A stretch of 54,344 nucleotides of DNA from Marinitoga hydrogenitolerans DSM 16785 (GTDB taxonomy: Bacteria > Thermotogota > Thermotogae > Petrotogales > Petrotogaceae). Under the pieces are notes generated by a model that saw only the letters and a list, made by a program, of their open reading frames with translations, did no database searches and had not been told where the DNA came from. Made by a program: the position numbers and the translations under genes. Shown one piece after another: positions 1-54,344 of the stretch (its first letter is position 1; every line of letters begins with the position of its first letter). The stretch spans positions 1 to 54,344 of the forward strand of contig NZ_FQUI01000011.1 in assembly GCF_900129175.1 (NCBI RefSeq), written 5' to 3'.

Positions 1-201
1 TAATTTTTGAACTTTTCTATATGATTTTTTAGCCATTTTTAACAACATTAGAATTTTAAGAATAGCTTTATCTGAAAATTCTTTTTTTCTACCAAATGAG
101 TATTTCGGTTCGTTAAAAAATATATCTATAATATTGAAAATAAATAAAATTTCTTTTTTTACAAAAGATGTATTGATTTCTATTCTTTTTTGTGCTAACA
201 T
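1..201 (-). CDS. Transposase, N-terminal part (runs off the window)
   Basis: An open frame reads from an ATG at 201 to the window edge without a stop (67 codons). It contains the stretch FFNEPKYSFGRKKEFSD followed by a Lys-rich helix, which resembles the N-terminal region of IS4/IS5-type DDE transposases. That is family resemblance only; no catalytic residue lies inside the window. A ribosome site (gaaaggagt) sits about 9 bases before the ATG, and that site lies in an inverted repeat described separately. The gene may be complete outside the window. What is seen is the start, the ribosome site and the open frame; the transposase call is inferred. Confidence 0.6.
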   Translation of the reverse strand, partial: MLAQKRIEINTSFVKKEILFIFNIIDIFFNEPKYSFGRKKEFSDKAILKILMLLKMAKKSYRKVQKL

Positions 202-208
202 TGAATTG

Positions 209-270
209 GGCACTCCTTTCTTTTGTTTTTTGGCTCAATTCAATGTTTCTACATTGAATCAAGGAGTGCC
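209..270 (-). promoter_or_regulatory. Hairpin able to hide the transposase ribosome site
   Basis: On the minus strand, GGCACTCCTT (270-261) is perfectly complementary to AAGGAGTGCC (218-209), which contains the transposase Shine-Dalgarno sequence. Inside this long stem is a second perfect hairpin, a 9-bp stem (259-251 with 246-238) with a 4-base loop. A transcript entering from outside would fold and mask the ribosome site. Comparable 5' structures that block transposase translation from read-through transcripts are known from other IS elements. The fold is visible; the function is inferred. Confidence 0.55.
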
Positions 271-310
271 TTTTTTGCTTCTTACTAATTGGACGTCCTA
301 TAAATTAAAG

Positions 311-1750
311 TTATTTTTTTATTTTTCTTGTATAAGTAAGTTTAAATTTACTTAATATATTTATGGATTTTATATTTATATTATCAAATTTTTCTATAAT
401 AAAATTTTCTAATTTGTATTTGGGAAATTTTTTATTTAATACTACTGATATTAAATATGTAAAATTATGTTTTTTTTCATTATATTCGACAATCACACTT
501 GCTTTTTCTACTTCTTCTATTTTATAAATATATTCTTCGATTTCTCTAGGAAAGGGTTTAATATTTAAATTTTTTATATCGTTATAACGACCTATTATAT
601 AATAATTATCTTTTTCATCTCGCCATGCAAGATCCTTGGTATTAAACCATCCATTTTCACATGTAGGAATAATTTTATTGTTGTAATAATAATATTTTGC
701 TACTGCTGGTCCTTTTATCCATAAAATACCAATATTTTTTTTAGTTTCTTTTTTTGTTTCCGGATGCCTTAAAGAACATTCAATATTTTCTAAAGGTTTT
801 CCTATACAACCAGCTTTTTTTTGATTTTTAAATATATTAAAATGAGTTAAAGATGTTGTTTCAGTTAAACCATATCCCTCAGTTATTGCTTTTTTTGTAA
901 TTTTTTTGAACCTATATAAATATTCTAAAGGTAGCATTTCACCCCCACAATCACATATTTCCAAAGAATCTAAATTATATTCATTTTTGTAATTTTTTAC
1001 GATACTTTGATACATATATGGGGCACCAGGAAAAACAGTTATTCCAAATTTAGAAATTGCTCTCAAAGCCTTTTTATAATCCCATTCTTTCATTATAACT
1101 AAAGTTGACAAACTATAAATACTTGATGCAACACAAGCAAACATCCCATAATTATGCCAAAAAGGTAAAATCCCTAAGATTTTCGATTTTTCAGATAATT
1201 TATATATTTTTTTATATTGCAAAGAAACGTATTCTATATTATTTTCATTTATAATTACTCCTTTCATTTTTCCTGTTGTTCCACTTGTAAATGATAATAT
1301 TCTTCCATACTTGGTTATATTATCATTTTCTAATTTTTTATTTGATTTTAGTAAATAAAAATTATCATTTAATTTTTTTATATATTTGCAAGATATTAAA
1401 TTTACAAATTCTTTTGTAGTTAATATTATATCAATTTTATAATTTTCCAGTAAAATCTCTCCATATTCTTTGAAAATTTCAGGAGATAAACTAACAAGAA
1501 AATTATCACTAATTAAAGTTCCAATGTATGCACTAATAAATTCAAAGCTATTTGGAAGAATAATAGCAATTCTTTTGCCGTGAAATTCGCAAATCAAATT
1601 TCTTATATTAGATGCGAGATTATAAGCATCTAAAAATGTATACCTTTTATAATTTAGTTTTGTATTATTTTCAATATCAATAATAAATGTCTTATTTGAT
1701 ATATCTTTATCTTTTTTTATTTTATTCATAAAATCATTATAAATATTCAT
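311..1750 (-). CDS. AMP-dependent acyl ligase (ANL superfamily)
   Basis: A 479-residue adenylate-forming enzyme that would activate a carboxylic acid with ATP and probably pass it to CoA or a carrier thiol. Visible motifs are the phosphate loop TSGTTGKMKG, the A5 motif GYGLTETT, the A7 motif GWFNTKDLAW and the A8 hinge GRYNDIKN. The C-terminal A10 region, TYTRKIKK, keeps the expected lysine but has Arg where Gly is usual. The ATG at 1750 is chosen because it follows AGAGGTGAT; an in-frame ATG at 1789 has no ribosome site. The gene stands alone. The acyl substrate cannot be told from the sequence; long-chain acyl-CoA ligase or a carrier-loading ligase are both possible. Confidence 0.8.
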   Translation of the reverse strand: MNIYNDFMNKIKKDKDISNKTFIIDIENNTKLNYKRYTFLDAYNLASNIRNLICEFHGKRIAIILPNSFEFISAYIGTLISDNFLVSLSPEIFKEYGEILLENYKIDIILTTKEFVNLISCKYIKKLNDNFYLLKSNKKLENDNITKYGRILSFTSGTTGKMKGVIINENNIEYVSLQYKKIYKLSEKSKILGILPFWHNYGMFACVASSIYSLSTLVIMKEWDYKKALRAISKFGITVFPGAPYMYQSIVKNYKNEYNLDSLEICDCGGEMLPLEYLYRFKKITKKAITEGYGLTETTSLTHFNIFKNQKKAGCIGKPLENIECSLRHPETKKETKKNIGILWIKGPAVAKYYYYNNKIIPTCENGWFNTKDLAWRDEKDNYYIIGRYNDIKNLNIKPFPREIEEYIYKIEEVEKASVIVEYNEKKHNFTYLISVVLNKKFPKYKLENFIIEKFDNINIKSINILSKFKLTYTRKIKK

Positions 1751-2197
1751 AATATCACCTCTCATAATAATATTTTCAATTAACCCCATGATATTCGTTT
1801 TTTCTTATTTTTTTGGAAATAATCTCTCTCTTTTTTTATTTTTAAAAAGAGTCTGGTTTATTTTTTTTATTATTTTTATCAGGAATATCATTAACTTTGT
1901 TTAATAATATTACAGACAAATATTGTGAATTTTATAACTTATAAGTTACGACAAAACTTTATGAATATATAATTTTTATATTATGTTACTTCATAATTAA
2001 AAGATATTATTCTCACCTTTCAATTTACAATAATTTTAGCAAAAAAAAAAAATAGTCAACAACATAAAGTAAAATTTAAGTAAATTTTTAACCAACTTTT
2101 CTTTTCTTAAATTTGATAAATTTACATAATTATTATATCACTTGATATATTTTTATTGTTAATTTTTTATTATTTATAGGTTTATTTATACTTTTAA
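1751..2197. other. Intergenic region without a gene
   Basis: About 450 bases of very AT-rich DNA with stops in all frames. It holds a perfect 14-bp palindrome, TAACTTATAAGTTA, at 1935-1948, a possible operator upstream of the ligase. Near 1826-1852 is a weak A/T hairpin with CTC/GAG ends, and near 2040-2052 a run of A. No promoter of good quality was found for the ligase. It may be DNA left after the deletion that removed most of the hcp gene that follows. Confidence 0.4.
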
Positions 2198-2395
2198 TTT
2201 AATAGAAAACCAAAAAAATTCTTACCAGTAGCAGTATTATTAGCATTATTATACTTAGGAGTAAAAGGAATAAAATTAGGTCCGAAATTACCAGCATTTG
2301 TTTCACCAAATGTATTGAAAGTATTAGTTGACAATTTTGGAATTAATCCTATTACTACTGTTAAAGAAGATTTAGAATTTTTCTTGAATAAATAA
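2198..2395 (+). pseudogene. hcp: C-terminal remnant of hybrid-cluster protein (hydroxylamine reductase)
   Basis: An open stretch of about 65 codons ends at a TAA at 2395 and has no ATG, GTG or TTG near its beginning; an in-frame stop lies just upstream. Its product carries [17 protein letters not shown], then [14 protein letters not shown] and [14 protein letters not shown], which match the conserved C-terminal end of Hcp/prismane proteins. The whole N-terminal part with the Fe-S ligands is missing, so this is a deletion remnant. Its original terminator still follows. Family recognition is from memory of Hcp C-termini; the truncation is seen directly. Confidence 0.75.
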
Positions 2396-2413
2396 TTAAA
2401 TAAAAATAATTAT

Positions 2414-2442
2414 CCCCCTCTGAATTTCAGAGGGGTTTTTTG
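2414..2442 (+). terminator. Rho-independent terminator after the hcp remnant
   Basis: The stem CCCCTCTGAA with TTCAGAGGGG is followed by six T. It sits 20 bases after the remnant's stop codon and also isolates the amylase gene from upstream transcription. Confidence 0.85.
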
Positions 2443-2548
2443 TTATTAAAGTTCAAAAAAATTAATTATTAGTAAATATAATTCTTTTTTTCTTATTTTC
2501 AAAATATATTTTCTGATTATTGCATTTTTAAAAATATATTACGAATAG

Positions 2549-2554
2549 TATAAT
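2549..2554 (+). promoter_or_regulatory. Probable -10 element of the amylase gene
   Basis: TATAAT lies 45 bases before the amylase start in an intergenic stretch. No convincing -35 box sits at 16-18 bases, so the assignment rests on the -10 hexamer and position. Confidence 0.35.
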
Positions 2555-2598
2555 CCGAAGTGTAATTGGATGGGGGTTAAATTATATTTTAGGGAGGT

Positions 2599-4440
2599 AT
2601 GGACAAAGTGAAGCGTTTTTTTTTGAATGTTTTAGTTATTATCTCATTGACTTTATTATTATTAACAGGGTGTGTAAAACAAGTTGATGGAAATTCTGGA
2701 GAAATTACTGCTTCTACTATTGTTGTTAAAGGAGAATGGACACAAGCGTATTTCAGAGGAACTCCAAACAATTGGGGAACAACATTAATGCAAAAAGTTG
2801 CGCCAAACACATGGGAGATTATAATTACATTTAATAATGGTGATGGATACGGGGCTCCACGATTCAAAATAGATCATTATGGCGATTGGAGCGAAAGCTA
2901 TCCTGCAACAGATTATGAAGTTCAGCCATATACTACATATAAGATAACCTTTTATGATGATACACATTATATAGATGTAAAAAAATATACAAGTCCCATA
3001 AATGGAGTAATATTACAGGCTTTTCAATGGTATTTGCCAGAATATGATGAAAATACACAAAGAGGGTTATGGGTAGAACTTTCTGAGAAAATACCGGATC
3101 TGGCATCTATGGGAATAACAGCATTATGGTTACCACCTGCTTATAAAGGTCAGGCCGGTAAAAGTGATGTGGGATATGGAGTATATGATATGTATGATCT
3201 TGGAGAGTTCAATCAAAAGGGAAGTATTGCAACAAAATATGGAACCAAAGATCAATATTTAAATGTTATAAATTCGGCACATTTGTATAATATGCAGATT
3301 TATGCTGATGTAGTATTTAATCATAGAATGGGAGCAGATGCCACAGAATGGGTTAATGCATATAAAGTTTCCTGGAATGATAGAAATTATGTTCTTGAAA
3401 ATAAAGACATAAAGGCTTGGACCGTTTTCGATTTTCCTGGAAGAGCAAATAAATATTCTGATTTCAAATGGAGATGGTATCATTTTGATGGAGTGGATTG
3501 GGATGAAAATACTCACGAAAGTGCAATTTTTCGATTTAATAGTACAGGAAAAGCATGGGATTGGGAAGTTGATACTGAAAATGCAAATTATGATTATTTA
3601 ATGGGTGCAGACTTAGATATGGAACATCCAGATGTTATTCAAGAACTAAAAAATTGGGGAAAATGGTATGTTGATTTTACAAATGTTGATGGATTTAGGC
3701 TGGATGCAGTAAAGCATATAAAGTTTGATTTTTTCAATGACTGGTTGGATTATATGAGGAATACAACAGGAAAAGAATTATTTACAGTTGGGGAATATTG
3801 GAGTACAGATATAAATAAATTAAATAATTATATTTCAAAAACTGGAAGTAGAATGTCTTTATTCGATGTGCCTTTGCATCAGCATTTTCATGATGCTTCA
3901 AATGCAAGTGGATATTATGATATGAGAAATATATTTAATGGAACACTTGTACAATCTAATCCTGTAAAAGCAGTAACGTTTGTAGAAAATCATGATACTC
4001 AACCTGGTCAATCGTTATATTCTTCAGTTCAAGACTGGTTTAAACCATTAGCATATGCGATGATATTGTTAAGAAAAGATGGATATCCATGTGTTTTTTA
4101 CGGAGATATGTACGGAGCTCCCGGAATAACAGCACAATATGACGTTATAAAAAAGCTTATTGAAGCAAGAAAGATATATGCATATGGTGATCAATACGAT
4201 TATTTAGATCATTGGGATATAATTGGATGGACAAGATTAGGAGATCAAAATCATCCAAAAGCTATGGCTGTAATATTAACAGATGGTCCTGGTGGAAGTA
4301 AATGGATGTATGTTGGAAAAAAGAATGCAAAATTTATTGATTATTTAGGAAATAGAACAGATGTTATATGGTCAAATTCAGATGGTTGGGCAGAATTTAA
4401 GGTAAATGGTGGTTCTGTTTCAGTATGGGTAGAACAATAA
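2599..4440 (+). CDS. Alpha-amylase lipoprotein (GH13) with N-terminal starch-binding-like domain
   Basis: A 613-residue exported enzyme that would cut alpha-1,4 links in starch or glycogen outside the cell. The N-terminus is a lipoprotein signal with the lipobox LLTGC (Cys about 25). Residues about 44-128 look like a beta-sandwich carbohydrate-binding module. A GH13 barrel follows with all four signature regions: DVVFNH, GFRLDAVKH with the nucleophile Asp369, VGEYW with the acid/base Glu399, and VENHD with Asp466. The layout resembles liquefying amylases of the Bacillus type (subfamily GH13_5; inferred). AGGGAGG lies just before the ATG. Single gene with its own terminator. Confidence 0.93.
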   Translation: MDKVKRFFLNVLVIISLTLLLLTGCVKQVDGNSGEITASTIVVKGEWTQAYFRGTPNNWGTTLMQKVAPNTWEIIITFNNGDGYGAPRFKIDHYGDWSESYPATDYEVQPYTTYKITFYDDTHYIDVKKYTSPINGVILQAFQWYLPEYDENTQRGLWVELSEKIPDLASMGITALWLPPAYKGQAGKSDVGYGVYDMYDLGEFNQKGSIATKYGTKDQYLNVINSAHLYNMQIYADVVFNHRMGADATEWVNAYKVSWNDRNYVLENKDIKAWTVFDFPGRANKYSDFKWRWYHFDGVDWDENTHESAIFRFNSTGKAWDWEVDTENANYDYLMGADLDMEHPDVIQELKNWGKWYVDFTNVDGFRLDAVKHIKFDFFNDWLDYMRNTTGKELFTVGEYWSTDINKLNNYISKTGSRMSLFDVPLHQHFHDASNASGYYDMRNIFNGTLVQSNPVKAVTFVENHDTQPGQSLYSSVQDWFKPLAYAMILLRKDGYPCVFYGDMYGAPGITAQYDVIKKLIEARKIYAYGDQYDYLDHWDIIGWTRLGDQNHPKAMAVILTDGPGGSKWMYVGKKNAKFIDYLGNRTDVIWSNSDGWAEFKVNGGSVSVWVEQ

Positions 4441-4454
4441 AAATAAATAAATAA

Positions 4455-4494
4455 ATAAATAAACCACTCCAAATTTTTGGAGTGGTTTATTTAT
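4455..4494 (+). terminator. Terminator of the amylase gene
   Basis: A perfect 16-bp stem (4455-4470 with 4479-4494; core AAACCACTCC / GGAGTGGTTT) with an 8-base loop. The 3' arm ends in TTTATTTAT. The group II intron fragment begins at the very next base. Confidence 0.8.
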
Positions 4495-4680
4495 GTGTGC
4501 CGGGCATGAATAACAGCTAGGTGGTGAAAGTCCGCTGTGGAGGTTGACCGTGCCAACCACTAGCCAAAGGCAAGGGTGTCCAGCGCGAGGTGGAATCTGA
4601 AGGAAGCCGGAGGCAAAATCTTGGTCCGAAGTACACGAACCACATTAGAGACTGTATAAATCGGGTGAGTTTGCATAATA
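4495..4680 (+). mobile_element. Group II intron, 5' fragment (domain I region)
   Basis: The stretch begins GTGTG, the group II intron 5' consensus, and continues with blocks typical of domain I: CAGCTAGGTGGTGAAAGTCC, GACCGTGCCAACCAC, CAAGGGTGTCC, GTGGAATCTGAAGGAAGCC and GGGTGAGTTTGCATAA. It is far more GC-rich than its surroundings. The similarity stops near 4680. No reverse transcriptase/maturase frame and no domain V/VI hairpin follow before the next gene at 4800, so this is a dead 5' remnant. The intron class was not determined. Confidence 0.8.
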
Positions 4681-4749
4681 AGGGTTTACTTGTATATTAT
4701 ATTTTTCTTTAATCTATTATTACCTTTTAATATATTTGAAATAATTAAT

Positions 4750-4779
4750 TGTTATAATGAATTTATACCCCCCACCCAC
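4750..4779 (+). promoter_or_regulatory. Extended -10 promoter of the copper operon with a C-rich element at the start site
   Basis: TGTTATAAT (4750-4758) is an extended -10 box. From 4764 the sequence runs ATACCCCCCACCCACA, a C-tract out of place in this AT-rich DNA, at the expected transcription start. CsoR-type copper repressors bind G/C-tract pseudo-palindromes at such positions, but only one half resembles that here. The promoter is likely; the operator is a guess from context. Confidence 0.45.
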
Positions 4780-4799
4780 AGGATAAGGAGGAGAAAATA

Positions 4800-5153
4800 A
4801 TGGATTTAAAAGAATGGAGAAAGAAAACAGCAAAAACTTCTGGTGCTTTAGTAAGAATGAGACAACAAAGTTACTCTGACGGTGCATTGCCAGGGAAACA
4901 TAAACTTTTGATGGCTTTAGCTATATCAGCTATTATAAAATGTGAACCTTGTGTGAAAGGTTATGTTAAATTAGCTTATGAAAATGGCGTAACAGAAGAA
5001 GAACTGCTCGAAACACTTGATGTTGTAATGACAATGGGCGGATGTCCTGGTGAAGAGTGGTCTATGATTGCATATGATTATTGGAAAAAGATAAATAATG
5101 ATAATGAGTCAAATACTAAAATTAATAATGACAAAGAAGGGTGTTGTGATTAG
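4800..5153 (+). CDS. AhpD-like / carboxymuconolactone decarboxylase family protein
   Basis: A 117-residue all-helical protein of the AhpD/CMD family. It carries the redox pair CEPC (Cys48 and Cys51) in the conserved helix IIKCEPCVKGYVKLA, followed by EEELLETLDVVMTMGG. Family members with this CxxC act as peroxidase partners or thiol-disulfide proteins; the substrate here is unknown. The C-terminus ends EGCCD, adding two vicinal cysteines that could bind metal. AAGGAGG precedes the ATG. It is the first gene of a three-gene operon with the copper ATPase and chaperone, with a 10-base gap to copA, so a role in copper or copper-induced oxidative stress is inferred from context. Confidence 0.85.
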   Translation: MDLKEWRKKTAKTSGALVRMRQQSYSDGALPGKHKLLMALAISAIIKCEPCVKGYVKLAYENGVTEEELLETLDVVMTMGGCPGEEWSMIAYDYWKKINNDNESNTKINNDKEGCCD

Positions 5154-5163
5154 AGGTGATAAA

Positions 5164-7320
5164 ATGAACGAGAAAACAGAAAAAAAGATAAATTTTAGAG
5201 TTGTTGGTATGACATGTGCTACATGTGCTAGAACTGTTGAAAAAGCATTGAAAAATGTTGAGGGTATAAAATTTTCTGCTGTTAACTTAGCTACAGAAAC
5301 GGCATTTATTGTTTCTGAAGATGAAATATCATTTGAAAAATTAAAAGAAGCTGTTCAAAAAGTTGGCTATGACATTTCTACAGATATGAGTCAAGACTTA
5401 GAGAAAAAAAGATATCAAGAAGCAAAGAAAAATCTAATTTTGGCTTTACTTGTAACTATTCCAATTTCAATTATGATGTTAATTCATATGATCTGGAAGG
5501 AAATCCCCGGATTTTCTGTTATGGAAGTTATTGCAGGAGGATATGTAATATTCTATACAGGTAAAAAAACAATAAAAGGTGCCTGGATTGCATTAAGCCA
5601 TTTTCATACAAATATGGATACTTTAATTCTTTTTGGTTCAGTAACTTCATGGATAACAGCATTACTTAATTCATTTGGTTTTCCAATTGCATCCTTTGGA
5701 ACAATAGGAGCAATGATAATGGCTTTTCATATTACAGGTAGATTTATTGAATCTCATTTGCGAGATAAAGCCGCAAAAGAGATAAAATCATTGATGAACA
5801 TGCAAGCTAAAGAGGCCAGGGTTTTAATAGATAATGAAGAATTATTAATGCCAATAAATGCAATTAAAAAAGACTTTGTAGTTTTAGTAAAACCTGGTGA
5901 GAGGATTCCTATTGATGGGGAAATTATTGAAGGAAATTCTTCAATTGACGAATCAATGATAACAGGTGAATCTATACCAGTAGAAAGAACTGTTGAAGAA
6001 AAAGTAATTGGTGGATCCTTAAATTTAACAAGTCCTTTAAAAATAAAGGTCACAAATGTGGGAGAAGATACATTTTTATCTCAAATGATTAAATTAATAC
6101 AAGAAGTTCAAGGAGCAAAAGTTCCAATTCAAGCATTGGCAGATAGAATTACATTATGGTTTGTTCCAATAGTAATGTTTTTAGCAATAATAAGTGGATT
6201 AATCTGGTATTTTAACTTTGAAAACCTTCAACCATTTATGCAAAACATGAGAAGTATTTTCCCATGGATATTAAATACAACAGATCCTCTTTCATTTTCT
6301 GTTTTTGTTTTTGTTGCAACTATAGTTATAGCGTGTCCATGTGCTCTTGGGTTAGCTACACCAATGGCATTGGTTGCCGGTACAGGTGAAGCTGCTAAAA
6401 AAGGACTTATAATTAGAAATGCTGAAGCTATTCAAACCTCAAAAGATGTAAAAGTGGTTATAATGGATAAAACAGGAACAATAACTCAAGGTAAACCTCA
6501 AGTTATTGAACATAGTATTCCGGAAGAAAAAATAAAAATTATTGCTTCTATAGAAAATATGTCTAATCATCCATTAGCAAAAGCAATTTCTGAGTTATCT
6601 AAAGAGAAGATAAATATAGAAAACATTGAAGAAATAGCGGGAAAAGGTGTAAAAGGTTCATATAACAATAATGAATATTTCATTGGTAAACCAAAAAATA
6701 AATATGATAAATTAAATGAAAAAGGTTATACTGTAGTTGAAGTTTATGAAAATAATAATTTTTTAGGATATATTGCTATTGCTGATAAGATAAGAGAAGA
6801 TTCAAAAAAAGCTATAGAAGAATTTAAGAAAATGGGAATTATTCCCGTTATGGCTACAGGAGATAATGAAAAAACTGCAAAAGCTGTTGCAAAAGAAGTA
6901 GGAATCGAAGAAGTTTTAGCAGGTATAAAACCAGAAGATAAATTAAATGTTGTTAGAAATTATCAGGCAAAGGGATATAAGACACTTATGGTAGGAGATG
7001 GTATGAACGATGCTGCAGCATTAAAAGGTGCAGATATAGGTGTTGCTATAGGAAGTGGAACAGATTTGGCAATTGATAATGCTGATGTGATTATAGTAAA
7101 AGGCGGTGTTTCGAAAATAGTTGATACAGTAGAAATTTCAAGAAAAACATTCTCAGTAATAAAATCGAATTTATTCTGGGCATTTTTCTATAATGTAATT
7201 GCTATTCCCGCTGCAATGTCCGGATTATTGCATCCTGCAATTGCAGAAGCAGCAATGGCATTCAGTTCTATAACTGTTGTTTTAAATTCACTAAGGATAA
7301 AAGAAGATAAAAAACTATGA
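5164..7320 (+). CDS. copA: Copper-translocating P-type ATPase
   Basis: A 718-residue P1B-type ATPase that would pump Cu(I) out of the cytoplasm. In order: one N-terminal heavy-metal domain with GMTCATC (Cys18, Cys21), membrane helices, the actuator motif TGES, the metal-binding membrane motif CPC (Cys391, Cys393) within ACPCALGLATP, the phosphorylation motif DKTGT (Asp435), the SNHPLA nucleotide-domain motif and GDGMNDAAAL. CPC marks Cu/Ag transport. The ATG at 5164 follows AGAGGTGAT; an in-frame upstream ATG lies inside the preceding gene and is unlikely. Its stop overlaps the start of the chaperone gene by four bases, so the two are probably translationally coupled. Confidence 0.95.
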   Translation: MNEKTEKKINFRVVGMTCATCARTVEKALKNVEGIKFSAVNLATETAFIVSEDEISFEKLKEAVQKVGYDISTDMSQDLEKKRYQEAKKNLILALLVTIPISIMMLIHMIWKEIPGFSVMEVIAGGYVIFYTGKKTIKGAWIALSHFHTNMDTLILFGSVTSWITALLNSFGFPIASFGTIGAMIMAFHITGRFIESHLRDKAAKEIKSLMNMQAKEARVLIDNEELLMPINAIKKDFVVLVKPGERIPIDGEIIEGNSSIDESMITGESIPVERTVEEKVIGGSLNLTSPLKIKVTNVGEDTFLSQMIKLIQEVQGAKVPIQALADRITLWFVPIVMFLAIISGLIWYFNFENLQPFMQNMRSIFPWILNTTDPLSFSVFVFVATIVIACPCALGLATPMALVAGTGEAAKKGLIIRNAEAIQTSKDVKVVIMDKTGTITQGKPQVIEHSIPEEKIKIIASIENMSNHPLAKAISELSKEKINIENIEEIAGKGVKGSYNNNEYFIGKPKNKYDKLNEKGYTVVEVYENNNFLGYIAIADKIREDSKKAIEEFKKMGIIPVMATGDNEKTAKAVAKEVGIEEVLAGIKPEDKLNVVRNYQAKGYKTLMVGDGMNDAAALKGADIGVAIGSGTDLAIDNADVIIVKGGVSKIVDTVEISRKTFSVIKSNLFWAFFYNVIAIPAAMSGLLHPAIAEAAMAFSSITVVLNSLRIKEDKKL

Positions 7321-7523
7321 AAACTGTGCTTTTAGTACCAGATATGTCATGTAATCACTGTGTAATGAGAATAACAAATTCATTGAAAGAAATTAATATT
7401 CCTGAATTTGAAGTAAAATTGGATGAAAAAAAAGTGTATATAGAATCATCAAGTTGTGATATAGAATTAGTATTGAGAAAACTTGAAGAAATAGATTATC
7501 CTGCTGAAATAGTTATGGAATAA
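7317..7523 (+). CDS. copZ: Heavy-metal-associated domain protein (copper chaperone-like)
   Basis: A 68-residue ferredoxin-like HMA domain with the metal motif MSCNHC near the N-terminus, the size and pattern of CopZ-type Cu(I) chaperones that hand copper to CopA. The ATG overlaps the copA TGA as ATGA. The symbol is given by context, because bare HMA proteins can also be mercury or zinc binders. It is the last gene of the operon, followed directly by a terminator. Confidence 0.82.
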   Translation: MKTVLLVPDMSCNHCVMRITNSLKEINIPEFEVKLDEKKVYIESSSCDIELVLRKLEEIDYPAEIVME

Positions 7524-7556
7524 ACAACAGGAGAGCCTAGCTCTCCTGTTGTTTAT
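7522..7556. terminator. Bidirectional terminator between the copper operon and pyk
   Basis: A perfect 15-bp stem (core ACAACAGGAGAGC / GCTCTCCTGTTGT) with a 3-base loop. T-rich ends lie on both strands, so it can serve both convergent operons. Confidence 0.85.
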
Positions 7557-7560
7557 AGTA

Positions 7561-8979
7561 TTATTTTATTTCTGCAATATGTAAGAAATTAGTTTTACTG
7601 GAAAATCCATATGGAATACCCGCAGTGAAAATGATTTTTTCCCCTGATTGAACTAATCCTTCATTTTTTAATGTTTGTTTTACTATGTAGAGCATTGTAT
7701 CAGTACTTACAAATTCATTAACAATCATAGGTTTTACGCCCCACACAAGTGCTAATCTGTTATAAGTTTTTTCAGAGTGAGTCACAGCTATAATATTAAC
7801 ATTTTCTCTATATCTGGAAACAGCTCTTGCAGTATCACCTTTATCTGTAACTGCAACAATAGTTTTAATTCCAGCAGAAATAGCGATTTCATTTGCGGCT
7901 TTTGATATAGCGTTTGTGGTTGAATCGTCATCATCAAAATCGAAATACCATGCACCATAGTGATTAAGGTATGGTTCTGTTTCTCTTGCAACTCTATCCA
8001 TGACTTTTACAACTTCTAGAGGATATTTTCCTATAGATGTTTCTCCAGATAACATAACTGCATCAGTTCCATCTAAAATAGCATTTGCAATATCTGTAGT
8101 TTCAGCTCTTGTTGGTACAGGATTTTCTATCATAGTTTCAAGCATTTGAGTTGCAGTAATAACAGGTTTTGATTTTTTATTAGCAATACTAATAATTTTT
8201 TTCTGTAATACGGGTATTTTTTCAGCCTCAACCTCAACACCTAAATCTCCTCTAGCAACCATTACTCCATCAGACAATTCGATAATTTTCTCAAGATCAT
8301 TATCAATGGCTTGTTTGGTTTCTATTTTACTAATAATCTGAGCATCTAAAGCATTTAACGATTTTAAAATTTCGCGCATTTCAATAACATCTTCTGGTTT
8401 TCTTACAAAAGATAAAGCAAAATAATCAACTTCATTTTCAATACCAAATTCAATGTATTTTTTATCTTTTTCAGTTAAAGCAGGAATTTTAATATCAGCT
8501 CCAGGAGCATTTATACCTCTTCTATGTGTAATAGTAGAAGTGTTTATAACTCTGGTTTTAATATTTAAATCATCAGATTCAATAACTTCTAATTTTAATT
8601 TCCCATCATTAACAAGTATTAAATCTCCAGGTTTTACATCTTTTGGTAATCCTTTATAATTAATTGAAACTTTTGTTTCATCACCAATAACATCTTCTGT
8701 AGTCAAAATAAATTCTTGACCTTCTTGTAATGTAACTTCATCTTTGTTGAATTTGCCTGTTCTTATTTTTGGCCCAGCTAAATCCAGCAATATAGCAATG
8801 GGTTTGTCAAATTCTTTTCTCACCTTTTTTATTGTTTCGATCCTTCTTTGGTGAACTTCTGGATTTTCATGAGAAGTGTTTAATCTCAAAACATCTGCTC
8901 CAGCTTTAATTAATTCTCTTATCATTTCTTCTGATTCTGTTACAGGACCAATGGTAGCAACAATTTTTGTTTTTCTCAT
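7561..8979 (-). CDS. pyk: Pyruvate kinase
   Basis: A 472-residue pyruvate kinase, which converts phosphoenolpyruvate and ADP to pyruvate and ATP at the end of glycolysis. Visible are the N-terminal KIVATIGP, the substrate and metal region MVARGDLGVEVEAEKIP, the conserved ITATQMLETMI and PTRAETTDIANAILDGTDA, and the C-terminal allosteric domain ending at the usual length, without the extra PEP-utilising domain of some Bacillus enzymes. The gene lies 11 bases downstream of pfkA and is probably co-transcribed with it, with ATTTTTGC-rich DNA absent between them. Confidence 0.96.
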   Translation of the reverse strand: MRKTKIVATIGPVTESEEMIRELIKAGADVLRLNTSHENPEVHQRRIETIKKVRKEFDKPIAILLDLAGPKIRTGKFNKDEVTLQEGQEFILTTEDVIGDETKVSINYKGLPKDVKPGDLILVNDGKLKLEVIESDDLNIKTRVINTSTITHRRGINAPGADIKIPALTEKDKKYIEFGIENEVDYFALSFVRKPEDVIEMREILKSLNALDAQIISKIETKQAIDNDLEKIIELSDGVMVARGDLGVEVEAEKIPVLQKKIISIANKKSKPVITATQMLETMIENPVPTRAETTDIANAILDGTDAVMLSGETSIGKYPLEVVKVMDRVARETEPYLNHYGAWYFDFDDDDSTTNAISKAANEIAISAGIKTIVAVTDKGDTARAVSRYRENVNIIAVTHSEKTYNRLALVWGVKPMIVNEFVSTDTMLYIVKQTLKNEGLVQSGEKIIFTAGIPYGFSSKTNFLHIAEIK

Positions 8980-8990
8980 ATAATCACTCC

Positions 8991-9959
8991 TTAAGATAAT
9001 GTGTTTACTAAGTCTATTAATTTAGGATCTAAAACCTTTTTTTCGCTTAAGACTTTTTCAAGTGGAACAGTAACTGTTTGGCCTTTTTCTAAAGCAACCA
9101 TAGTTCCAAATTTTCCTTCTAAAAGAAAGTTTACTGCAGAATATCCCATTCTTGAAGCTAATATTCTATCAAATGCGGTTGGAGAACCCCCTCTTTGTAT
9201 ATGACCTAAAATGGTTATTCTTGTTTCATAACCTATTTTATTTTCAAAATGTCGTGCTACAGAATAAGCACTGGCAGCTCCTTCAGCGACAACAACAATA
9301 CAATTTATTTTTCCCCGTTTTCTTTCTTGCCAAATTCGATCTGTTAATTCATTATAATCAACAGGAACTTCTGGAATTATAACAGCTTCAGCGCCGACAG
9401 ATAAACCAGACATTAAAGCAATATATCCAGAACCCCTTCCCATAACTTCAACTATAAAAGCTCTTTCATGAGAAGATGCAGTATCTTTTAATTTTTGCAT
9501 AGCATCCACAGCAGTATTCAAACATGTATCAACACCTATTGCCATATCTGTATCAGGAATATCGTTGTCTATGGAGGCTGGAATACCAATAACAGGAATA
9601 TTATGTTCTTCAAATAATAGTTTAGCACCTGTTAAACTACCTTCACCACCTATAACAACCAAACCATCAACTTTTAAATCCTTTAAATTTCTTGCAGCTT
9701 CAGCTCTAATTTCTGGATTTTTAAATTCAGGGACTCTTGCAGTTCTTAAAATAGTGCCACCTTTTTCCATAATTCCACCAACAGATGAATAACTTAATTC
9801 GACAAAATCTTTATCTAAAATTCCAGCATATCCTTTGTAAAAGCCTATAACTTCTATATTTTTTGATGCGGCAGTTCGTGTTACGGCTCTTACAGCAGCA
9901 TTCATCCCAGGAGCATCTCCACCGCTGGTAATAATTCCAATTTTTTTAATTTCAGGCAT
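8991..9959 (-). CDS. pfkA: 6-phosphofructokinase (ATP-type)
   Basis: A 322-residue PfkA-family kinase that phosphorylates fructose 6-phosphate in glycolysis. Motifs are [21 protein letters not shown] with catalytic Asp131, MGRGSGYIA and [14 protein letters not shown]. The Mg/ATP motif usually written GGDGS reads GGEGS here (Glu106), and the usual PGTIDND reads PASIDND; both are mild departures. A Gly follows the GGEGS core as in ATP- rather than PPi-dependent enzymes (inferred). AAGGAGGGAT precedes the ATG. It is the first gene of pfkA-pyk. Confidence 0.93.
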
Positions 9960-10039
9960 AAAAATATCCCTCCTTATATTATTAAACGCAAAAATCTATG
10001 AATATATGAAATTTTTTTCATTTATTGCCATTTATTGTT

Positions 10040-10100
10040 ATTATACCACGTTTTTTATAAAATTTCTTTTCTTTATAAATACAAATTTTAGATGTATAAT
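10040..10100. promoter_or_regulatory. Divergent promoter region for pfkA and the gcv operon
   Basis: The minus strand has TATAAT at 10045-10040, about 80 bases before pfkA. The plus strand has TATAAT at 10095-10100, 22 bases before the DUF2007 start. Neither has a strong -35 box. No glycine-riboswitch-like structure fits in the short leader of the gcv side. Confidence 0.45.
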
Positions 10101-10122
10101 ACAATTAAGCGAGGTGATTTTT

Positions 10123-10338
10123 ATGTGGAAATTATTAAAATCTCACATTAATGATTTTGAAGCGCAGATTATAAAACAATTATTAGAATCAGAGGGGGTT
10201 AATGTTTTAGTAAAATCTCCTAGAGAAATTGGAATAGGAAGAGAATTTTTTGGTAATGGAACTATTATGAATTTATATGTAGATGAAAATGATTTTGAAA
10301 AAGCAAATGAGATATTAGAAAATAAGGAGGCTGACTGA
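10123..10338 (+). CDS. DUF2007-type small protein
   Basis: A 71-residue protein. It starts MWKLLKSHINDFEAQIIKQLLESEGVNV with the middle and end GIGREFFGNGTIMNLYV and DEDDFEKA-like ENDFEKANEIL. This is the ACT/PII-like fold called DUF2007, found as a putative signal-transducing domain with unknown ligand. The ATG at 10123 follows GAGGTGATTTT; an in-frame upstream ATG lies before the promoter and is rejected. Its TGA overlaps the gcvT ATG by one base. Being the first gene of the glycine cleavage operon suggests, but does not show, a link to glycine or one-carbon metabolism. Confidence 0.75.
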   Translation: MWKLLKSHINDFEAQIIKQLLESEGVNVLVKSPREIGIGREFFGNGTIMNLYVDENDFEKANEILENKEAD

Positions 10339-11444
10339 TGGGAAATTTAAAAAGGACACCGCTTTTTGAAGAACATGTAAGATTAGGAGCGAAAATGGTT
10401 CCATTTGGTGGTTGGGAAATGCCTGTATGGTATTCTTCTTTAAAAGAAGAACATAATGCTGTAAGAAATAATGTAGGAATATTTGATGTGTCTCATATGG
10501 GAGAAATTGATATTAAAGGAAAAGAAGCAGCAAAATTTGTAAATTATCTAATAACAAATAATGTTGAAAAAATTAAACATGGTGAGATAGTTTATTCGCC
10601 AATGTTAAATGAAAATGGTGGTATAATCGATGATTTATTAGCTTATAAATATTCAGACACACATGTTTTATTAGTTGTAAATGCTTCAAATATTGAAAAA
10701 GATTATAATTGGATATTAAAACAGTCAGAAAAATTCGAAGTTAATGTAACAAATATTTCAGACGAAACAGCACAAATTGCTGTTCAAGGTCCAAAAGCTG
10801 AAGAAATGTTACAAGAAATATCAGGGGTTGATTTGAAAGAAATTTCATATTATAATTTCACTGAAGGAAGAATTAATGGAATAAAATGTTTAATTTCAAG
10901 AACTGGCTATACAGGTGAAGACGGTTTTGAAATTTACTTGGATAAAGAAGCTGCGGTTCCCATGTGGAGAAAATTAATAGAATTGTTGTCTAAATATGAT
11001 GGTAAACCGGCAGGATTAGGTGCGAGGGATACATTAAGATTGGAAGCTACCTATTTATTATATGGAAATGATATGACAGATGAAATTACCCCTTTTGAAG
11101 CAGGACTCAAATGGGCAGTTGATATGGAAAAAGATTTCATTGGTAAAGAAACATTATTAAAAGAAAAAGAAGTTGGAATTAGAAGAAGATTAAAGGGCAT
11201 AGAAATGTTAGAAAAAGGTATACCAAGACATGGTTACAAAATTTTTGTTGAAAATGAAGAAGTAGGATTTATTACAAGTGGAACAATGTCTCCAACATTG
11301 GAGAAGCCGATAGCCTTGGCTATGTTAAATAAGCCATATTATAAAAAAGATACAGAAATAGAAGTAGAAATTAGAGGTAAAAGAGTGAAAGCAAAAGTAA
11401 TAAAAACACCATTTTATAGAGGTAGTGTAAAAAACAGAAAATAA
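10338..11444 (+). CDS. gcvT: Glycine cleavage system T protein (aminomethyltransferase)
   Basis: A 368-residue T protein that moves the methylene group from the aminomethyl-lipoyl arm of GcvH to tetrahydrofolate, releasing ammonia. The N-terminus MGNLKRTPLFEEHVRLGAKM, the block GVFDVSHMGEI-like NVGIFDVSHMGEI, the folate-site run SRTGYTGEDGFEIY and GLGARDTLRLEA are typical. Length is standard. The start codon overlaps the DUF2007 stop, with GGAGG inside that gene. It is followed by gcvH after 17 bases. The operon lacks lpd, the fourth component (L protein). Confidence 0.96.
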   Translation: MGNLKRTPLFEEHVRLGAKMVPFGGWEMPVWYSSLKEEHNAVRNNVGIFDVSHMGEIDIKGKEAAKFVNYLITNNVEKIKHGEIVYSPMLNENGGIIDDLLAYKYSDTHVLLVVNASNIEKDYNWILKQSEKFEVNVTNISDETAQIAVQGPKAEEMLQEISGVDLKEISYYNFTEGRINGIKCLISRTGYTGEDGFEIYLDKEAAVPMWRKLIELLSKYDGKPAGLGARDTLRLEATYLLYGNDMTDEITPFEAGLKWAVDMEKDFIGKETLLKEKEVGIRRRLKGIEMLEKGIPRHGYKIFVENEEVGFITSGTMSPTLEKPIALAMLNKPYYKKDTEIEVEIRGKRVKAKVIKTPFYRGSVKNRK

Positions 11445-11461
11445 CTTAGGAGGGTATGAAA

Positions 11462-11821
11462 ATGAAAAAATTTACAAAAACTCACGAATGGGTAGATGTA
11501 GAAGGTAAAATTGCTACAATAGGTATTACAGTGCATGCTGCAGAAGAATTAGGTGATGTAACTTTTGTTGAATTACCAGAAGAAGGCAAAGAGATAAAAA
11601 AAGGAGAAGTACTTTGCGCTGTAGAATCAGTTAAATCTGCTAGTGATGTTTACTCTCCTGTATCAGGAAAAGTTATTGAAGTAAATACAGAATTGGACGC
11701 ATCTCCTGAAATAATTAACGATGATGCAGAAGGAAAAGGCTGGATAGTAAAAATAGAACTTTCAGATGAAAGTGAATTAGATGAATTATTAACAGAAGAA
11801 GAATATAAAAACTCATTATAA
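11462..11821 (+). CDS. gcvH: Glycine cleavage system H protein (lipoyl carrier)
   Basis: A 119-residue carrier protein that shuttles the aminomethyl group between the P, T and L proteins on a lipoyl arm. The lipoyl lysine is Lys58 in AVESVKSASD. KFTKTHEWV at the start and the SPVSGKV hairpin are characteristic. Two ATGs lie six bases apart. The second (11462) is chosen because AGGAGGG ends seven bases before it, whereas the first is too close to that ribosome site. Confidence 0.95.
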   Translation: MKKFTKTHEWVDVEGKIATIGITVHAAEELGDVTFVELPEEGKEIKKGEVLCAVESVKSASDVYSPVSGKVIEVNTELDASPEIINDDAEGKGWIVKIELSDESELDELLTEEEYKNSL

Positions 11822-11825
11822 TCTT

Positions 11826-11845
11826 AGGCCCGGATTTCCGGGTCT
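11826..11845 (+). other. Intra-operon hairpin between gcvH and gcvPA
   Basis: CCCGGA and TCCGGG pair around a 2-base loop (11829-11842), flanked by further G-T and G-C pairs. The following bases TCTTTGAAATTTT make a poor T-tract. It may act as an mRNA processing or stability element or a leaky terminator that adjusts H versus P protein levels. Confidence 0.4.
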
Positions 11846-11873
11846 TTGAAATTTTAAGAGTGAGGTGAAATAG

Positions 11874-13232
11874 GTGAAAAATTTTCCATATATACCACAT
11901 ACAGAAGAAGATATTAAAGAAATGATGAAAGTAATAGGTATTAATGATATAAAAGAATTATATAAAGATGTACCGAAATTATTTGAAGGAGAACTAAATT
12001 TACCATCATCAAAATCAGAAATTGAAGTAAAAAGAGAATTACAAGAATTGTCAAAAAGAAATATTAATTTAGAAGATTATGCTATGTTTAGAGGAGCGGG
12101 TATATATAAGCATTATATTCCTTCAGCTGTCTATCAATTAGCAACTAAAAGGAATTTTTTAACAGCATATACACCATATCAAGCAGAAGTTTCTCAAGGA
12201 ACTTTACAAGCATTATACGAATTTCAAACAGCTATTTGTGAATTAACAGGTATGGAAGTTGCTAATTCTTCTATGTATGATGGTGGGACGGCTGTTGCTG
12301 AAGCTATATTAATGGCATCAAGAGTGAATAAAAAATATAAAGCATTGGTAGCGAAAACATTACATCCAGAGTACATTGAAGTATCAAAAACATATACAGA
12401 ATCTCAAAATATAGAAATTGAATTAGTAAATTATGATAAAAAAACAGGAAGAATAGATTTAGATGATTTGAAATCTAAAATAGATGATAATACGAGTTCT
12501 GTTGTAATTTCATATCCAAATTTCTTTGGAATTATTGAAAATATTAAACAGATAAAAGAAATATTACCTGAAAAAGTATTGTTAATAGTAAATGCATATC
12601 CAATTGCATTAGGATTATTAGAAGCGCCAGGGAATTTAGGTGCAGATATAGTTGTTGGTGAAGGACAATCATTAGGAAACTATATGTCGTTTGGAGGTCC
12701 AACATTTGGATTTTTTGCATCAAAAAAGAAATATATAAGACAAATGCCTGGAAGAATTATTGGTGAAACAGTTGATGCAGAAGGAAAAAGAGGTTTTGTA
12801 ATGGTATTACAGACTAGAGAACAACATATTAGAAGAGCAAGAGCTACATCAAATATTTGTTCTAATCATGCATTAATGGCAGTGATTTCTTCAGTATATT
12901 TGAGTATAATTGGAAGAGAAGGATTAAAAGAAATAGCATATCAAAATTATCAGAAAGCGCATTATTTAGCAAGAAAATTAATTGAATCAGAAAAATTTGA
13001 ACCAGTATTTGAAGGTGAATTTTTTAATGAATTTGTTATTAAACCTCTATTTGATTTGAACAAATTTAATGATATTTTATTTGAGGAGAAGTTTATAGGT
13101 CCTATTAATTTGGGTAATTTTTATAAAGAAATTAATAATACTGCTTTATTCTGTGTTACTGAGTTAAATACAAAAGAAGAAATTGATTATTTGATTTCTA
13201 AGGTAGGTGAAGTAGATGAAATTAATCTTTGA
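11874..13232 (+). CDS. gcvPA: Glycine dehydrogenase (decarboxylating) subunit 1
   Basis: A 452-residue N-terminal half of the split P protein, the PLP enzyme that decarboxylates glycine and loads GcvH. The N-terminus has [15 protein letters not shown]; further typical blocks are [33 protein letters not shown] and [19 protein letters not shown]. It starts at a GTG preceded by GAGGTGA. The PLP lysine lies in the partner subunit. The stop overlaps gcvPB by 17 bases, so translation is probably coupled. Confidence 0.95.
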
Positions 13233-14643
13233 AAAGGATAAATATGGAAGAACTGCGTTTTCTCTACCGAAATTAGATGTTCCTGAAACAAAAATTGAAT
13301 TAGAAGAAGAATTATTAAGAAAAGAAGATCCGGGATTGCCTCAAGTACATGAATTAGAAATTGTTAGGCATTATAACGAATTAGAAAGAAAAAACCATTC
13401 TGTAGACAGCGGATTTTATCCTTTGGGATCGTGTACAATGAAATATAATCCGATGTTAAATGAAGAAATGGCAGGAATGTTTAATAATATACATCCATAT
13501 TTAGATGAAGAACATATTCAAGGAGCTCTTGAGTTGATGTATAATCTTCAAAAACACCTGGGAGAAATAACGGGTATGGATGCGATAACTTTACAACCCG
13601 CTGCTGGAGCTCATGGTGAATTAACAGGAATGCTTATTGTAAGAAAATATATAGAAGATAATGGTTATACAAATAAAACAAAAGTTATTTTACCCGATTC
13701 AGCTCATGGAACTAATCCAGCTTCTGCAAAAATGGCAGGATTTGATGTTTTAGAAGTAAAATCAGGACCAGATGGAAGAGTAGATTTAGAAGAATTTAAA
13801 AAAGTTATGGATGATAGTGTTGCTGCGATAATGTTAACAAATCCAAATACACTTGGTTTATTTGAAAAAGATATATTAGAAATTGCAAAATTAGCTCATG
13901 AGCATCACGCTTTATTATATTATGACGGAGCTAATTTAAATGCTATTATGGGTAAAGTAAGACCAGGAGATATGGGATTTGATATAGTTCATTTAAATTT
14001 ACATAAAACATTTTCAACTCCACACGGAATGGGTGGTCCTGGAAGTGGCCCTGTAGGTGTGAAAGAAAAGCTTAAGAATTACTTACCAAAGCCTATTGTA
14101 GATATAAATGAAGATGGGAAATATTTCTTTAATTATGATATTCCGAAAAGTTGTGGTAGATTAAGAACATTTTATGGAAATTTTGGAGTAATGGTTAGAG
14201 CATATACTTATATTTTAATGATGGGAAAAGAAGGATTGAAATTTGCAAGTGAAATGGCTGTTTTAAATGCTAATTATTTAAGAAAAAAATTAGAGAAGGA
14301 TTTTAAAATAGCATTTGATGATGTATGTAAACACGAATTTGTAATTGATGGAACATTTTTAAAAGAATATGGAGTTAAAACTTTAGATTTTGCAAAAAGA
14401 TTATTAGATTACGGTATACATCCACCAACAATTTATTTCCCTTTAATTGTACATGAGGCGATGATGATTGAACCTACTGAAACAGAGTCAAAAGAAGAGT
14501 TGGATCACTTTGTGGAAGTTATGTATAAAATATTAGAAGAAGCTAAAACAGATCCTGAAATATTAAAAGAAGCACCGTATAATACACCAGTTAGAAGATT
14601 AAACGAAACTGTTGCTAATAAACAATTGAAACTTAGAGGATAA
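13216..14643 (+). CDS. gcvPB: Glycine dehydrogenase (decarboxylating) subunit 2
   Basis: A 475-residue catalytic C-terminal half of the split P protein. The PLP Schiff-base lysine is Lys264 in [13 protein letters not shown], followed by the glycine-rich GGPGSGPVG loop. Other signs are [12 protein letters not shown] and [11 protein letters not shown]. It pairs with GcvPA to form the active (alpha-beta)2 P protein. It is the last gene of the operon and is followed by a strong terminator. Confidence 0.96.
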
Positions 14644-14666
14644 TATATTAGAGAAAATAATTTAGT

Positions 14667-14699
14667 ACGCCATTCTATGATTGGAATGGCGTTTTTTTT
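14667..14699 (+). terminator. Terminator of the gcv operon
   Basis: The stem ACGCCATTC / GAATGGCGT with an 8-base loop is followed by eight T. Confidence 0.88.
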
Positions 14700-14705
14700 A
14701 TTGAT

Positions 14706-14738
14706 TTATAATAAAAATTAATAAAAGCTCATGCATTT
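14706..14738 (+). repeat. Imperfect repeat, copy A
   Basis: TTATAATAAAAATTAATAAA followed by AGCTCATGCATTT. A related block lies at 17342-17377 with AATCAATAAAAGCCCATG. Both copies directly follow a terminator and bracket the decayed block between them. Identity is moderate and the AT bias makes chance similarity possible. Confidence 0.35.
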
Positions 14739-14818
14739 AAGAATGTAATTATTTATATTAAATTAATATATAATTAGTAATGTAAAAAGAACTATAAAAT
14801 AAATATTAGTTAAATTTA

Positions 14819-14913
14819 TGCTATAATAAAAAAGAAAGCCAAAGTATGATTAGAATAGATGCATATAGGTATATGGAGGCGATTTAGTGAAAAAACTATT
14901 GAATAATAATTAG
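14819..14913 (+). other. Extended -10 promoter and an 8-codon ORF in a 400-base gap
   Basis: The gap between gcvPB and the ATPase gene (14644-15041) holds the terminator, repeat copy A, an extended -10 box (TGCTATAAT, 14819-14827) and, 60 bases on, GGAGGCGATTTA followed by GTG. That start opens an 8-codon frame, MKKLLNNN, ending at 14913. This may be the stub of a lost gene or a leader peptide. Nothing else is seen in the gap. Confidence 0.3.
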
Positions 14914-15041
14914 AACATTTTTTTCGTGGTTTTTGTGGAGTATAATCATATTTTTTCATTATAAAAATTGAATTTATTCCAGAAATATGTTATTATTATA
15001 TATGATATAAGGAATAAAGTCAAAACAATGGGGTGATTTAT

Positions 15042-16250
15042 TTGGAATTTTTAATAAAATTATCAAGAAAGAAAGTAGAAAACATTAATATAATAACTAA
15101 AAGATACTTATATGATAAAATAGATATCAACAATAGATTAATAGGAATATTAGGCGCTAGGGGTACTGGAAAAACGACTCTTATGTTACAATTAATTAAA
15201 GAAAAGTATGATTTGTCAGAAACTATATATATGAGTTTAGATCATATATTCTTTTTAGAAAATAATTTAATTAATGTTATTGAAAGTCTTTATACACGGT
15301 ATGGAATAAAAAATTTTTTTTTAGATGAAATACATAAGTATAAAAATTGGGAACAGGAAATCAAAAATATCTATGACTTTTACGATGATATTAAAATTAT
15401 TTTTTCCGGCAGTTCAAGTATTAATATTAAACAAGCTAAATATGATCTTTCAAGAAGATGTGTTACATATATTCTAAATGGATTATCTTTTAGAGAATTT
15501 TTAAATATTAAATATGGTGAAAAGTATAAACCTTACGACTTTCAGGAATTAATAGAGAATTATCGAGATATAGCCTTTAATATAGCCGAAAATAGTAAAA
15601 TCCTTCTGGATTTTCAGGAATATTACAAGTATGGATATTATCCTATATATTTTGAAAATAATAAATCTATAATTTCTAAAATAATAAATATGTATGAAAA
15701 AGTTATATATGAGGATATTGTTGAAGTGGCAAACTTAAATACTGAAAATCTAATTGTTTTAAAAAAACTTATATATTTCATTGCAACTATGCAGCCTGGG
15801 AAAATTAATATAAACAATTTGAGTAAAAACTTAAAAAAAGATAATAAAACTATTATTCATTTTGTTTCAAAATTAGAAGATGCGGGATTGTTAAATCTAT
15901 TACCAAAAAAAGGAGTAGGTGGAACTTTAGTAAGAAGCCCCGAAAAGATATATATAGAAAATGGAACGCTATATAATGCGATAAATGAAGAAATTAGAAA
16001 TAATCTTAATATAGGAAATTTAAGAGAGATTATTTTCATTAACCAAATTAAAAATAGCAATCAGAATATAAGATATAGTAAAGAAATAGGAGATTTTAAA
16101 GTTAATGGTTATTATTTTGAAGTCGGAGGAAAAAACAAAGGAAAAAAACAGATAAAAGATAAAATAGAAATTTCTTTTATTATAAAGGATGATATATTAT
16201 ATGGAGAAAAAGGAATAATTCCGTTATATCTTTTTGGGTTTCTATATTAA
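15042..16250 (+). CDS. AAA ATPase with C-terminal DUF4143-type domain
   Basis: A 402-residue ATPase of the type common in prokaryotic accessory regions. Walker A is GARGTGKTT, Walker B is FFLDEIHKY and sensor 1 is IIFSGSSS, all in the first 150 residues. A winged-helix-like middle and a C-terminal region (FEVGGKNKGKKQIKD) resembling a degenerate PD-(D/E)XK fold of DUF4143 follow. The function of the family is not established. GGGGTGAT lies best before a TTG at 15042; a GTG nine bases upstream overlaps that site. The gene looks intact but stands among gene remnants and has no partner. Confidence 0.75.
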   Translation: MEFLIKLSRKKVENINIITKRYLYDKIDINNRLIGILGARGTGKTTLMLQLIKEKYDLSETIYMSLDHIFFLENNLINVIESLYTRYGIKNFFLDEIHKYKNWEQEIKNIYDFYDDIKIIFSGSSSINIKQAKYDLSRRCVTYILNGLSFREFLNIKYGEKYKPYDFQELIENYRDIAFNIAENSKILLDFQEYYKYGYYPIYFENNKSIISKIINMYEKVIYEDIVEVANLNTENLIVLKKLIYFIATMQPGKININNLSKNLKKDNKTIIHFVSKLEDAGLLNLLPKKGVGGTLVRSPEKIYIENGTLYNAINEEIRNNLNIGNLREIIFINQIKNSNQNIRYSKEIGDFKVNGYYFEVGGKNKGKKQIKDKIEISFIIKDDILYGEKGIIPLYLFGFLY

Positions 16251-16446
16251 TAAAAAATTTCAAATACATTTTATTTAGTATATAAAAAGTTTTGATTTTT
16301 TAAAATAAAATGATATAATTTAAATATAGTAAATGTTAAAATTTTATGTAAAATAGTATCGGTTAGATATTAAAAAATATAGTCTAAGTTTAAAATTGAA
16401 ATACAAAAAACATTAATTAAAAAAGAATTGTTGAATATATGAATAA
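16251..16446 (+). other. Intergenic AT-rich stretch
   Basis: No gene or clear signal beyond a TATAAT-like hexamer near 16313. It precedes a frameshifted remnant. Confidence 0.3.
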
Positions 16447-16682
16447 TTCTACGATTGTTTTTACATATATTTGGATTATAAAAATAACATTAATATAGGT
16501 GATAAATCTCCTGAGGAATATCAGAAATTTTAACTAAAGAACTCACTGTAGCAGAAATAAATCAAATTTACAAAGAATATGATTTTCCAAAAAAATTCTG
16601 GAAAATGAATTATTATGAATTTTTAAAAGAAAGAAGAAAATTAATGGCAAGAAGGCTTAGAAAATACTTTGAAAGTTTATAA
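16447..16682 (+). pseudogene. Frameshifted C-terminal remnant of an unknown protein
   Basis: Two overlapping frames make one degraded coding stretch. The first reads through YLDYKNNINIGDKSPEEYQK and hits TAA at 16531. The second continues in another frame with LTKELTVAEINQIYKEYDF and then EFLKERRKLMARRLRKYF to a TAA at 16682. A shift near 16530 and the lack of any N-terminal part show that it is broken. The tail (a FLKERRKL-type helix) resembles ends of restriction-associated proteins such as DUF262 types, but this is weak and the family is not recognised with confidence. Confidence 0.45.
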
Positions 16683-16715
16683 AATTAGTTTATATATTTA
16701 AAAGAGGTGTTTCTT

Positions 16716-16796
16716 TTGAATGAGCAAATGATATTTGATAATAAAGTCAATAAAGTTGGAGAAAGTATAAAAATAAATATTTCTGTAATTAAATAA
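16716..16796 (+). CDS. Short ORF of 26 codons, unknown
   Basis: A TTG start preceded by AAGAGGTGT opens a 26-codon frame beginning MNEQMIFDNKVNKVGESIKI and ending at TAA. No family is recognised. It lies between two remnants, so it is more likely the N-terminal stub of a lost gene than a functional peptide. Confidence 0.25.
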   Translation: MNEQMIFDNKVNKVGESIKINISVIK

Positions 16797-16823
16797 AGTT
16801 TAAAAGAAAGGGGAAAAAAGGTT

Positions 16824-17027
16824 ATGCCACTATCACTAATAGAAGAATTGCCAGAAATTGTAAAAGAAGGAAAAGTAGAAGCTGAGAAAATTCTTGAAAA
16901 GATCGAAAAAAGGAATGAGCTTAGGCTTCAAACGAATGAATTAGTAATTCTCAATAAAGATGAAGTGAATATTTTTGGAAACATAATTGAAAATATTGAT
17001 TTAAAGGCACAAAATGATTCTTTCTGA
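16824..17027 (+). pseudogene. N-terminal remnant of a type III-like DNA methyltransferase
   Basis: A 67-codon frame with a good ribosome site (AAAGGGG). Its start PLSLIEELPEIVKEGKVEAE, followed by LQTNELVI, matches the conserved opening of large site-specific adenine DNA methyltransferases (Mod-like) as I recall them. It stops long before the region where the SAM-binding and DPPY motifs should be, and no later in-frame part is seen. It is therefore a truncated stub, probably of a former restriction-modification system. Confidence 0.5.
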
Positions 17028-17126
17028 TTTTACTTGATAAAAAACGAATATAATATCCATACCATATGAATTTCAATAAATACCAAGTAATAATAAATCA
17101 TTTTGATTTAAATGGAGTAATAATAA

Positions 17127-17312
17127 AGTTTTTTCCAAAAAGCTTCAAGTAATTTCAGAAAGAACCACCGTTCACTTGACGCAATATCTCAAATAAAAGA
17201 AAAGAAGTATTATGAAAAATACATAGATAATGCAAATGAAATCTATTTAATAGGAGTAAATATCAATTCTGAAAAAAGAAATATTGATGATTATATAATT
17301 GAAAAAATATGA
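17127..17312 (+). pseudogene. C-terminal remnant of an AAA-ATPase-like / PD-(D/E)XK protein
   Basis: An open stretch without a start codon ends at TGA 17310-17312. It carries SLDAISQIKEKKYYEKYI and IYLIGVNINSEKRNIDDYII, the typical tail of proteins with an N-terminal AAA-ATPase-like domain and C-terminal DUF1703 nuclease-like domain. The ATPase part and most of the nuclease part are missing. Its own terminator follows. Confidence 0.6.
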
Positions 17313-17337
17313 CTCCAGCTTTTGCTGGAGTTTTTTA
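17312..17337 (+). terminator. Terminator after the DUF1703-like remnant
   Basis: ACTCCAGC / GCTGGAGT with a TTTT loop, followed by six T. Confidence 0.85.
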
Positions 17338-17341
17338 TTAT

Positions 17342-17377
17342 TTTATAATAAAAAAAATCAATAAAAGCCCATGTGTT
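17342..17377 (+). repeat. Imperfect repeat, copy B
   Basis: The partner of the block at 14706-14738: TTATAATAAAAAAAATCAAT followed by AAAAGCCCATG. It lies directly after a terminator, as copy A does. Confidence 0.35.
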
Positions 17378-17471
17378 TTGAAATTATTAAGTTTAAAATT
17401 AAATATATTGAATTCATATACAATATTTTTGTGAATTATACATCTTCAAATCAAAAAAATTAAAATCATAC

Positions 17472-17500
17472 TTGACAACATTGAATTTTTTTGATATAAT
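17472..17500 (+). promoter_or_regulatory. Full-consensus sigma-70 promoter of the micro-gene/MFS operon
   Basis: TTGACA (17472-17477) and TATAAT (17495-17500) are separated by exactly 17 bases. This is among the best vegetative promoters in the window and implies strong transcription unless repressed. Confidence 0.85.
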
Positions 17501-17511
17501 ATATTTGAAAA

Positions 17512-17528
17512 TTAAAGTTATACTTTAA
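17512..17528 (+). promoter_or_regulatory. Palindrome at the transcription start (putative operator)
   Basis: TTAAAGT-TAT-ACTTTAA is a perfect 7+3+7 inverted repeat that begins about 5 bases after the predicted start point. A repressor bound here would block the promoter. No regulator gene is adjacent. A small mRNA hairpin is the other reading. Confidence 0.45.
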
Positions 17529-17576
17529 AATTTTTAAAAAGTAGAACAAGAATAAAAATTTTTCGGGGGTGATTAT

Positions 17577-17681
17577 ATGAAATTTAAAAAAACAAAAAAA
17601 ACAAAATCGTATTATGAAGGATTTAATGAAATGGTGAATTTAGAAAAAGTTTTAATTGAAATGAAAAGATATCAATTTTAG
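17577..17681 (+). CDS. Micro-protein 1 (34 aa), paralogue of the next gene
   Basis: An ATG preceded by GGGGGTGAT opens a 34-codon gene. The Lys/Thr-rich start (MKFKKTKKTK) is followed by SYYEGFNEMVNLEKVLIEMK and RYQF. The following gene encodes the same pattern, and the two are about 85% identical over the last 78 bases by hand count. No signal peptide, Gly-Gly leader or known domain is recognised. It is the first gene after a consensus promoter and is followed by an MFS exporter. It could be a peptide product, a leader peptide controlling the exporter, or a small regulator. The coding call rests on the ribosome site, the duplicate and conserved protein-level similarity. Confidence 0.65.
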   Translation: MKFKKTKKTKSYYEGFNEMVNLEKVLIEMKRYQF

Positions 17682-17692
17682 GAGGTGAATTT

Positions 17693-17812
17693 ATGTTTGA
17701 AAAGAGAGAATTGAAGAATAGAAAAAGAAAAATGAAATCATATTATGAAGGATTTGAAGAAATGGAGAATTTAAAAGAAATATTAATTGAATTAAAAAGA
17801 TGTCAATTTTAA
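17693..17812 (+). CDS. Micro-protein 2 (39 aa), paralogue of the previous gene
   Basis: An ATG preceded by GGAGGTGAATTT opens a 39-codon gene, 11 bases after the first. The basic start MFEKRELKNRKRKMK leads into SYYEGFEEMENLKEILIELK and RCQF. Compared with the first copy, the shared core is KSYYEGF-x-EM-x-NL-x-x-x-LIE-x-KR-x-QF; the penultimate variable residue is Cys here and Tyr there. The core looks like one amphipathic helix. The MFS gene starts 14 bases later with its own ribosome site. Function unknown. Confidence 0.65.
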   Translation: MFEKRELKNRKRKMKSYYEGFEEMENLKEILIELKRCQF

Positions 17813-17826
17813 GGATGTGATTATTT

Positions 17827-19089
17827 ATGAATAAAATACAAAAAAGAAATTTTTTACTTTATGTTGTTGGAAGAATGGTATCCTTAGTTGGTAGTGGTAT
17901 TCAAATGGTAGCAATGCCTTTATTTATATTGGATTTAACAGGTTCTGGAACTAAAATGGGATTATTTGCAATGATAAGCATGATACCAGCTTTAATAATT
18001 GCCCCATTTGCCGGAGTACTTGGCGATAGATATAACAGAAAAAATATTATGGTTTCAATGGATTATGTCAGGGGAATAATTATATTATTTCTTGCATATA
18101 TGACATATATTGGAAAAATAAATTTAATTGTATTATTTATCACGCAGGTTTTAATATCTATTCTTGATAGTTTTTTTGGAGCGGCTACAAGCGCAATGCT
18201 TCCTGACCTTGTTTCTAAATCAGATTTAATGAAAGCTAATTCTGTAACAGAAAGTATTAGTAGTGCTTCAATGATAATGGGTCCTGTTTTAGGCGGGGTT
18301 ATTTATGGTCTTTTTGGAATGCAATGGGTTTTTATTTTAAATGGGATTTCTTTTATATTATCAGCATTTAGTGAAATGTTCATAAAATATAGGAAAACAA
18401 GCACTTTAACTGCAGAAATAAATGCAAAAATAATATTTAATGATATTAAAGAATCAATAAGCTATATTTTCAATAATTATGTTTTAAAAAATTTAATTCT
18501 TATGGCAATTTTTTTGAATTTATTGTTTAATCCAATGTTTGCTGTATTGTTCCCTTATACATTTAGAGAAGTGATAGGATTCTCACCCCAACAATATGGG
18601 CTTCTTGAAATGATGTGGACTCTGGGTATTTTAGTAGGTAATATATTACTGGCAGTATTTTTTTCAAAAAGAGAAAGCAAAAAATTATTTAGAAATGGAA
18701 TTTATGGTATGGTATTTTTAAATTTACTAATAGCCGTGGTTTTGATTCCACAGATTTTAAGTAAATTTAATGGTATATGGAGTATATTTTTCGTGGTTGG
18801 TGCGTTGCTAATGTTAATGGGTATAACAAATGCTTTTGTAAATACACCTATAAGTGTATATTTTCAACGAATTATACCTAATGAAAACAGATCAAAAATA
18901 TTTTCAGCATTAGGGGTAATATTTCAAGCTGCAACGCCACTTGGAATGCTTGTGATTGGAATACTTGTAGATAGAGTTGAAGTGCATTGGATATTTTTAG
19001 CTATAAGTTTGTTGATAATACTGGATGTTATAGTTTTTTCTAAAAAAATAGAGCAAATGGATTTTACTCCTTCCCTTGAAACAGAATAA
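17827..19089 (+). CDS. MFS exporter (MFS_3 / macrolide- or siderophore-efflux type)
   Basis: A 420-residue, 12-helix major facilitator. The first loop motif GVLGDRYNRKNIMV matches the motif-A type signature of drug/proton exporters, and the N-terminus KIQKRNFLLYVVGRMVSLVG is typical of the MFS_3 group that includes MefA- and EntS-like exporters. The cargo is unknown. AAGGATGTGAT precedes the ATG. It is the third gene of the operon after two micro-genes, so it may export them, a drug, or an unrelated metabolite. Confidence 0.85.
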   Translation: MNKIQKRNFLLYVVGRMVSLVGSGIQMVAMPLFILDLTGSGTKMGLFAMISMIPALIIAPFAGVLGDRYNRKNIMVSMDYVRGIIILFLAYMTYIGKINLIVLFITQVLISILDSFFGAATSAMLPDLVSKSDLMKANSVTESISSASMIMGPVLGGVIYGLFGMQWVFILNGISFILSAFSEMFIKYRKTSTLTAEINAKIIFNDIKESISYIFNNYVLKNLILMAIFLNLLFNPMFAVLFPYTFREVIGFSPQQYGLLEMMWTLGILVGNILLAVFFSKRESKKLFRNGIYGMVFLNLLIAVVLIPQILSKFNGIWSIFFVVGALLMLMGITNAFVNTPISVYFQRIIPNENRSKIFSALGVIFQAATPLGMLVIGILVDRVEVHWIFLAISLLIILDVIVFSKKIEQMDFTPSLETE

Positions 19090-19091
19090 CT

Positions 19092-19118
19092 AAAGCAGCG
19101 GCGAATTACCGCTGCTTT
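19092..19118 (+). terminator. Hairpin after the MFS gene
   Basis: A perfect 10-bp stem, AAAGCAGCGG / CCGCTGCTTT, with a 7-base loop. The T-tract is short because A follows, so termination may be partial. Confidence 0.65.
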
Positions 19119-19176
19119 AAAAAAATTAAAAATATGGTATAATTATAATAAAATTTTTATGTAAGGAGGTTTCAAA

Positions 19177-19350
19177 ATGAAAATTACAAAACAAGAGGAA
19201 ATAAGACCTATATGTCCTTATTGTGAAAAAGAGTTAGATGAAATTTATGTTAAAACAAAGGGAGTAGGGCTTATAACAGGAAAAAATGCAATATATTTTT
19301 GCCCTCATTGTCATAAAATTTTGGGTGTGGGTCAAAGTAGGATGGCATAA
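19177..19350 (+). CDS. Zinc-ribbon micro-protein (57 aa)
   Basis: A 57-codon gene with AAGGAGG before its ATG. It carries two CxxC knuckles, CPYC (13-16) and CPHC (42-45), separated by a beta-rich stretch KTKGVGLITGKNAIYF, the layout of a rubredoxin-like zinc ribbon. No specific family is recognised. TATAAT at 19138-19143 is a likely promoter. It stands alone, convergent with thrS. The role is unknown; small zinc ribbons often bind nucleic acid or proteins. Confidence 0.75.
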   Translation: MKITKQEEIRPICPYCEKELDEIYVKTKGVGLITGKNAIYFCPHCHKILGVGQSRMA

Positions 19351-19355
19351 AAAAT

Positions 19356-19380
19356 CCCCACAATTCTTTGAATTGTGGGG
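19356..19380. terminator. Bidirectional terminator between the zinc-ribbon gene and thrS
   Basis: CCCCACAATTC / GAATTGTGGGG, an 11-bp perfect stem with a TTT loop. It serves the convergent genes on both sides. Confidence 0.8.
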
Positions 19381-19390
19381 AAATAATATA

Positions 19391-21313
19391 TCAATAGCTT
19401 AATTTTAAACTTCTATTTTTAATCTCTTTCTTTATTACTTTTATAAAATCATCAAGTTCCAAATTCTCAACAGTATTTCCCTCTCTTGTTCTTACGTTAT
19501 ATTTCTTTGTTTCTAATTCTTTTTCACCTATAACAATCATATATGGTATTTTTAACATTTGAGCATTTCTAATCTTGTAACCAACTGTTGCATTTGATGT
19601 GTCAACTGTTACTCTAAATCCTTCAGAATCTAATTTTTCATATAGTTCTTTAGCGGCATCAATGTATTTATCTGAAACGGGAATTACAGCAACTTGTTCA
19701 GGAGATAACCAAGTAGGAAATGCACCAGCAAAGTTTTCTATTAAAATTCCAAAGAATCTTTCTATAGAACCATATATTGCCCTATGAATCATAACGGGTC
19801 TTTGTAATTCATTATTACTATCAACATAGTGAATGTCAAATCTTTCTGGCATCTGGAAATCAAGTTGAATTGTTGCACATTGCCATTTTCTTCCAATTGA
19901 ATCTTTTATATGAAAATCAATTTTTGGTCCGTAAAACGCACCATCACCTTCATTGATTTTGTATTTAATCCCAGATCTTTCTAATGCATTTTTTAAAGCT
20001 GTTGTTGCAATTTCCCATGTTTTTTCATCACCCATATGATCTTCTGGCATAGTACTTAAGTCTGCTTCATATTCAAATCCAAAAGCGCTGTATAATTCAT
20101 TTGTAAAGTTCATAACCTGTATAATTTCGTCTTCTATTTGATCTTTTGTACAATAAATATGCGCATCGTCTTGAGTGAACGATCTTACTCTGAACAACCC
20201 ATGAACAACGCCACTTCGTTCATATCTATGAACCTTACCGAATTCAGACATTCTTACAGGTAAATCTTTATAACTATATACTTTTGATTTATAAATTAAT
20301 ATATGTCCTGGACAATTCATGGGTTTTACTGCATATTGAGATTCATCTTTTTCTGTAAAATACATATTTTCTTTATAATGATCCCAATGTCCAGATTGAT
20401 GCCATAATTTAATGTTCATAATTAAAGGTGTAATTACCTCTTCATAACCATATTTTTTATGCAATTCTCTGGAAAACTCTAATAATCCATTTATAACTTT
20501 TGCACCTCTTGGTAAAAAGAAAGGCATAGCAGGAGCTAATTCGTTTTCAAACATGAATAAATCTAATTTTGGACCTATTTTTCTATGATCTCTTTTTCTA
20601 GCTTCTTCTAACATTTTTAAATATTCATCTAATTGATCTTTTTTTGCAAATGCGGTACCATAAATTCTTTGTAACATCTTATTTTTTTCATTTCCGCGCC
20701 AATAAGCTCCAGATACAGATAATAATTTAATATGTTTAATTTTTCCAGTAGAAGGTAGATGAGGTCCTCTACATAGATCAAAAAATTCACCTTGTTTATA
20801 ATATGTAACTGTTTCGTCTTCAATATCTTCTAATAGTTCTAATTTATATGGTTGGTCTTTAAATAATTTTTTAGCTTCTTCTTTTGAAATTTCAAATCTT
20901 TCTATAGGTAAATTTTCTTTTATTATTTTTTTCATTTCCGCTTCTATTTTTGGCAAATCATCTTCAGAAATCTTTTCTTCTAAATCAAAATCATAATAAA
21001 ACCCATTTTCTATAACAGGACCTATAGCTAACTTTACATCTTTACCATATAGCCTTAAAACTGCTTGAGCCATAATATGAGCAATAGTATGTCTGAATAT
21101 AACTGGAGCTTCTGAATCTCTATCAGTAATTATTTTTACAGTAGAGTCTTTTTCAATAGGTCTGGTTAAATCATATAACTCACCATTAACAAGTGCACCT
21201 AAAGCTTTTCTGTATAAGCCTTCAGAAATTTTTTTTGCAATATCAGCAGCAGAAATTCCTTTTTCATATTCATTTTCTGAACCATCAGGAAGTATAATCT
21301 TAATCATATCCAT
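19391..21313 (-). CDS. thrS: Threonine-tRNA ligase
   Basis: A 640-residue class II synthetase that charges tRNA-Thr. In order: an N-terminal TGS domain (about 1-62), an editing domain with HTIAH and the [10 protein letters not shown] block, the catalytic core with MNCPGH supplying the zinc Cys, motif 2 [24 protein letters not shown], motif 3 [11 protein letters not shown], and the C-terminal anticodon domain. Full length. AGAGGTGAT precedes the first ATG. There is no T-box leader, because the RidA-fusion gene ends 23 bases upstream; it is probably the last gene of a four-gene minus-strand operon. Confidence 0.96.
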
Positions 21314-21336
21314 ATATAATCACCTCTCTTGTGTTA

Positions 21337-22134
21337 TTATTTTTTTGCAATACATGCAATTTCAACATCTACTCCTTTAGGAAGTTTTGAAACTTCAACA
21401 ACATATCTTGAAGGATAAGGTTTTTTAAAATATGTTTCATAAATAGCGTTAAATTCACCGAATTTAGACATATCAGTTATGAAAACACTTACTTGAACAA
21501 CATCTTTAAATGTAAAGCCTGCAGCATTTAAAACATCTTTAAGATTTTCCATAGCTTGTTTTGATTGTTCTACAAAAGATTCAGGGATTTCATTCGTTTC
21601 AAAATTTATAGGGATTTGTCCTGATACATATAATTCATTGTCCTTTAAAAGAGCAGGAGAATAAGGTCCTACAGCAGAAACGCCATCAGGTGTTATCCCT
21701 TTTTTATTATTAAAAAGTTTTATATGTATTTGTGTATCAAAAAAGTCAAAATAATTTAAATTTAGAGTTCTAAATAGTTTTGAAAAGTTATTTTTATCTT
21801 CAAAATATTTAAAATAATTATTTAAAATAAAAGATAACATTAGATTATAACCTATAAAATATAAAATAAATACATATATATTCAACTTTATCAAAGAGAT
21901 AGATATTAAAAACGCCATTGATATTATTACGATACTAAAATAATGTGCGAATATTTTTAGCCCGTCTTTTTCTTTAGAAAACAAATATGTTCCAAATAAT
22001 AGGGTTAAAGTTGTTAGAGTAAAGAAAAAAAGGAAAAATCCATTAACTCTTGAAGCAGATATTACTGATGAAAATCCTGTAATAACAGTTAACATCCATG
22101 AAAGTTTGTAAAATATATCGAGATAAATCTTCAT
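21337..22134 (-). CDS. Membrane-domain / RidA (YjgF) fusion protein
   Basis: A single 265-residue frame joins two parts. Residues about 11-106 form four hydrophobic helices. Residues about 147-265 are a complete RidA/YjgF domain, with AVGPYSPALL, LYVSGQIPI, NLKDVLNAAG, DVVQVSVFITDM, YPSRYVVEVS and LPKGVDVEIACIAKK. The catalytic Arg of RidA is present (Arg243), so imine/enamine deaminase activity is plausible. RidA is normally a soluble trimer of about 125 residues. No stop, frameshift or internal start with a ribosome site separates the halves. With four helices and a Lys-rich loop after helix 2, the RidA part should face the cytoplasm (inferred). Confidence 0.8.
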   Translation of the reverse strand: MKIYLDIFYKLSWMLTVITGFSSVISASRVNGFFLFFFTLTTLTLLFGTYLFSKEKDGLKIFAHYFSIVIISMAFLISISLIKLNIYVFILYFIGYNLMLSFILNNYFKYFEDKNNFSKLFRTLNLNYFDFFDTQIHIKLFNNKKGITPDGVSAVGPYSPALLKDNELYVSGQIPINFETNEIPESFVEQSKQAMENLKDVLNAAGFTFKDVVQVSVFITDMSKFGEFNAIYETYFKKPYPSRYVVEVSKLPKGVDVEIACIAKK

Positions 22135-22149
22135 AAAATTCCCCCTTTT

Positions 22150-23220
22150 TTAAATTTTAAGATTTTCCAATTTTTTGGTTAAATCCCATTCCATCAATTT
22201 ATCAATTATTTCGTCTAAATCTCCCTCTAAAATGTAATTTAACCTATATGATGTAAACCCTATTCTATGATCAGTTACTCTGTTTTGTGGGAAATTATAT
22301 GTTCTAATCTTCTCACTTCTTTCACCTGTTCCGATTTGAGATCTTCTTTGCGAAGTTAATTGCTCTTGTTGTTTTCTTAAAGCTTCTTCATATAATTTTG
22401 CTCTTAAAATTGACATAGCAGCTTCTTTGTTTTGATGTTGTGATCGTTCATTTTGACAGGTTACAACAATTCCAGTTGGTATATGAACAATTCTTACAGC
22501 GGATTCTGTTTTATTCACATGTTGCCCTCCTGCACCACCAGCACGATAAGTATCTATTCTTAAGTCCTTATCATCTATCTTAACGTCAACATCAGTAGCT
22601 TCTGGTAAGACAGCTACAGTGGCAGTTGAAGTGTGAATTCTTCCTCCAGATTCAGTTACAGGAATTCTTTGAACTCTGTGAACTCCACTCTCATATTTTA
22701 ATCTTCCAAAAACACCTTTACCTTTTATTTTTATAACAGCATTTTTTGTTCCACCTATACCGGTATCACTTAATTCAATAATTTCATGTTTCCAGCCGTT
22801 GTTTTCTGCATATCGCAAATACATCCTCATTAAATCAGAAGCAAAAAGCGCAGCTTCTTCTCCGCCAGTTCCTGCTCTAATTTCCATAATAATATTTCTT
22901 TCATTAATCTCTCTACCAGGGATTAACAAGCTTAAAACTTCAATATTATATTTTTTGATATTTTTTTCAGTTTCTTCAATCATCATATTATATTCTTCTT
23001 CATCGATTTCATTAGTTTGTTTTAATTCTTCTAAAGCCTTTCTATCTTCAATAGCATTTTCTAATTTTTCAAATAATTCCTTTAAAGATGAAAGTCTATT
23101 ATGTTCTTTTCCTAAATGTTGTAATTGTTCAAGATCGGATGTTACATTTGTATCTGATAACTTTTTTTCTACGTCATTTAATTTTTCAAGAACCTTATCT
23201 TTAAAAGATAATATATCCAT
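22150..23220 (-). CDS. prfA: Peptide chain release factor 1
   Basis: A 356-residue class 1 release factor that reads UAA/UAG and triggers peptide release. It has the catalytic GGQ in [17 protein letters not shown] and the stop-codon-reading PVT tripeptide in [14 protein letters not shown], which marks RF1 rather than RF2. AAGGAGTG precedes the ATG. No prmC methyltransferase gene lies next to it. It sits between the orphan ABC permease and the RidA fusion on one strand. Confidence 0.95.
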
Positions 23221-23278
23221 ACAAACACTCCTTATTCTTTTTTTGTATTATATCATATTTTCAATATACTTCAAAAAA

Positions 23279-24823
23279 TTATTGTTTTTCTTTGTTTAAA
23301 AAAATTGAAATATTAAAGATTATAAAAATAAATACTATTGTTATAGAAGCTAAAGTTTGACTTTCCAAATAATACCTTGCATTTGAAAGTTTGTAATTAA
23401 TATTAGATATTAAAGGGAAATAATCAACAGATTGCATAGTATATGAAATTGTAAATTCTCCAAAAATAATAGCAAAAATCTGTAAAAAAACAGATAGCAA
23501 CGTATTTTTTAATATTGGAAGTTCTATAAAAAGAAAGGTTTTTACAGTATTAGCTCCATCAATTTTTGATGCCTCGATTATTGAATAATCAAAAGATAAA
23601 ATTCGTTGTTGCATAAAAGTATAAGCGAGAGGAACACTTATAATTAAATAACCAATACCTAAAAGAATAGGATAAGAAATTGAAAAATTAATATTTAAAC
23701 TTAAGAGACCCATAGCTAAAAAAGCTGAAGATATACCTAAAGATGAAATAATAAAAATATTAGAAAATAACATTTGTTTATGAGTTTTTATATTTCTTAA
23801 AATGATATAGGTAAAAAATATTACTAAAATACTAACAATAAATGAAATAAAAAATGTATTGTAAAAAGCTTTTAGAATTGGATAATATAAATTCAAATCC
23901 TTTGAAAAAAGATTCGAAAACCCTTTAATGGTGAATTTTTTATTAATAAAGTCAAAAAAGCCTGATAAGGTCCCTGTTAAAACTATAGAATATTCATAAA
24001 TTAAATAAAATATAGAAAATACAGTAATAAAAATATTATTTTTATACGTATAATTTTCTTCAACATTTAATTCATAAATTTTCGGTATAGATATGATATA
24101 ATTTAATGTTAATAAAACAAAAAATTGAATCAATGCATACGTAAGGGCTTTTGAAAAATCAAGAGAACTTCTTAATGTCGTAAATATAGCTACTTCAAAT
24201 GTTGAATATTTAATGCCTCCAAGTGAAAGCACAATGGCAAAACTAACAAAAGAATAAGTAAATACCAAAAAAGCAGCCTTTAATATAGCTGGTAAAATAA
24301 TAGGTAAAATGATTTTATTAAAAATAGTTGATTTATTTGCACCATCTATAATAGCGTTTTCAACAAAATTTTTCGGAATAGATTTTAATGAATCTGATAT
24401 ATATTTTACGAAAATAGGTGAATTATAGAAAGAATGAGCCATAATAATAGCTGTTAAGGTATATAAAATATTTATTTTAAAAAGATGATAAAAAATACCA
24501 TTAGACCCATATAGCAAGGAAAAAGCTATTATTGTCGGTATTGGTGGAAAAAAGAATGGTATAAAAAAAGAATCATCTAATAATTTACTCAATAAATTTT
24601 TATTATTAGCAACATAAAAAGCTGGAAAAATACCTATAAAAAAAGAAAAAAAAACAGATAAAGAAGATTGAATTAAAGTAAATTTTAGAATTCTAATTGT
24701 TCTGCTCTTCATTATAGTTGATAAAAAATTTTCAAAGTCAAAAAAATTAATTATTAAATTTCCTATTGGGAATAACCATAAAAGTGAAAAAATAATAATA
24801 AGAATATATAAATTTTTTTTCAT
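23279..24823 (-). CDS. ABC transporter permease, two fused permease domains (iron/thiamine type)
   Basis: A 514-residue membrane protein with about 12 helices and two copies of the EAA-loop motif that contacts the ATPase: AIIDGANKSTIFNKIILPI in the first half and EASKIDGANTVKTFLFIELP in the second. Such doubled permeases belong to the FbpB/ThiP group for ferric iron, thiamine or similar ligands. The usual neighbours, a periplasmic binding protein and an ATPase, are absent from the window, so the substrate is unknown. AGGAGGATCTT precedes the ATG. Confidence 0.82.
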   Translation of the reverse strand: MKKNLYILIIIFSLLWLFPIGNLIINFFDFENFLSTIMKSRTIRILKFTLIQSSLSVFFSFFIGIFPAFYVANNKNLLSKLLDDSFFIPFFFPPIPTIIAFSLLYGSNGIFYHLFKINILYTLTAIIMAHSFYNSPIFVKYISDSLKSIPKNFVENAIIDGANKSTIFNKIILPIILPAILKAAFLVFTYSFVSFAIVLSLGGIKYSTFEVAIFTTLRSSLDFSKALTYALIQFFVLLTLNYIISIPKIYELNVEENYTYKNNIFITVFSIFYLIYEYSIVLTGTLSGFFDFINKKFTIKGFSNLFSKDLNLYYPILKAFYNTFFISFIVSILVIFFTYIILRNIKTHKQMLFSNIFIISSLGISSAFLAMGLLSLNINFSISYPILLGIGYLIISVPLAYTFMQQRILSFDYSIIEASKIDGANTVKTFLFIELPILKNTLLSVFLQIFAIIFGEFTISYTMQSVDYFPLISNINYKLSNARYYLESQTLASITIVFIFIIFNISIFLNKEKQ

Positions 24824-24857
24824 AAGATCCTCCTAAAAAAAGAATGGTGGTGAAAAG

Positions 24858-25970
24858 ATGAATAAAAACATATTATTAATTTTAATTATTGTAATTTCAA
24901 CTTTTGCATTTGCAAAATTTATATGGCCTCCATATTTAACAAATCAAGGTGAGACATATGCTACTATTAATTTTAAAACATTAGATGAAAATATTCAAGT
25001 AAAATTATATGAAGAAAATGTTTTAATTAAGAAATACGATAAAATAAAAAACGGATTAGTTCATTTAAAACTAGAAAAATTAAGGCCAAATACAAAATAT
25101 ACATATGAAATAATAACAAACGATGATTATTATAAAGGATATTTTAACACAAAGAATGATGATAAAAAAAGATTAAGATTTATAGTATATGGAGATACAA
25201 GATATTATGACAAACTACATAGAATGATAATTGAAAAGATTATTAAAGAAAATCCAGAATTTGTTTTTAATGTTGGAGATATGGTTGAAAACGGAAATGA
25301 AATAAGATATTGGAATAATTTCTTTAATGTAATAAAAGGATTAAATGCTTTTTATTATCCTGTACTGGGAAATCATGAAAGAAATTCAAAAATTTATTAT
25401 GAAGCCTTTGACTTACCAGTAGGAGGAGGAGAATACAATAAAAGATGGTATAGTTTTTCATACAAAAATGCACATTTTGTTGTGTTAGATTCCATTATTA
25501 GTATAAGTTCTGATTTATTTGAAAAACAAACCAAATGGTTAATAAAAGATCTTGAAAATAATAAAGATAAAAATATAATAGTATTTTATCATTATCCATT
25601 TTGGAATAATTCTGCGCAAGTCTGGAGAAAACAGAATACAAAATTAGAAGAAAAATGGAGACCAATATTTGAAAAGTATAATGTTAAATTAGTTTTTAAT
25701 GGTCATGTTCATGGATACGAAAGATTTGAAAAAAATGGAATAGTTTATATTACAACAGGAGGCGGTGGAGCACCATTTGATAAAGGTACAAGAAAAGAAT
25801 TTGTTCCAAATACAAAAAAAGTTGTATATGGAACATTAGAATATGTAATTGTAGAAATTAATGACAAAAGTATAAAAATAATAGTCAAAGCTGTTGGAGA
25901 ATCAAAAAATTATAGTATGTATAATGTCAAACCAATAGACAAACTCATAGATTTTATAGAATTAAAATAA
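24858..25970 (+). CDS. Secreted metallophosphoesterase (purple-acid-phosphatase-like)
   Basis: A 370-residue exported phosphatase. After a signal peptide (MNKNILLILIIVISTFAFA) comes a fibronectin-III-like domain to about residue 95, then the two-metal core: VYGDTR, NVGDMVENG, LGNHERN, FYHYPFW and NGHVHGYER. This two-domain layout is that of purple acid phosphatases. A likely role is release of phosphate from organic esters at the cell surface. GGTGGTGA precedes the ATG. The start lies only 34 bases from the divergent permease start. Confidence 0.88.
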   Translation: MNKNILLILIIVISTFAFAKFIWPPYLTNQGETYATINFKTLDENIQVKLYEENVLIKKYDKIKNGLVHLKLEKLRPNTKYTYEIITNDDYYKGYFNTKNDDKKRLRFIVYGDTRYYDKLHRMIIEKIIKENPEFVFNVGDMVENGNEIRYWNNFFNVIKGLNAFYYPVLGNHERNSKIYYEAFDLPVGGGEYNKRWYSFSYKNAHFVVLDSIISISSDLFEKQTKWLIKDLENNKDKNIIVFYHYPFWNNSAQVWRKQNTKLEEKWRPIFEKYNVKLVFNGHVHGYERFEKNGIVYITTGGGGAPFDKGTRKEFVPNTKKVVYGTLEYVIVEINDKSIKIIVKAVGESKNYSMYNVKPIDKLIDFIELK

Positions 25971-25976
25971 ATTATA

Positions 25977-26005
25977 TTGACTTTTAACAAAGTATGTTAT
26001 ATAAT
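25977..26005 (+). promoter_or_regulatory. Promoter of the tRNA-Ala gene
   Basis: TTGACT (25977-25982) and TATAAT (26000-26005) with a 17-base spacer, ending 14 bases before the mature tRNA 5' end. Confidence 0.85.
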
Positions 26006-26019
26006 AATAGATGAATTGT

Positions 26020-26095
26020 GGGGTCGTGGCGCAGCTGGGAGCGCGCTACCATGGCACGGTAGAGGTCGTGGGTTCAAGTCCCATCGACTCCACCA
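26020..26095 (+). tRNA. tRNA-Ala (anticodon GGC)
   Basis: A 76-base cloverleaf. Acceptor GGGGTCG pairs with CGACTCC and carries the alanine identity pair G3-U70. The D stem is GCGC/GCGC, the anticodon stem CTACC/GGTAG around a loop with GGC at 34-36 and U33, and the T arm GTGGG-TTCAAGT-CCCAT. The 3' CCA is encoded. Confidence 0.96.
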
Positions 26096-26096
26096 A

Positions 26097-26127
26097 AAAA
26101 ATGGGGAAATTACTTCCCCATTTTTTC
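26097..26127 (+). terminator. Terminator of tRNA-Ala
   Basis: AAAATGGGGAA / TTCCCCATTTT with a 5-base loop and a run of T. Confidence 0.85.
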
Positions 26128-26135
26128 ATTTTTTA

Positions 26136-26144
26136 TGCTATAAT
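26136..26144 (+). promoter_or_regulatory. Extended -10 promoter of the HAD gene
   Basis: TGCTATAAT ends 17 bases before the HAD start codon, giving a very short leader. Confidence 0.6.
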
Positions 26145-26161
26145 TTAATGGAGGGAAAATA

Positions 26162-26983
26162 ATGGAGAAAAAAGTATTTGTTTTTGATTTAGATGGAACA
26201 TTACTAAATTCAAAACAAGAAGTAACATTAAGAACAATAAATGCCATGAAAGCTATTTTTGAAAAAGGATATTTTATTATTATAGCAAGTGGGAGAATGT
26301 ACAAATCAACAAAAATGATAATAGAAAAATATTTCCCTTTTTTAAAGAAAATACCAATTATTTCCTATAACGGCGCTTATGTAATATCTCACACTGGGGA
26401 AGTTATTTTCGAATCAGATATTCCTAAAAATGATGCAATAGAAATTATAAAAGAAGCAAAGAATGAAAATATACATGTTCAAATTTATTTAGATGATGAG
26501 TTGATAGGTGAAAAAGATAATGAAGAAATAAGAGGATATTCAAAACATTCTGGTGTTGAATATAAAATAGTAAAAAGTTTAGAGGAATATATTTTAAACA
26601 AAAAAAGTCCTACTAAAGTATTAGTAATTGCCAATAAAGAAAAACTTGATGATTTCCAAAAAAATATGGTATCTAAATATAATAATAAATTAAACATTGT
26701 AAGATCTTTTAATATATATCTCGATTTTTTAAATAAAGATTCTTCAAAAGGAATAGCACTGAAAAAGCTTTCAGAAATTTACGATTTCGATTTATCAAAA
26801 GCTTATATCTTTGGGGATAGTGAAAATGATATTTCGATGTTAAAATTATCAAAAAATTCATATGCTATGAAAAATGCAAGTGAACATGTAAAAAGTGAGG
26901 CAAAAAATATTGCACCATCAAATGATGAAGAGGGTGTCGCCATTGTTATTGAAAAAATATTGTCTGATATTTCTCATTATTAA
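26162..26983 (+). CDS. HAD-superfamily (Cof-type) phosphatase
   Basis: A 273-residue Cof/YidA-like sugar phosphatase. The nucleophile motif is FDLDGTLLNS near the N-terminus, motif II is IIASGRM, the conserved Lys follows GIALKKL, and motif IV is IFGDSENDISML. The middle cap (about 85-190) is type C2. The family dephosphorylates sugar phosphates or flavin and pyridoxal phosphates; the substrate here is not known. GGAGGGAAAAT precedes the ATG. Confidence 0.9.
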   Translation: MEKKVFVFDLDGTLLNSKQEVTLRTINAMKAIFEKGYFIIIASGRMYKSTKMIIEKYFPFLKKIPIISYNGAYVISHTGEVIFESDIPKNDAIEIIKEAKNENIHVQIYLDDELIGEKDNEEIRGYSKHSGVEYKIVKSLEEYILNKKSPTKVLVIANKEKLDDFQKNMVSKYNNKLNIVRSFNIYLDFLNKDSSKGIALKKLSEIYDFDLSKAYIFGDSENDISMLKLSKNSYAMKNASEHVKSEAKNIAPSNDEEGVAIVIEKILSDISHY

Positions 26984-27761
26984 TATCTTTATTATCTCAT
27001 TTTCAATGAAAATTCCAGTATATAAGAATGAAAAATTTATAGGTTATATAAATACATCTCTTGAAGATTCATTAAACGAAGAGATTTTAAATGGTTATTG
27101 GTTGAATTTAATGGAAATAGATAAAGAATTAAATTATTTTATTTTAGGTACATTAAATTCATATGATACTATATATGAGTTCAGTAAGGAATTAGGGAGT
27201 TATTTATTAGAAAAAGGGTATGATTTTATAATTTTTGGAAATCTAAAAGCATTAGAAAAAGGATCAGAAAATTTTTTAGATTATATAGCGAGTTCTCCTT
27301 TTATAGTTTCACAGGTTTTATATACTATGATTAGAGGGTTTGAAACAGCCGGAATTTTTCCTATAATTTATTATGGAAAAGATTATAATCAAGAAGTTAA
27401 AAATTCTTTGGATAATAAAGCAGGTAAAATAAGTTATTTTTCGGATTTCGATAACCAAAATTATATGTTTTATGATAAAATAGAAAAGAAAGTATATTTA
27501 AATAAAGAATATATGCCAGAATTAAGTTGGGATTTATCAAACGAATATAATTTAGAAGATGTAATATTAAATATTTTTGAAAATTCCATAATAATAACAG
27601 GTTGGTTGGGAAATAATTACAAAGTTTATTACAGAGAACTACCAAAAAATAGTAAGGAAAAAAGCATAATATATTTTTCGAAAAAAATCGAAAAAAAGAT
27701 TAATGAATTTTTAGAAAAAAATATAACCATATATTCCGCAAAGAAAAATTGGAATTGGTAA
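26943..27761 (+). CDS. Exported protein of unknown function
   Basis: A 272-residue protein whose N-terminus (MLLKKYCLIFLIINIFIISF) is a clear signal peptide or anchor. No ATG is well placed. The TTG at 26943 lies 6 bases after AGAGGGTG and gives the best start, overlapping the HAD gene by 41 bases; GTG at 26934 and TTG at 26949 are alternatives. The mature part (KNEKFIGYINTSLED, then alternating beta and helix) matches no family I recognise. It ends 20 bases before the next start, so HAD, this gene, the GGDEF-like gene and murA look co-transcribed. Confidence 0.6.
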   Translation: MLLKKYCLIFLIINIFIISFSMKIPVYKNEKFIGYINTSLEDSLNEEILNGYWLNLMEIDKELNYFILGTLNSYDTIYEFSKELGSYLLEKGYDFIIFGNLKALEKGSENFLDYIASSPFIVSQVLYTMIRGFETAGIFPIIYYGKDYNQEVKNSLDNKAGKISYFSDFDNQNYMFYDKIEKKVYLNKEYMPELSWDLSNEYNLEDVILNIFENSIIITGWLGNNYKVYYRELPKNSKEKSIIYFSKKIEKKINEFLEKNITIYSAKKNWNW

Positions 27762-27781
27762 AATGGATAAGGGGGGAGATT

Positions 27782-28381
27782 ATGAATAAAAATTATGAAA
27801 AAAAGGTAAATGAACTGGAAATAGAGAATGATAAATTGAGAAAAGAAATAAAAGATATTAAAGAAGAATTAGAAAATATAAACAATTTATTAGAAGAGTA
27901 TAATAATTTTTCTAAAGAAGAGATAGATGCATATAGTGATTTTGTAGAGGGATTTGTCGAGAGAAAATTCATAGATCCATCAACAAGAGTATATTCAAGA
28001 GAGTTTTTTGATAAGATATTCTTTTTACTTCTTGAAACAGCTTTTGAAAAAAATAATAATTATGGTTTAATAATTGTAAAGATTCCAGAATTAGAGAATT
28101 TAAATTATAAAGGTGAATATTATAAAGGACCTGAGATGGAAATAGGAAGAATTTTAAGAAATAATGTTAGATTACCTTTAGATCTTGTTATGAGATACTC
28201 TAAGACTGTATTTTCAATAATAATACCAGATATTGATGAAGAAGTATTATTTAAAGTAACAGATAGAATAAAATATCAATTAAAAAATTTTACAAAATCA
28301 CCAGAAACGTTAGAATTTTATTCTTTCTATTTGCCAAAAGATTTGACATCTACAGAGGAGATATTAAAATATTTTGATTAG
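27782..28381 (+). CDS. Coiled-coil protein with a degenerate GGDEF-like domain
   Basis: A 199-residue protein. Residues about 4-42 form a Lys/Glu-rich coiled coil. Residues about 62-190 follow the plan of a GGDEF domain: DPSTRVYSREFFDKI stands for the usual DxLTGLxNRRxF, YGLIIVKIPELENLN for the first metal strand, and LVMRYSKTVFSIIIPD for the ARYGGDEFxxLLP strand. The GGDEF signature itself reads SKTVF, so c-di-GMP synthesis is not expected. It may be a ligand-binding or scaffold remnant of the fold. The ATG at 27782 follows GGGGGGAGAT. It lies 21 bases before murA. Confidence 0.6.
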   Translation: MNKNYEKKVNELEIENDKLRKEIKDIKEELENINNLLEEYNNFSKEEIDAYSDFVEGFVERKFIDPSTRVYSREFFDKIFFLLLETAFEKNNNYGLIIVKIPELENLNYKGEYYKGPEMEIGRILRNNVRLPLDLVMRYSKTVFSIIIPDIDEEVLFKVTDRIKYQLKNFTKSPETLEFYSFYLPKDLTSTEEILKYFD

Positions 28382-28402
28382 TTCAAGATTGGAGGATAAA
28401 AA

Positions 28403-29692
28403 ATGGAACATAGATTGGAGATTGAAACTATGGGTAAAATAAAGGTTGTAGGACCTCAAAAAGCATATGGTGAAATAACTATATCAGGTTCGAAAAACTC
28501 AGCTTTACCCATATTGGCTGCAACATTACTAACTGATGAAGAAATAATTCTTCATAATATACCTAATTTGGCTGATGTGAATACAATGATTGAAATATTA
28601 GAAAATGCAGGTAAAAAAGTTTCATGGGAAGAATCATCTTTGATTATAAAAGCGCATTCAAATATAAATTCTGTTTTGCCATATGGTCCAGTAAGAAGGA
28701 TGAGAGCATCTTTTAATGTTTTGGGCCCATTAACTATAAGAAACGGATATGCAAAAGTAGCCTTACCTGGAGGTTGTTCTATAGGGGTTAGACCTGTAAA
28801 TTTTCATCTTGAAGGCTTAAAAAAATTAGGGATAGAATCAAAAATAGAACACGGTTTTACACACTCGAAATACACAAGAACTCCGGAAAAAGTACATGTT
28901 TCGCTACCATTTCCTAGTGTTGGTGCAACAGAACATCTTATAACAACAGCAGTGTTATTAGAAAATACAGAAACAATAATAACCAATTGTGCACAAGAAC
29001 CTGAAATAGTTGATTTGTGTAATTTTTTAATATCAATGGGAGCTAGGATAGAAGGGCATGGTACATCAAATATTAAAATTTATGGTGTGGAAAAGTTGTA
29101 TGGAACAGAATACAAAATTATTCCAGACAGAATAGAAGCAGGAACTTATGCAATATTAGGCGCGGTTTTAGGTGAAAAAATAATTTTGAATAATGTTATT
29201 GAAGATCATATTTTTTCATTGTTAGATATATTTGAAAAAATGGGTGTAAATTATAAGATGGAAAAAAACACTTTAACAATTGAAGGGATTTCAAGACTAG
29301 AATTGTCACCAGTTGATGTTGAAACAGCGACTTTTCCTGGGTTTCCAACAGATTTACAACCACAATTGATGGCCCTTTTGAGTTTAATACCAGGAAGATC
29401 TTCAATAACAGAAAATGTTTTTAAAACGAGATTTAACCATGTTGATGAACTTAATCGTATGGGAGCTAAAATATTTGTTGAAGGTAACACAGCAATTATT
29501 ACTGGCGTAACTAAACTATCTGGGGCACCATTAGAAGCAACAGACTTAAGAGCATCGGCAGCTCTTTTAATTGCATCTTTAATTGCTGATGGTGAAACCA
29601 TAATAAATAATGTGGATCATATTTTTAGAGGTTATGAAAAATTGTTTGAAAAGCTTGAAAAAATGAATTTAAAAATTGAATATAGTGAATAA
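28403..29692 (+). CDS. murA: UDP-N-acetylglucosamine 1-carboxyvinyltransferase
   Basis: A 429-residue MurA that transfers enolpyruvate from PEP to UDP-GlcNAc, the first committed step of peptidoglycan synthesis. The catalytic Cys is Cys125 in LPGGCSIGVRPVNFHLEGL; a Cys here, rather than Asp, predicts sensitivity to fosfomycin. TISGSKNSALPILAA and FPTDLQPQ are also typical. The ATG at 28403 has the stronger ribosome site (TTGGAGGAT); a second in-frame ATG at 28430 would give the more usual N-terminus MGKIKVVGP. Confidence 0.95.
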   Translation: MEHRLEIETMGKIKVVGPQKAYGEITISGSKNSALPILAATLLTDEEIILHNIPNLADVNTMIEILENAGKKVSWEESSLIIKAHSNINSVLPYGPVRRMRASFNVLGPLTIRNGYAKVALPGGCSIGVRPVNFHLEGLKKLGIESKIEHGFTHSKYTRTPEKVHVSLPFPSVGATEHLITTAVLLENTETIITNCAQEPEIVDLCNFLISMGARIEGHGTSNIKIYGVEKLYGTEYKIIPDRIEAGTYAILGAVLGEKIILNNVIEDHIFSLLDIFEKMGVNYKMEKNTLTIEGISRLELSPVDVETATFPGFPTDLQPQLMALLSLIPGRSSITENVFKTRFNHVDELNRMGAKIFVEGNTAIITGVTKLSGAPLEATDLRASAALLIASLIADGETIINNVDHIFRGYEKLFEKLEKMNLKIEYSE

Positions 29693-29694
29693 TG

Positions 29695-29726
29695 AAATGA
29701 GCAATTGATATTGCTCATTTTTTGTT
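29695..29726 (+). terminator. Terminator after murA
   Basis: AAATGAGCAAT / ATTGCTCATTT with a 4-base loop and a T-tract. Confidence 0.85.
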
Positions 29727-29796
29727 ATTAAGTAAGTAAAAAAGAGCTTTTTTGTTTTTTTGTTTAAATTTTAACAAAAATAAATCATAATCGATA

Positions 29797-29825
29797 TTGA
29801 AAATTTTTTCATAAGAGAGTAAAAT
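29797..29825 (+). promoter_or_regulatory. Promoter of the aminotransferase operon
   Basis: TTGAAA (29797-29802) and TAAAAT (29820-29825), 17-base spacer, 33 bases before the start codon. Confidence 0.6.
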
Positions 29826-29857
29826 AAGATTGACTAAAATAAATTGGAGGGATAATC

Positions 29858-31003
29858 TTGATATCAAAGATTGTTAAAAGTATTCAACCATCAATAACTT
29901 TAGAATTAAATGCTAAAGCAATTGAAATGGAAAAAGCAGGTTATGATGTGGTAAAGTTAACTGCAGGTGAGCCAGATTTTATTACCCCTAAAGAAATTAT
30001 CGAAAATGCATATAAAGCTATGATTGAAGGAAAGACAAAATATACAAACTCAGCTGGAGTATTAGAATTAAGAAAAAAAATTGCTAAATTTATAAATTCA
30101 TCGAGAAAAACAGAATATACTGCAGAAAACATTGTAGTTTCAAATGGAGGAAAACAAGCGTTATACAATACATTACTGGCTTTATTAAATCCTGGTGATG
30201 AAGTAATTGTATTAGACCCGTCGTGGGTAAGTTATGAAGCTCAAATAAAATTAGCAAGAGGTATTCCCATACATGTTCCATTAAAATTTAAAAATAATTT
30301 TATTCCACGAGCAGTTGATATAGAACCATATTTAAGTGAAAAAACAAAAGCAATTATAATAAATTCACCAAATAATCCAACAGGTGCAGTATATCCAGAA
30401 GAAACATTTTTCGAAATATACAATTTGATTAAGAACAAAAATATATATTTAATTAGTGATGAAGTATATGAAAAATTAGTATTTGAAGGTGAATTTTATT
30501 CTCCAACTCAAATTTCAGAATTAAGAGAAAAAACAATAATTATAAATGCATTTTCAAAAACATGGTCAATGACAGGTTGGAGAGTTGGTTATTCTGTAGC
30601 TCCTATCGAAATATCAAGAGAAATAAAAAAGATACAAAGTCATATATCTTCAAATATAAATACTCCTGCACAATATGGAGCACTTGCAGCTTTTGATGTT
30701 GATATTGATTACTATATAGACAAGTTTAATGAAAGAAGAAAATTTGTAATGGAAAAGATGAAAGAAGTTGATCTTGAATATGTACATCCACATGGTGCAT
30801 TTTATTTATTTATAAATATTTCCAAATATGATAATGATGATTTTAATTTTGCAAATCAATTATTAAAAACAAAAAAATTAGCAGTAATTCCTGGTAGTGG
30901 ATTTGGAGCAAAAGGATTCATAAGAATATCATATGCTAATTCCATAGAAACATTAGAAAAGGGGCTGAATAGATTATTTGAATATATAGATGAGGTGAAA
31001 TAA
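29858..31003 (+). CDS. Class I/II aminotransferase (aspartate aminotransferase-like)
   Basis: A 381-residue PLP enzyme of fold type I, group I-gamma. Motifs are KLTAGEPDF, the NNPTG loop in NSPNNPTGAVYP, the PLP lysine Lys234 in NAFSKTWSMTGWRVGY, and the substrate-carboxylate Arg in FIRISYANS. The likely role is exchange of amino groups between glutamate and aspartate or related acids; exact specificity is not readable. It starts at TTG behind TTGGAGGGAT. Its TAA overlaps the ATG of the next gene by one base. Confidence 0.88.
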   Translation: MISKIVKSIQPSITLELNAKAIEMEKAGYDVVKLTAGEPDFITPKEIIENAYKAMIEGKTKYTNSAGVLELRKKIAKFINSSRKTEYTAENIVVSNGGKQALYNTLLALLNPGDEVIVLDPSWVSYEAQIKLARGIPIHVPLKFKNNFIPRAVDIEPYLSEKTKAIIINSPNNPTGAVYPEETFFEIYNLIKNKNIYLISDEVYEKLVFEGEFYSPTQISELREKTIIINAFSKTWSMTGWRVGYSVAPIEISREIKKIQSHISSNINTPAQYGALAAFDVDIDYYIDKFNERRKFVMEKMKEVDLEYVHPHGAFYLFINISKYDNDDFNFANQLLKTKKLAVIPGSGFGAKGFIRISYANSIETLEKGLNRLFEYIDEVK

Positions 31004-32358
31004 TGAAAGTAGATTTATTAACGGCTGAAATAGGTAGTACAACTACTATTGTAACAGCTTTTGATAAAATAGATTCTAAAAAGCCTTTAATTTTAGCTCA
31101 AGGTGAATACTATACCACAATTAATGAGGGAGATATAACTATTGGTATAGAAAAAGCTTTAAAAATAATAGAAAATAAATTAGGTGAAAAAGTATCATGG
31201 AATAAATTTCTTGCAACTTCTTCTGCTGCAGGTGGACTTAAAATGACTGTTCACGGCTTAGTATATGATATGACAGTAAAAGCTTCTCGAGAAGCAGCGT
31301 TAGGCGCAGGTGGAGTTATAAAATACGTTACTGCTGGAAAAATGAGAAAATCGCATATAAAAAAAATTCTGGAAATAAAACCTAATCTTATCTTTTTAGC
31401 AGGTGGAGTTGATTATGGAGAAGAAGAAACAGTCTTACACAATGCAGAATTGCTCAAAGATTTACCTATAAAAGTTCCAATAATATATGCTGGTAATATT
31501 GCAGTAGTAGATGAAATTAAAGAAATTTTATCTAATAAAAAGTTATATATAACAGAAAATGTATATCCAAAAGTTGATCAATTAAACGTAGAACCAGCAA
31601 GAAAAGTTATACAAGAAGTTTTTTCTGAGCATATTATTCATGCACCTGGAATGGAAAAAATAGAAGAATACGTTGATGAAAAAATAATTCCAACGCCAGC
31701 TGCAGTAATGAGAACAACACAATTATTAAGTGAAATGTATGAACATGTTTTAACAGTTGATATTGGTGGTGCTACTACTGATGTTGATTCTGTGACTGAA
31801 GGAGATCCTGAAATTCAAAGTATTATGATAAGTCCAGAACCAATTGCTAAACGTACAGTTGAAGGAGATATGGGTGTTTTTGTTAATGCGCATACAGTAA
31901 TAGAATTAATAGGAGAAAAAATCTTGAGAGGGAAATTTTCTAGTTTTGACGAATTAGTAAAAGAAATATCACCATATCCTAAAAAAGAAGAAAATGAAAA
32001 GTTTATGTCAGAGCTTGCTGAATATTGTTTTATTGAGGGTATTAGAAGACATGCAGGAAAGAAAAAACATATTTATACACCATTAGGAAGAAAGACAATA
32101 GCACAAGGGAAGGATTTAACAGCTATAAAATATATATTTGGAACTGGTGGGGTTTTAACGAGATCTAGATTTAATCAAAAAATACTAACATCTATTCATG
32201 GGCAACATAGAAAACATCCAGATGAATTATTACCAAAGAATATTAAAAAGGTCGGATATGATAAAAATTATATTTTTGCACCAATTGGGGTAATTTCAAC
32301 AATAGATAAAGAAATTGCAATGAACATATTGAAAGAAGATTTGGAATTCTTCGAATAA
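31003..32358 (+). CDS. GlmL/MutL-type ATPase (B12-dependent mutase accessory family)
   Basis: A 451-residue actin-fold ATPase. The two phosphate motifs are visible: LLTAEIGSTTTIVTAFD near the N-terminus and VLTVDIGGATTDVDSVTEGD in the middle. The family (GlmL, sometimes called MutL, unrelated to mismatch repair MutL) is associated with glutamate mutase and ornithine aminomutase as a likely reactivating chaperone. No mutase gene lies in the window. It is coupled to an aminotransferase by an overlapping start/stop, so a shared amino-acid pathway is likely. Confidence 0.78.
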   Translation: MKVDLLTAEIGSTTTIVTAFDKIDSKKPLILAQGEYYTTINEGDITIGIEKALKIIENKLGEKVSWNKFLATSSAAGGLKMTVHGLVYDMTVKASREAALGAGGVIKYVTAGKMRKSHIKKILEIKPNLIFLAGGVDYGEEETVLHNAELLKDLPIKVPIIYAGNIAVVDEIKEILSNKKLYITENVYPKVDQLNVEPARKVIQEVFSEHIIHAPGMEKIEEYVDEKIIPTPAAVMRTTQLLSEMYEHVLTVDIGGATTDVDSVTEGDPEIQSIMISPEPIAKRTVEGDMGVFVNAHTVIELIGEKILRGKFSSFDELVKEISPYPKKEENEKFMSELAEYCFIEGIRRHAGKKKHIYTPLGRKTIAQGKDLTAIKYIFGTGGVLTRSRFNQKILTSIHGQHRKHPDELLPKNIKKVGYDKNYIFAPIGVISTIDKEIAMNILKEDLEFFE

Positions 32359-32362
32359 ACAA

Positions 32363-32390
32363 AAAAGGATTCTCGTTAGAGAATCCTTTT
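32363..32390. terminator. Bidirectional terminator between glmL-like gene and corA
   Basis: AAAAGGATTCTC / GAGAATCCTTTT, a perfect 12-bp stem with a 4-base loop, between convergent genes. T-tracts lie on both strands. Confidence 0.85.
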
Positions 32391-32391
32391 A

Positions 32392-33318
32392 TTATAACCA
32401 CTTTTTCCCTTTAAACCATAAAAACGTCATAAACATAATTATAATTGATGAAATAATTATATTTATATAAACCAAAGGATTTTCCTGAAATGGAAGTCTT
32501 ACATTCATTCCATAAAAACTTGTTAAAATAGTAGGTACCTGAAGCAATATAGTTACAACAGTCAAAATTTTCATCACAATATTTAAATTATTAGATATAA
32601 CTGATGCATAAGCATCCATCATTCCAGATAAAATATTACTGTATATATTAGTAACCTCAATAGCTTGTCTATTTTCTATTAATGTATCTTCTAATAAATC
32701 TTGATCATCTTCATATAATGGAAGTATCTTTCCTTTTAAAAGTTTTTCCATCATTATTTCATTTGACCTTAATGATGTGGTGAAGTACACTAAACTTTTC
32801 TCAAGATACATCAATGTTTCAAGTTCATAGTTTTTCATGGATCTATGTAATTCTTCCTCAACTAAATCAATAGTTTTATTTATTTCTTTTAAGTAATCCA
32901 AAAATAATTTGGCATTTTTATAAAATATTTGAAAGATCATTTTACTTTTTTTATGTGGATTTAAAAGACCTGTTCCGATCATCTTATCAATAAAATCTAT
33001 CTCCTGCCTCATTGATAATAAGATGTAATTTTTGCCAATTATAATACCCAAAGAAACAGTTTTGTAAGGAATTTTTTCATTTTCTTCATTTCTCATGGGA
33101 ACTTTTAGAATTAATAAAATTGTATCTTCATCAATTTCAATACGTGCTCTTTCATCTTCATCAAGCGAATCGCTGATAAAATCCGGATCAAAATTTAACA
33201 AGCTTGATAACATATGAACTTCATCCTGTGAAGGGTTCACAACTTTAATTAATGCATCTTGAGAAAAGCTTTTTGTCTCCACTAACCTGTGTTCAATTCT
33301 GCTATAAAATTTTACCAT
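32392..33318 (-). CDS. corA: CorA-family Mg2+/Co2+ channel
   Basis: A 308-residue divalent-cation channel. A large cytoplasmic N-terminal domain with a long helix (to about 245) is followed by two C-terminal membrane helices. The signature YGMNV closes the first helix, followed by the acidic loop residues PFQENP. It would admit Mg2+ as a pentamer, gated by internal Mg2+. AAAGGAGGAATTAAT precedes the ATG. A 15-codon ORF with its own ribosome site lies just upstream. Confidence 0.93.
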   Translation of the reverse strand: MVKFYSRIEHRLVETKSFSQDALIKVVNPSQDEVHMLSSLLNFDPDFISDSLDEDERARIEIDEDTILLILKVPMRNEENEKIPYKTVSLGIIIGKNYILLSMRQEIDFIDKMIGTGLLNPHKKSKMIFQIFYKNAKLFLDYLKEINKTIDLVEEELHRSMKNYELETLMYLEKSLVYFTTSLRSNEIMMEKLLKGKILPLYEDDQDLLEDTLIENRQAIEVTNIYSNILSGMMDAYASVISNNLNIVMKILTVVTILLQVPTILTSFYGMNVRLPFQENPLVYINIIISSIIIMFMTFLWFKGKKWL

Positions 33319-33342
33319 ATTAATTCCTCCTTTATATATATT

Positions 33343-33390
33343 TTATGGGGGTCTAGACAAAGGATCTTCGCTACAACTAAAATAATCCAT
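33343..33390 (-). CDS. corA leader peptide (15 codons)
   Basis: AGAGGTGAATTTT is followed by ATG at 33390 and the frame MDYFSCSEDPLSRPP, ending at TAA 24 bases before the corA start. The peptide has an acidic-Pro stretch (SEDP) and ends Pro-Pro-stop, both of which slow or destabilise ribosomes, especially when Mg2+ is low. Mg2+-transporter genes in enteric bacteria (mgtA, corA) have leader ORFs that sense such stalling; the analogy is inference. TCCTTT inside this ORF (about 33364-33359) is complementary to AAAGGA in the corA ribosome site, offering a switch between masked and open states. Confidence 0.6.
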   Translation of the reverse strand: MDYFSCSEDPLSRPP

Positions 33391-33424
33391 AAAATTCACC
33401 TCTCTTTTAGTTTGATATAAAATA

Positions 33425-33453
33425 ATTATACCATAATTATTTTCAGTTTTTCA
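33425..33453 (-). promoter_or_regulatory. Promoter of the corA leader
   Basis: TATAAT on the minus strand (33430-33425), with a weak TGAAAA at 33453-33448 and a 17-base spacer. It lies 35 bases before the leader ORF. Confidence 0.5.
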
Positions 33454-33473
33454 TAATTATAATGGAATTTATC

Positions 33474-34295
33474 TTATTTGTTAACAAAAGTCTTGTTTTT
33501 TAAATAGTTAATTGAATAAGAAATTAGAAACAAAGAAAATAGTGTAACCACAATAGAGGGGCCAGGTGGAATATCGATAAAATATGCAATAACAATTCCT
33601 AAAAACCCAGATAATATACCTATAAAACTGGAAATAACAATCATTTGATTTAAAGACTTTGCAAATAATTTAGCTATTACACCAGGTGTAATAAGTAAAG
33701 AAGTAACTAAAATAATACCAATGATTTTGACAGAAGTTACCACCACTATAGAGACAATGATTAAGAAAATATAATTTATCAAATTTATAGGTACGCCGAA
33801 ATTTTTTGCCATTCTTGAATTATATGCGTAATATTTTAATTCTTTATTAAACGCAATGACAAGGAATAATATAATAAAAGATACAATACCAAGTATTTTC
33901 ACATCTTGACTATTAACCATTAAGATATCGCCAAACAAATAACTTGAAATTTCTGGTGTATATCCAGGTTTAAGATATAAAAAGATTACACCTAAAGCCA
34001 TTGAAAAAGATAGTAGCATGCCTATAACACTATTTTCACTTATCTTTTCTTTTTTGCCTATGAAATAAATAGCTGTTCCGAATAGGATAGCTGTAATAAT
34101 ACTAATAATATCAATGTTAAAATCAAATAGCACAGCTAAAGCAATACCACCAAAAGCAGTATGTGCAGCGCCCTCACCAATGAATTCCATCTTTTTTAAA
34201 ACAATATAATTTGACAGAATAGAAGCGCTAAAACTGGATAAAATAGCAGCTAAAATTGCGTATATTATAAAATCATAAGAAAATAATTCAATCAT
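33474..34295 (-). CDS. znuB: Zinc/manganese ABC transporter permease
   Basis: A 273-residue permease of the ABC-3 family with about eight helices. It includes the region GEGAAHTAFGGIALAVLF, typical of Zn/Mn permeases, and LLVTSLLITPGVIAKLF, the ATPase contact loop. Zinc is favoured over manganese because a Fur-family regulator sits in the same operon, but this is inference. The start overlaps the ATPase gene by 8 bases. Last gene of the operon. Confidence 0.88.
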   Translation of the reverse strand: MIELFSYDFIIYAILAAILSSFSASILSNYIVLKKMEFIGEGAAHTAFGGIALAVLFDFNIDIISIITAILFGTAIYFIGKKEKISENSVIGMLLSFSMALGVIFLYLKPGYTPEISSYLFGDILMVNSQDVKILGIVSFIILFLVIAFNKELKYYAYNSRMAKNFGVPINLINYIFLIIVSIVVVTSVKIIGIILVTSLLITPGVIAKLFAKSLNQMIVISSFIGILSGFLGIVIAYFIDIPPGPSIVVTLFSLFLISYSINYLKNKTFVNK

Positions 34296-35028
34296 TTCTA
34301 CTCACCACTTTCAATGGCTTATCAATATGAACGAGTAATTCTAATTCTTCTGAATATATCTTTTTCAAGTCATCTGAAGTCATATCAATTGAGTTTTTAT
34401 GACAATGTAAAGTTTTGTTTAGGCACATAACAGTATTAACTTTTTTTAAAACCATAGAAATATCATGACTTACTAAAATTATAGTCATACCTTTTTTATT
34501 AAGATCTTCCAAAATAGAATATATTATTTTTTGAGCATTACTATCTACACCAGCTTCTGGTTCATCCAATATTAAAATATCAGGATCACTTACTAATGCC
34601 CTGGCTAAACTTAATCTTTGATACTCTCCACCTGAAAGCTTTCCTACATTTCTATTATATAAATATTCAATATCAAGCATTTTCATAATATTTCTAACCT
34701 TTTCATAATGTTTTTTCTTATACCTTTTAAAAACACCAACTTCATTATACATACCCATTAAAGCGACTTCAAAAGCTCTGATAGGGAATGTTCTGTCGAA
34801 TTCGTCTTTTTGTGGAACATACCCTATTTTCCCATTGATATTCACACTGCCAATATAATTTTTTATTTCACCAACTAATATTTTTATTAAAGTTGATTTT
34901 CCAGCACCATTTGGTCCTATTATTCCTACAAAATCATTTTTATAAATATCAAAATTAATAAATTTTAAAATTTCAGTATTTTCCACATTATAGCTCAAAT
35001 CTTTAACTGAAATAATTTTTTCACGCAT
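34288..35028 (-). CDS. znuC: Zinc/manganese ABC transporter ATP-binding protein
   Basis: A 246-residue ABC ATPase. Walker A is GPNGAGKSTLIK, the signature is KLSGGEYQRLSLARAL, Walker B is ILILDEPEAG and the switch His follows in LVSHDIS. It powers the ZnuB permease. The ATG at 35028 follows AAGGTGA; an upstream in-frame start would lie inside the regulator gene and is rejected. It overlaps the regulator's stop by 8 bases. Confidence 0.9.
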   Translation of the reverse strand: MREKIISVKDLSYNVENTEILKFINFDIYKNDFVGIIGPNGAGKSTLIKILVGEIKNYIGSVNINGKIGYVPQKDEFDRTFPIRAFEVALMGMYNEVGVFKRYKKKHYEKVRNIMKMLDIEYLYNRNVGKLSGGEYQRLSLARALVSDPDILILDEPEAGVDSNAQKIIYSILEDLNKKGMTIILVSHDISMVLKKVNTVMCLNKTLHCHKNSIDMTSDDLKKIYSEELELLVHIDKPLKVVSRND

Positions 35029-35404
35029 TTTTTTCACCTTCTCTTTGACAATCCTTACATATACCTTCAAAATATAAAATGTGATCTGTTATTTCAAATT
35101 GAATATTATTTTCTATATAGTCTTTAAATTGCTTTTCAAAACATAAATCCAGACGTTCAAACTTTTTGCATTTTGTACAATATATAAAGTGAAAATGTCC
35201 TTTAGGCTTATAATAATAAGTTATCTTATCAGAAAAAACAATAGATTTTAAAATATTTTCTTTTTCAAAAAGATTTAAATTTCTATATATAGTAGATAAA
35301 TCATATTCATTATTTAAAAGATTATAAATTTCTTCAGCGTTTAAAGGATAATCTATCTTTTTATATAAATCTAAAATGTCTCTTCGAGGTTTCGTTAACT
35401 TCAT
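35021..35404 (-). CDS. Fur-family metalloregulator (probably Zur)
   Basis: A 127-residue Fur/Zur/PerR-type repressor. The winged helix (about 1-75) contains DLSTIYRNLNLFEKENIL, the recognition-helix region. The dimerisation part has HFHFIYCTKCKK and GICKDCQ, the two CxxC knuckles of the structural zinc site. Its place between znuA and znuC points to zinc sensing and autoregulation. The inverted repeat upstream of znuA is the obvious operator. Metal specificity is inferred. Confidence 0.85.
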   Translation of the reverse strand: MKLTKPRRDILDLYKKIDYPLNAEEIYNLLNNEYDLSTIYRNLNLFEKENILKSIVFSDKITYYYKPKGHFHFIYCTKCKKFERLDLCFEKQFKDYIENNIQFEITDHILYFEGICKDCQREGEKNA

Positions 35405-35408
35405 AATA

Positions 35409-36284
35409 TCACCTTACAGCATTTAATATATTTAAAAAATTCATCAAATAAAGCTCATCAATAGAATTATAATTTGATCCTAAAGGGTCTAATTCGCCTA
35501 AATTAATTCTTAATATTTTAGCTAACTTTTCCGCTAATTTTTTATTTAATTGTGGTTCTGAAAATAGAGCTTTAACCTTATTCTTTTTAGCTAAATCAGA
35601 AAGTCTTTTTATTTCAGAAATAGATGGTTCAACTCCGGGAGAATTCTCAATTACACCAGCAATATTAATATTGTATCTCTTTGTAAAATAAGGAAATGAA
35701 TTATGAAAAGTAATGATACTTCCATCGATTTCGTGTGATTTTATTAATAAATATGCATCCAAAAATTTTAGTTTATCTTTTAATATTTCAGCATTTGTTT
35801 CATAAATCTCTTTTTTTTCAGGATTTATTTTGATTAGTTCATTAACAATACCAGGTATAATATAAGTGTAAGTTAAATGTGGATTTAGCCATATATGGGG
35901 GTTGTAATAAACACGTTCATCGTTGCCAGAATTATAATGTTCATCATTGTCATTCAATATTAATTCATTTTTCGGGATTAATTCGGAAATATAGAGAAAA
36001 GGTATATTTTTATTTTTTAAGTTAGAAATAATGTTTTTTATAAATATTTCTGAATTTAACCCATTGAAAATTATTAAGTCGCTTTTATAAATTTTAATAA
36101 GATCTTTTGAGGAAATAGAATAAGTGTGAGGGCTTTTTCCTGCGGGAACAATAACATTAATGTTATCATTAACATCCACAATATCTTTTAATATCAAGTA
36201 ATATGGATAGATAGAGACAGAAATATTAATTGAATAACTAATAACACCGATAATTAAAAACAATAATAACATGTATTTTTTCAT
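35409..36284 (-). CDS. znuA: Zinc/manganese-binding protein (TroA/ZnuA family)
   Basis: A 291-residue cluster-9 solute-binding protein with a signal sequence (MKKYMLLLFLIIGVISYS). Metal ligands are expected at PAGKSPHTYS (His), NPHIWLNPH (His), ITFHNSFPYF (His) and the C-terminal Asp in LGELDPLG. A short loop, DNDEHYNSGNDER, replaces the longer His-rich loop of many ZnuA proteins. The ATG at 36284 follows GGAGGTGAT; an upstream in-frame ATG falls inside the ribosome site. First gene of znuA-zur-znuC-znuB. Confidence 0.9.
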   Translation of the reverse strand: MKKYMLLLFLIIGVISYSINISVSIYPYYLILKDIVDVNDNINVIVPAGKSPHTYSISSKDLIKIYKSDLIIFNGLNSEIFIKNIISNLKNKNIPFLYISELIPKNELILNDNDEHYNSGNDERVYYNPHIWLNPHLTYTYIIPGIVNELIKINPEKKEIYETNAEILKDKLKFLDAYLLIKSHEIDGSIITFHNSFPYFTKRYNINIAGVIENSPGVEPSISEIKRLSDLAKKNKVKALFSEPQLNKKLAEKLAKILRINLGELDPLGSNYNSIDELYLMNFLNILNAVR

Positions 36285-36310
36285 AAACATCACCTCCAAA
36301 TAAAAATCAT

Positions 36311-36346
36311 TTGCAAATGCAAACCATTTGCAATTATAATATTATA
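36311..36346 (-). promoter_or_regulatory. Inverted-repeat operator and -10 boxes of the zinc operon
   Basis: TTGCAAATG (36311-36319) and CATTTGCAA (36325-36333) form a perfect 9+5+9 inverted repeat, the size of a Fur/Zur box. Minus-strand TATAAT hexamers lie at 36338-36333 and 36346-36341, so the operator covers the transcription start. A repressor bound here would block the operon that encodes the Fur-family protein. Confidence 0.7.
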
Positions 36347-36372
36347 ATATTAATTGTATATGAATAAAAGAA

Positions 36373-36398
36373 AAATGGAGCTTTAAAGCTCCATTTCA
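36373..36398 (-). terminator. Terminator overlapping the end of folK
   Basis: A 24-base perfect palindrome, AAATGGAGCTTT / AAAGCTCCATTT, whose 5' half on the minus strand holds the last folK codons and whose 3' half is followed by T residues. Confidence 0.7.
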
Positions 36399-36865
36399 TA
36401 TTTTTTTATAGTGTCTTTATTTATTTCATTGAATCTTTCTTCAACGGTTTTTTTAAAAATAGGATGTTTCCAATTAGGTGAGATATCATTAAGAGGAACG
36501 ATGACAAAATCTCTATCAAACATATGTTTATGAGGTATATTTAAATTCTCTTTTTCTAAGATGATATCTTCATAATATAAAATATCAAGATCAATTTCTC
36601 TCGGACCCCATTTGAATCTGTGTTTTCTTTTTAAAGTTTTTTCTATATTTTTACATAATTTTAAAAGTTCTTCAGGCGTTAGTTCTGTGTCTATCAACAC
36701 ACAGGCGTTCAAGAAAATATCCTGATCTTTGAATCCCCATGGTTCCGTTTCATATATATCAGAAACTTTTATGATTTTAGTTTTTTTAGACAATAATTCT
36801 ATAGCTTTCTCAATATTTTTCAGTTTATTTCCAACATTAGAACCTAAAGCAATTGCACTTAATAT
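36383..36865 (-). CDS. folK: 2-amino-4-hydroxy-6-hydroxymethyldihydropteridine pyrophosphokinase, non-standard start
   Basis: HPPK transfers pyrophosphate from ATP to hydroxymethyl-dihydropterin. Motifs are ETEPWG, RFKWGPREIDLDILYY and NIPHKHMFDRDFVIVPL. The first ordinary start codon in frame (TTG, 36793) would cut off the first strand and substrate loop. The same frame continues upstream as LSAIALGSNVGNKLKNIEKA, the true HPPK N-terminus, back to an ATA at 36865 that lies about 8 bases after AGGGGG. No ATG, GTG or TTG is present there. So folK (about 160 residues) starts at AUA, or is made by a -1 frameshift from folP at its A6 run. The end of folP overlaps it by 7 bases. Confidence 0.75.
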   Translation of the reverse strand: MLSAIALGSNVGNKLKNIEKAIELLSKKTKIIKVSDIYETEPWGFKDQDIFLNACVLIDTELTPEELLKLCKNIEKTLKRKHRFKWGPREIDLDILYYEDIILEKENLNIPHKHMFDRDFVIVPLNDISPNWKHPIFKKTVEERFNEINKDTIKKYEMEL

Positions 36866-38055
36866 TTTTTATACCCCCTTAGTGCTTCTATTGTTTTTAC
36901 AACCCTATAATTCTCTTGAACATCATGAACTCTTATTATCTCAATATTCTTTAAAGCATAATAAGAAGTTAAAGCTAAAGTTCCTTCTAATCTATCTTTA
37001 GTATCAGGAAGGTTTAGAATATTTCCAATTGTACTTTTTCTTGAATGTCCCATCAATATAGGATAACCTAAAGCCCTAAATTCAGAGATGTTAAAACTTA
37101 AATTAAGATTATCCTGTACTCTTTTTCCAAAACCGAAACCAGGATCAATAATAATTTGATCTATACCATGTTTATTGGCATATTCTATTCTTTCCTCAAA
37201 ATATTCCATCAATTCACTTATACAATTTTCATAATATGGATTCTTTTGCATATTTTTTGGTGTGCCTTTAATATGCATAATAACAATAGGTAATTTAGCT
37301 TCAGCAACAACATTTACCATATTTTTATCAAAGCGCATTCCAGAAATATCATTAATAATATCAGCGCCATTTTCAATAGCGAGTTTAGCAACTTCTGATT
37401 TATAAGTATCAACGCTTAAAACAATATCACTAAATTCACTTCTTAATTCTTTTATTACAGGTATAACTCTTTCTATTTCTTCTTTTAATTCAACACTTTC
37501 TGAACCTGGTCTTGTAGATTCTGCACCAATATCAAGTATTTCAGCGCCTTCTTTGATCATTTTTTTAGCTTGTTCAATAGCCTGTTCAACACTTTTAATT
37601 CTACTTGGAGCGTGAAAAGAATCAGGAGTTATATTTAAAATACCCATAATTTTGGAATTTTCACCAAGAGAAAGATTTCTGTTATTATTTATTGTATACT
37701 CCCACTTTCTTTTTTTTATATTTTTAAATACCTTATCTAAAGACTCTTTAACCTTTGGTATATCCCAATAATTCATTGTAGATAATTTTTTTATTAATAA
37801 ATCGTATTGTTTTTTTGTTCCTATTAAAAGAATATTAGTTTTATCAATTTTATGATTAATAGCATATTTATGAATAGCAACATCTCCACCACGAGATAAC
37901 ATTTCTTGTTTGATGATATTTGCACTTGTGACATCAATTTCTTCTATTAGAATATAATAATGTTCCATTTTTGATTTAAATATTGGAATACTGTTAGGAT
38001 CAACATGAATCTCTTTTTCTAAATCAATATCCTCAAACATTCTAATTCTTACCAT
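36859..38055 (-). CDS. folP: Dihydropteroate synthase with N-terminal extension
   Basis: A 398-residue protein. Residues about 135-398 are dihydropteroate synthase, joining p-aminobenzoate to the pterin pyrophosphate: IMGILNITPDSF, DIGAESTRPGS, IINDISG, IVIMHIKGTPKNMQ, DPGFGFGK, LMGHSRKS and RVHDVQEN. The first 130 residues (about twice DHPS loop size) are an extension also seen in some thermophile FolP proteins; its role is unknown. The ATG overlaps the end of folE2 and follows GAGAGGG. The sulfonamide target. Confidence 0.92.
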   Translation of the reverse strand: MVRIRMFEDIDLEKEIHVDPNSIPIFKSKMEHYYILIEEIDVTSANIIKQEMLSRGGDVAIHKYAINHKIDKTNILLIGTKKQYDLLIKKLSTMNYWDIPKVKESLDKVFKNIKKRKWEYTINNNRNLSLGENSKIMGILNITPDSFHAPSRIKSVEQAIEQAKKMIKEGAEILDIGAESTRPGSESVELKEEIERVIPVIKELRSEFSDIVLSVDTYKSEVAKLAIENGADIINDISGMRFDKNMVNVVAEAKLPIVIMHIKGTPKNMQKNPYYENCISELMEYFEERIEYANKHGIDQIIIDPGFGFGKRVQDNLNLSFNISEFRALGYPILMGHSRKSTIGNILNLPDTKDRLEGTLALTSYYALKNIEIIRVHDVQENYRVVKTIEALRGYKKY

Positions 38056-38795
38056 GCTTTTCCCTCTCTTTCAGAAAAAGCATTGTGATTGTGTATACTT
38101 TCATAACTAATTACTTTAATTTTATATCCTCCAATTCGATTATCATTTTCTAAAAACACACTTAAATCTCTAACGACATCTTCAACAAAGTGTGGATTAT
38201 CATACATATGTTCAGTGACATATTTTTCATCTTCTCTTTTTAATAATGAAAAAACCATACCACTAGAAGATTTTTCAACATATTTAGCTATTTCTTCTAA
38301 TTTGATTTCATCATTTAATTTTAATCCTATTTCAACTAGAGCTCTTTGATTATGGGCACCATAGTTAGAAATAGCCTTCGAACATGGGCACAATGTAATT
38401 ATAGGTATAGCTAAATATAATTTAATTTCATCATCAATAACTTCGTAAGTAACGTCACATTTAGTATAACTTTCTAATTTTGTAATAGGAGCTTTTTTTA
38501 AAGAAAAATAAGGAAAAGAAACTTTAATATAAGCTTTTTTTGCTTCTAACACATTTTTTAATTCTTCACTCATATCTAATAATTTTTTTTCAGATAAATT
38601 ATCATAATATTTATTTAAAACTTCTACAAATCTACTCATATGGGTTCCTCTAACATTTTCATCTAAATCAACAAGCATAGTAAAACTACCAATTGTATGA
38701 TTACCATTAAAAATTATAGGATATTCAAGATCAGAAATTCCAACACCATGGATATATATCCCTCTACTATCTAATTCGGATTGAACATCTTTCAA
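38049..38795 (-). CDS. folE2: GTP cyclohydrolase I type 2 (FolE2)
   Basis: A 248-residue FolE2/MptA-type enzyme that converts GTP to dihydroneopterin triphosphate, unrelated in sequence to FolE. Typical blocks are the start KDVQSELDSRGIYIHGVGIS, the metal Cys region TLCPCSKAISNYGAHNQR and the end SIHNHNAF. The TTG at 38795 is chosen: it follows AGGGGTGA by five bases and gives the family's usual N-terminus. FolE2 commonly appears where zinc is scarce, and the zinc operon lies close by, but no shared operator is seen. Confidence 0.9.
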   Translation of the reverse strand: MKDVQSELDSRGIYIHGVGISDLEYPIIFNGNHTIGSFTMLVDLDENVRGTHMSRFVEVLNKYYDNLSEKKLLDMSEELKNVLEAKKAYIKVSFPYFSLKKAPITKLESYTKCDVTYEVIDDEIKLYLAIPIITLCPCSKAISNYGAHNQRALVEIGLKLNDEIKLEEIAKYVEKSSSGMVFSLLKREDEKYVTEHMYDNPHFVEDVVRDLSVFLENDNRIGGYKIKVISYESIHNHNAFSEREGKAW

Positions 38796-38796
38796 T

Positions 38797-39153
38797 TCAT
38801 TCACCCCTGTAGTATACAATATTATTTTCTGTTTCATATAAAGCAATCTCATATAAATTGCAATTTTTTCTTTTTAATTTTTTTTCTAGTTTATTCCAAA
38901 TCCACATAGAAATGTTTTCTGCAGTAGGTTGTTCTATAATATCATTGAGATATGAATGATCAAGTATATTTAAAACTTCTTCTTTCACAATTTTTTTTAA
39001 TTCCAAAAAATCAATAACCATACCCTCATCGTTTGTTGTTCCTTTTACAGTAACCTCTAATCTATAATTATGTCCATGTAAAGATTCACACTTTCCATGA
39101 TATTTTATTAAATTATGTGCAGCAGCAAAATTAAAAACCCTTTTAACTAACAT
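38797..39153 (-). CDS. 6-pyruvoyl-tetrahydropterin synthase family (QueD / PTPS-III type)
   Basis: A 118-residue T-fold enzyme. Zinc ligands are the His of NFAAAHNL and both His of LHGHNY. The catalytic Cys is in KCESLHGHN, DHSYLND supplies the catalytic His/Asp, and PTAENIS closes the pterin site. Glu directly follows the Cys, giving an ExxHGH pattern that I associate with PTPS-III proteins able to replace dihydroneopterin aldolase. It heads the folate cluster, which has no folB, so a folate role is as likely as a queuosine one. Start ATG after AGAGGTG. Confidence 0.82.
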   Translation of the reverse strand: MLVKRVFNFAAAHNLIKYHGKCESLHGHNYRLEVTVKGTTNDEGMVIDFLELKKIVKEEVLNILDHSYLNDIIEQPTAENISMWIWNKLEKKLKRKNCNLYEIALYETENNIVYYRGE

Positions 39154-39238
39154 AATACACCTCTTTTCATCATTTTTAAATTATTATATCACAAGAGCAC
39201 AAATTAACTTTTTCAATTTCATTTCAAAAATTATAACT

Positions 39239-41197
39239 TTAATGGTCCAAATTAATTAATGTGATAATTTTTCCATTTGTTTTAATATATTCAATAAACT
39301 CTTTGAATAATGTATATTTTTCAATAGTTTTGATATTTCCAATTATTATTAATTTTCTTTTTGCTCTTGTTATAGCAACATTTAATCTCCTTTCATCAGT
39401 TAAAAAACCAATTAAACCTTCTTCATTGCTTCTCGTTAATGAAAAGATTATTACATCTTTTTCTTTGCCTTGAAATCCATCAACAGTATTTACAGTTCCT
39501 TCGATTTTCTCTTTTAAAAATTTTACCTGATCGTTATATGGTGAAATAACTCCAAAATCAATCTTTTCATTATTTAATATATTTGCAATTCTTATAATAA
39601 TTTTAGCTTCAAAAGGGTTATACTTTGAAGTTGATCCTTTTTTCATTACTTCAAATTTTTCAGGAACTAAAGAAGTATCAACAAATACGATAGGTGTTTT
39701 ATCTAAAATTTCATTATAAGGATATTCAAAATAATTTGCTTTTATATTTAAAGTTTTATTTTTTACCGTTTTATGACTTTTCAATATACCATTATAAAAC
39801 TTATTATTAGAAAATTGCATTATAGCCTCATTCATTCTATATTGAATTGTTAATATAGATGAATTTTCCGGATATAGATTTATTAATTTTTCAAATAAGG
39901 TTCTTGATAAAACTTTCTTTGCTTTATTATTTAATATTGTTGGAGGCAACTGTTTATGATCTCCACCCATAATGATTTTTTTACCGTGAACTATTGGAAT
40001 ATAACATGAAGGCTCTGTTGCTTGCGATCCTTCATCAATAACAATTGTATCAAATTTAATTTCTTCTAATTCCTCGATTCCAGCGGAACTATTTGTGCTA
40101 ACTATAACATCACTTTCCGAAATAATTTTTTTTATTAAATCGTTTTCCAATCTTCTTGCTTTATTATATAATTCTTGTACTTCGTTATTTAATTTGATCC
40201 AGTTATACATTGATTTCATAGCTTTTGGAAATATCCCTCTGGTTCCTCTTTCTTTTAAAGCATATTTTTCTATTTGAGAATCAGTTAATCCTCGTCTAAA
40301 TTGTGGTGTGGGTTTAATATAATTATCTCTTTCTTCAGATAATTTCATAGCTTTTTCTCTAATTTCATTAATCTTTTTATATTCATGGTGATTTTCAACG
40401 AGATAAAATAATGAATGTTGTTTTAATTTTGTATCTATTCGTGTCGGATGCCCCAGTCTGCACACTTTAATATGAGAATATTTAACAAGATTAAACAACA
40501 AATTGTCTGTTGCAGTATTTGAGTCTGCTGTCGCCAAAACTTTTTTACCTAATTTTATTTCCTGTAATATTACTTCAGTTAATGTTCTGGTTTTTCCTGT
40601 ACCTGGTGGACCATGAATTAAAAAAACATCTTCACTTCCTGATGCTTTTTTGACAGCTTCTTTTTGAGAATTATTTAATGCTGTATCAAAAAAGGTTAAA
40701 TTCATTTTTTTAGGTATTTTTGGCTTTTTATTTCCTAAAATAATGGATTTTAATATTTTTAATTTACCTTCAGCGTAATGTAATTTTAAAATAGCATTTT
40801 GCATTCTTTTGAAAGTAATTTCATTTAAATATAAATCTATTCTTATATTTTTTGATTTTTGAACCCATATAGGAGGATTATTTGAAAATGCTATTATAAT
40901 ATATTTATTTCCAATTTCCGTAACAGAACCGGTTAACTCGCTTTTTAATGGGTTTCCTTTGCTTACTAAAACAATATCTCCAACTGATATATCGGTTTTA
41001 AAAGATTCTTTCCTTCCAAATTTAATTAAATGAAGCCTTCCCATTTCTTTTACAATATATTTGCCATTTAAGTTATTTATAGCTCGACCGATCTTTTCCC
41101 TATTTTTTCCATATTGCTTTATTTCATTAATCATGGCTTTTATTTCAGCTTCTTTTTCTAATTCAATGGCCTCATATAAAATTTCTAAAAAATTCAT
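39239..41197 (-). CDS. SF1 helicase of the UPF1/IGHMBP2 (DNA2-like) group
   Basis: A 652-residue superfamily 1B helicase. An N-terminal OB-like region (about 45-130) precedes motif I HGPPGTGKTRTLTE. Then come motif II TIVIDEGSQATEPS, motif III MGGDHKQLPPT, motif IV TIQYRMNE, motif V TVDGFQGKEKDVIIFS and motif VI RLNVAITRAKRKLII. Such proteins move 5' to 3' on single-stranded DNA or RNA. AGGAGGTTACT precedes the ATG. It stands head to head with a RecB/Cas4-like nuclease gene. Confidence 0.9.
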   Translation of the reverse strand: MNFLEILYEAIELEKEAEIKAMINEIKQYGKNREKIGRAINNLNGKYIVKEMGRLHLIKFGRKESFKTDISVGDIVLVSKGNPLKSELTGSVTEIGNKYIIIAFSNNPPIWVQKSKNIRIDLYLNEITFKRMQNAILKLHYAEGKLKILKSIILGNKKPKIPKKMNLTFFDTALNNSQKEAVKKASGSEDVFLIHGPPGTGKTRTLTEVILQEIKLGKKVLATADSNTATDNLLFNLVKYSHIKVCRLGHPTRIDTKLKQHSLFYLVENHHEYKKINEIREKAMKLSEERDNYIKPTPQFRRGLTDSQIEKYALKERGTRGIFPKAMKSMYNWIKLNNEVQELYNKARRLENDLIKKIISESDVIVSTNSSAGIEELEEIKFDTIVIDEGSQATEPSCYIPIVHGKKIIMGGDHKQLPPTILNNKAKKVLSRTLFEKLINLYPENSSILTIQYRMNEAIMQFSNNKFYNGILKSHKTVKNKTLNIKANYFEYPYNEILDKTPIVFVDTSLVPEKFEVMKKGSTSKYNPFEAKIIIRIANILNNEKIDFGVISPYNDQVKFLKEKIEGTVNTVDGFQGKEKDVIIFSLTRSNEEGLIGFLTDERRLNVAITRAKRKLIIIGNIKTIEKYTLFKEFIEYIKTNGKIITLINLDH

Positions 41198-41258
41198 AGT
41201 AACCTCCTCATTCTCTTTCTTTTTTTATTTTACAGCATTTTCATAATATAATCAACTC

Positions 41259-41287
41259 TTGAATTTTGACTTTTGATAGTATATAAT
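41259..41287 (+). promoter_or_regulatory. Promoter of the Fe-S nuclease gene
   Basis: TTGAAT (41259-41264) and TATAAT (41282-41287) with a 17-base spacer, 33 bases before the ATG. Confidence 0.6.
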
Positions 41288-41319
41288 TTAAAATATAAAA
41301 TGTATTGAAAGGAGAAATT

Positions 41320-42261
41320 ATGATTTCTAAATATCCGGAAAAATCATGGTCATTTTCTAAATATAAAACATTAATGAAATGTCCAAGAGCTTATTATTAT
41401 TCGAAATTTTTAATGTGGGGTGGTTGGGAAAGAACTGCTTCAGAAAGGTCAAGAAAAGCATATAGGCTAACCAAACTAACGACAATAGAACAATTTTTAG
41501 GAGCATTAATACACAAATATATAGCAAATAATATAACAGCTTTAAAAATAAAAGATATAAAAAGTGCTATTAATTATATAGGAAAAGAATTTAATAAAGC
41601 TGTATATTCTTCATACAAATTGAGAAAAGAATGGGAATTAGATCCTAAAAATTATACCATGTTTTATTCAGTTTACTATAAAAACAGAAATCTATTTGAA
41701 GATAAGTTAGGAAAAGAAATAAAAGAAAAAACAAACGTCTTACTTAACAATTACTTTAATTCTAATACATTAAAAGACTTGCAAAATGGAATAAAAATTA
41801 TCGAAATAGATAAAGAAAAAAATTATCCTTCTTTTTTCATAAGAGATTATAAAATATATTCTATAGTAGATTTAATGTATGAAAAAAACAATGAAATATA
41901 TATTATTGATTGGAAAACTGGTAAAAAATCATCTGATGATGAATTTCAATTAAAATTATATGCATTATATGCATATAAAAATTATAATATTGATTTAAAT
42001 AAGATTACACTTATTAACGAATATTTATATGAAGGAACATTTGAAAAAAGGAAATATGGCAAAAATGAATTATTAGAAGTAGAAAAATTTATAGAAGAAA
42101 AAATAACCGTCATGGAAGAATATTTAGATGATAAAGAAAAAAATATCCCCAAATCAGAAGCATTCTTTCCTGCAAAAACTTCAAAATATAACTGCAAATG
42201 GTGCAATTTTAAAGAAATCTGCCCAGAATACAGTGAAAGTTTCATAAATACAAATATTTGA
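41320..42261 (+). CDS. Fe-S PD-(D/E)XK nuclease (RecB/Cas4/AddB type)
   Basis: A 313-residue nuclease. The active site is visible as IVDLMYE (Asp184) and IIDWKTGKK (Asp197, Lys199), with QLKLYALYAY as the following QxxxY helix. Cys21 in KCPRAYYY, plus Cys292, Cys295 and Cys301 in NCKWCNFKEICPEY, give the C...C-x2-C-x5-C iron-sulfur pattern of AddB, Cas4 and Dna2. GAAAGGAG precedes the ATG at 41320. No CRISPR array or cas gene is near. The gene diverges from a UPF1-like helicase 122 bases away. Confidence 0.88.
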   Translation: MISKYPEKSWSFSKYKTLMKCPRAYYYSKFLMWGGWERTASERSRKAYRLTKLTTIEQFLGALIHKYIANNITALKIKDIKSAINYIGKEFNKAVYSSYKLRKEWELDPKNYTMFYSVYYKNRNLFEDKLGKEIKEKTNVLLNNYFNSNTLKDLQNGIKIIEIDKEKNYPSFFIRDYKIYSIVDLMYEKNNEIYIIDWKTGKKSSDDEFQLKLYALYAYKNYNIDLNKITLINEYLYEGTFEKRKYGKNELLEVEKFIEEKITVMEEYLDDKEKNIPKSEAFFPAKTSKYNCKWCNFKEICPEYSESFINTNI

Positions 42262-42351
42262 TTAATAAATGTTTTATTGGCTATAACGAAAATTTTTTGT
42301 ATAAATGAAAATAATCTTCTTTAATTATTTATAACTATTGTTTATCATATT

Positions 42352-42412
42352 TTGAATAATATGTAAAATATGTTATTCTTATTTCAGAAAACGTTTTCGA
42401 AAACGTTTTCTG
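42352..42412 (+). promoter_or_regulatory. Promoter and double LacI-type operator of the rbs operon
   Basis: TTGAAT (42352-42357) and TATTCT (42374-42379) with a 16-base spacer form the promoter. At 42385-42412 a 28-base perfect palindrome contains AAAACGTTTT twice in tandem, each half a LacI-family operator core with central CG. It covers the start point, and the ribosome site follows directly. The LacI-type gene at the end of the operon is the likely binder. Confidence 0.8.
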
Positions 42413-42428
42413 AAGGGAGTGAATTAAA

Positions 42429-42809
42429 ATGAAAAAAACAGGTATTTTTAATTCCGAAATATCTTCAATTGTTGCATCTATGGGTCATACGGATAAAATT
42501 GCAGTTGTAGATATGGGTTTTCCAATTTCTAATAACGTAAAAAAAATTGATTTAGTAGTTGACAAAGGAATTCCTAGCTTGGAAGAAGTTGTAAAAAGCA
42601 TATTAAAAGAATTATCAATTGAAAAAATTATAATTGCCAAGGAATCAAGTGAAGAATTCATATCTATGATGAAAAAAATAAATAAAAATATTGAAATAGT
42701 ATCTCACGAAGAACTTAAAAAAATTGCTAATAATAGTAAAGCAGTTGTTAGAACAGGTGAAGTAAAACCTTATTTTAATGCTATTTTTGTTTCAGGAGTG
42801 ATATTTTAA
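42429..42809 (+). CDS. rbsD: D-ribose pyranase
   Basis: A 126-residue RbsD that converts beta-pyranose to beta-furanose ribose. It has the catalytic His in MGHTDKIAVVDMGFPI, and RTGEVKPYFNAIFVSGV at the C-terminus. GAAGGGAGTG precedes the ATG, right after the operator. Its stop overlaps the rbsA start by one base. First gene of rbsDACB; no rbsK is in the window. Confidence 0.92.
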   Translation: MKKTGIFNSEISSIVASMGHTDKIAVVDMGFPISNNVKKIDLVVDKGIPSLEEVVKSILKELSIEKIIIAKESSEEFISMMKKINKNIEIVSHEELKKIANNSKAVVRTGEVKPYFNAIFVSGVIF

Positions 42810-44287
42810 TGTTATTGAAATTACAAAATATAACAAAACGATTTCCAGGAGTACTTGCTTTAGATAAAGTTAATCTTGAACTTGATTTTGGAGAAGTTCA
42901 TGCATTGTTAGGAGAAAATGGTGCAGGAAAAAGTACCTTGATAAAAATAATAGGTGGAGTCTATAAAGCAGATGAGGGTAAAATTTATTATAATGGAAAA
43001 GAAATAAATTTTTCATCTCCTTCTGAGGCTATAAATAATGGCATTGCTACAATACATCAAGAATTAAATTTGTTTGAAGATTTAACAGTTGCAGAGAATA
43101 TATACGTTGGAAATATTCAAAAATCATTGATAAATAAAAAGCAATTAATAAAAAAAGCACAGGAAATATTGTCAAAAAATAATTTTAATATTAAAGCAGA
43201 ATCATTAGTAAAAGAATTAAATACCTCAGAAAAGCAATTAGTGGCGATAGCTAAATCATTATCCCTAAAATCAAAAATAATTATAATGGATGAACCGACC
43301 GCCTCTATTACAGAACATGAAACCCATAATTTATTTAGAATTGTAAAAGAGTTAAAAAATCAAGGGATAGGTATTATATTTATCTCGCATAGATTAGAAG
43401 AAGTATTTGAAATAGCAGATAAAGTCACTGTTTTAAGAGATGGTAAGTATATTGGGAGTGGATTGGTAAAAGATTTTTCTCAAGAAGATTTGATTAATAT
43501 GATGGTTGGAAGAAATATAAAAGAGATGTTCCCAAAATATAATGAAACTAAAGATGAAGTAGTATTTTCTATAAAAAATTTAAATATAGGAAAATTGGTG
43601 AAGAATGTTTCTTTTGAAGTAAAAAAAGGTGAGATATTTGGAATTGCAGGTTTAGTAGGATCAGGAAAATCTGAAATTCCTTTAGGGATATATGGTTATA
43701 TGCCAGCAAAGTGGGATGAATTAATTATAAATAATAGAGAGATTAAAAAAATAAAAGACCCAAATAAGGCTTTAGATTATGGTATAGCATTAGTTCCAGA
43801 AGATAGAAAAAGTATGGGTTTAGTTTTAGATTTAGATATTGTAAGAAATATTATTCTACAAAATATAAAATTAGTAGAAAAATACGGTATTCTTTTTTGG
43901 AAGAATGCAAATAAAATAGCAGAAGAAGAGATAAAAAAATACTCAATAAAAGCAACATCATATAAGCAAAAAACAGGTAACTTATCAGGTGGGAATCAAC
44001 AAAAGGTCGTTATTTCAAAAGTTTTAAAAAGAGATCCTAAGGTTGTGTTTTTAGTAGAACCTACAAGAGGGATAGATGTTGGTGCAAAAGTTGAAGTATA
44101 TAACATTGTTAATAGATTAGCAAATAATGGCAATGGAGTAATTTTTGTATCTTCAGAATTACCTGAGATAGTAAGTTTATGCGATAGAGTTTTAGTTATG
44201 CACAGAGGCAAAAATATGGGAATATTGGAAGGTGATGAAATAACACAAGAAAATATTTTAAAATTAGCTACTGGAGTTGATATTTGA
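42809..44287 (+). CDS. rbsA: Ribose ABC transporter, double ATP-binding protein
   Basis: A 492-residue protein with two ABC ATPase domains. The first is complete (GENGAGKSTLIKIIGG, IIMDEPTASI). The second has the degenerate Walker A GLVGSGKSEIPLGIYG, with LSGGNQQKVVISKVL and VFLVEPTRGIDVGAK, as usual for carbohydrate uptake transporter family 2. Ends in TGATG with rbsC. Confidence 0.95.
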   Translation: MLLKLQNITKRFPGVLALDKVNLELDFGEVHALLGENGAGKSTLIKIIGGVYKADEGKIYYNGKEINFSSPSEAINNGIATIHQELNLFEDLTVAENIYVGNIQKSLINKKQLIKKAQEILSKNNFNIKAESLVKELNTSEKQLVAIAKSLSLKSKIIIMDEPTASITEHETHNLFRIVKELKNQGIGIIFISHRLEEVFEIADKVTVLRDGKYIGSGLVKDFSQEDLINMMVGRNIKEMFPKYNETKDEVVFSIKNLNIGKLVKNVSFEVKKGEIFGIAGLVGSGKSEIPLGIYGYMPAKWDELIINNREIKKIKDPNKALDYGIALVPEDRKSMGLVLDLDIVRNIILQNIKLVEKYGILFWKNANKIAEEEIKKYSIKATSYKQKTGNLSGGNQQKVVISKVLKRDPKVVFLVEPTRGIDVGAKVEVYNIVNRLANNGNGVIFVSSELPEIVSLCDRVLVMHRGKNMGILEGDEITQENILKLATGVDI

Positions 44288-45213
44288 TGGATAAAAAAAT
44301 TATTTTAAAGAAGATGAAAGAATATCCAGCTATTGTAGGATTCATAGGCATTTCTATTTTGTTCTCCATTCTAAGCGATAGGTTTCTTACAGTATCTAAT
44401 ATAATTAATGTTTTTAGACAGGTGTCAATTCAGGCAGTAATGGCTTTTGGAATGACAATGGTTATAATTTCTGGTGGTATAGATTTATCCGTTGGTTCTA
44501 TTTTTGCATTATCTGCAGTTATAATGGCTTCTGTTTTAAAAACAGGTTCTGTGTTTTTGGGAATTGTTATAGCATTAGTTGTAGGTGCATTAATGGGATT
44601 TGTTAATGGCTTTATTATAGCAAAAGGAAGGATTCAACCATTTATTGTTACATTGGCTACTATGGCCATAGGAAGAAGTTTAACATTAGTATATACTCAA
44701 GGAATGCCGATTACAGGATTTCCATCAACATTTAGAATTATAGGAAGAGGATATTTATTTGGAATGCCATACCCAATACTAATAATGCTAGGAACATTCG
44801 CTTTAATATGGTTCATATCTTCAAATACTAAGTTGGGGTTGTATACGTATGCAATTGGCGGAAATGAAACTGCTGCAAAACTTAGTGGTGTTAAAGTTGT
44901 AAAATACAAGATAATTATATATATGATTAGTGGTGTTTTATCAGCTGTAAGTGCCATGCTTTTAACAGCAAGACTTAATAGCGCCCAACCAACATTTGGT
45001 ACTGGATACGAATTAGATGCTATTGCTGCTGTAGTATTAGGTGGTGCAAGTTTATCAGGTGGAAAAGGAAGTGTTGTTGGTACTATATTTGGAGCATTAA
45101 TAATGGGAATAATAAATAATGGTCTTAATTTATTAAATGTATCTCCCTTTTATCAACAAGCTGTAAAAGGTATAGTAATTCTTATTGCAGTTTTGTTGGA
45201 AAGGGAAGATTAA
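44287..45213 (+). CDS. rbsC: Ribose ABC transporter permease
   Basis: A 308-residue permease of the BPD_transp_2 family with about ten helices. Typical are TMVIISGGIDLSVGSIFALS near the first third and the late GYELDAIAAVVLGGASLSGG that contacts the ATPase. The ATG at 44287 overlaps the rbsA TGA and is preferred to a TTG three bases earlier. Confidence 0.95.
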   Translation: MDKKIILKKMKEYPAIVGFIGISILFSILSDRFLTVSNIINVFRQVSIQAVMAFGMTMVIISGGIDLSVGSIFALSAVIMASVLKTGSVFLGIVIALVVGALMGFVNGFIIAKGRIQPFIVTLATMAIGRSLTLVYTQGMPITGFPSTFRIIGRGYLFGMPYPILIMLGTFALIWFISSNTKLGLYTYAIGGNETAAKLSGVKVVKYKIIIYMISGVLSAVSAMLLTARLNSAQPTFGTGYELDAIAAVVLGGASLSGGKGSVVGTIFGALIMGIINNGLNLLNVSPFYQQAVKGIVILIAVLLERED

Positions 45214-45227
45214 TAGGGGGTGTAGTT

Positions 45228-46097
45228 ATGAAAAGAGCAGTATGGTTGGTAGTATTTATTATGATTTTATCTTTATCCGTGTTTAGTATTAAGATTGGGT
45301 TATCTCTTTCAACATTGAACAACCCATTTTTTGTTGAACTAAGAAATGGTGCATTACAAGAAGCAGTTAACCAGGGTGTAGATATAGTTGTTGTTGATGC
45401 ACAAGATAAACCATATAAACAATTAAATGATATCGAAGACCTTGTACAACAAAGAGTTGATTTAATTATCATTAACCCAACTGATAGTGATGCCATAGTC
45501 GCAGCTGTTGAAGAAGCAAACAATGCAGGAATACCAGTAATTACAGTAGATAGAGCTGCAAATGGCGGAAAAGTTATTTTACACATTGCATCTGATAATG
45601 TTGCAGGTGGAGCAATGGCCGCAAAATATATCGCAGATCTTTTAAACGGTAAAGGAAACGTAGTAGAATTAGTAGGAATTCCTGGAACATCAGCAGCAAG
45701 AGATAGAGGCTTAGGGTTTGAAACTGAATTAAAGAAATATCCAGGTTTAAAACTTATAGCAAAACAAACAGCAAACTTTAATAGAGCTGAAGGGTTATCA
45801 GTAATGGAAAATTTATTACAGGCATATCCTGAAATTGATGCAGTTTTTGCACAAAATGATGAAATGGCTTTAGGTGCAATAGAAGCAATTAAATCAGAAG
45901 GGAAATTAGGAAAAATAGTTGTTGTAGGGTTCGATGCAATTCCTGATGCAGTAAATGCTGTTAAAAATGGGGAAATGGCTGCAACAGTTGCACAGCAACC
46001 ATCATTAATGGGCGAATTGGCAGTAAAAAAAGCTGTTGAATATTTAGAAACACAGACAATTTATATACCTGTAAATTTAAAACTTGTGGTAAAATAA
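45228..46097 (+). CDS. rbsB: Ribose-binding periplasmic protein
   Basis: A 289-residue type I solute-binding protein with a signal peptide (MKRAVWLVVFIMILSLSVFS). Residues known to hold ribose in RbsB are all present in their blocks: NNPFF, VDRAA, AARDRG, NFNRAEG, AQNDEM, GFDAIP and VAQQPS. That supports ribose as the ligand. TAGGGGGTG precedes the ATG. A terminator-like hairpin follows before rbsR. Confidence 0.95.
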   Translation: MKRAVWLVVFIMILSLSVFSIKIGLSLSTLNNPFFVELRNGALQEAVNQGVDIVVVDAQDKPYKQLNDIEDLVQQRVDLIIINPTDSDAIVAAVEEANNAGIPVITVDRAANGGKVILHIASDNVAGGAMAAKYIADLLNGKGNVVELVGIPGTSAARDRGLGFETELKKYPGLKLIAKQTANFNRAEGLSVMENLLQAYPEIDAVFAQNDEMALGAIEAIKSEGKLGKIVVVGFDAIPDAVNAVKNGEMAATVAQQPSLMGELAVKKAVEYLETQTIYIPVNLKLVVK

Positions 46098-46102
46098 TAT
46101 GT

Positions 46103-46126
46103 AATGGGGGATATTCCCCCATTTTT
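46103..46126 (+). terminator. Hairpin between rbsB and the LacI-family gene
   Basis: AATGGGGG / CCCCCATT followed by TTTTC. It would reduce transcription into the regulator, giving high transporter but low repressor levels. Confidence 0.7.
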
Positions 46127-46144
46127 CTTGAAAGGAGTAATATC

Positions 46145-47128
46145 ATGAAAAGAGCTAGTATTCGAGATGTTGCTAAAGAAGCAGGTGTTTCTATTTCAAC
46201 TGTATCAAGAGTGATTAATAACAGTTCTTATGTCAATGAAGAATTAAAAATCAAAGTTGAACAGGCTATCAAAAAATTAAATTATAAGCCTAACATAATA
46301 GCCCAAAGCTTAAGAAAAGGTAAAACAAAAACAATAGGATTTGTAATACCTGATATAACAAATCCTTTTTTTCCGAATATTGTAAAAGGAGTTGAGGACT
46401 ACCTAAAAAAAGAAGGGTATACCCTTTTGTTAAGTAATTCTGATCAAGATTTAGAAATGGAAACAAAAATAATAAACACATTTATATCTAAACATATAGA
46501 TGGCATAATCTTTACTGGTACAGGTTCATATAATCCAGTATTAGAAAAGTTGATAGAAAAAGGCATTAAAATAGTATTTCTTGATAGAATTTTAGAAGGA
46601 ATAAATGCATCTTATGTAATATGTGACAACAAATCAGGAATTCTAGAATTGTTAAATTATTTATATAATAGTGGAAAAAGAAGTTTTTACTTTGTAAATG
46701 GGAATCAAAATACATTTAGTGCTAGAATAAGATATGAAACATTTTTAGAATTCATGAAAGAAAAAAAGATAAAAAAATATAATCATATATATACAAACTT
46801 TTCTTACGAAGCAGGATATAAGTTTGGAAAAAATATAAAATCATTACCTGAAGTTATAATTGGAGGTAATGATTTGATTGCATATGGTATTATAGATTCT
46901 CTTCAAGAAAGAAAAATAAAAATCCCAGAAGATGTTAGTGTAACAGGATTTGATGATATTCTTTTTAGCAAACATTATAAACCATCATTAACAACAGTAA
47001 AACAACCTATTTATGAAATGGGATACAAAGCTGCTGAATTAATGTTAAAAATAATTAATGGGAAACAAAAGAAAATAAAAGGAATAGTATTAAAACCAGA
47101 ATTAATAATAAGAGAATCTACAAAATAA
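46145..47128 (+). CDS. rbsR: LacI-family regulator (probable RbsR)
   Basis: A 327-residue repressor. The helix-turn-helix and hinge read SIRDVAKEAGVSISTVSRVI and KLNYKPNIIAQSLRKGKT. A ribose-binding-like effector domain follows from FVIPDITNPFFPNIVKG to TTVKQPIYEMG. It lies at the end of the rbs operon and the LacI-type operator lies at its front, so ribose-responsive autoregulation is likely. AAAGGAGTAAT precedes the ATG. It ends one base from the convergent aroH stop, with no terminator between. Confidence 0.88.
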   Translation: MKRASIRDVAKEAGVSISTVSRVINNSSYVNEELKIKVEQAIKKLNYKPNIIAQSLRKGKTKTIGFVIPDITNPFFPNIVKGVEDYLKKEGYTLLLSNSDQDLEMETKIINTFISKHIDGIIFTGTGSYNPVLEKLIEKGIKIVFLDRILEGINASYVICDNKSGILELLNYLYNSGKRSFYFVNGNQNTFSARIRYETFLEFMKEKKIKKYNHIYTNFSYEAGYKFGKNIKSLPEVIIGGNDLIAYGIIDSLQERKIKIPEDVSVTGFDDILFSKHYKPSLTTVKQPIYEMGYKAAELMLKIINGKQKKIKGIVLKPELIIRESTK

Positions 47129-47129
47129 A

Positions 47130-47468
47130 TTAATATAAATCTTCTCTCAAGCTTTTTGCATCATGTAAGAACACAAAATTTTGTGTTTTGCTTTCGCATA
47201 GAATCAAAAATCTAATAATTCCTTTTTTTGAACCTTCAAACATAGCTTCCTGAAAAGTCATTAAAGGAAGCTTATCTAATTTGAATTCTTCTCTGATAGC
47301 GGTAATAGGATTATATGCGGTTATATCCGGAGTTACAGAGCAAAGTATTGTAACAATATTTTGAATATCATTTTTTTCCAAAATTTTATTATATAATTCA
47401 ATAGAGCGTTTTTTTATATGTTCTATTTCATTTTTTTCTATTGAAGTTGCCCCTCTAATGCCTAACAT
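47130..47468 (-). CDS. aroH: Chorismate mutase, AroH type
   Basis: A 112-residue monofunctional chorismate mutase that rearranges chorismate to prephenate for Phe and Tyr synthesis. It matches the Bacillus AroH pattern: GIRGATSIEKNE with the active-site Arg, SVTPDITAYNPITAIRE, PLMTFQEA, IRFLILCES and LHDAKSLREDLY. AGAGGTGG precedes the ATG. No other shikimate gene is near. Confidence 0.9.
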   Translation of the reverse strand: MLGIRGATSIEKNEIEHIKKRSIELYNKILEKNDIQNIVTILCSVTPDITAYNPITAIREEFKLDKLPLMTFQEAMFEGSKKGIIRFLILCESKTQNFVFLHDAKSLREDLY

Positions 47469-47553
47469 ATTCCACCTCTAATATGAATATTTATTATATA
47501 GTAATATTATAGCATATAAGAGGAATTAAATCATGATGATGGGAGGGATATTT

Positions 47554-47655
47554 ATGAAAAAAATCCAAATGGTATTTATATTTTTAATTTTTTCAATTTT
47601 AACATTTTCAATTTCAGAAGGAGAATGGATTGTAGATGCTTTATATATGCTATAA
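47554..47655 (+). CDS. Small exported-peptide ORF (33 codons)
   Basis: GGGAGGGATATTT precedes an ATG that opens MKKIQMVFIFLIFSILTFSI followed by SEGEWIVDALYML and TAA. The first 20 residues form a clean signal sequence; cleavage after it would release a peptide of about 13 residues. A truncated gene start is equally possible. The next promoter's -10 box overlaps its stop codon. Confidence 0.4.
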   Translation: MKKIQMVFIFLIFSILTFSISEGEWIVDALYML

Positions 47656-47656
47656 T
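47647..47656 (+). promoter_or_regulatory. Extended -10 promoter of an 11-codon ORF
   Basis: ATGCTATAAT gives TGnTATAAT. TTGTAG lies 15 bases upstream as a poor -35. The transcript would run only about 100 bases to the terminator at 47760. Confidence 0.5.
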
Positions 47657-47687
47657 TAAGTCAAGAGAAAAATTTGGAGGTAACCTA

Positions 47688-47723
47688 ATGAAAAAATTAC
47701 CAATATGGGAATACTTTCTATGA
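47688..47723 (+). CDS. Eleven-codon ORF on its own short transcript
   Basis: TTTGGAGGTAACCTA precedes ATG and the frame MKKLPIWEYFL. A terminator follows 5 bases after the stop. It looks like an attenuator leader, but no gene follows on this strand because pyrE is convergent. It may be a free peptide or small RNA gene, or the relic of a leader whose gene was lost. Confidence 0.4.
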   Translation: MKKLPIWEYFL

Positions 47724-47727
47724 TTTC

Positions 47728-47760
47728 AAAAAGCTCCCATAATTAATAGGGAGCTTTTTT
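47728..47760. terminator. Bidirectional terminator (tiny ORF and pyr operon)
   Basis: AAAAAGCTCCC / GGGAGCTTTTT with a 10-base loop. It has T-tracts on both strands, so it can also end the pyr operon transcript. Confidence 0.8.
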
Positions 47761-47826
47761 ATTGGTAATGTGTAAAAGTTTGTGTAAATAATTTTTTTGA
47801 ATAAAACTAAAAATTAGATGTTTGTT

Positions 47827-48387
47827 TTATTTTCTACTTCCAGGTTTTACGAGTTTTATATTGTTTTTGCACATAGGGCATTCATTAGATGTAAAAGTTT
47901 TAGCATTTATTTCAATTAATGATTTAATAGGATATTCATTTAAAAATTCTTTTTTGCTTCTATTAACAATACAACCAAATCCTAAAATATTTGGTTTAAA
48001 ATCTTTAATAGATTCAACCACTTCCAGGGTTGATTTTCCAGTAGTTATCACATCTTCAATAATTATAACTTTTTTATTTTCTTCAATATAAAAATTTCTT
48101 CTTAATTCCATTTTACCTTCTTTATTTCTTTCTGTAAATAAGAAAGGAACATTAAATGCTCTTGCAACCTCGTATCCTATAATTAATCCACCAAGTGCAG
48201 GAGAAACAATATAATCAGGTTTTTCATTGAATTTTTCTGATAACAAATTGCCTAAAATTTCAGCATATTTTGGATATTTTAATACTTGAGCACATTGGAT
48301 ATAAGTATCAGAATGAAGACCAGAAGATAATAAAAAATGACCGTTTAAAATAGCTTTAGTTTTCTTTAAAAGATTTTCTATGTCCAT
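47827..48387 (-). CDS. pyrE: Orotate phosphoribosyltransferase
   Basis: A 186-residue PRTase that makes orotidylate from orotate and PRPP. The PRPP loop is VIIIEDVITTGKSTLE. The C-terminus has CPMCKNNIKLVKPGS, a CxxC tail seen in Thermotogota-like PyrE proteins and possibly a metal site. It starts one base after the pyrF stop and is the last gene of the pyr operon. Confidence 0.93.
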   Translation of the reverse strand: MDIENLLKKTKAILNGHFLLSSGLHSDTYIQCAQVLKYPKYAEILGNLLSEKFNEKPDYIVSPALGGLIIGYEVARAFNVPFLFTERNKEGKMELRRNFYIEENKKVIIIEDVITTGKSTLEVVESIKDFKPNILGFGCIVNRSKKEFLNEYPIKSLIEINAKTFTSNECPMCKNNIKLVKPGSRK

Positions 48388-48388
48388 A

Positions 48389-49144
48389 TCATTCCCTCCA
48401 TTTGTTAATAACGTTATTAAATTCTATAACCTTTTTTCTAGGATTTTCATCAAAAATAATAGCTCTTGAAACATTAATAACAATATTATCATATCCATTG
48501 AGATTATTAAATAACGCTTCAATGCTTCCACCTTGTGAACCTATACCAGGGATTAAAAATAGCATATTATCTGTAACAGCAGTTATTTCTTTAATGAATT
48601 TAGCATTTGTTGCACCAACAACTATACCTATTTTATTTCTATGTTTTTTATTTAATTCATTCATTTTTTTTGCAATTTTCAAATACAATTCTCCAGGAAT
48701 TTCAAAATCATAAGCCCCTTTATTAGATGTCAAAGCAAGAGCAAACACATGGGAATTATTATATTCCAAATATGGTTCTAAAGTGTCTATTCCCATAAGC
48801 GGATTTATAGTTAAAGAATCAATTTTTAATTTTTCAAAATAATATTCAGCATAAGCTTTTGCAGTATTTCCAATATCTCCTCTTTTAGCATCTAATATAA
48901 TAGGAATATCTGGATTATATTTAATATATTCTATAGTTTTTTCAAGAATTTCTAATCCTTTTGGACCCAATTTTTCATAAAAGGCAATATTTATCTTATA
49001 ACCACAAACAAGATCAAAAGTTTCATCTATAATTTTTTTATTAAAATCTAAAATATCACCATCAATTCTATTAATATCACTATCAAGACCTACTAATAAT
49101 ACTGAATTCACATCATTTTTTCTTTCAATATATTTATCAAACAT
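48389..49144 (-). CDS. pyrF: Orotidine 5'-phosphate decarboxylase
   Basis: A 251-residue OMP decarboxylase, type 2 (longer form), forming UMP. The catalytic block is ILDAKRGDIGNTAKAYA, with FLIPGIGSQGG as the phosphate loop. The ATG at 49144 follows GGAGGGT and overlaps the pyrD stop by 8 bases; a longer in-frame start inside pyrD is rejected. Confidence 0.93.
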   Translation of the reverse strand: MFDKYIERKNDVNSVLLVGLDSDINRIDGDILDFNKKIIDETFDLVCGYKINIAFYEKLGPKGLEILEKTIEYIKYNPDIPIILDAKRGDIGNTAKAYAEYYFEKLKIDSLTINPLMGIDTLEPYLEYNNSHVFALALTSNKGAYDFEIPGELYLKIAKKMNELNKKHRNKIGIVVGATNAKFIKEITAVTDNMLFLIPGIGSQGGSIEALFNNLNGYDNIVINVSRAIIFDENPRKKVIEFNNVINKWRE

Positions 49145-50036
49145 AAAAACCCTCCACAGCGCAAGATAAAATATCTTCATAATTTACTCTTTTAAAATAT
49201 TTATCTAAGTCATCAATAATTTTTATGGGTATCTCAGGATCAGCCATAACTCCTGACCCAACCCCAACAAGATTAGCTCCAGCCATTATAAACTCAATAG
49301 CATCTTCATAGCTAAATACACCACCCATACCAATAATAGTCAATTTTTTAAATTTTTTTCTTATTCTGAATATTGTTGCAAGTGCAATGGGTTTTATAGC
49401 AGGACCGCTAAAACCACCAACCCCCTTTTTTAAAATAGGTTTCTTTTTATTTATATCTATTTTCAAACCTTTTGGTGAATTAATTAAAGTTACACCGTCT
49501 GCACCACCTTTTACAGCAGCTTCAACTAAATCTTCTAGAAAAGTTTCAACTCCAAGTTTTATAAAAATAGGTTTTTTCGATATTTTCTTTGCTTCTTTTA
49601 CCAGATCAAGAATTGCAATTTCATCAATTCCAAGCGGGATTCCATTTTTTCCTACATTTGGACATGAAAGATTTAATTCAAAAAAAGCAGCCGATGAATT
49701 ATTAAGGCTTTCAATTAATTTTATATAATCAGATTTTTTATCTCCTCCAATACTTAAAATAACATTAGTGTCTAAATTTTCTAAAAAAGGTAAATCATTT
49801 TTAATAAATTTCTCTATTCCCGGATTTTGTAATCCTATAGAATTAATTATTCCGGATTTTACATTAACAATTCTTGGTGGAGGATTTCCTTCTTTTTCAT
49901 CAGGAGTAACAGTTTTTGCAGTGAATCCACCAAGTTTATTTAAATCAATATATTTTGCTAACTCCTTACCATTTCCACCTGGTCCAGATGCAATAATAAT
50001 AGGATTTTTAAATTTAACACCACATACCTCTACCAT
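49137..50036 (-). CDS. pyrD: Dihydroorotate dehydrogenase, NAD-dependent catalytic subunit (type 1B)
   Basis: A 299-residue FMN enzyme that oxidises dihydroorotate to orotate. Catalytic Cys is in ELNLSCPNVGK. Other blocks are IIASGPGGNGKE, GFTAKTVT, NSIGLQNPG and GMGGVFSYEDAIEFI. Cys at the catalytic position and the neighbouring pyrK mark type 1B, which passes electrons to NAD+ through PyrK. The start overlaps pyrK by 7 bases. Confidence 0.94.
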   Translation of the reverse strand: MVEVCGVKFKNPIIIASGPGGNGKELAKYIDLNKLGGFTAKTVTPDEKEGNPPPRIVNVKSGIINSIGLQNPGIEKFIKNDLPFLENLDTNVILSIGGDKKSDYIKLIESLNNSSAAFFELNLSCPNVGKNGIPLGIDEIAILDLVKEAKKISKKPIFIKLGVETFLEDLVEAAVKGGADGVTLINSPKGLKIDINKKKPILKKGVGGFSGPAIKPIALATIFRIRKKFKKLTIIGMGGVFSYEDAIEFIMAGANLVGVGSGVMADPEIPIKIIDDLDKYFKRVNYEDILSCAVEGFYV

Positions 50037-50734
50037 TCTAATTCCACCTCACTTAAATCGAAAATAGGACCATCTTTACATATCATTTTAATTCCTTCTG
50101 TGGTTTTTATGGGGCAACCCTTACAAATTCCAATACCACATGCCATTCTTGCTTCTAACGAAGCATAAATTTTATTGTTTTTAAAATAATTTTTTACTGT
50201 TTTAATCATATCCATACTGCCACATATTAAGAAAGCATCATCACTACTAATATTTATAGTATTAGCTTTCTCTAATAAATTCATGTTGCTTTCTTTATCT
50301 ATATGTAACCCTTCTACATTAAGTATTTTCTTAATTTCTGAAGTTGCAAATCCGTATATTTTTTCTTTAACAAGATGTGGATATTTTTCTGAGAAATGAA
50401 TTAAAGGTGCTGAACCACAGTCTCCACCAAGTAATACATATTTTTTATTTTGATCAATTTTTTCTATAAACGGAATTCCATAAGCACCCCTAATAGCAAT
50501 TTCCTCATTTGTTTTCAATTTCAACATTTCTTTTGTCATTTCACCTACAACTGCAATTAAAAATTTTATAATTTTTCCTTCTTGATAAGTCACGGAAAAA
50601 GGTTTTCCAAAATCATAATGTTTTAATTTTAACATGACGAACTGACCAGGTTCTATTTTTAATTCCTTTTCCGTTTCAACAGTTAATAAAATATAATTCT
50701 TTGTGGTTTCTATATTTTTCACTACAGCTTTCAT
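50030..50734 (-). CDS. pyrK: Dihydroorotate dehydrogenase electron-transfer subunit
   Basis: A 234-residue ferredoxin-reductase-like protein. FAD motif GKPFSVTY lies near the N-terminus, then an NAD-binding region with VLLGGDCGSAPLIHF. The C-terminal [2Fe-2S] cluster is in MACGIGICKGCPIKT plus a fourth Cys in KMICKDGP. It links PyrD to NAD+. Overlaps pyrC by four bases. Confidence 0.93.
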   Translation of the reverse strand: MKAVVKNIETTKNYILLTVETEKELKIEPGQFVMLKLKHYDFGKPFSVTYQEGKIIKFLIAVVGEMTKEMLKLKTNEEIAIRGAYGIPFIEKIDQNKKYVLLGGDCGSAPLIHFSEKYPHLVKEKIYGFATSEIKKILNVEGLHIDKESNMNLLEKANTINISSDDAFLICGSMDMIKTVKNYFKNNKIYASLEARMACGIGICKGCPIKTTEGIKMICKDGPIFDLSEVELEW

Positions 50735-51924
50735 AATAACTTCACCTCACTATATTTAATTTCACCATCAACAATAGTATAAAAAACTCTTCCTTGTAAA
50801 TCTTTATAGGGTAAATTTTTTCCTTTTGAAAAAATTTTTCCATTCCATTTTTTTTCAGTATCAACCAAAACAAGATCAGCATTATACCCTTCTTTAATGT
50901 CCCCAATATTTTTTAATGAAAAAACTTTTGCAGAATTGTATGTAATTTTTTCTATTAAATAATCTAAATCTATTCTATACTTATTATGAATTTCAACTAT
51001 TGCCGGAAAAAATATATCCAATCCAGATATCCCATTTAACGCTTCATCAAAAGATTTATTTTTTTCATCTAGTGAATGAGGGGCATGATCGCTAACTATC
51101 ATATCTATATAATCAATATTTTCAATTAAATATCTTTGTGTTTCAACATCAGGTAATGGAGGATTAATTTTTTTAAAAGGGTCTTTTTCATAATTGTTTA
51201 AAAGTAAGTGATGAAATGTAATCTCACAACTCACATTTAAATTATTAATTTTTGCATATTTTATCAAATCAATACTATTGCCCGTTGAAATATGAGCGAT
51301 ATGAACATGCCCTTTTGTAAATTTTGATATTTCCATATCTCTTGCAACCATAAGTGATTCAAAAAGAGGAATATTTAAAAAACGTTTATCTTCACAGTGA
51401 TTAATAATAACTCCATTAAATTTTTTTACAATATTCAGTGCATTTAGCATTAACTCATCATTCCATACAGGATTTCCATCATCTGAGAAAAATCTATAAC
51501 CGTTATTAAAAAAAAACATTAAATTATTTAACTCTTCGCCTTTTCTTTTTTTTGTGATAGTTGGAATAGGAATTACCTTTCCTAATTTCACTTTTTTTGC
51601 TTTATTTTCAACAAATTTTATTATTTCTAAATTATCCATTGCTGGATTAGTATTTGGCATAACTCCTATTGTAGTAACGCCGCCATGGACAGCGGCGCTT
51701 AACCCTGTTTTTATTGCTTCTTTATACTCAAAACCAGGTTCTCTTAAATGTGTGTGCATATCGATAATTCCCGGAATTAATGTTAATCCATTAGCGTCAA
51801 TAATAATATCTGCCTTTTTTTTATTTCTTGAAATCTCATATATAATATTATCTTTGATGTATACATTGTATGTACCTTTTGTAGAATGCGAAATGACATT
51901 TGCGTTTTTTATTAATATACTCAT
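50731..51924 (-). CDS. pyrC: Dihydroorotase
   Basis: A 397-residue amidohydrolase that closes carbamoyl aspartate to dihydroorotate. The metal motif is DMHTHLREPGFEYKE; NHCED and HIAHIST hold further metal His, and DHAPHSLDEKN the catalytic Asp. The bridging carboxylated Lys of some families is not obvious (a Gly/Val stretch, AAVHGGVTTIG, stands there), typical of the type I multifunctional-like class. AGGTGAGAAT precedes the ATG. Confidence 0.92.
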   Translation of the reverse strand: MSILIKNANVISHSTKGTYNVYIKDNIIYEISRNKKKADIIIDANGLTLIPGIIDMHTHLREPGFEYKEAIKTGLSAAVHGGVTTIGVMPNTNPAMDNLEIIKFVENKAKKVKLGKVIPIPTITKKRKGEELNNLMFFFNNGYRFFSDDGNPVWNDELMLNALNIVKKFNGVIINHCEDKRFLNIPLFESLMVARDMEISKFTKGHVHIAHISTGNSIDLIKYAKINNLNVSCEITFHHLLLNNYEKDPFKKINPPLPDVETQRYLIENIDYIDMIVSDHAPHSLDEKNKSFDEALNGISGLDIFFPAIVEIHNKYRIDLDYLIEKITYNSAKVFSLKNIGDIKEGYNADLVLVDTEKKWNGKIFSKGKNLPYKDLQGRVFYTIVDGEIKYSEVKLL

Positions 51925-51932
51925 ATTCTCAC

Positions 51933-53525
51933 CTAAATATTCCAGATTTCATCATAATTATGAGGTGTTTCGCAATATTCACATACAAGCTGTCCATATT
52001 CATTTTTAATAAAAGAACCCTTAACGTTTTCACCATGGATAGGATTGGTAATACAATTTTCATTTTTGCATCTTAGTTCTTCAAAACCATATACTTTTGG
52101 TGGGAGTTTAATTCTATACTTTTCAGTAACTCTTGAATTTTTAATAATATTTACAGTTATATTAGGGGAGATTGCAGAAAGTTTTTTAATTTCCTTTTTT
52201 GAAAGATATCTATCAGGTAAGCTTATGTATCCTTTTAAATTCCCATCTTCTGATTTAAAAATTCCGTCTGCACTATCTATATCGTACAATTTCATTATTT
52301 TTCTTATTTTCATAATAGTAGAATAAATTTCATCCGAAGTTTTACCTTTAGCAATATGATCTATAACTGTTCCATTTTCTATTGGTTTAATTCCTCTTTT
52401 TCCTTCTTTTTGTACTCCTTTTGTTCCATTGATTATAGGTGCATTGATAACAAATTCATTTTTTTCTTCATGTTTTAGATTATTGATATCAAAATCAGCA
52501 TTTAAAGCACCACCAAACATTGATAATAAAATGATTCTTGTCCAATAACCATTAATAGCTTGTTTCTCCCATCCGTTTAAAGGTAGATTGTCTAAAAATG
52601 TAGGAATAGTAGGATAAATTTTGTGCCTTGGAAGAGGATGATAGAATTTAATATCTTGTGGAAGTAATTGAAGGAAGTCTTTTTTGAAGGTGACAGCTTT
52701 TCTTAAAATAAATTCTTTTTCTAAAATATCTTCACCCATTCTTTCTAATTGAAGTCGTGTGAAATACCATATTTTTGCTATATCTTTTTGTTTTAAATAA
52801 TTTTCAATAGAACTAAATAATCTAACTTCAAATCCATTATTTTTCATTTTTTCAACATAATAAGAAGGCAAAGATATTTCTTCAGGAGCTATAAGATCAA
52901 CCTTGACATTTTTAAAAATTTTTAAACCATTAACCTTTGAATGAACAGTTCTGCCGTGTAATAAATCACCAACAAGAGCAATATGAATGAAAGAATTATC
53001 AAAATTATTTTTTTCAAGGAAAGTAAATTCGTCAAGGAGTTCTTGTGTAGGGTGTTCGTGTTTACCGTCACCAGCGTTGATAAAAGAGGGAATAGGAAGG
53101 TTGTTTCTAACAGCAAATTTTCCAACAGATTCAGAAAGTAGTTTACATGTTCCTTCAAGTTTAGATCTTACAATAAAAATGGAGTAGTCGCTATAACCAG
53201 TAAGCATATTAAATGTATCAACATAACTTTCTTTCTTGTTAAACGAGGAGTGATTAGAATCGAAGATAGTAACTTTAGCTTTTTCGTGGAATTTTGCAGC
53301 ATTAATGAAGGATTCTTTAGTTCTTGTACTTGGCTCAATAAAAACAATATAAATACTAACATTTTTATTAATCTTAAATTCAGATAAATCTTCTTTGTTT
53401 AACCATTTCAATTTCAAACGCTTAGTATGATTGTATAAAAATAATTGTTCATCAACACTAAAATCGTTAATAACACTAAGCGAACGACCTAAAAAATCAT
53501 TTTTTGTAGATACTAAATTTTCCAA
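51933..53525 (-). CDS. pyrBI: Fused aspartate carbamoyltransferase catalytic and regulatory protein
   Basis: A 530-residue fusion. The PyrB part (to about 350) has the carbamoyl phosphate loop EPSTRTKESF, HPTQELLDEF, LLHGRTVHS and HPLPRHKIYPTI. The PyrI part (about 375-530) begins near IENGTVIDHIAKGKT and ends with a zinc domain (CKNENC and CEYC). Elsewhere these are separate chains; the fusion is known from Thermotoga. Nucleotide control of the pathway at this step is therefore expected. The TTG at 53525 is chosen because GGGAGGTGG lies 6 bases before it; a GTG at 53534 overlaps that site. Confidence 0.93.
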   Translation of the reverse strand: MENLVSTKNDFLGRSLSVINDFSVDEQLFLYNHTKRLKLKWLNKEDLSEFKINKNVSIYIVFIEPSTRTKESFINAAKFHEKAKVTIFDSNHSSFNKKESYVDTFNMLTGYSDYSIFIVRSKLEGTCKLLSESVGKFAVRNNLPIPSFINAGDGKHEHPTQELLDEFTFLEKNNFDNSFIHIALVGDLLHGRTVHSKVNGLKIFKNVKVDLIAPEEISLPSYYVEKMKNNGFEVRLFSSIENYLKQKDIAKIWYFTRLQLERMGEDILEKEFILRKAVTFKKDFLQLLPQDIKFYHPLPRHKIYPTIPTFLDNLPLNGWEKQAINGYWTRIILLSMFGGALNADFDINNLKHEEKNEFVINAPIINGTKGVQKEGKRGIKPIENGTVIDHIAKGKTSDEIYSTIMKIRKIMKLYDIDSADGIFKSEDGNLKGYISLPDRYLSKKEIKKLSAISPNITVNIIKNSRVTEKYRIKLPPKVYGFEELRCKNENCITNPIHGENVKGSFIKNEYGQLVCEYCETPHNYDEIWNI

Positions 53526-53548
53526 TTTACCCACCTCCCAAAAAATTC

Positions 53549-53587
53549 ATTCTCGAGAATCATACACAAAAATTAAAAGAAAATCAA
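53549..53587 (-). promoter_or_regulatory. pyr operon promoter with a palindromic operator
   Basis: On the minus strand TTGATT (53587-53582) and TATGAT (53564-53559) are 17 bases apart. A perfect 12-bp palindrome, ATTCTCGAGAAT (53549-53560), overlaps the end of the -10 box and the start point. That is a classic repressor position. No PyrR-type attenuator hairpin is visible in the short leader. Confidence 0.6.
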
Positions 53588-53664
53588 TTAAGAAAAAGTA
53601 ACAATATTTTTAACAACACAATATATAGAGTGAAATTGCAGTACATTAGTATATTTAGATATAT

Positions 53665-53693
53665 TTGACAAATTTAAAAAGAAAAAGTATAAT
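53665..53693 (+). promoter_or_regulatory. Consensus promoter of the DUF1232 gene
   Basis: TTGACA (53665-53670) and TATAAT (53688-53693), 17-base spacer, 26 bases before the ATG at 53720. Confidence 0.85.
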
Positions 53694-53719
53694 TATAAAA
53701 AACAAAAAAGGTGAGAAAA

Positions 53720-54239
53720 ATGGAAGAATATAAATTTGATGAAAGTAAGTTTATTAAAGAAAATATAGAAAACTCAAATATCGAAGAAAAAGAAAAATTT
53801 TATATAAAATTAAAAAAAAATAATTCAATGGACAAAAAAGGATGGAAAGGATAATAAATTTAAAGAATATTTGCTTTTATTACCAAACTTGTTTTATTTG
53901 TTTATAAATTTAATGAAAGATAATGAAATTGATATAACATATAAAGGAAAAATCATGTTAATTTTATCTTATATTATACTGCCATTAGACATAATTCCAG
54001 AAGCATTGCTTGGCCCTATTGGATATATAGACGACCTATATATAGGTTTGTATTTTTTAAACATAATATTAAATGAATTACCTAAAGAAAAAATATATGC
54101 TTATTGGAAAGGAGATATAAAAACATTAAATAATATTTCTGAAATAATAGAATTTTTAAAAAGTAATTATGAAAAATTAAATTCTAAAAATATATCTAAA
54201 TTGATTTCAAAAATTTTAAAAGGAAAATATAATAAATAA
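53720..54239 (+). pseudogene. DUF1232 (YkvA-like) membrane protein, frameshifted at an A9 run
   Basis: An ATG after AAAGGTGAG opens MEEYKFDESKFIKENIENSN and stops at TAA near 53854 after 44 codons. The +1 frame carries on from the same region (KDGKDNKFKEYLLLLPNLF) and contains the DUF1232 core LPLDIIPEALLGPIGYIDDL, ending at 54239. The nine A at 53812-53820 are the likely site: one A fewer would give a continuous 172-residue protein. It is either a true frameshift mutation, a sequencing error, or expressed by slippage. The strong promoter and terminator are intact. Confidence 0.65.
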
Positions 54240-54250
54240 TAATAAAACAA

Positions 54251-54279
54251 AAAAATCCCCGAAAGAATCGGGGATTTTT
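54251..54279. terminator. Bidirectional terminator between DUF1232 gene and tRNA-Phe
   Basis: AAAAATCCCCGA / TCGGGGATTTTT, a perfect 12-bp stem with a 5-base loop, between convergent genes. Confidence 0.88.
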
Positions 54280-54281
54280 CG

Positions 54282-54344
54282 TGGTGGCCAGGGACAGAAT
54301 CGAACTGTCGACACCTGGATTTTCAGTCCAGTGCTCTACCGACT
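54282..54344 (-). tRNA. tRNA-Phe (anticodon GAA), 5' end outside the window
   Basis: Read on the minus strand, the 3' CCA is at 54284-54282. Acceptor 3' arm CCTGGCC, T arm GACAG-TTCGATT-CTGTC and anticodon stem CTGGA/TCCAG with loop CTGAAAA give anticodon GAA. The D arm is partly present (GTCGGTAGAGC). About the first 13 bases lie beyond the window. Confidence 0.93.

Follow-up and report, generated by a model that had tools for sequence, protein, structure and literature searches.

Small open reading frames (ORFs) associated with drug exporters have been described in several bacteria. In Bacillus subtilis, the small ORF BmrB lies directly upstream of the heterodimeric multidrug ABC exporter BmrC/BmrD, carries the terminator within its coding sequence and serves as the leader in ribosome-mediated attenuation (PMC4191407). 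The mef(E)/mel operon combines a consensus-type promoter with a leader peptide that spans 8 codons within a 327-nt structured region (PMC4335068). In Methylomonas, the homologous smORFs WatS1-WatS5, of about 50 amino acids and with a predicted transmembrane domain, are functionally tied to the RND pump WatABO in a stress response (PMC10355033). The tiny trp attenuator leader peTrpL of Sinorhizobium meliloti acts in trans with RNA in the regulation of multidrug efflux after exposure to antibiotics (PMC7298713).

The locus compared here with these systems is part of a 54,344-nucleotide stretch of the Marinitoga hydrogenitolerans DSM 16785 genome (contig NZ_FQUI01000011.1), which is referred to as the window. 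It is a tight operon on the forward strand, in which a promoter is followed by two paralogous micro-ORFs and an MFS exporter. The sequence-only reading of this DNA had described a perfect sigma-70 promoter, and the element TTGACA-17-TATAAT at 17472-17500 indeed matches the consensus at 12 of 12 positions, carries the TG of an extended promoter before its -10 element and has the top score of the region. Micro-ORFs of 34 and 39 codons and the MFS gene follow, as had been reported. Micro-gene 1 (ORF1, 34 amino acids, MKFKKTKKTKSYYEGFNEMVNLEKVLIEMKRYQF) occupies 17577-17681 behind the ribosome site GGGGGTGA at 17565-17572. Micro-gene 2 (ORF2, 39 amino acids, MFEKRELKNRKRKMKSYYEGFEEMENLKEILIELKRCQF) occupies 17693-17812, and its ribosome site AGGAGGTG (17680-17687) overlaps the stop codon of micro-gene 1. 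The ribosome site AAGGATG at 17811-17817 in turn touches the stop codon of micro-gene 2 and serves the MFS gene at 17827-19089.

A palindrome near the start site had also been pointed out. It is present at 17512-17528 as TTAAAGT-TAT-ACTTTAA, read from the sequence, but resembles the AT background and was given no weight, because AT-rich palindromes of similar quality are found upstream of most family members. Motifs such as TTAAANNTNTTNAA occurred upstream of 7 of 26 members compared with 3 of 62 controls; since the member regions are also more AT-rich than the controls (82% versus 73%), a shared operator is not claimed. The leader of approximately 70 nt is unstructured. No attenuator was found in the window, the transcript start folding less than its shuffled versions (z=+2.1), and no terminator-like site was detected on the forward strand between 17500 and 17830, hence none between the genes. 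A search of Rfam gave no match at the window locus and nothing relevant at the related loci.

The MFS exporter of 420 amino acids is, judged by its profile matches, 2A0121/Mef-like. Its full-length match to TIGR00900 (2A0121; E 6e-83) reached 279.2 bits and missed the curated cut-off of 319.6, which places it as a relative of that family and not as a certified member. It also matched MFS_1 (E 4e-41), NorA in the PDB (E 8e-5) and, far below the cut-off of that model, Mef(A) (NF000245, E 1e-29), which is a point of likeness to mef(E)/mel. A RiPP reading was rejected, as the 'Ryptide export' model matched weakly (52 bits versus 575).

Several neighbours of the operon were also noticed. Just upstream, at 17140-17310, lies a degenerate remnant ending in EIYLIGVNINSEKRNIDDYIIEKI that appears by eye typical of PDDEXK-type AAA proteins, and relatives lack in this interval the intact AAA ATPase found at 15033-16250. 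A protein of 57 amino acids with two CxxC pairs, encoded at 19177-19350 between MFS exporter and thrS, resembles a zinc ribbon and gave sub-threshold family matches only. On the reverse strand, at 21337-22134, what appears by eye to be a RidA-like domain is fused to an N-terminal membrane region, and this gene is kept in relatives.

That the duplicated unit had stayed open at the protein level was borne out by comparison of the copies. ORF1 and ORF2 share the core KSYYEGF..EM.NL..(V/I)LIE.KR.QF with 12 mismatches in 78 bases (66/78 identical), and their protein alignment scored 104, the maximum in 20,000 shuffles being 62. In pairwise comparisons of ten Marinitoga copies, differences at codon positions 1, 2 and 3 numbered 265, 94 and 422 (permutation p=0.0002), and 52% of the single-base codon differences were synonymous compared with 13% expected. 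ORF2 and its closest relative gave a dN/dS of about 0.17; ORF1 of the window differs from its counterpart L026 at 5 positions only, too few for dN/dS. Copies at loci without an exporter yielded 0.08 for the pair L104/L108 and about 0.2 or lower in the remaining comparisons. The check by dN/dS and codon bias that had been proposed thus points to real coding genes, in which substitutions follow the codon structure.

Iterated profile searches in the Thermotogota recovered the microprotein family in 21 of 21 Petrotogaceae genomes and no credible member in the 82 other Thermotogota genomes, where the best match had an E value of 0.01. Members are 31-41 amino acids long and are encoded singly or as two to three tandem micro-ORFs (tandem at L026, L034, L035, L066, L070, L110 and L161); some divergent ORFs (L163) were counted as family by size and position only. 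A promoter scoring at least 10 of 12 precedes 22 of 26 tested members compared with 9% of shuffles, and strong ribosome sites are usual. The genus profile, to which divergent members are invisible, was also run against 84,980 genomes and matched Marinitoga lauensis alone (NZ_QHLX01000001.1). In this species, the MFS-linked micro-ORF (L027/L036) is open, but the ATG that follows its ribosome site lies in another frame, suggestive of an indel, either real or from the long-read assembly. The out-of-frame copy was included in profiles A2 and A3, applied in the large scan and in some profile searches; the final tally and the models rest on A4-A6, which leave it out. Searches of plasmids, phages and viral contigs found no members. 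In the own genome, paralogue matches on C37 and C10 were taken as low-complexity chance, as were, elsewhere, matches to open frames of 722-797 amino acids, one of them a chemotaxis-receptor-like protein, put down to chance. The micro-proteins had no significant profile match in Pfam, NCBIfam, PHROGs or the PDB, in agreement with the earlier statement that no known family is recognised, and on these searches they form a new protein family specific to the Petrotogaceae lineage.

Members share a layout in which a Lys/Arg tail is followed by S-Y-Y-x-x-F/Y and a helix with a basic-hydrophobic C-terminus. The charge is +2 to +7 in the N-terminal tail and -3 to +1 in the helix part, and GRAVY values range from -0.7 to -1.4; by composition and GRAVY, no transmembrane segment was identified. 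AlphaFold placed the helix at residues 17-36 in the protein of micro-gene 2 and at 15-36 in a divergent, Petrotoga-like member of genus g6, with a pTM of about 0.36 for the helix model of the micro-protein. The prediction is thus of a flexible Lys/Arg N-tail and one C-terminal amphipathic helix. A near-invariant Ser, with Glu/Thr three residues further on, would fit a helix-capping box. Next to the stop codon the residues vary among members (KRYQF, KRFNY, KRSQI, RRI, RKL).

Drug-type exporters, either MFS or a heterodimeric ABC pair, are preceded by the micro-genes at 19 of the 31 family loci. The orthologue of the window MFS gene accounts for six Marinitoga. The ABC pair is found in three further cases in Marinitoga and in genera g5, g7 and g8, the g7 micro-ORFs being recognised only by their size and position. 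At six g6 loci, the exporter is of MFS or ABC type and lies mostly ~0.25-0.4 kb downstream, so that adjacency is observed and co-transcription putative. After collapsing orthologous contexts, adjacency was found in 4 of 15 (p=2.5e-5), with a chance adjacency of ~1.2% per gene based on ~25 MFS_1/ABC_membrane matches in the own genome and an estimated 2,100 genes. The remaining 12 loci are solo, with their own promoter and one to three micro-ORFs followed mostly by a terminator or a convergent gene. Whether the pair always precedes this MFS gene had been proposed as a test, and it does so only in part: homologues lie in front of it in six of seven Marinitoga genomes, one copy being out of frame with its ATG, but other orthologous MFS genes (G042, G052, G054, G045 and G038) have a promoter of their own and no micro-genes. 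The micro-gene has been lost from the ABC operon in both G040 and G041 and is thus dispensable there. The micro-ORFs persist in G053 despite broken ABC genes, and in g2 and g3 the micro-gene is retained in genomes that have no MFS/ABC orthologues at the thresholds used. The association with exporters is strong but facultative.

Some features of individual exporter loci were recorded in addition. The MFS gene of L030 (G041) has an internal TGA behind an intact micro-gene. In the own genome, the third paralogue is followed by an ABC exporter that is split between contigs C31 (L005) and C46; with a transposase-like sequence at the end of C31, it has apparently been interrupted by an insertion element. 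In g6, the exporter at one and the same micro-gene locus differs between species. The leaders of the g6 MFS/ABC exporters contain G-rich elements GGGTGGGNAGCGGGGCGAAGGGG, tandem in several cases, which match the G-quadruplex motif and are present nowhere else in those loci (L100-L103, L105, L129 and L130).

This leads to the question whether the micro-proteins act on the pumps themselves. As modulators in the manner of WatS1, AcrZ or SgrT, they would bind the exporter at its cytosolic face through the amphipathic helix and tune its activity or specificity. Exporter linkage recurs in several genera, and there is precedent for homologous small ORFs linked to an efflux pump (PMC10355033; PMC10710835), which is where the family resembles WatS1-WatS5, small ORFs able to tune a pump. 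Unlike WatS, however, the Petrotogaceae micro-proteins are hydrophilic, without the transmembrane segment of the WatS/AcrZ type, and are linked to MFS pumps, ABC pumps or none. The partners are unrelated to each other, and several orthologous pumps are encoded without micro-genes. Since g2 and g3 have the micro-gene but, at the thresholds used, no such pump orthologues, a pump is unlikely as a universal target, and modulation of the exporter is considered an unlikely explanation.

The ABC operons contain a separate attenuator. Upstream of the micro-genes, a leader ORF and two tandem terminators were found (L005, L029, L031, L142 and L149 in Marinitoga; L161, L163 and L160). The ribosome site of the leader ORF pairs with a segment near the leader end, the same segment pairs with the 5' arm of the terminator, and the second terminator has a related arm. 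The pairings covary between genera (GUGAUAACC/GGUUAUCAC in Marinitoga, GGAUAGCU/AGCUAUCC in G052), and such an SD/anti-SD/terminator attenuator precedes the ABC pair in four Petrotogaceae genera. In an automatic check, five of eight operons had all three parts, while G039, G041 and G045 had some of them; by exact match, G039 has the same attenuator segments as its relatives. Several ABC loci have, after the terminators, another very short ORF (such as MILKFVRWVFN or MTFKSVRWNFN). A ribosome stalled early in the leader would free the segment to break the terminator, and the attenuator should open when a drug stalls ribosomes. By analogy, the arrangement follows the principle of ribosome-mediated attenuation described for bmrBCD (PMC4191407). 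The micro-genes are situated downstream of both terminators and are therefore regulated output, not the sensor.

This arrangement bears on one of two explanations put forward earlier, that the micro-ORFs are leader peptides. As leader cistrons acting in cis, similar to BmrB or MefL or by simple coupling, they would control or boost translation of the exporter when a drug slows their own. In the window, short ORFs do head the operon of a drug exporter, the ribosome site of the next gene overlaps the stop codon, and Mef-like and BmrCD-like exporters are often under leader-peptide control (PMC4191407, PMC4335068). Yet no terminator or anti-terminator lies in or beside the window ORFs, and unlike the short peptide in the long structured region of mef(E)/mel, two conserved genes of 34-39 codons follow a short unstructured leader. 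The ABC operons have an attenuator of the general BmrB kind, but unlike BmrB itself, the micro-genes are located downstream of the terminators, and the leader position is taken by a separate ORF. A downstream gene to control is absent at the 12 solo loci, where the copies are nevertheless under purifying selection, and the stop-proximal residues vary. A leader function in cis thus appears quite improbable, although at exporter-linked loci some role in cis is conceivable.

Leaderless bacteriocin operons hold tandem paralogous cationic peptides beside exporters. The other earlier explanation, in which the peptides are exported or serve as signals and have an exporter dedicated to them, shares with such operons the tandem cationic paralogues without a leader, but is very improbable, for leaderless bacteriocins included, given that the proteins have no hydrophobic stretch, are hydrophilic with a mostly acidic helix, and are encoded next to exporters of multidrug type, before an unrelated ABC pair as well as the MFS gene, or at loci with no exporter, while MFS orthologues occur without them. 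The earlier reading was right on the genes and on their link to the exporter, but a choice restricted to its two explanations is not supported.

The reading that we favour, with a probability of roughly 0.6, is that of a microprotein that acts in trans and is expressed together with drug exporters in response to translation stress. Action in trans is suggested by the conserved solo copies, the unrelated pump partners and the separate leader, and a cytosolic location by the charge-segregated build and the lack of hydrophobic segments. Co-expression with pumps, in one context behind a sensor of ribosome stalling, argues for a role in drug or translation stress, and the drug-response connection of the micro-genes is well supported. 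The micro-proteins would be made alongside the pump and act in the cytosol as part of a response to compounds that block translation or are toxic in a similar way. In the window, the pair may be transcribed constitutively and strongly, or under a putative repressor, and the tight spacing would couple translation of the MFS gene to that of the micro-genes. At low confidence, the basic tail may bind RNA or the ribosome and the helix may dock a partner; RNA or the ribosome would be the most economical common target, a tentative assignment. The resemblance to peTrpL is in a tiny protein proposed to act in trans, possibly with RNA, and no similarity between the proteins is claimed. More speculative, and on balance doubtful, is the extension to the whole family as inducible RNA- or ribosome-binding microproteins that confer intrinsic tolerance to translation-blocking compounds and have been recruited repeatedly to head drug-exporter operons.

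As a rule, small ORFs in front of drug pumps are written off as leader peptides. The ABC operons of the Petrotogaceae part the two, with the true leader and attenuator first and then the conserved microproteins, which also occur alone. This makes a second, protein-level answer, deployed alongside efflux, directly testable.

Follow-up and report, generated by a model that had tools for sequence, protein, structure and literature searches.

A leader ORF precedes corA in Marinitoga hydrogenitolerans

The window, by which we mean the whole stretch of 54,344 nucleotides of Marinitoga hydrogenitolerans DSM 16785 that was analysed, carries on its minus strand (32392..33318) a corA gene encoding a 308-aa protein of the CorA Mg2+ transporter family. 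The product matches PF01544 with 179 bits, no other protein of the genome matches this family, and the GMN motif is present in the alignment. Its nearest solved relatives, 4cy4 and 4ev6, are titled magnesium transport protein CorA. The TIGR00383 score (121.7 bits) stays below the cut-off of 200.75 bits, and the metal of this CorA is therefore assigned by family only.

Directly upstream, on the same strand, lies an ORF of 15 codons (33343..33390), which runs from an ATG at 33390 to a TAA at 33343 and translates as MDYFSCSEDPLSRPP. It has its own Shine-Dalgarno sequence, GAGAGGTG (33397..33404), of a GAGGTGA type that is kept in relatives. The peptide contains an acidic-Pro stretch, Glu8-Asp9-Pro10 (GAA GAT CCT, 33361..33369), and ends in Pro-Pro-stop (CCC CCA TAA, 33343..33351). 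Between this stop and the corA ATG (33318) there is a spacer of 24 nt (33319..33342), which holds the corA Shine-Dalgarno sequence AAAGGAGG (33333-33326). A preliminary description of this DNA had claimed a leader ORF that has its own ribosome site, lies 24 bases before corA, contains an acidic-Pro stretch and terminates in Pro-Pro. All these features are indeed found on the minus strand, and their conservation extends further than had been claimed.

A likely promoter, ATGAAA - 18 nt - TATAAT with a preceding TG, is located at 33425..33454 on the minus strand (10/12 matches, extended -10). It is sigma-70-like, and its TATAAT is kept across the congeners. A second candidate, at 33484-33456, has 11/12 matches. 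Since a promoter-like site lies directly 5' of the leader, the leader is probably the first ORF on the corA mRNA. Further upstream, genes for a znu-type metal ABC transporter (permease and ATPase), a Fur-family regulator and a ZnuA-type binding protein adjoin corA on the same strand (33474-36299, minus). We considered zinc control, in view of the position of corA downstream of this cluster; in genomes of other families the leader again precedes corA.

The leader peptide is conserved before corA

All six other genomes of the genus carry the leader (7/7 including the window), in each case with 15 codons and led by a Shine-Dalgarno sequence, and the consensus of the congener leaders is M/VDY[FL]SC[SN]EDPLSRPP. 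The ORF is stable among the congeners while the flanking upstream and spacer sequences drift and differ in length. The pN/pS of the genus leaders, which are non-independent samples, is 0.075 (14 codons, 6 distinct sequences), and a value as low as this was obtained in 5 of 2000 column shuffles. The substitutions are coding-like, and the peptide sequence is under selection. Loss of the ORF or of its Pro codons in close relatives had been named beforehand as the finding that would speak against the leader; all seven genomes keep both.

This CorA was found in 41 of 103 Thermotogota genomes (G087 has another corA fragment, which was left out of the set), and the upstream regions of all 41 were read. 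A single copy of the motif [DE][DE]PL[SP]RPP-stop is present in each of 16 of the 103 genomes, always directly before corA, and its reversed control gave no match in the same 103 genomes. The retention of the leader in 7/7 congeners, the pN/pS of 0.075 and a motif that is unique in each genome and placed before corA together argue that the leader is more than a chance ORF. We are very confident that it is a functional regulatory leader.

Loci with a short spacer form a set of 21: the seven congeners, G019, nine loci of family f9, three of family f6 (G025 being among f6) and L061. A leader ending in Pro-Pro-stop is present in 20 of these 21, or in 19 if a leader with ACG in place of ATG is rejected. 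The latter (L032, from genome G026) corresponds to an ATG in its relative L030, and reflects either a start change or a sequencing error. No leader was found before corA of G025. The leaders of L024 and L025 are identical, and so nearly are the regions of L041 and L042 in family f2; all were counted. In family f9, the leader is found in 9/9 genomes, for example as MSSESYTSSYSDEPLPRPP, MESYGSYSDEPLPRPP and MSSDSFSRYSDEPLSRPP, and the genus and f9 leaders all contain [DE][DE]P (16/16). An f6 leader with ATG reads MESASNTEIPLRPP. The G019 leader, MDSSSSSKDVVSLPP, stands before a CorA that is 58% identical to that of the window. L061, a named MAG detected in a scan of genome contigs, has the leader MDCFNCDDDSKYKPP, and its CorA shares 77% identity with that of the window. 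The MAG is labelled Fusobacteriales in spite of this identity and its Pro-Pro-stop leader, which points to a mislabel or a transfer.

In the 20 short-spacer leaders, 20-31 nt of variable sequence separate the stop from the corA ATG, and 7-15 nt separate it from the corA Shine-Dalgarno sequence. None of 331 other ORFs from the loci scanned, and none of 11 CorA paralogs, is preceded by Pro-Pro-stop. The acidic-Pro stretch is absent from two of the 20 leaders, those of G019 (KDVVSLPP) and L061 (DDDSKYKPP); since both retain Pro-Pro-stop, the invariant part of the leader is its Pro-Pro end and not the acidic-Pro stretch. Elsewhere in the phylum, family f10 together with G038 has a leader before corA in 0/7 cases. 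The f2 family (14 loci) has leaders such as MELYSSESEPPL, MELYSSESEPPP and MELYSSESDLPP, which lie 71-90 nt before corA.

Comparison with known leaders and a proposed mode of action

To our knowledge, Mg2+-sensing leader peptides are known only from enteric bacteria. The window leader shares with them its own ribosome site, a Mg2+ transporter gene downstream, early acidic residues and selection on the peptide. The alternative RNA structures of mgtL/mgtQ-type leaders were not found in the 20 short-spacer loci, which fold like shuffled sequences. The closest known systems are mgtQ and mgtL. The former, in the mgtC-mgtB intergenic region of Salmonella, is described as a tiny Shine-Dalgarno-led ORF directly 5' of a Mg2+ transporter gene, with acidic residues (Asp2 and Glu5) and proline, and with control at the level of translation (PMC8092293). 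In the same account, some translation of mgtQ is required for the ON state, and the leader precedes mgtB and acts through stem-loops 1:2/3:4 versus 2:3 (PMC8092293). By contrast, the window leader has no such structure, ends in Pro-Pro-stop and precedes corA. The enteric mgtA leader, mgtL, likewise encodes an acidic-Pro peptide (EPDP), whose translation is described to abort at low Mg2+ and thereby to raise the transporter; unlike the window leader, which has no structured leader RNA, mgtL controls Rho-dependent transcription termination via mRNA conformation (PMC11282234). The enteric corA leader, corL, which we compared by description, is also a short ORF before corA, and more translation of corL gives less corA. 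It differs in its UUG start, a single proline in its conserved part, a structured 5' region and Rho termination (PMC11552253).

The end of the peptide resembles another system. Pro-Pro stands directly 5' of the stop codon in all 20 short-spacer leaders, as it does at the end of the E. coli ybeL-PP construct, in which termination is arrested (PMC3834316; PMC3985003). The published case is a protein-coding test construct, whereas the ORF described here is a dedicated leader with its stop 7-15 nt before a ribosome site. C-terminal Pro-Pro was reported to arrest termination "in all genetic contexts tested" in E. coli (PMC3834316). Acidic or acidic-Pro leaders are reported to abort translation and to raise the synthesis of Mg2+ transporters, in Salmonella for mgtQ (PMC8092293) and in E. 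coli for mgtL (PMC11282234).

The M-box (ykoK, RF00380) also places Mg2+ transporters under Mg2+ control, but it is an RNA aptamer. A covariance search for RF00380 gave no match in the 103 Thermotogota genomes, with positive controls in Bacillus subtilis and Lactococcus lactis, and an M-box at the leader was rejected. The absence of the M-box from these genomes leaves room for another Mg2+ sensor.

We propose that the ORF encodes a leader peptide that acts in cis on the translation of corA by two means, blocking by a ribosome at Pro-Pro-stop and abort of translation at low Mg2+. As a whole, this proposal appears to us evenly poised between right and wrong. That Mg2+ is the signal seems reasonably probable by analogy, given the target gene corA, the absence of the M-box and the resemblance to mgtL and mgtQ, and we lean slightly towards blocking at Pro-Pro-stop as the output of the leader. 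When Mg2+ is sufficient, the ribosome would pass Glu-Asp-Pro, reach the stop with Pro-Pro as the last residues, and terminate slowly. The leading edge of a ribosome held at a stop codon lies about 10-12 nt past the stop. Here, it would cover or abut the corA ribosome site 7-15 nt downstream, and for this reason corA would be little translated. At low Mg2+, ribosomes would be destabilised on the acidic-Pro residues and drop off before the end, which would keep the corA site open and allow more Mg2+ transporter to be made. The direction of the effect, in which completion of the leader would lower corA expression, we infer from the enteric cases and the geometry of the locus.

Alternative readings of the conserved prolines

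The main reservation about the Mg2+ model is that Pro-Pro-stop is invariant and the acidic-Pro stretch is not, as seen in G019 and L061, so a signal based on proline or on termination is possible. The leader might sense charged tRNA-Pro, or EF-P/ABCF capacity, instead of Mg2+, with ribosomes waiting at the Pro codons setting corA translation. The invariant Pro codons and the Pro-Pro-stop in 20/20 leaders would suit this idea, and so would a Salmonella precedent, mgtP, where proline limitation is reported to work via the mgtP and mgtA leaders (PMC3641672). However, the acidic residues are likewise kept in most of the leaders, and many Bacillota leaders contain a single proline after early acidic residues (MDEGP, MDEVP), an arrangement that suits destabilisation of the ribosome better than a count of prolines. 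We regard proline sensing as unlikely.

The leader might also sense nothing, and simply supply ribosomes to corA by termination and reinitiation. The spacer is short, and reinitiation from leader genes near structural genes has been proposed to raise translation (PMC4833913). Yet the excess described there for Actinobacteria lies at 10-11 bp, as against 20-31 nt here (PMC4833913). If Pro-Pro slows termination it would work against reinitiation, and yet it is invariant; such coupling also has no need for peptide conservation, which is at odds with a pN/pS of 0.075. Plain coupling is a rather unlikely explanation of the leader.

RNA structure at the leader

The preliminary description had suggested that TCCTTT in the ORF pairs with AAAGGA of the corA ribosome site, so that the position of the ribosome would switch corA translation. 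This pairing is possible in the window, but four of the seven congeners read TCCGTT at this position, and the switch was rejected on account of this loss. RNA folding, which had been put forward as a check, lends it no help: the 20 short-spacer loci fold no better than shuffles, with z-scores of folding energy from -2.1 to +1.9 (mononucleotide shuffles), and the corA Shine-Dalgarno sequence is unpaired at 0.41-0.94 in these folds. We also asked about the Pro codons themselves, as CCNCC could pair in part with GGAGG. At the first position of the Pro pair, nine of the 20 leaders use CCA, seven CCG, three CCC and one CCT. CCT, which would give the perfect anti-Shine-Dalgarno sequence CCTCC, is thus used in 1/20, so we rejected conservation of the Pro codons as an anti-Shine-Dalgarno element and conclude that Pro-Pro is kept as amino acids. 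An RNA switch in which either element pairs with the corA Shine-Dalgarno sequence and is opened by the ribosome has a parallel in the hairpin of the f2 relatives described below, but in the face of these data it is improbable for the short-spacer loci. A search of the window and the 20 loci at Rfam gathering scores returned four matches, none of them at the corA leader of the window, and any other Rfam element at this leader was accordingly rejected.

Finally, the pause at Pro-Pro-stop might cause the mRNA to be cleaved, or tmRNA to act, at the stop codon of the leader and so set the fate of the corA mRNA, for which A-site cleavage at Pro-Pro-stop of ybeL-PP in E. coli is a documented case (PMC3834316), but this would leave the kept acidic stretch unexplained and is improbable.

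In f2, the arrangement is different. A long hairpin 3' of the leader masks both the ribosome site and the start codon of corA (L039-L042 and L050-L059), and in nine aligned loci the corA Shine-Dalgarno sequence and start lie inside a conserved hairpin. Three pairs of the f2 consensus have changed on both sides, only one of them within the corA-start hairpin; as the other variable pairs of this hairpin vary one-sidedly, the support from covariation is modest. The leader's own GGAGGT could compete with the hairpin for the same ACCTCC.

Acidic-Pro leaders beyond the phylum

CorA relatives were surveyed in the best 80 of 541 loci, followed by three genome groups; one of the genome-group scans had 31 matching genomes, from which 30 loci entered the set. 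The acidic-Pro rule applied here was set after the sequences had been seen, and its counts should be read next to those for control ORFs. In Bacillaceae-like genomes, acidic-Pro leaders precede corA in 8/9 loci, with no other ORF of these loci satisfying the rule (0/8); they begin with MSSYYSNEPEPDS..., MSSQCCNEPEPGS..., MSSYSSNDPDPK... or MDAEDP.... One Bacillota leader begins with MSSYYSNEPEPD.... The Anaeromonas order has MDEGP, MDDGP and MDEVP leaders, and the rule holds in 29/30 of its loci as against 0/27 for other ORFs. L187, where another ORF satisfied the rule, also has MDEGPSLARKNNLTTAQ, and the leaders of L181 and L183 contain MDVRP. MD[ED][GV]P stands in register in 27/30 loci of this order and its third bases vary, the only variation that is informative, because in most of the conserved Clostridia codons the first and second bases are set by the regular expression. 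Lower counts were obtained for the Cellulosilyticum order (6/17 loci) and for the other named loci (14/72). Over all scanned loci, the rule was satisfied by 8 of 331 other ORFs, all eight among the non-Thermotogota contig set of 218, and by none of 11 CorA paralogs.

Genome-wide patterns were also searched. An EPEP-type pattern occurs in 5 of 60 Bacillaceae-like genomes, all five times before corA. One further leader pattern gave 17 matches, of which 15 are in genomes with this corA and lie just before it, the matches in G298 and G315 being exceptions; since its reversed control gave 11 matches, this pattern alone is near noise. The locus counts indicate that in several lineages unlike peptides that share an early acidic-Pro stretch precede corA, and that other lineages are without them.

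Pro-Pro-stop is missing from the Bacillota leaders, and their output step therefore differs. In six MDEVP-type leaders from Clostridia, a segment before corA can pair either with the end of the leader (2:3) or with sequence beside the corA Shine-Dalgarno (3:4), the two being mutually exclusive. These alternative hairpins are weaker in L194, and for L192 the short fold favours the 2:3 form. The 2:3 versus 3:4 topology is the one published for mgtQ (PMC8092293). In three Bacillaceae loci (L141, L144 and L147), single-sequence folds allow a helix of about 15 bp between the end of the leader and its ribosome site and start, while the ribosome site of corA is covered by another hairpin close to the stop codon of the leader.

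It is tempting to read the acidic-Pro leaders before corA as a Mg2+ sensor that is based on the ribosome and widespread in Thermotogota and Bacillota, which we offer tentatively and with somewhat less than even confidence. On this tentative reading, the relatives would have a leader of like kind in which RNA hairpins replace direct blocking, and there may be three outputs: blocking at Pro-Pro-stop as in the window, a Shine-Dalgarno-hiding hairpin as in f2, and mgtQ-like alternative hairpins as in Clostridia. The window type might then, equally tentatively, be a two-part device that works without RNA structure, made up of an acidic-Pro abort site and a termination brake. If confirmed, this would mean that bacteria of distant phyla sense the need for Mg2+ uptake through the dependence of the translating ribosome itself on Mg2+, and that position alone can be enough for a leader to act. 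A literature search returned no description of corA leader peptides from Thermotogota or Bacillota; since its coverage was partial (few subscription papers and preprints), this is weak evidence of novelty. The leaders collected here provide a ready set of natural sequences, thermophiles included, with which to probe the action of acidic-Pro and Pro-Pro across Mg2+ levels.

Two minor observations concern other RNA elements. At 4579-4693 on the plus strand, the window carries an Rfam group-II-D1D4-3 match of 52.3 bits, a group II intron or a remnant of one, and a purine riboswitch lies at 2720-2819 on the plus strand of L153, near a Clostridia corA locus.
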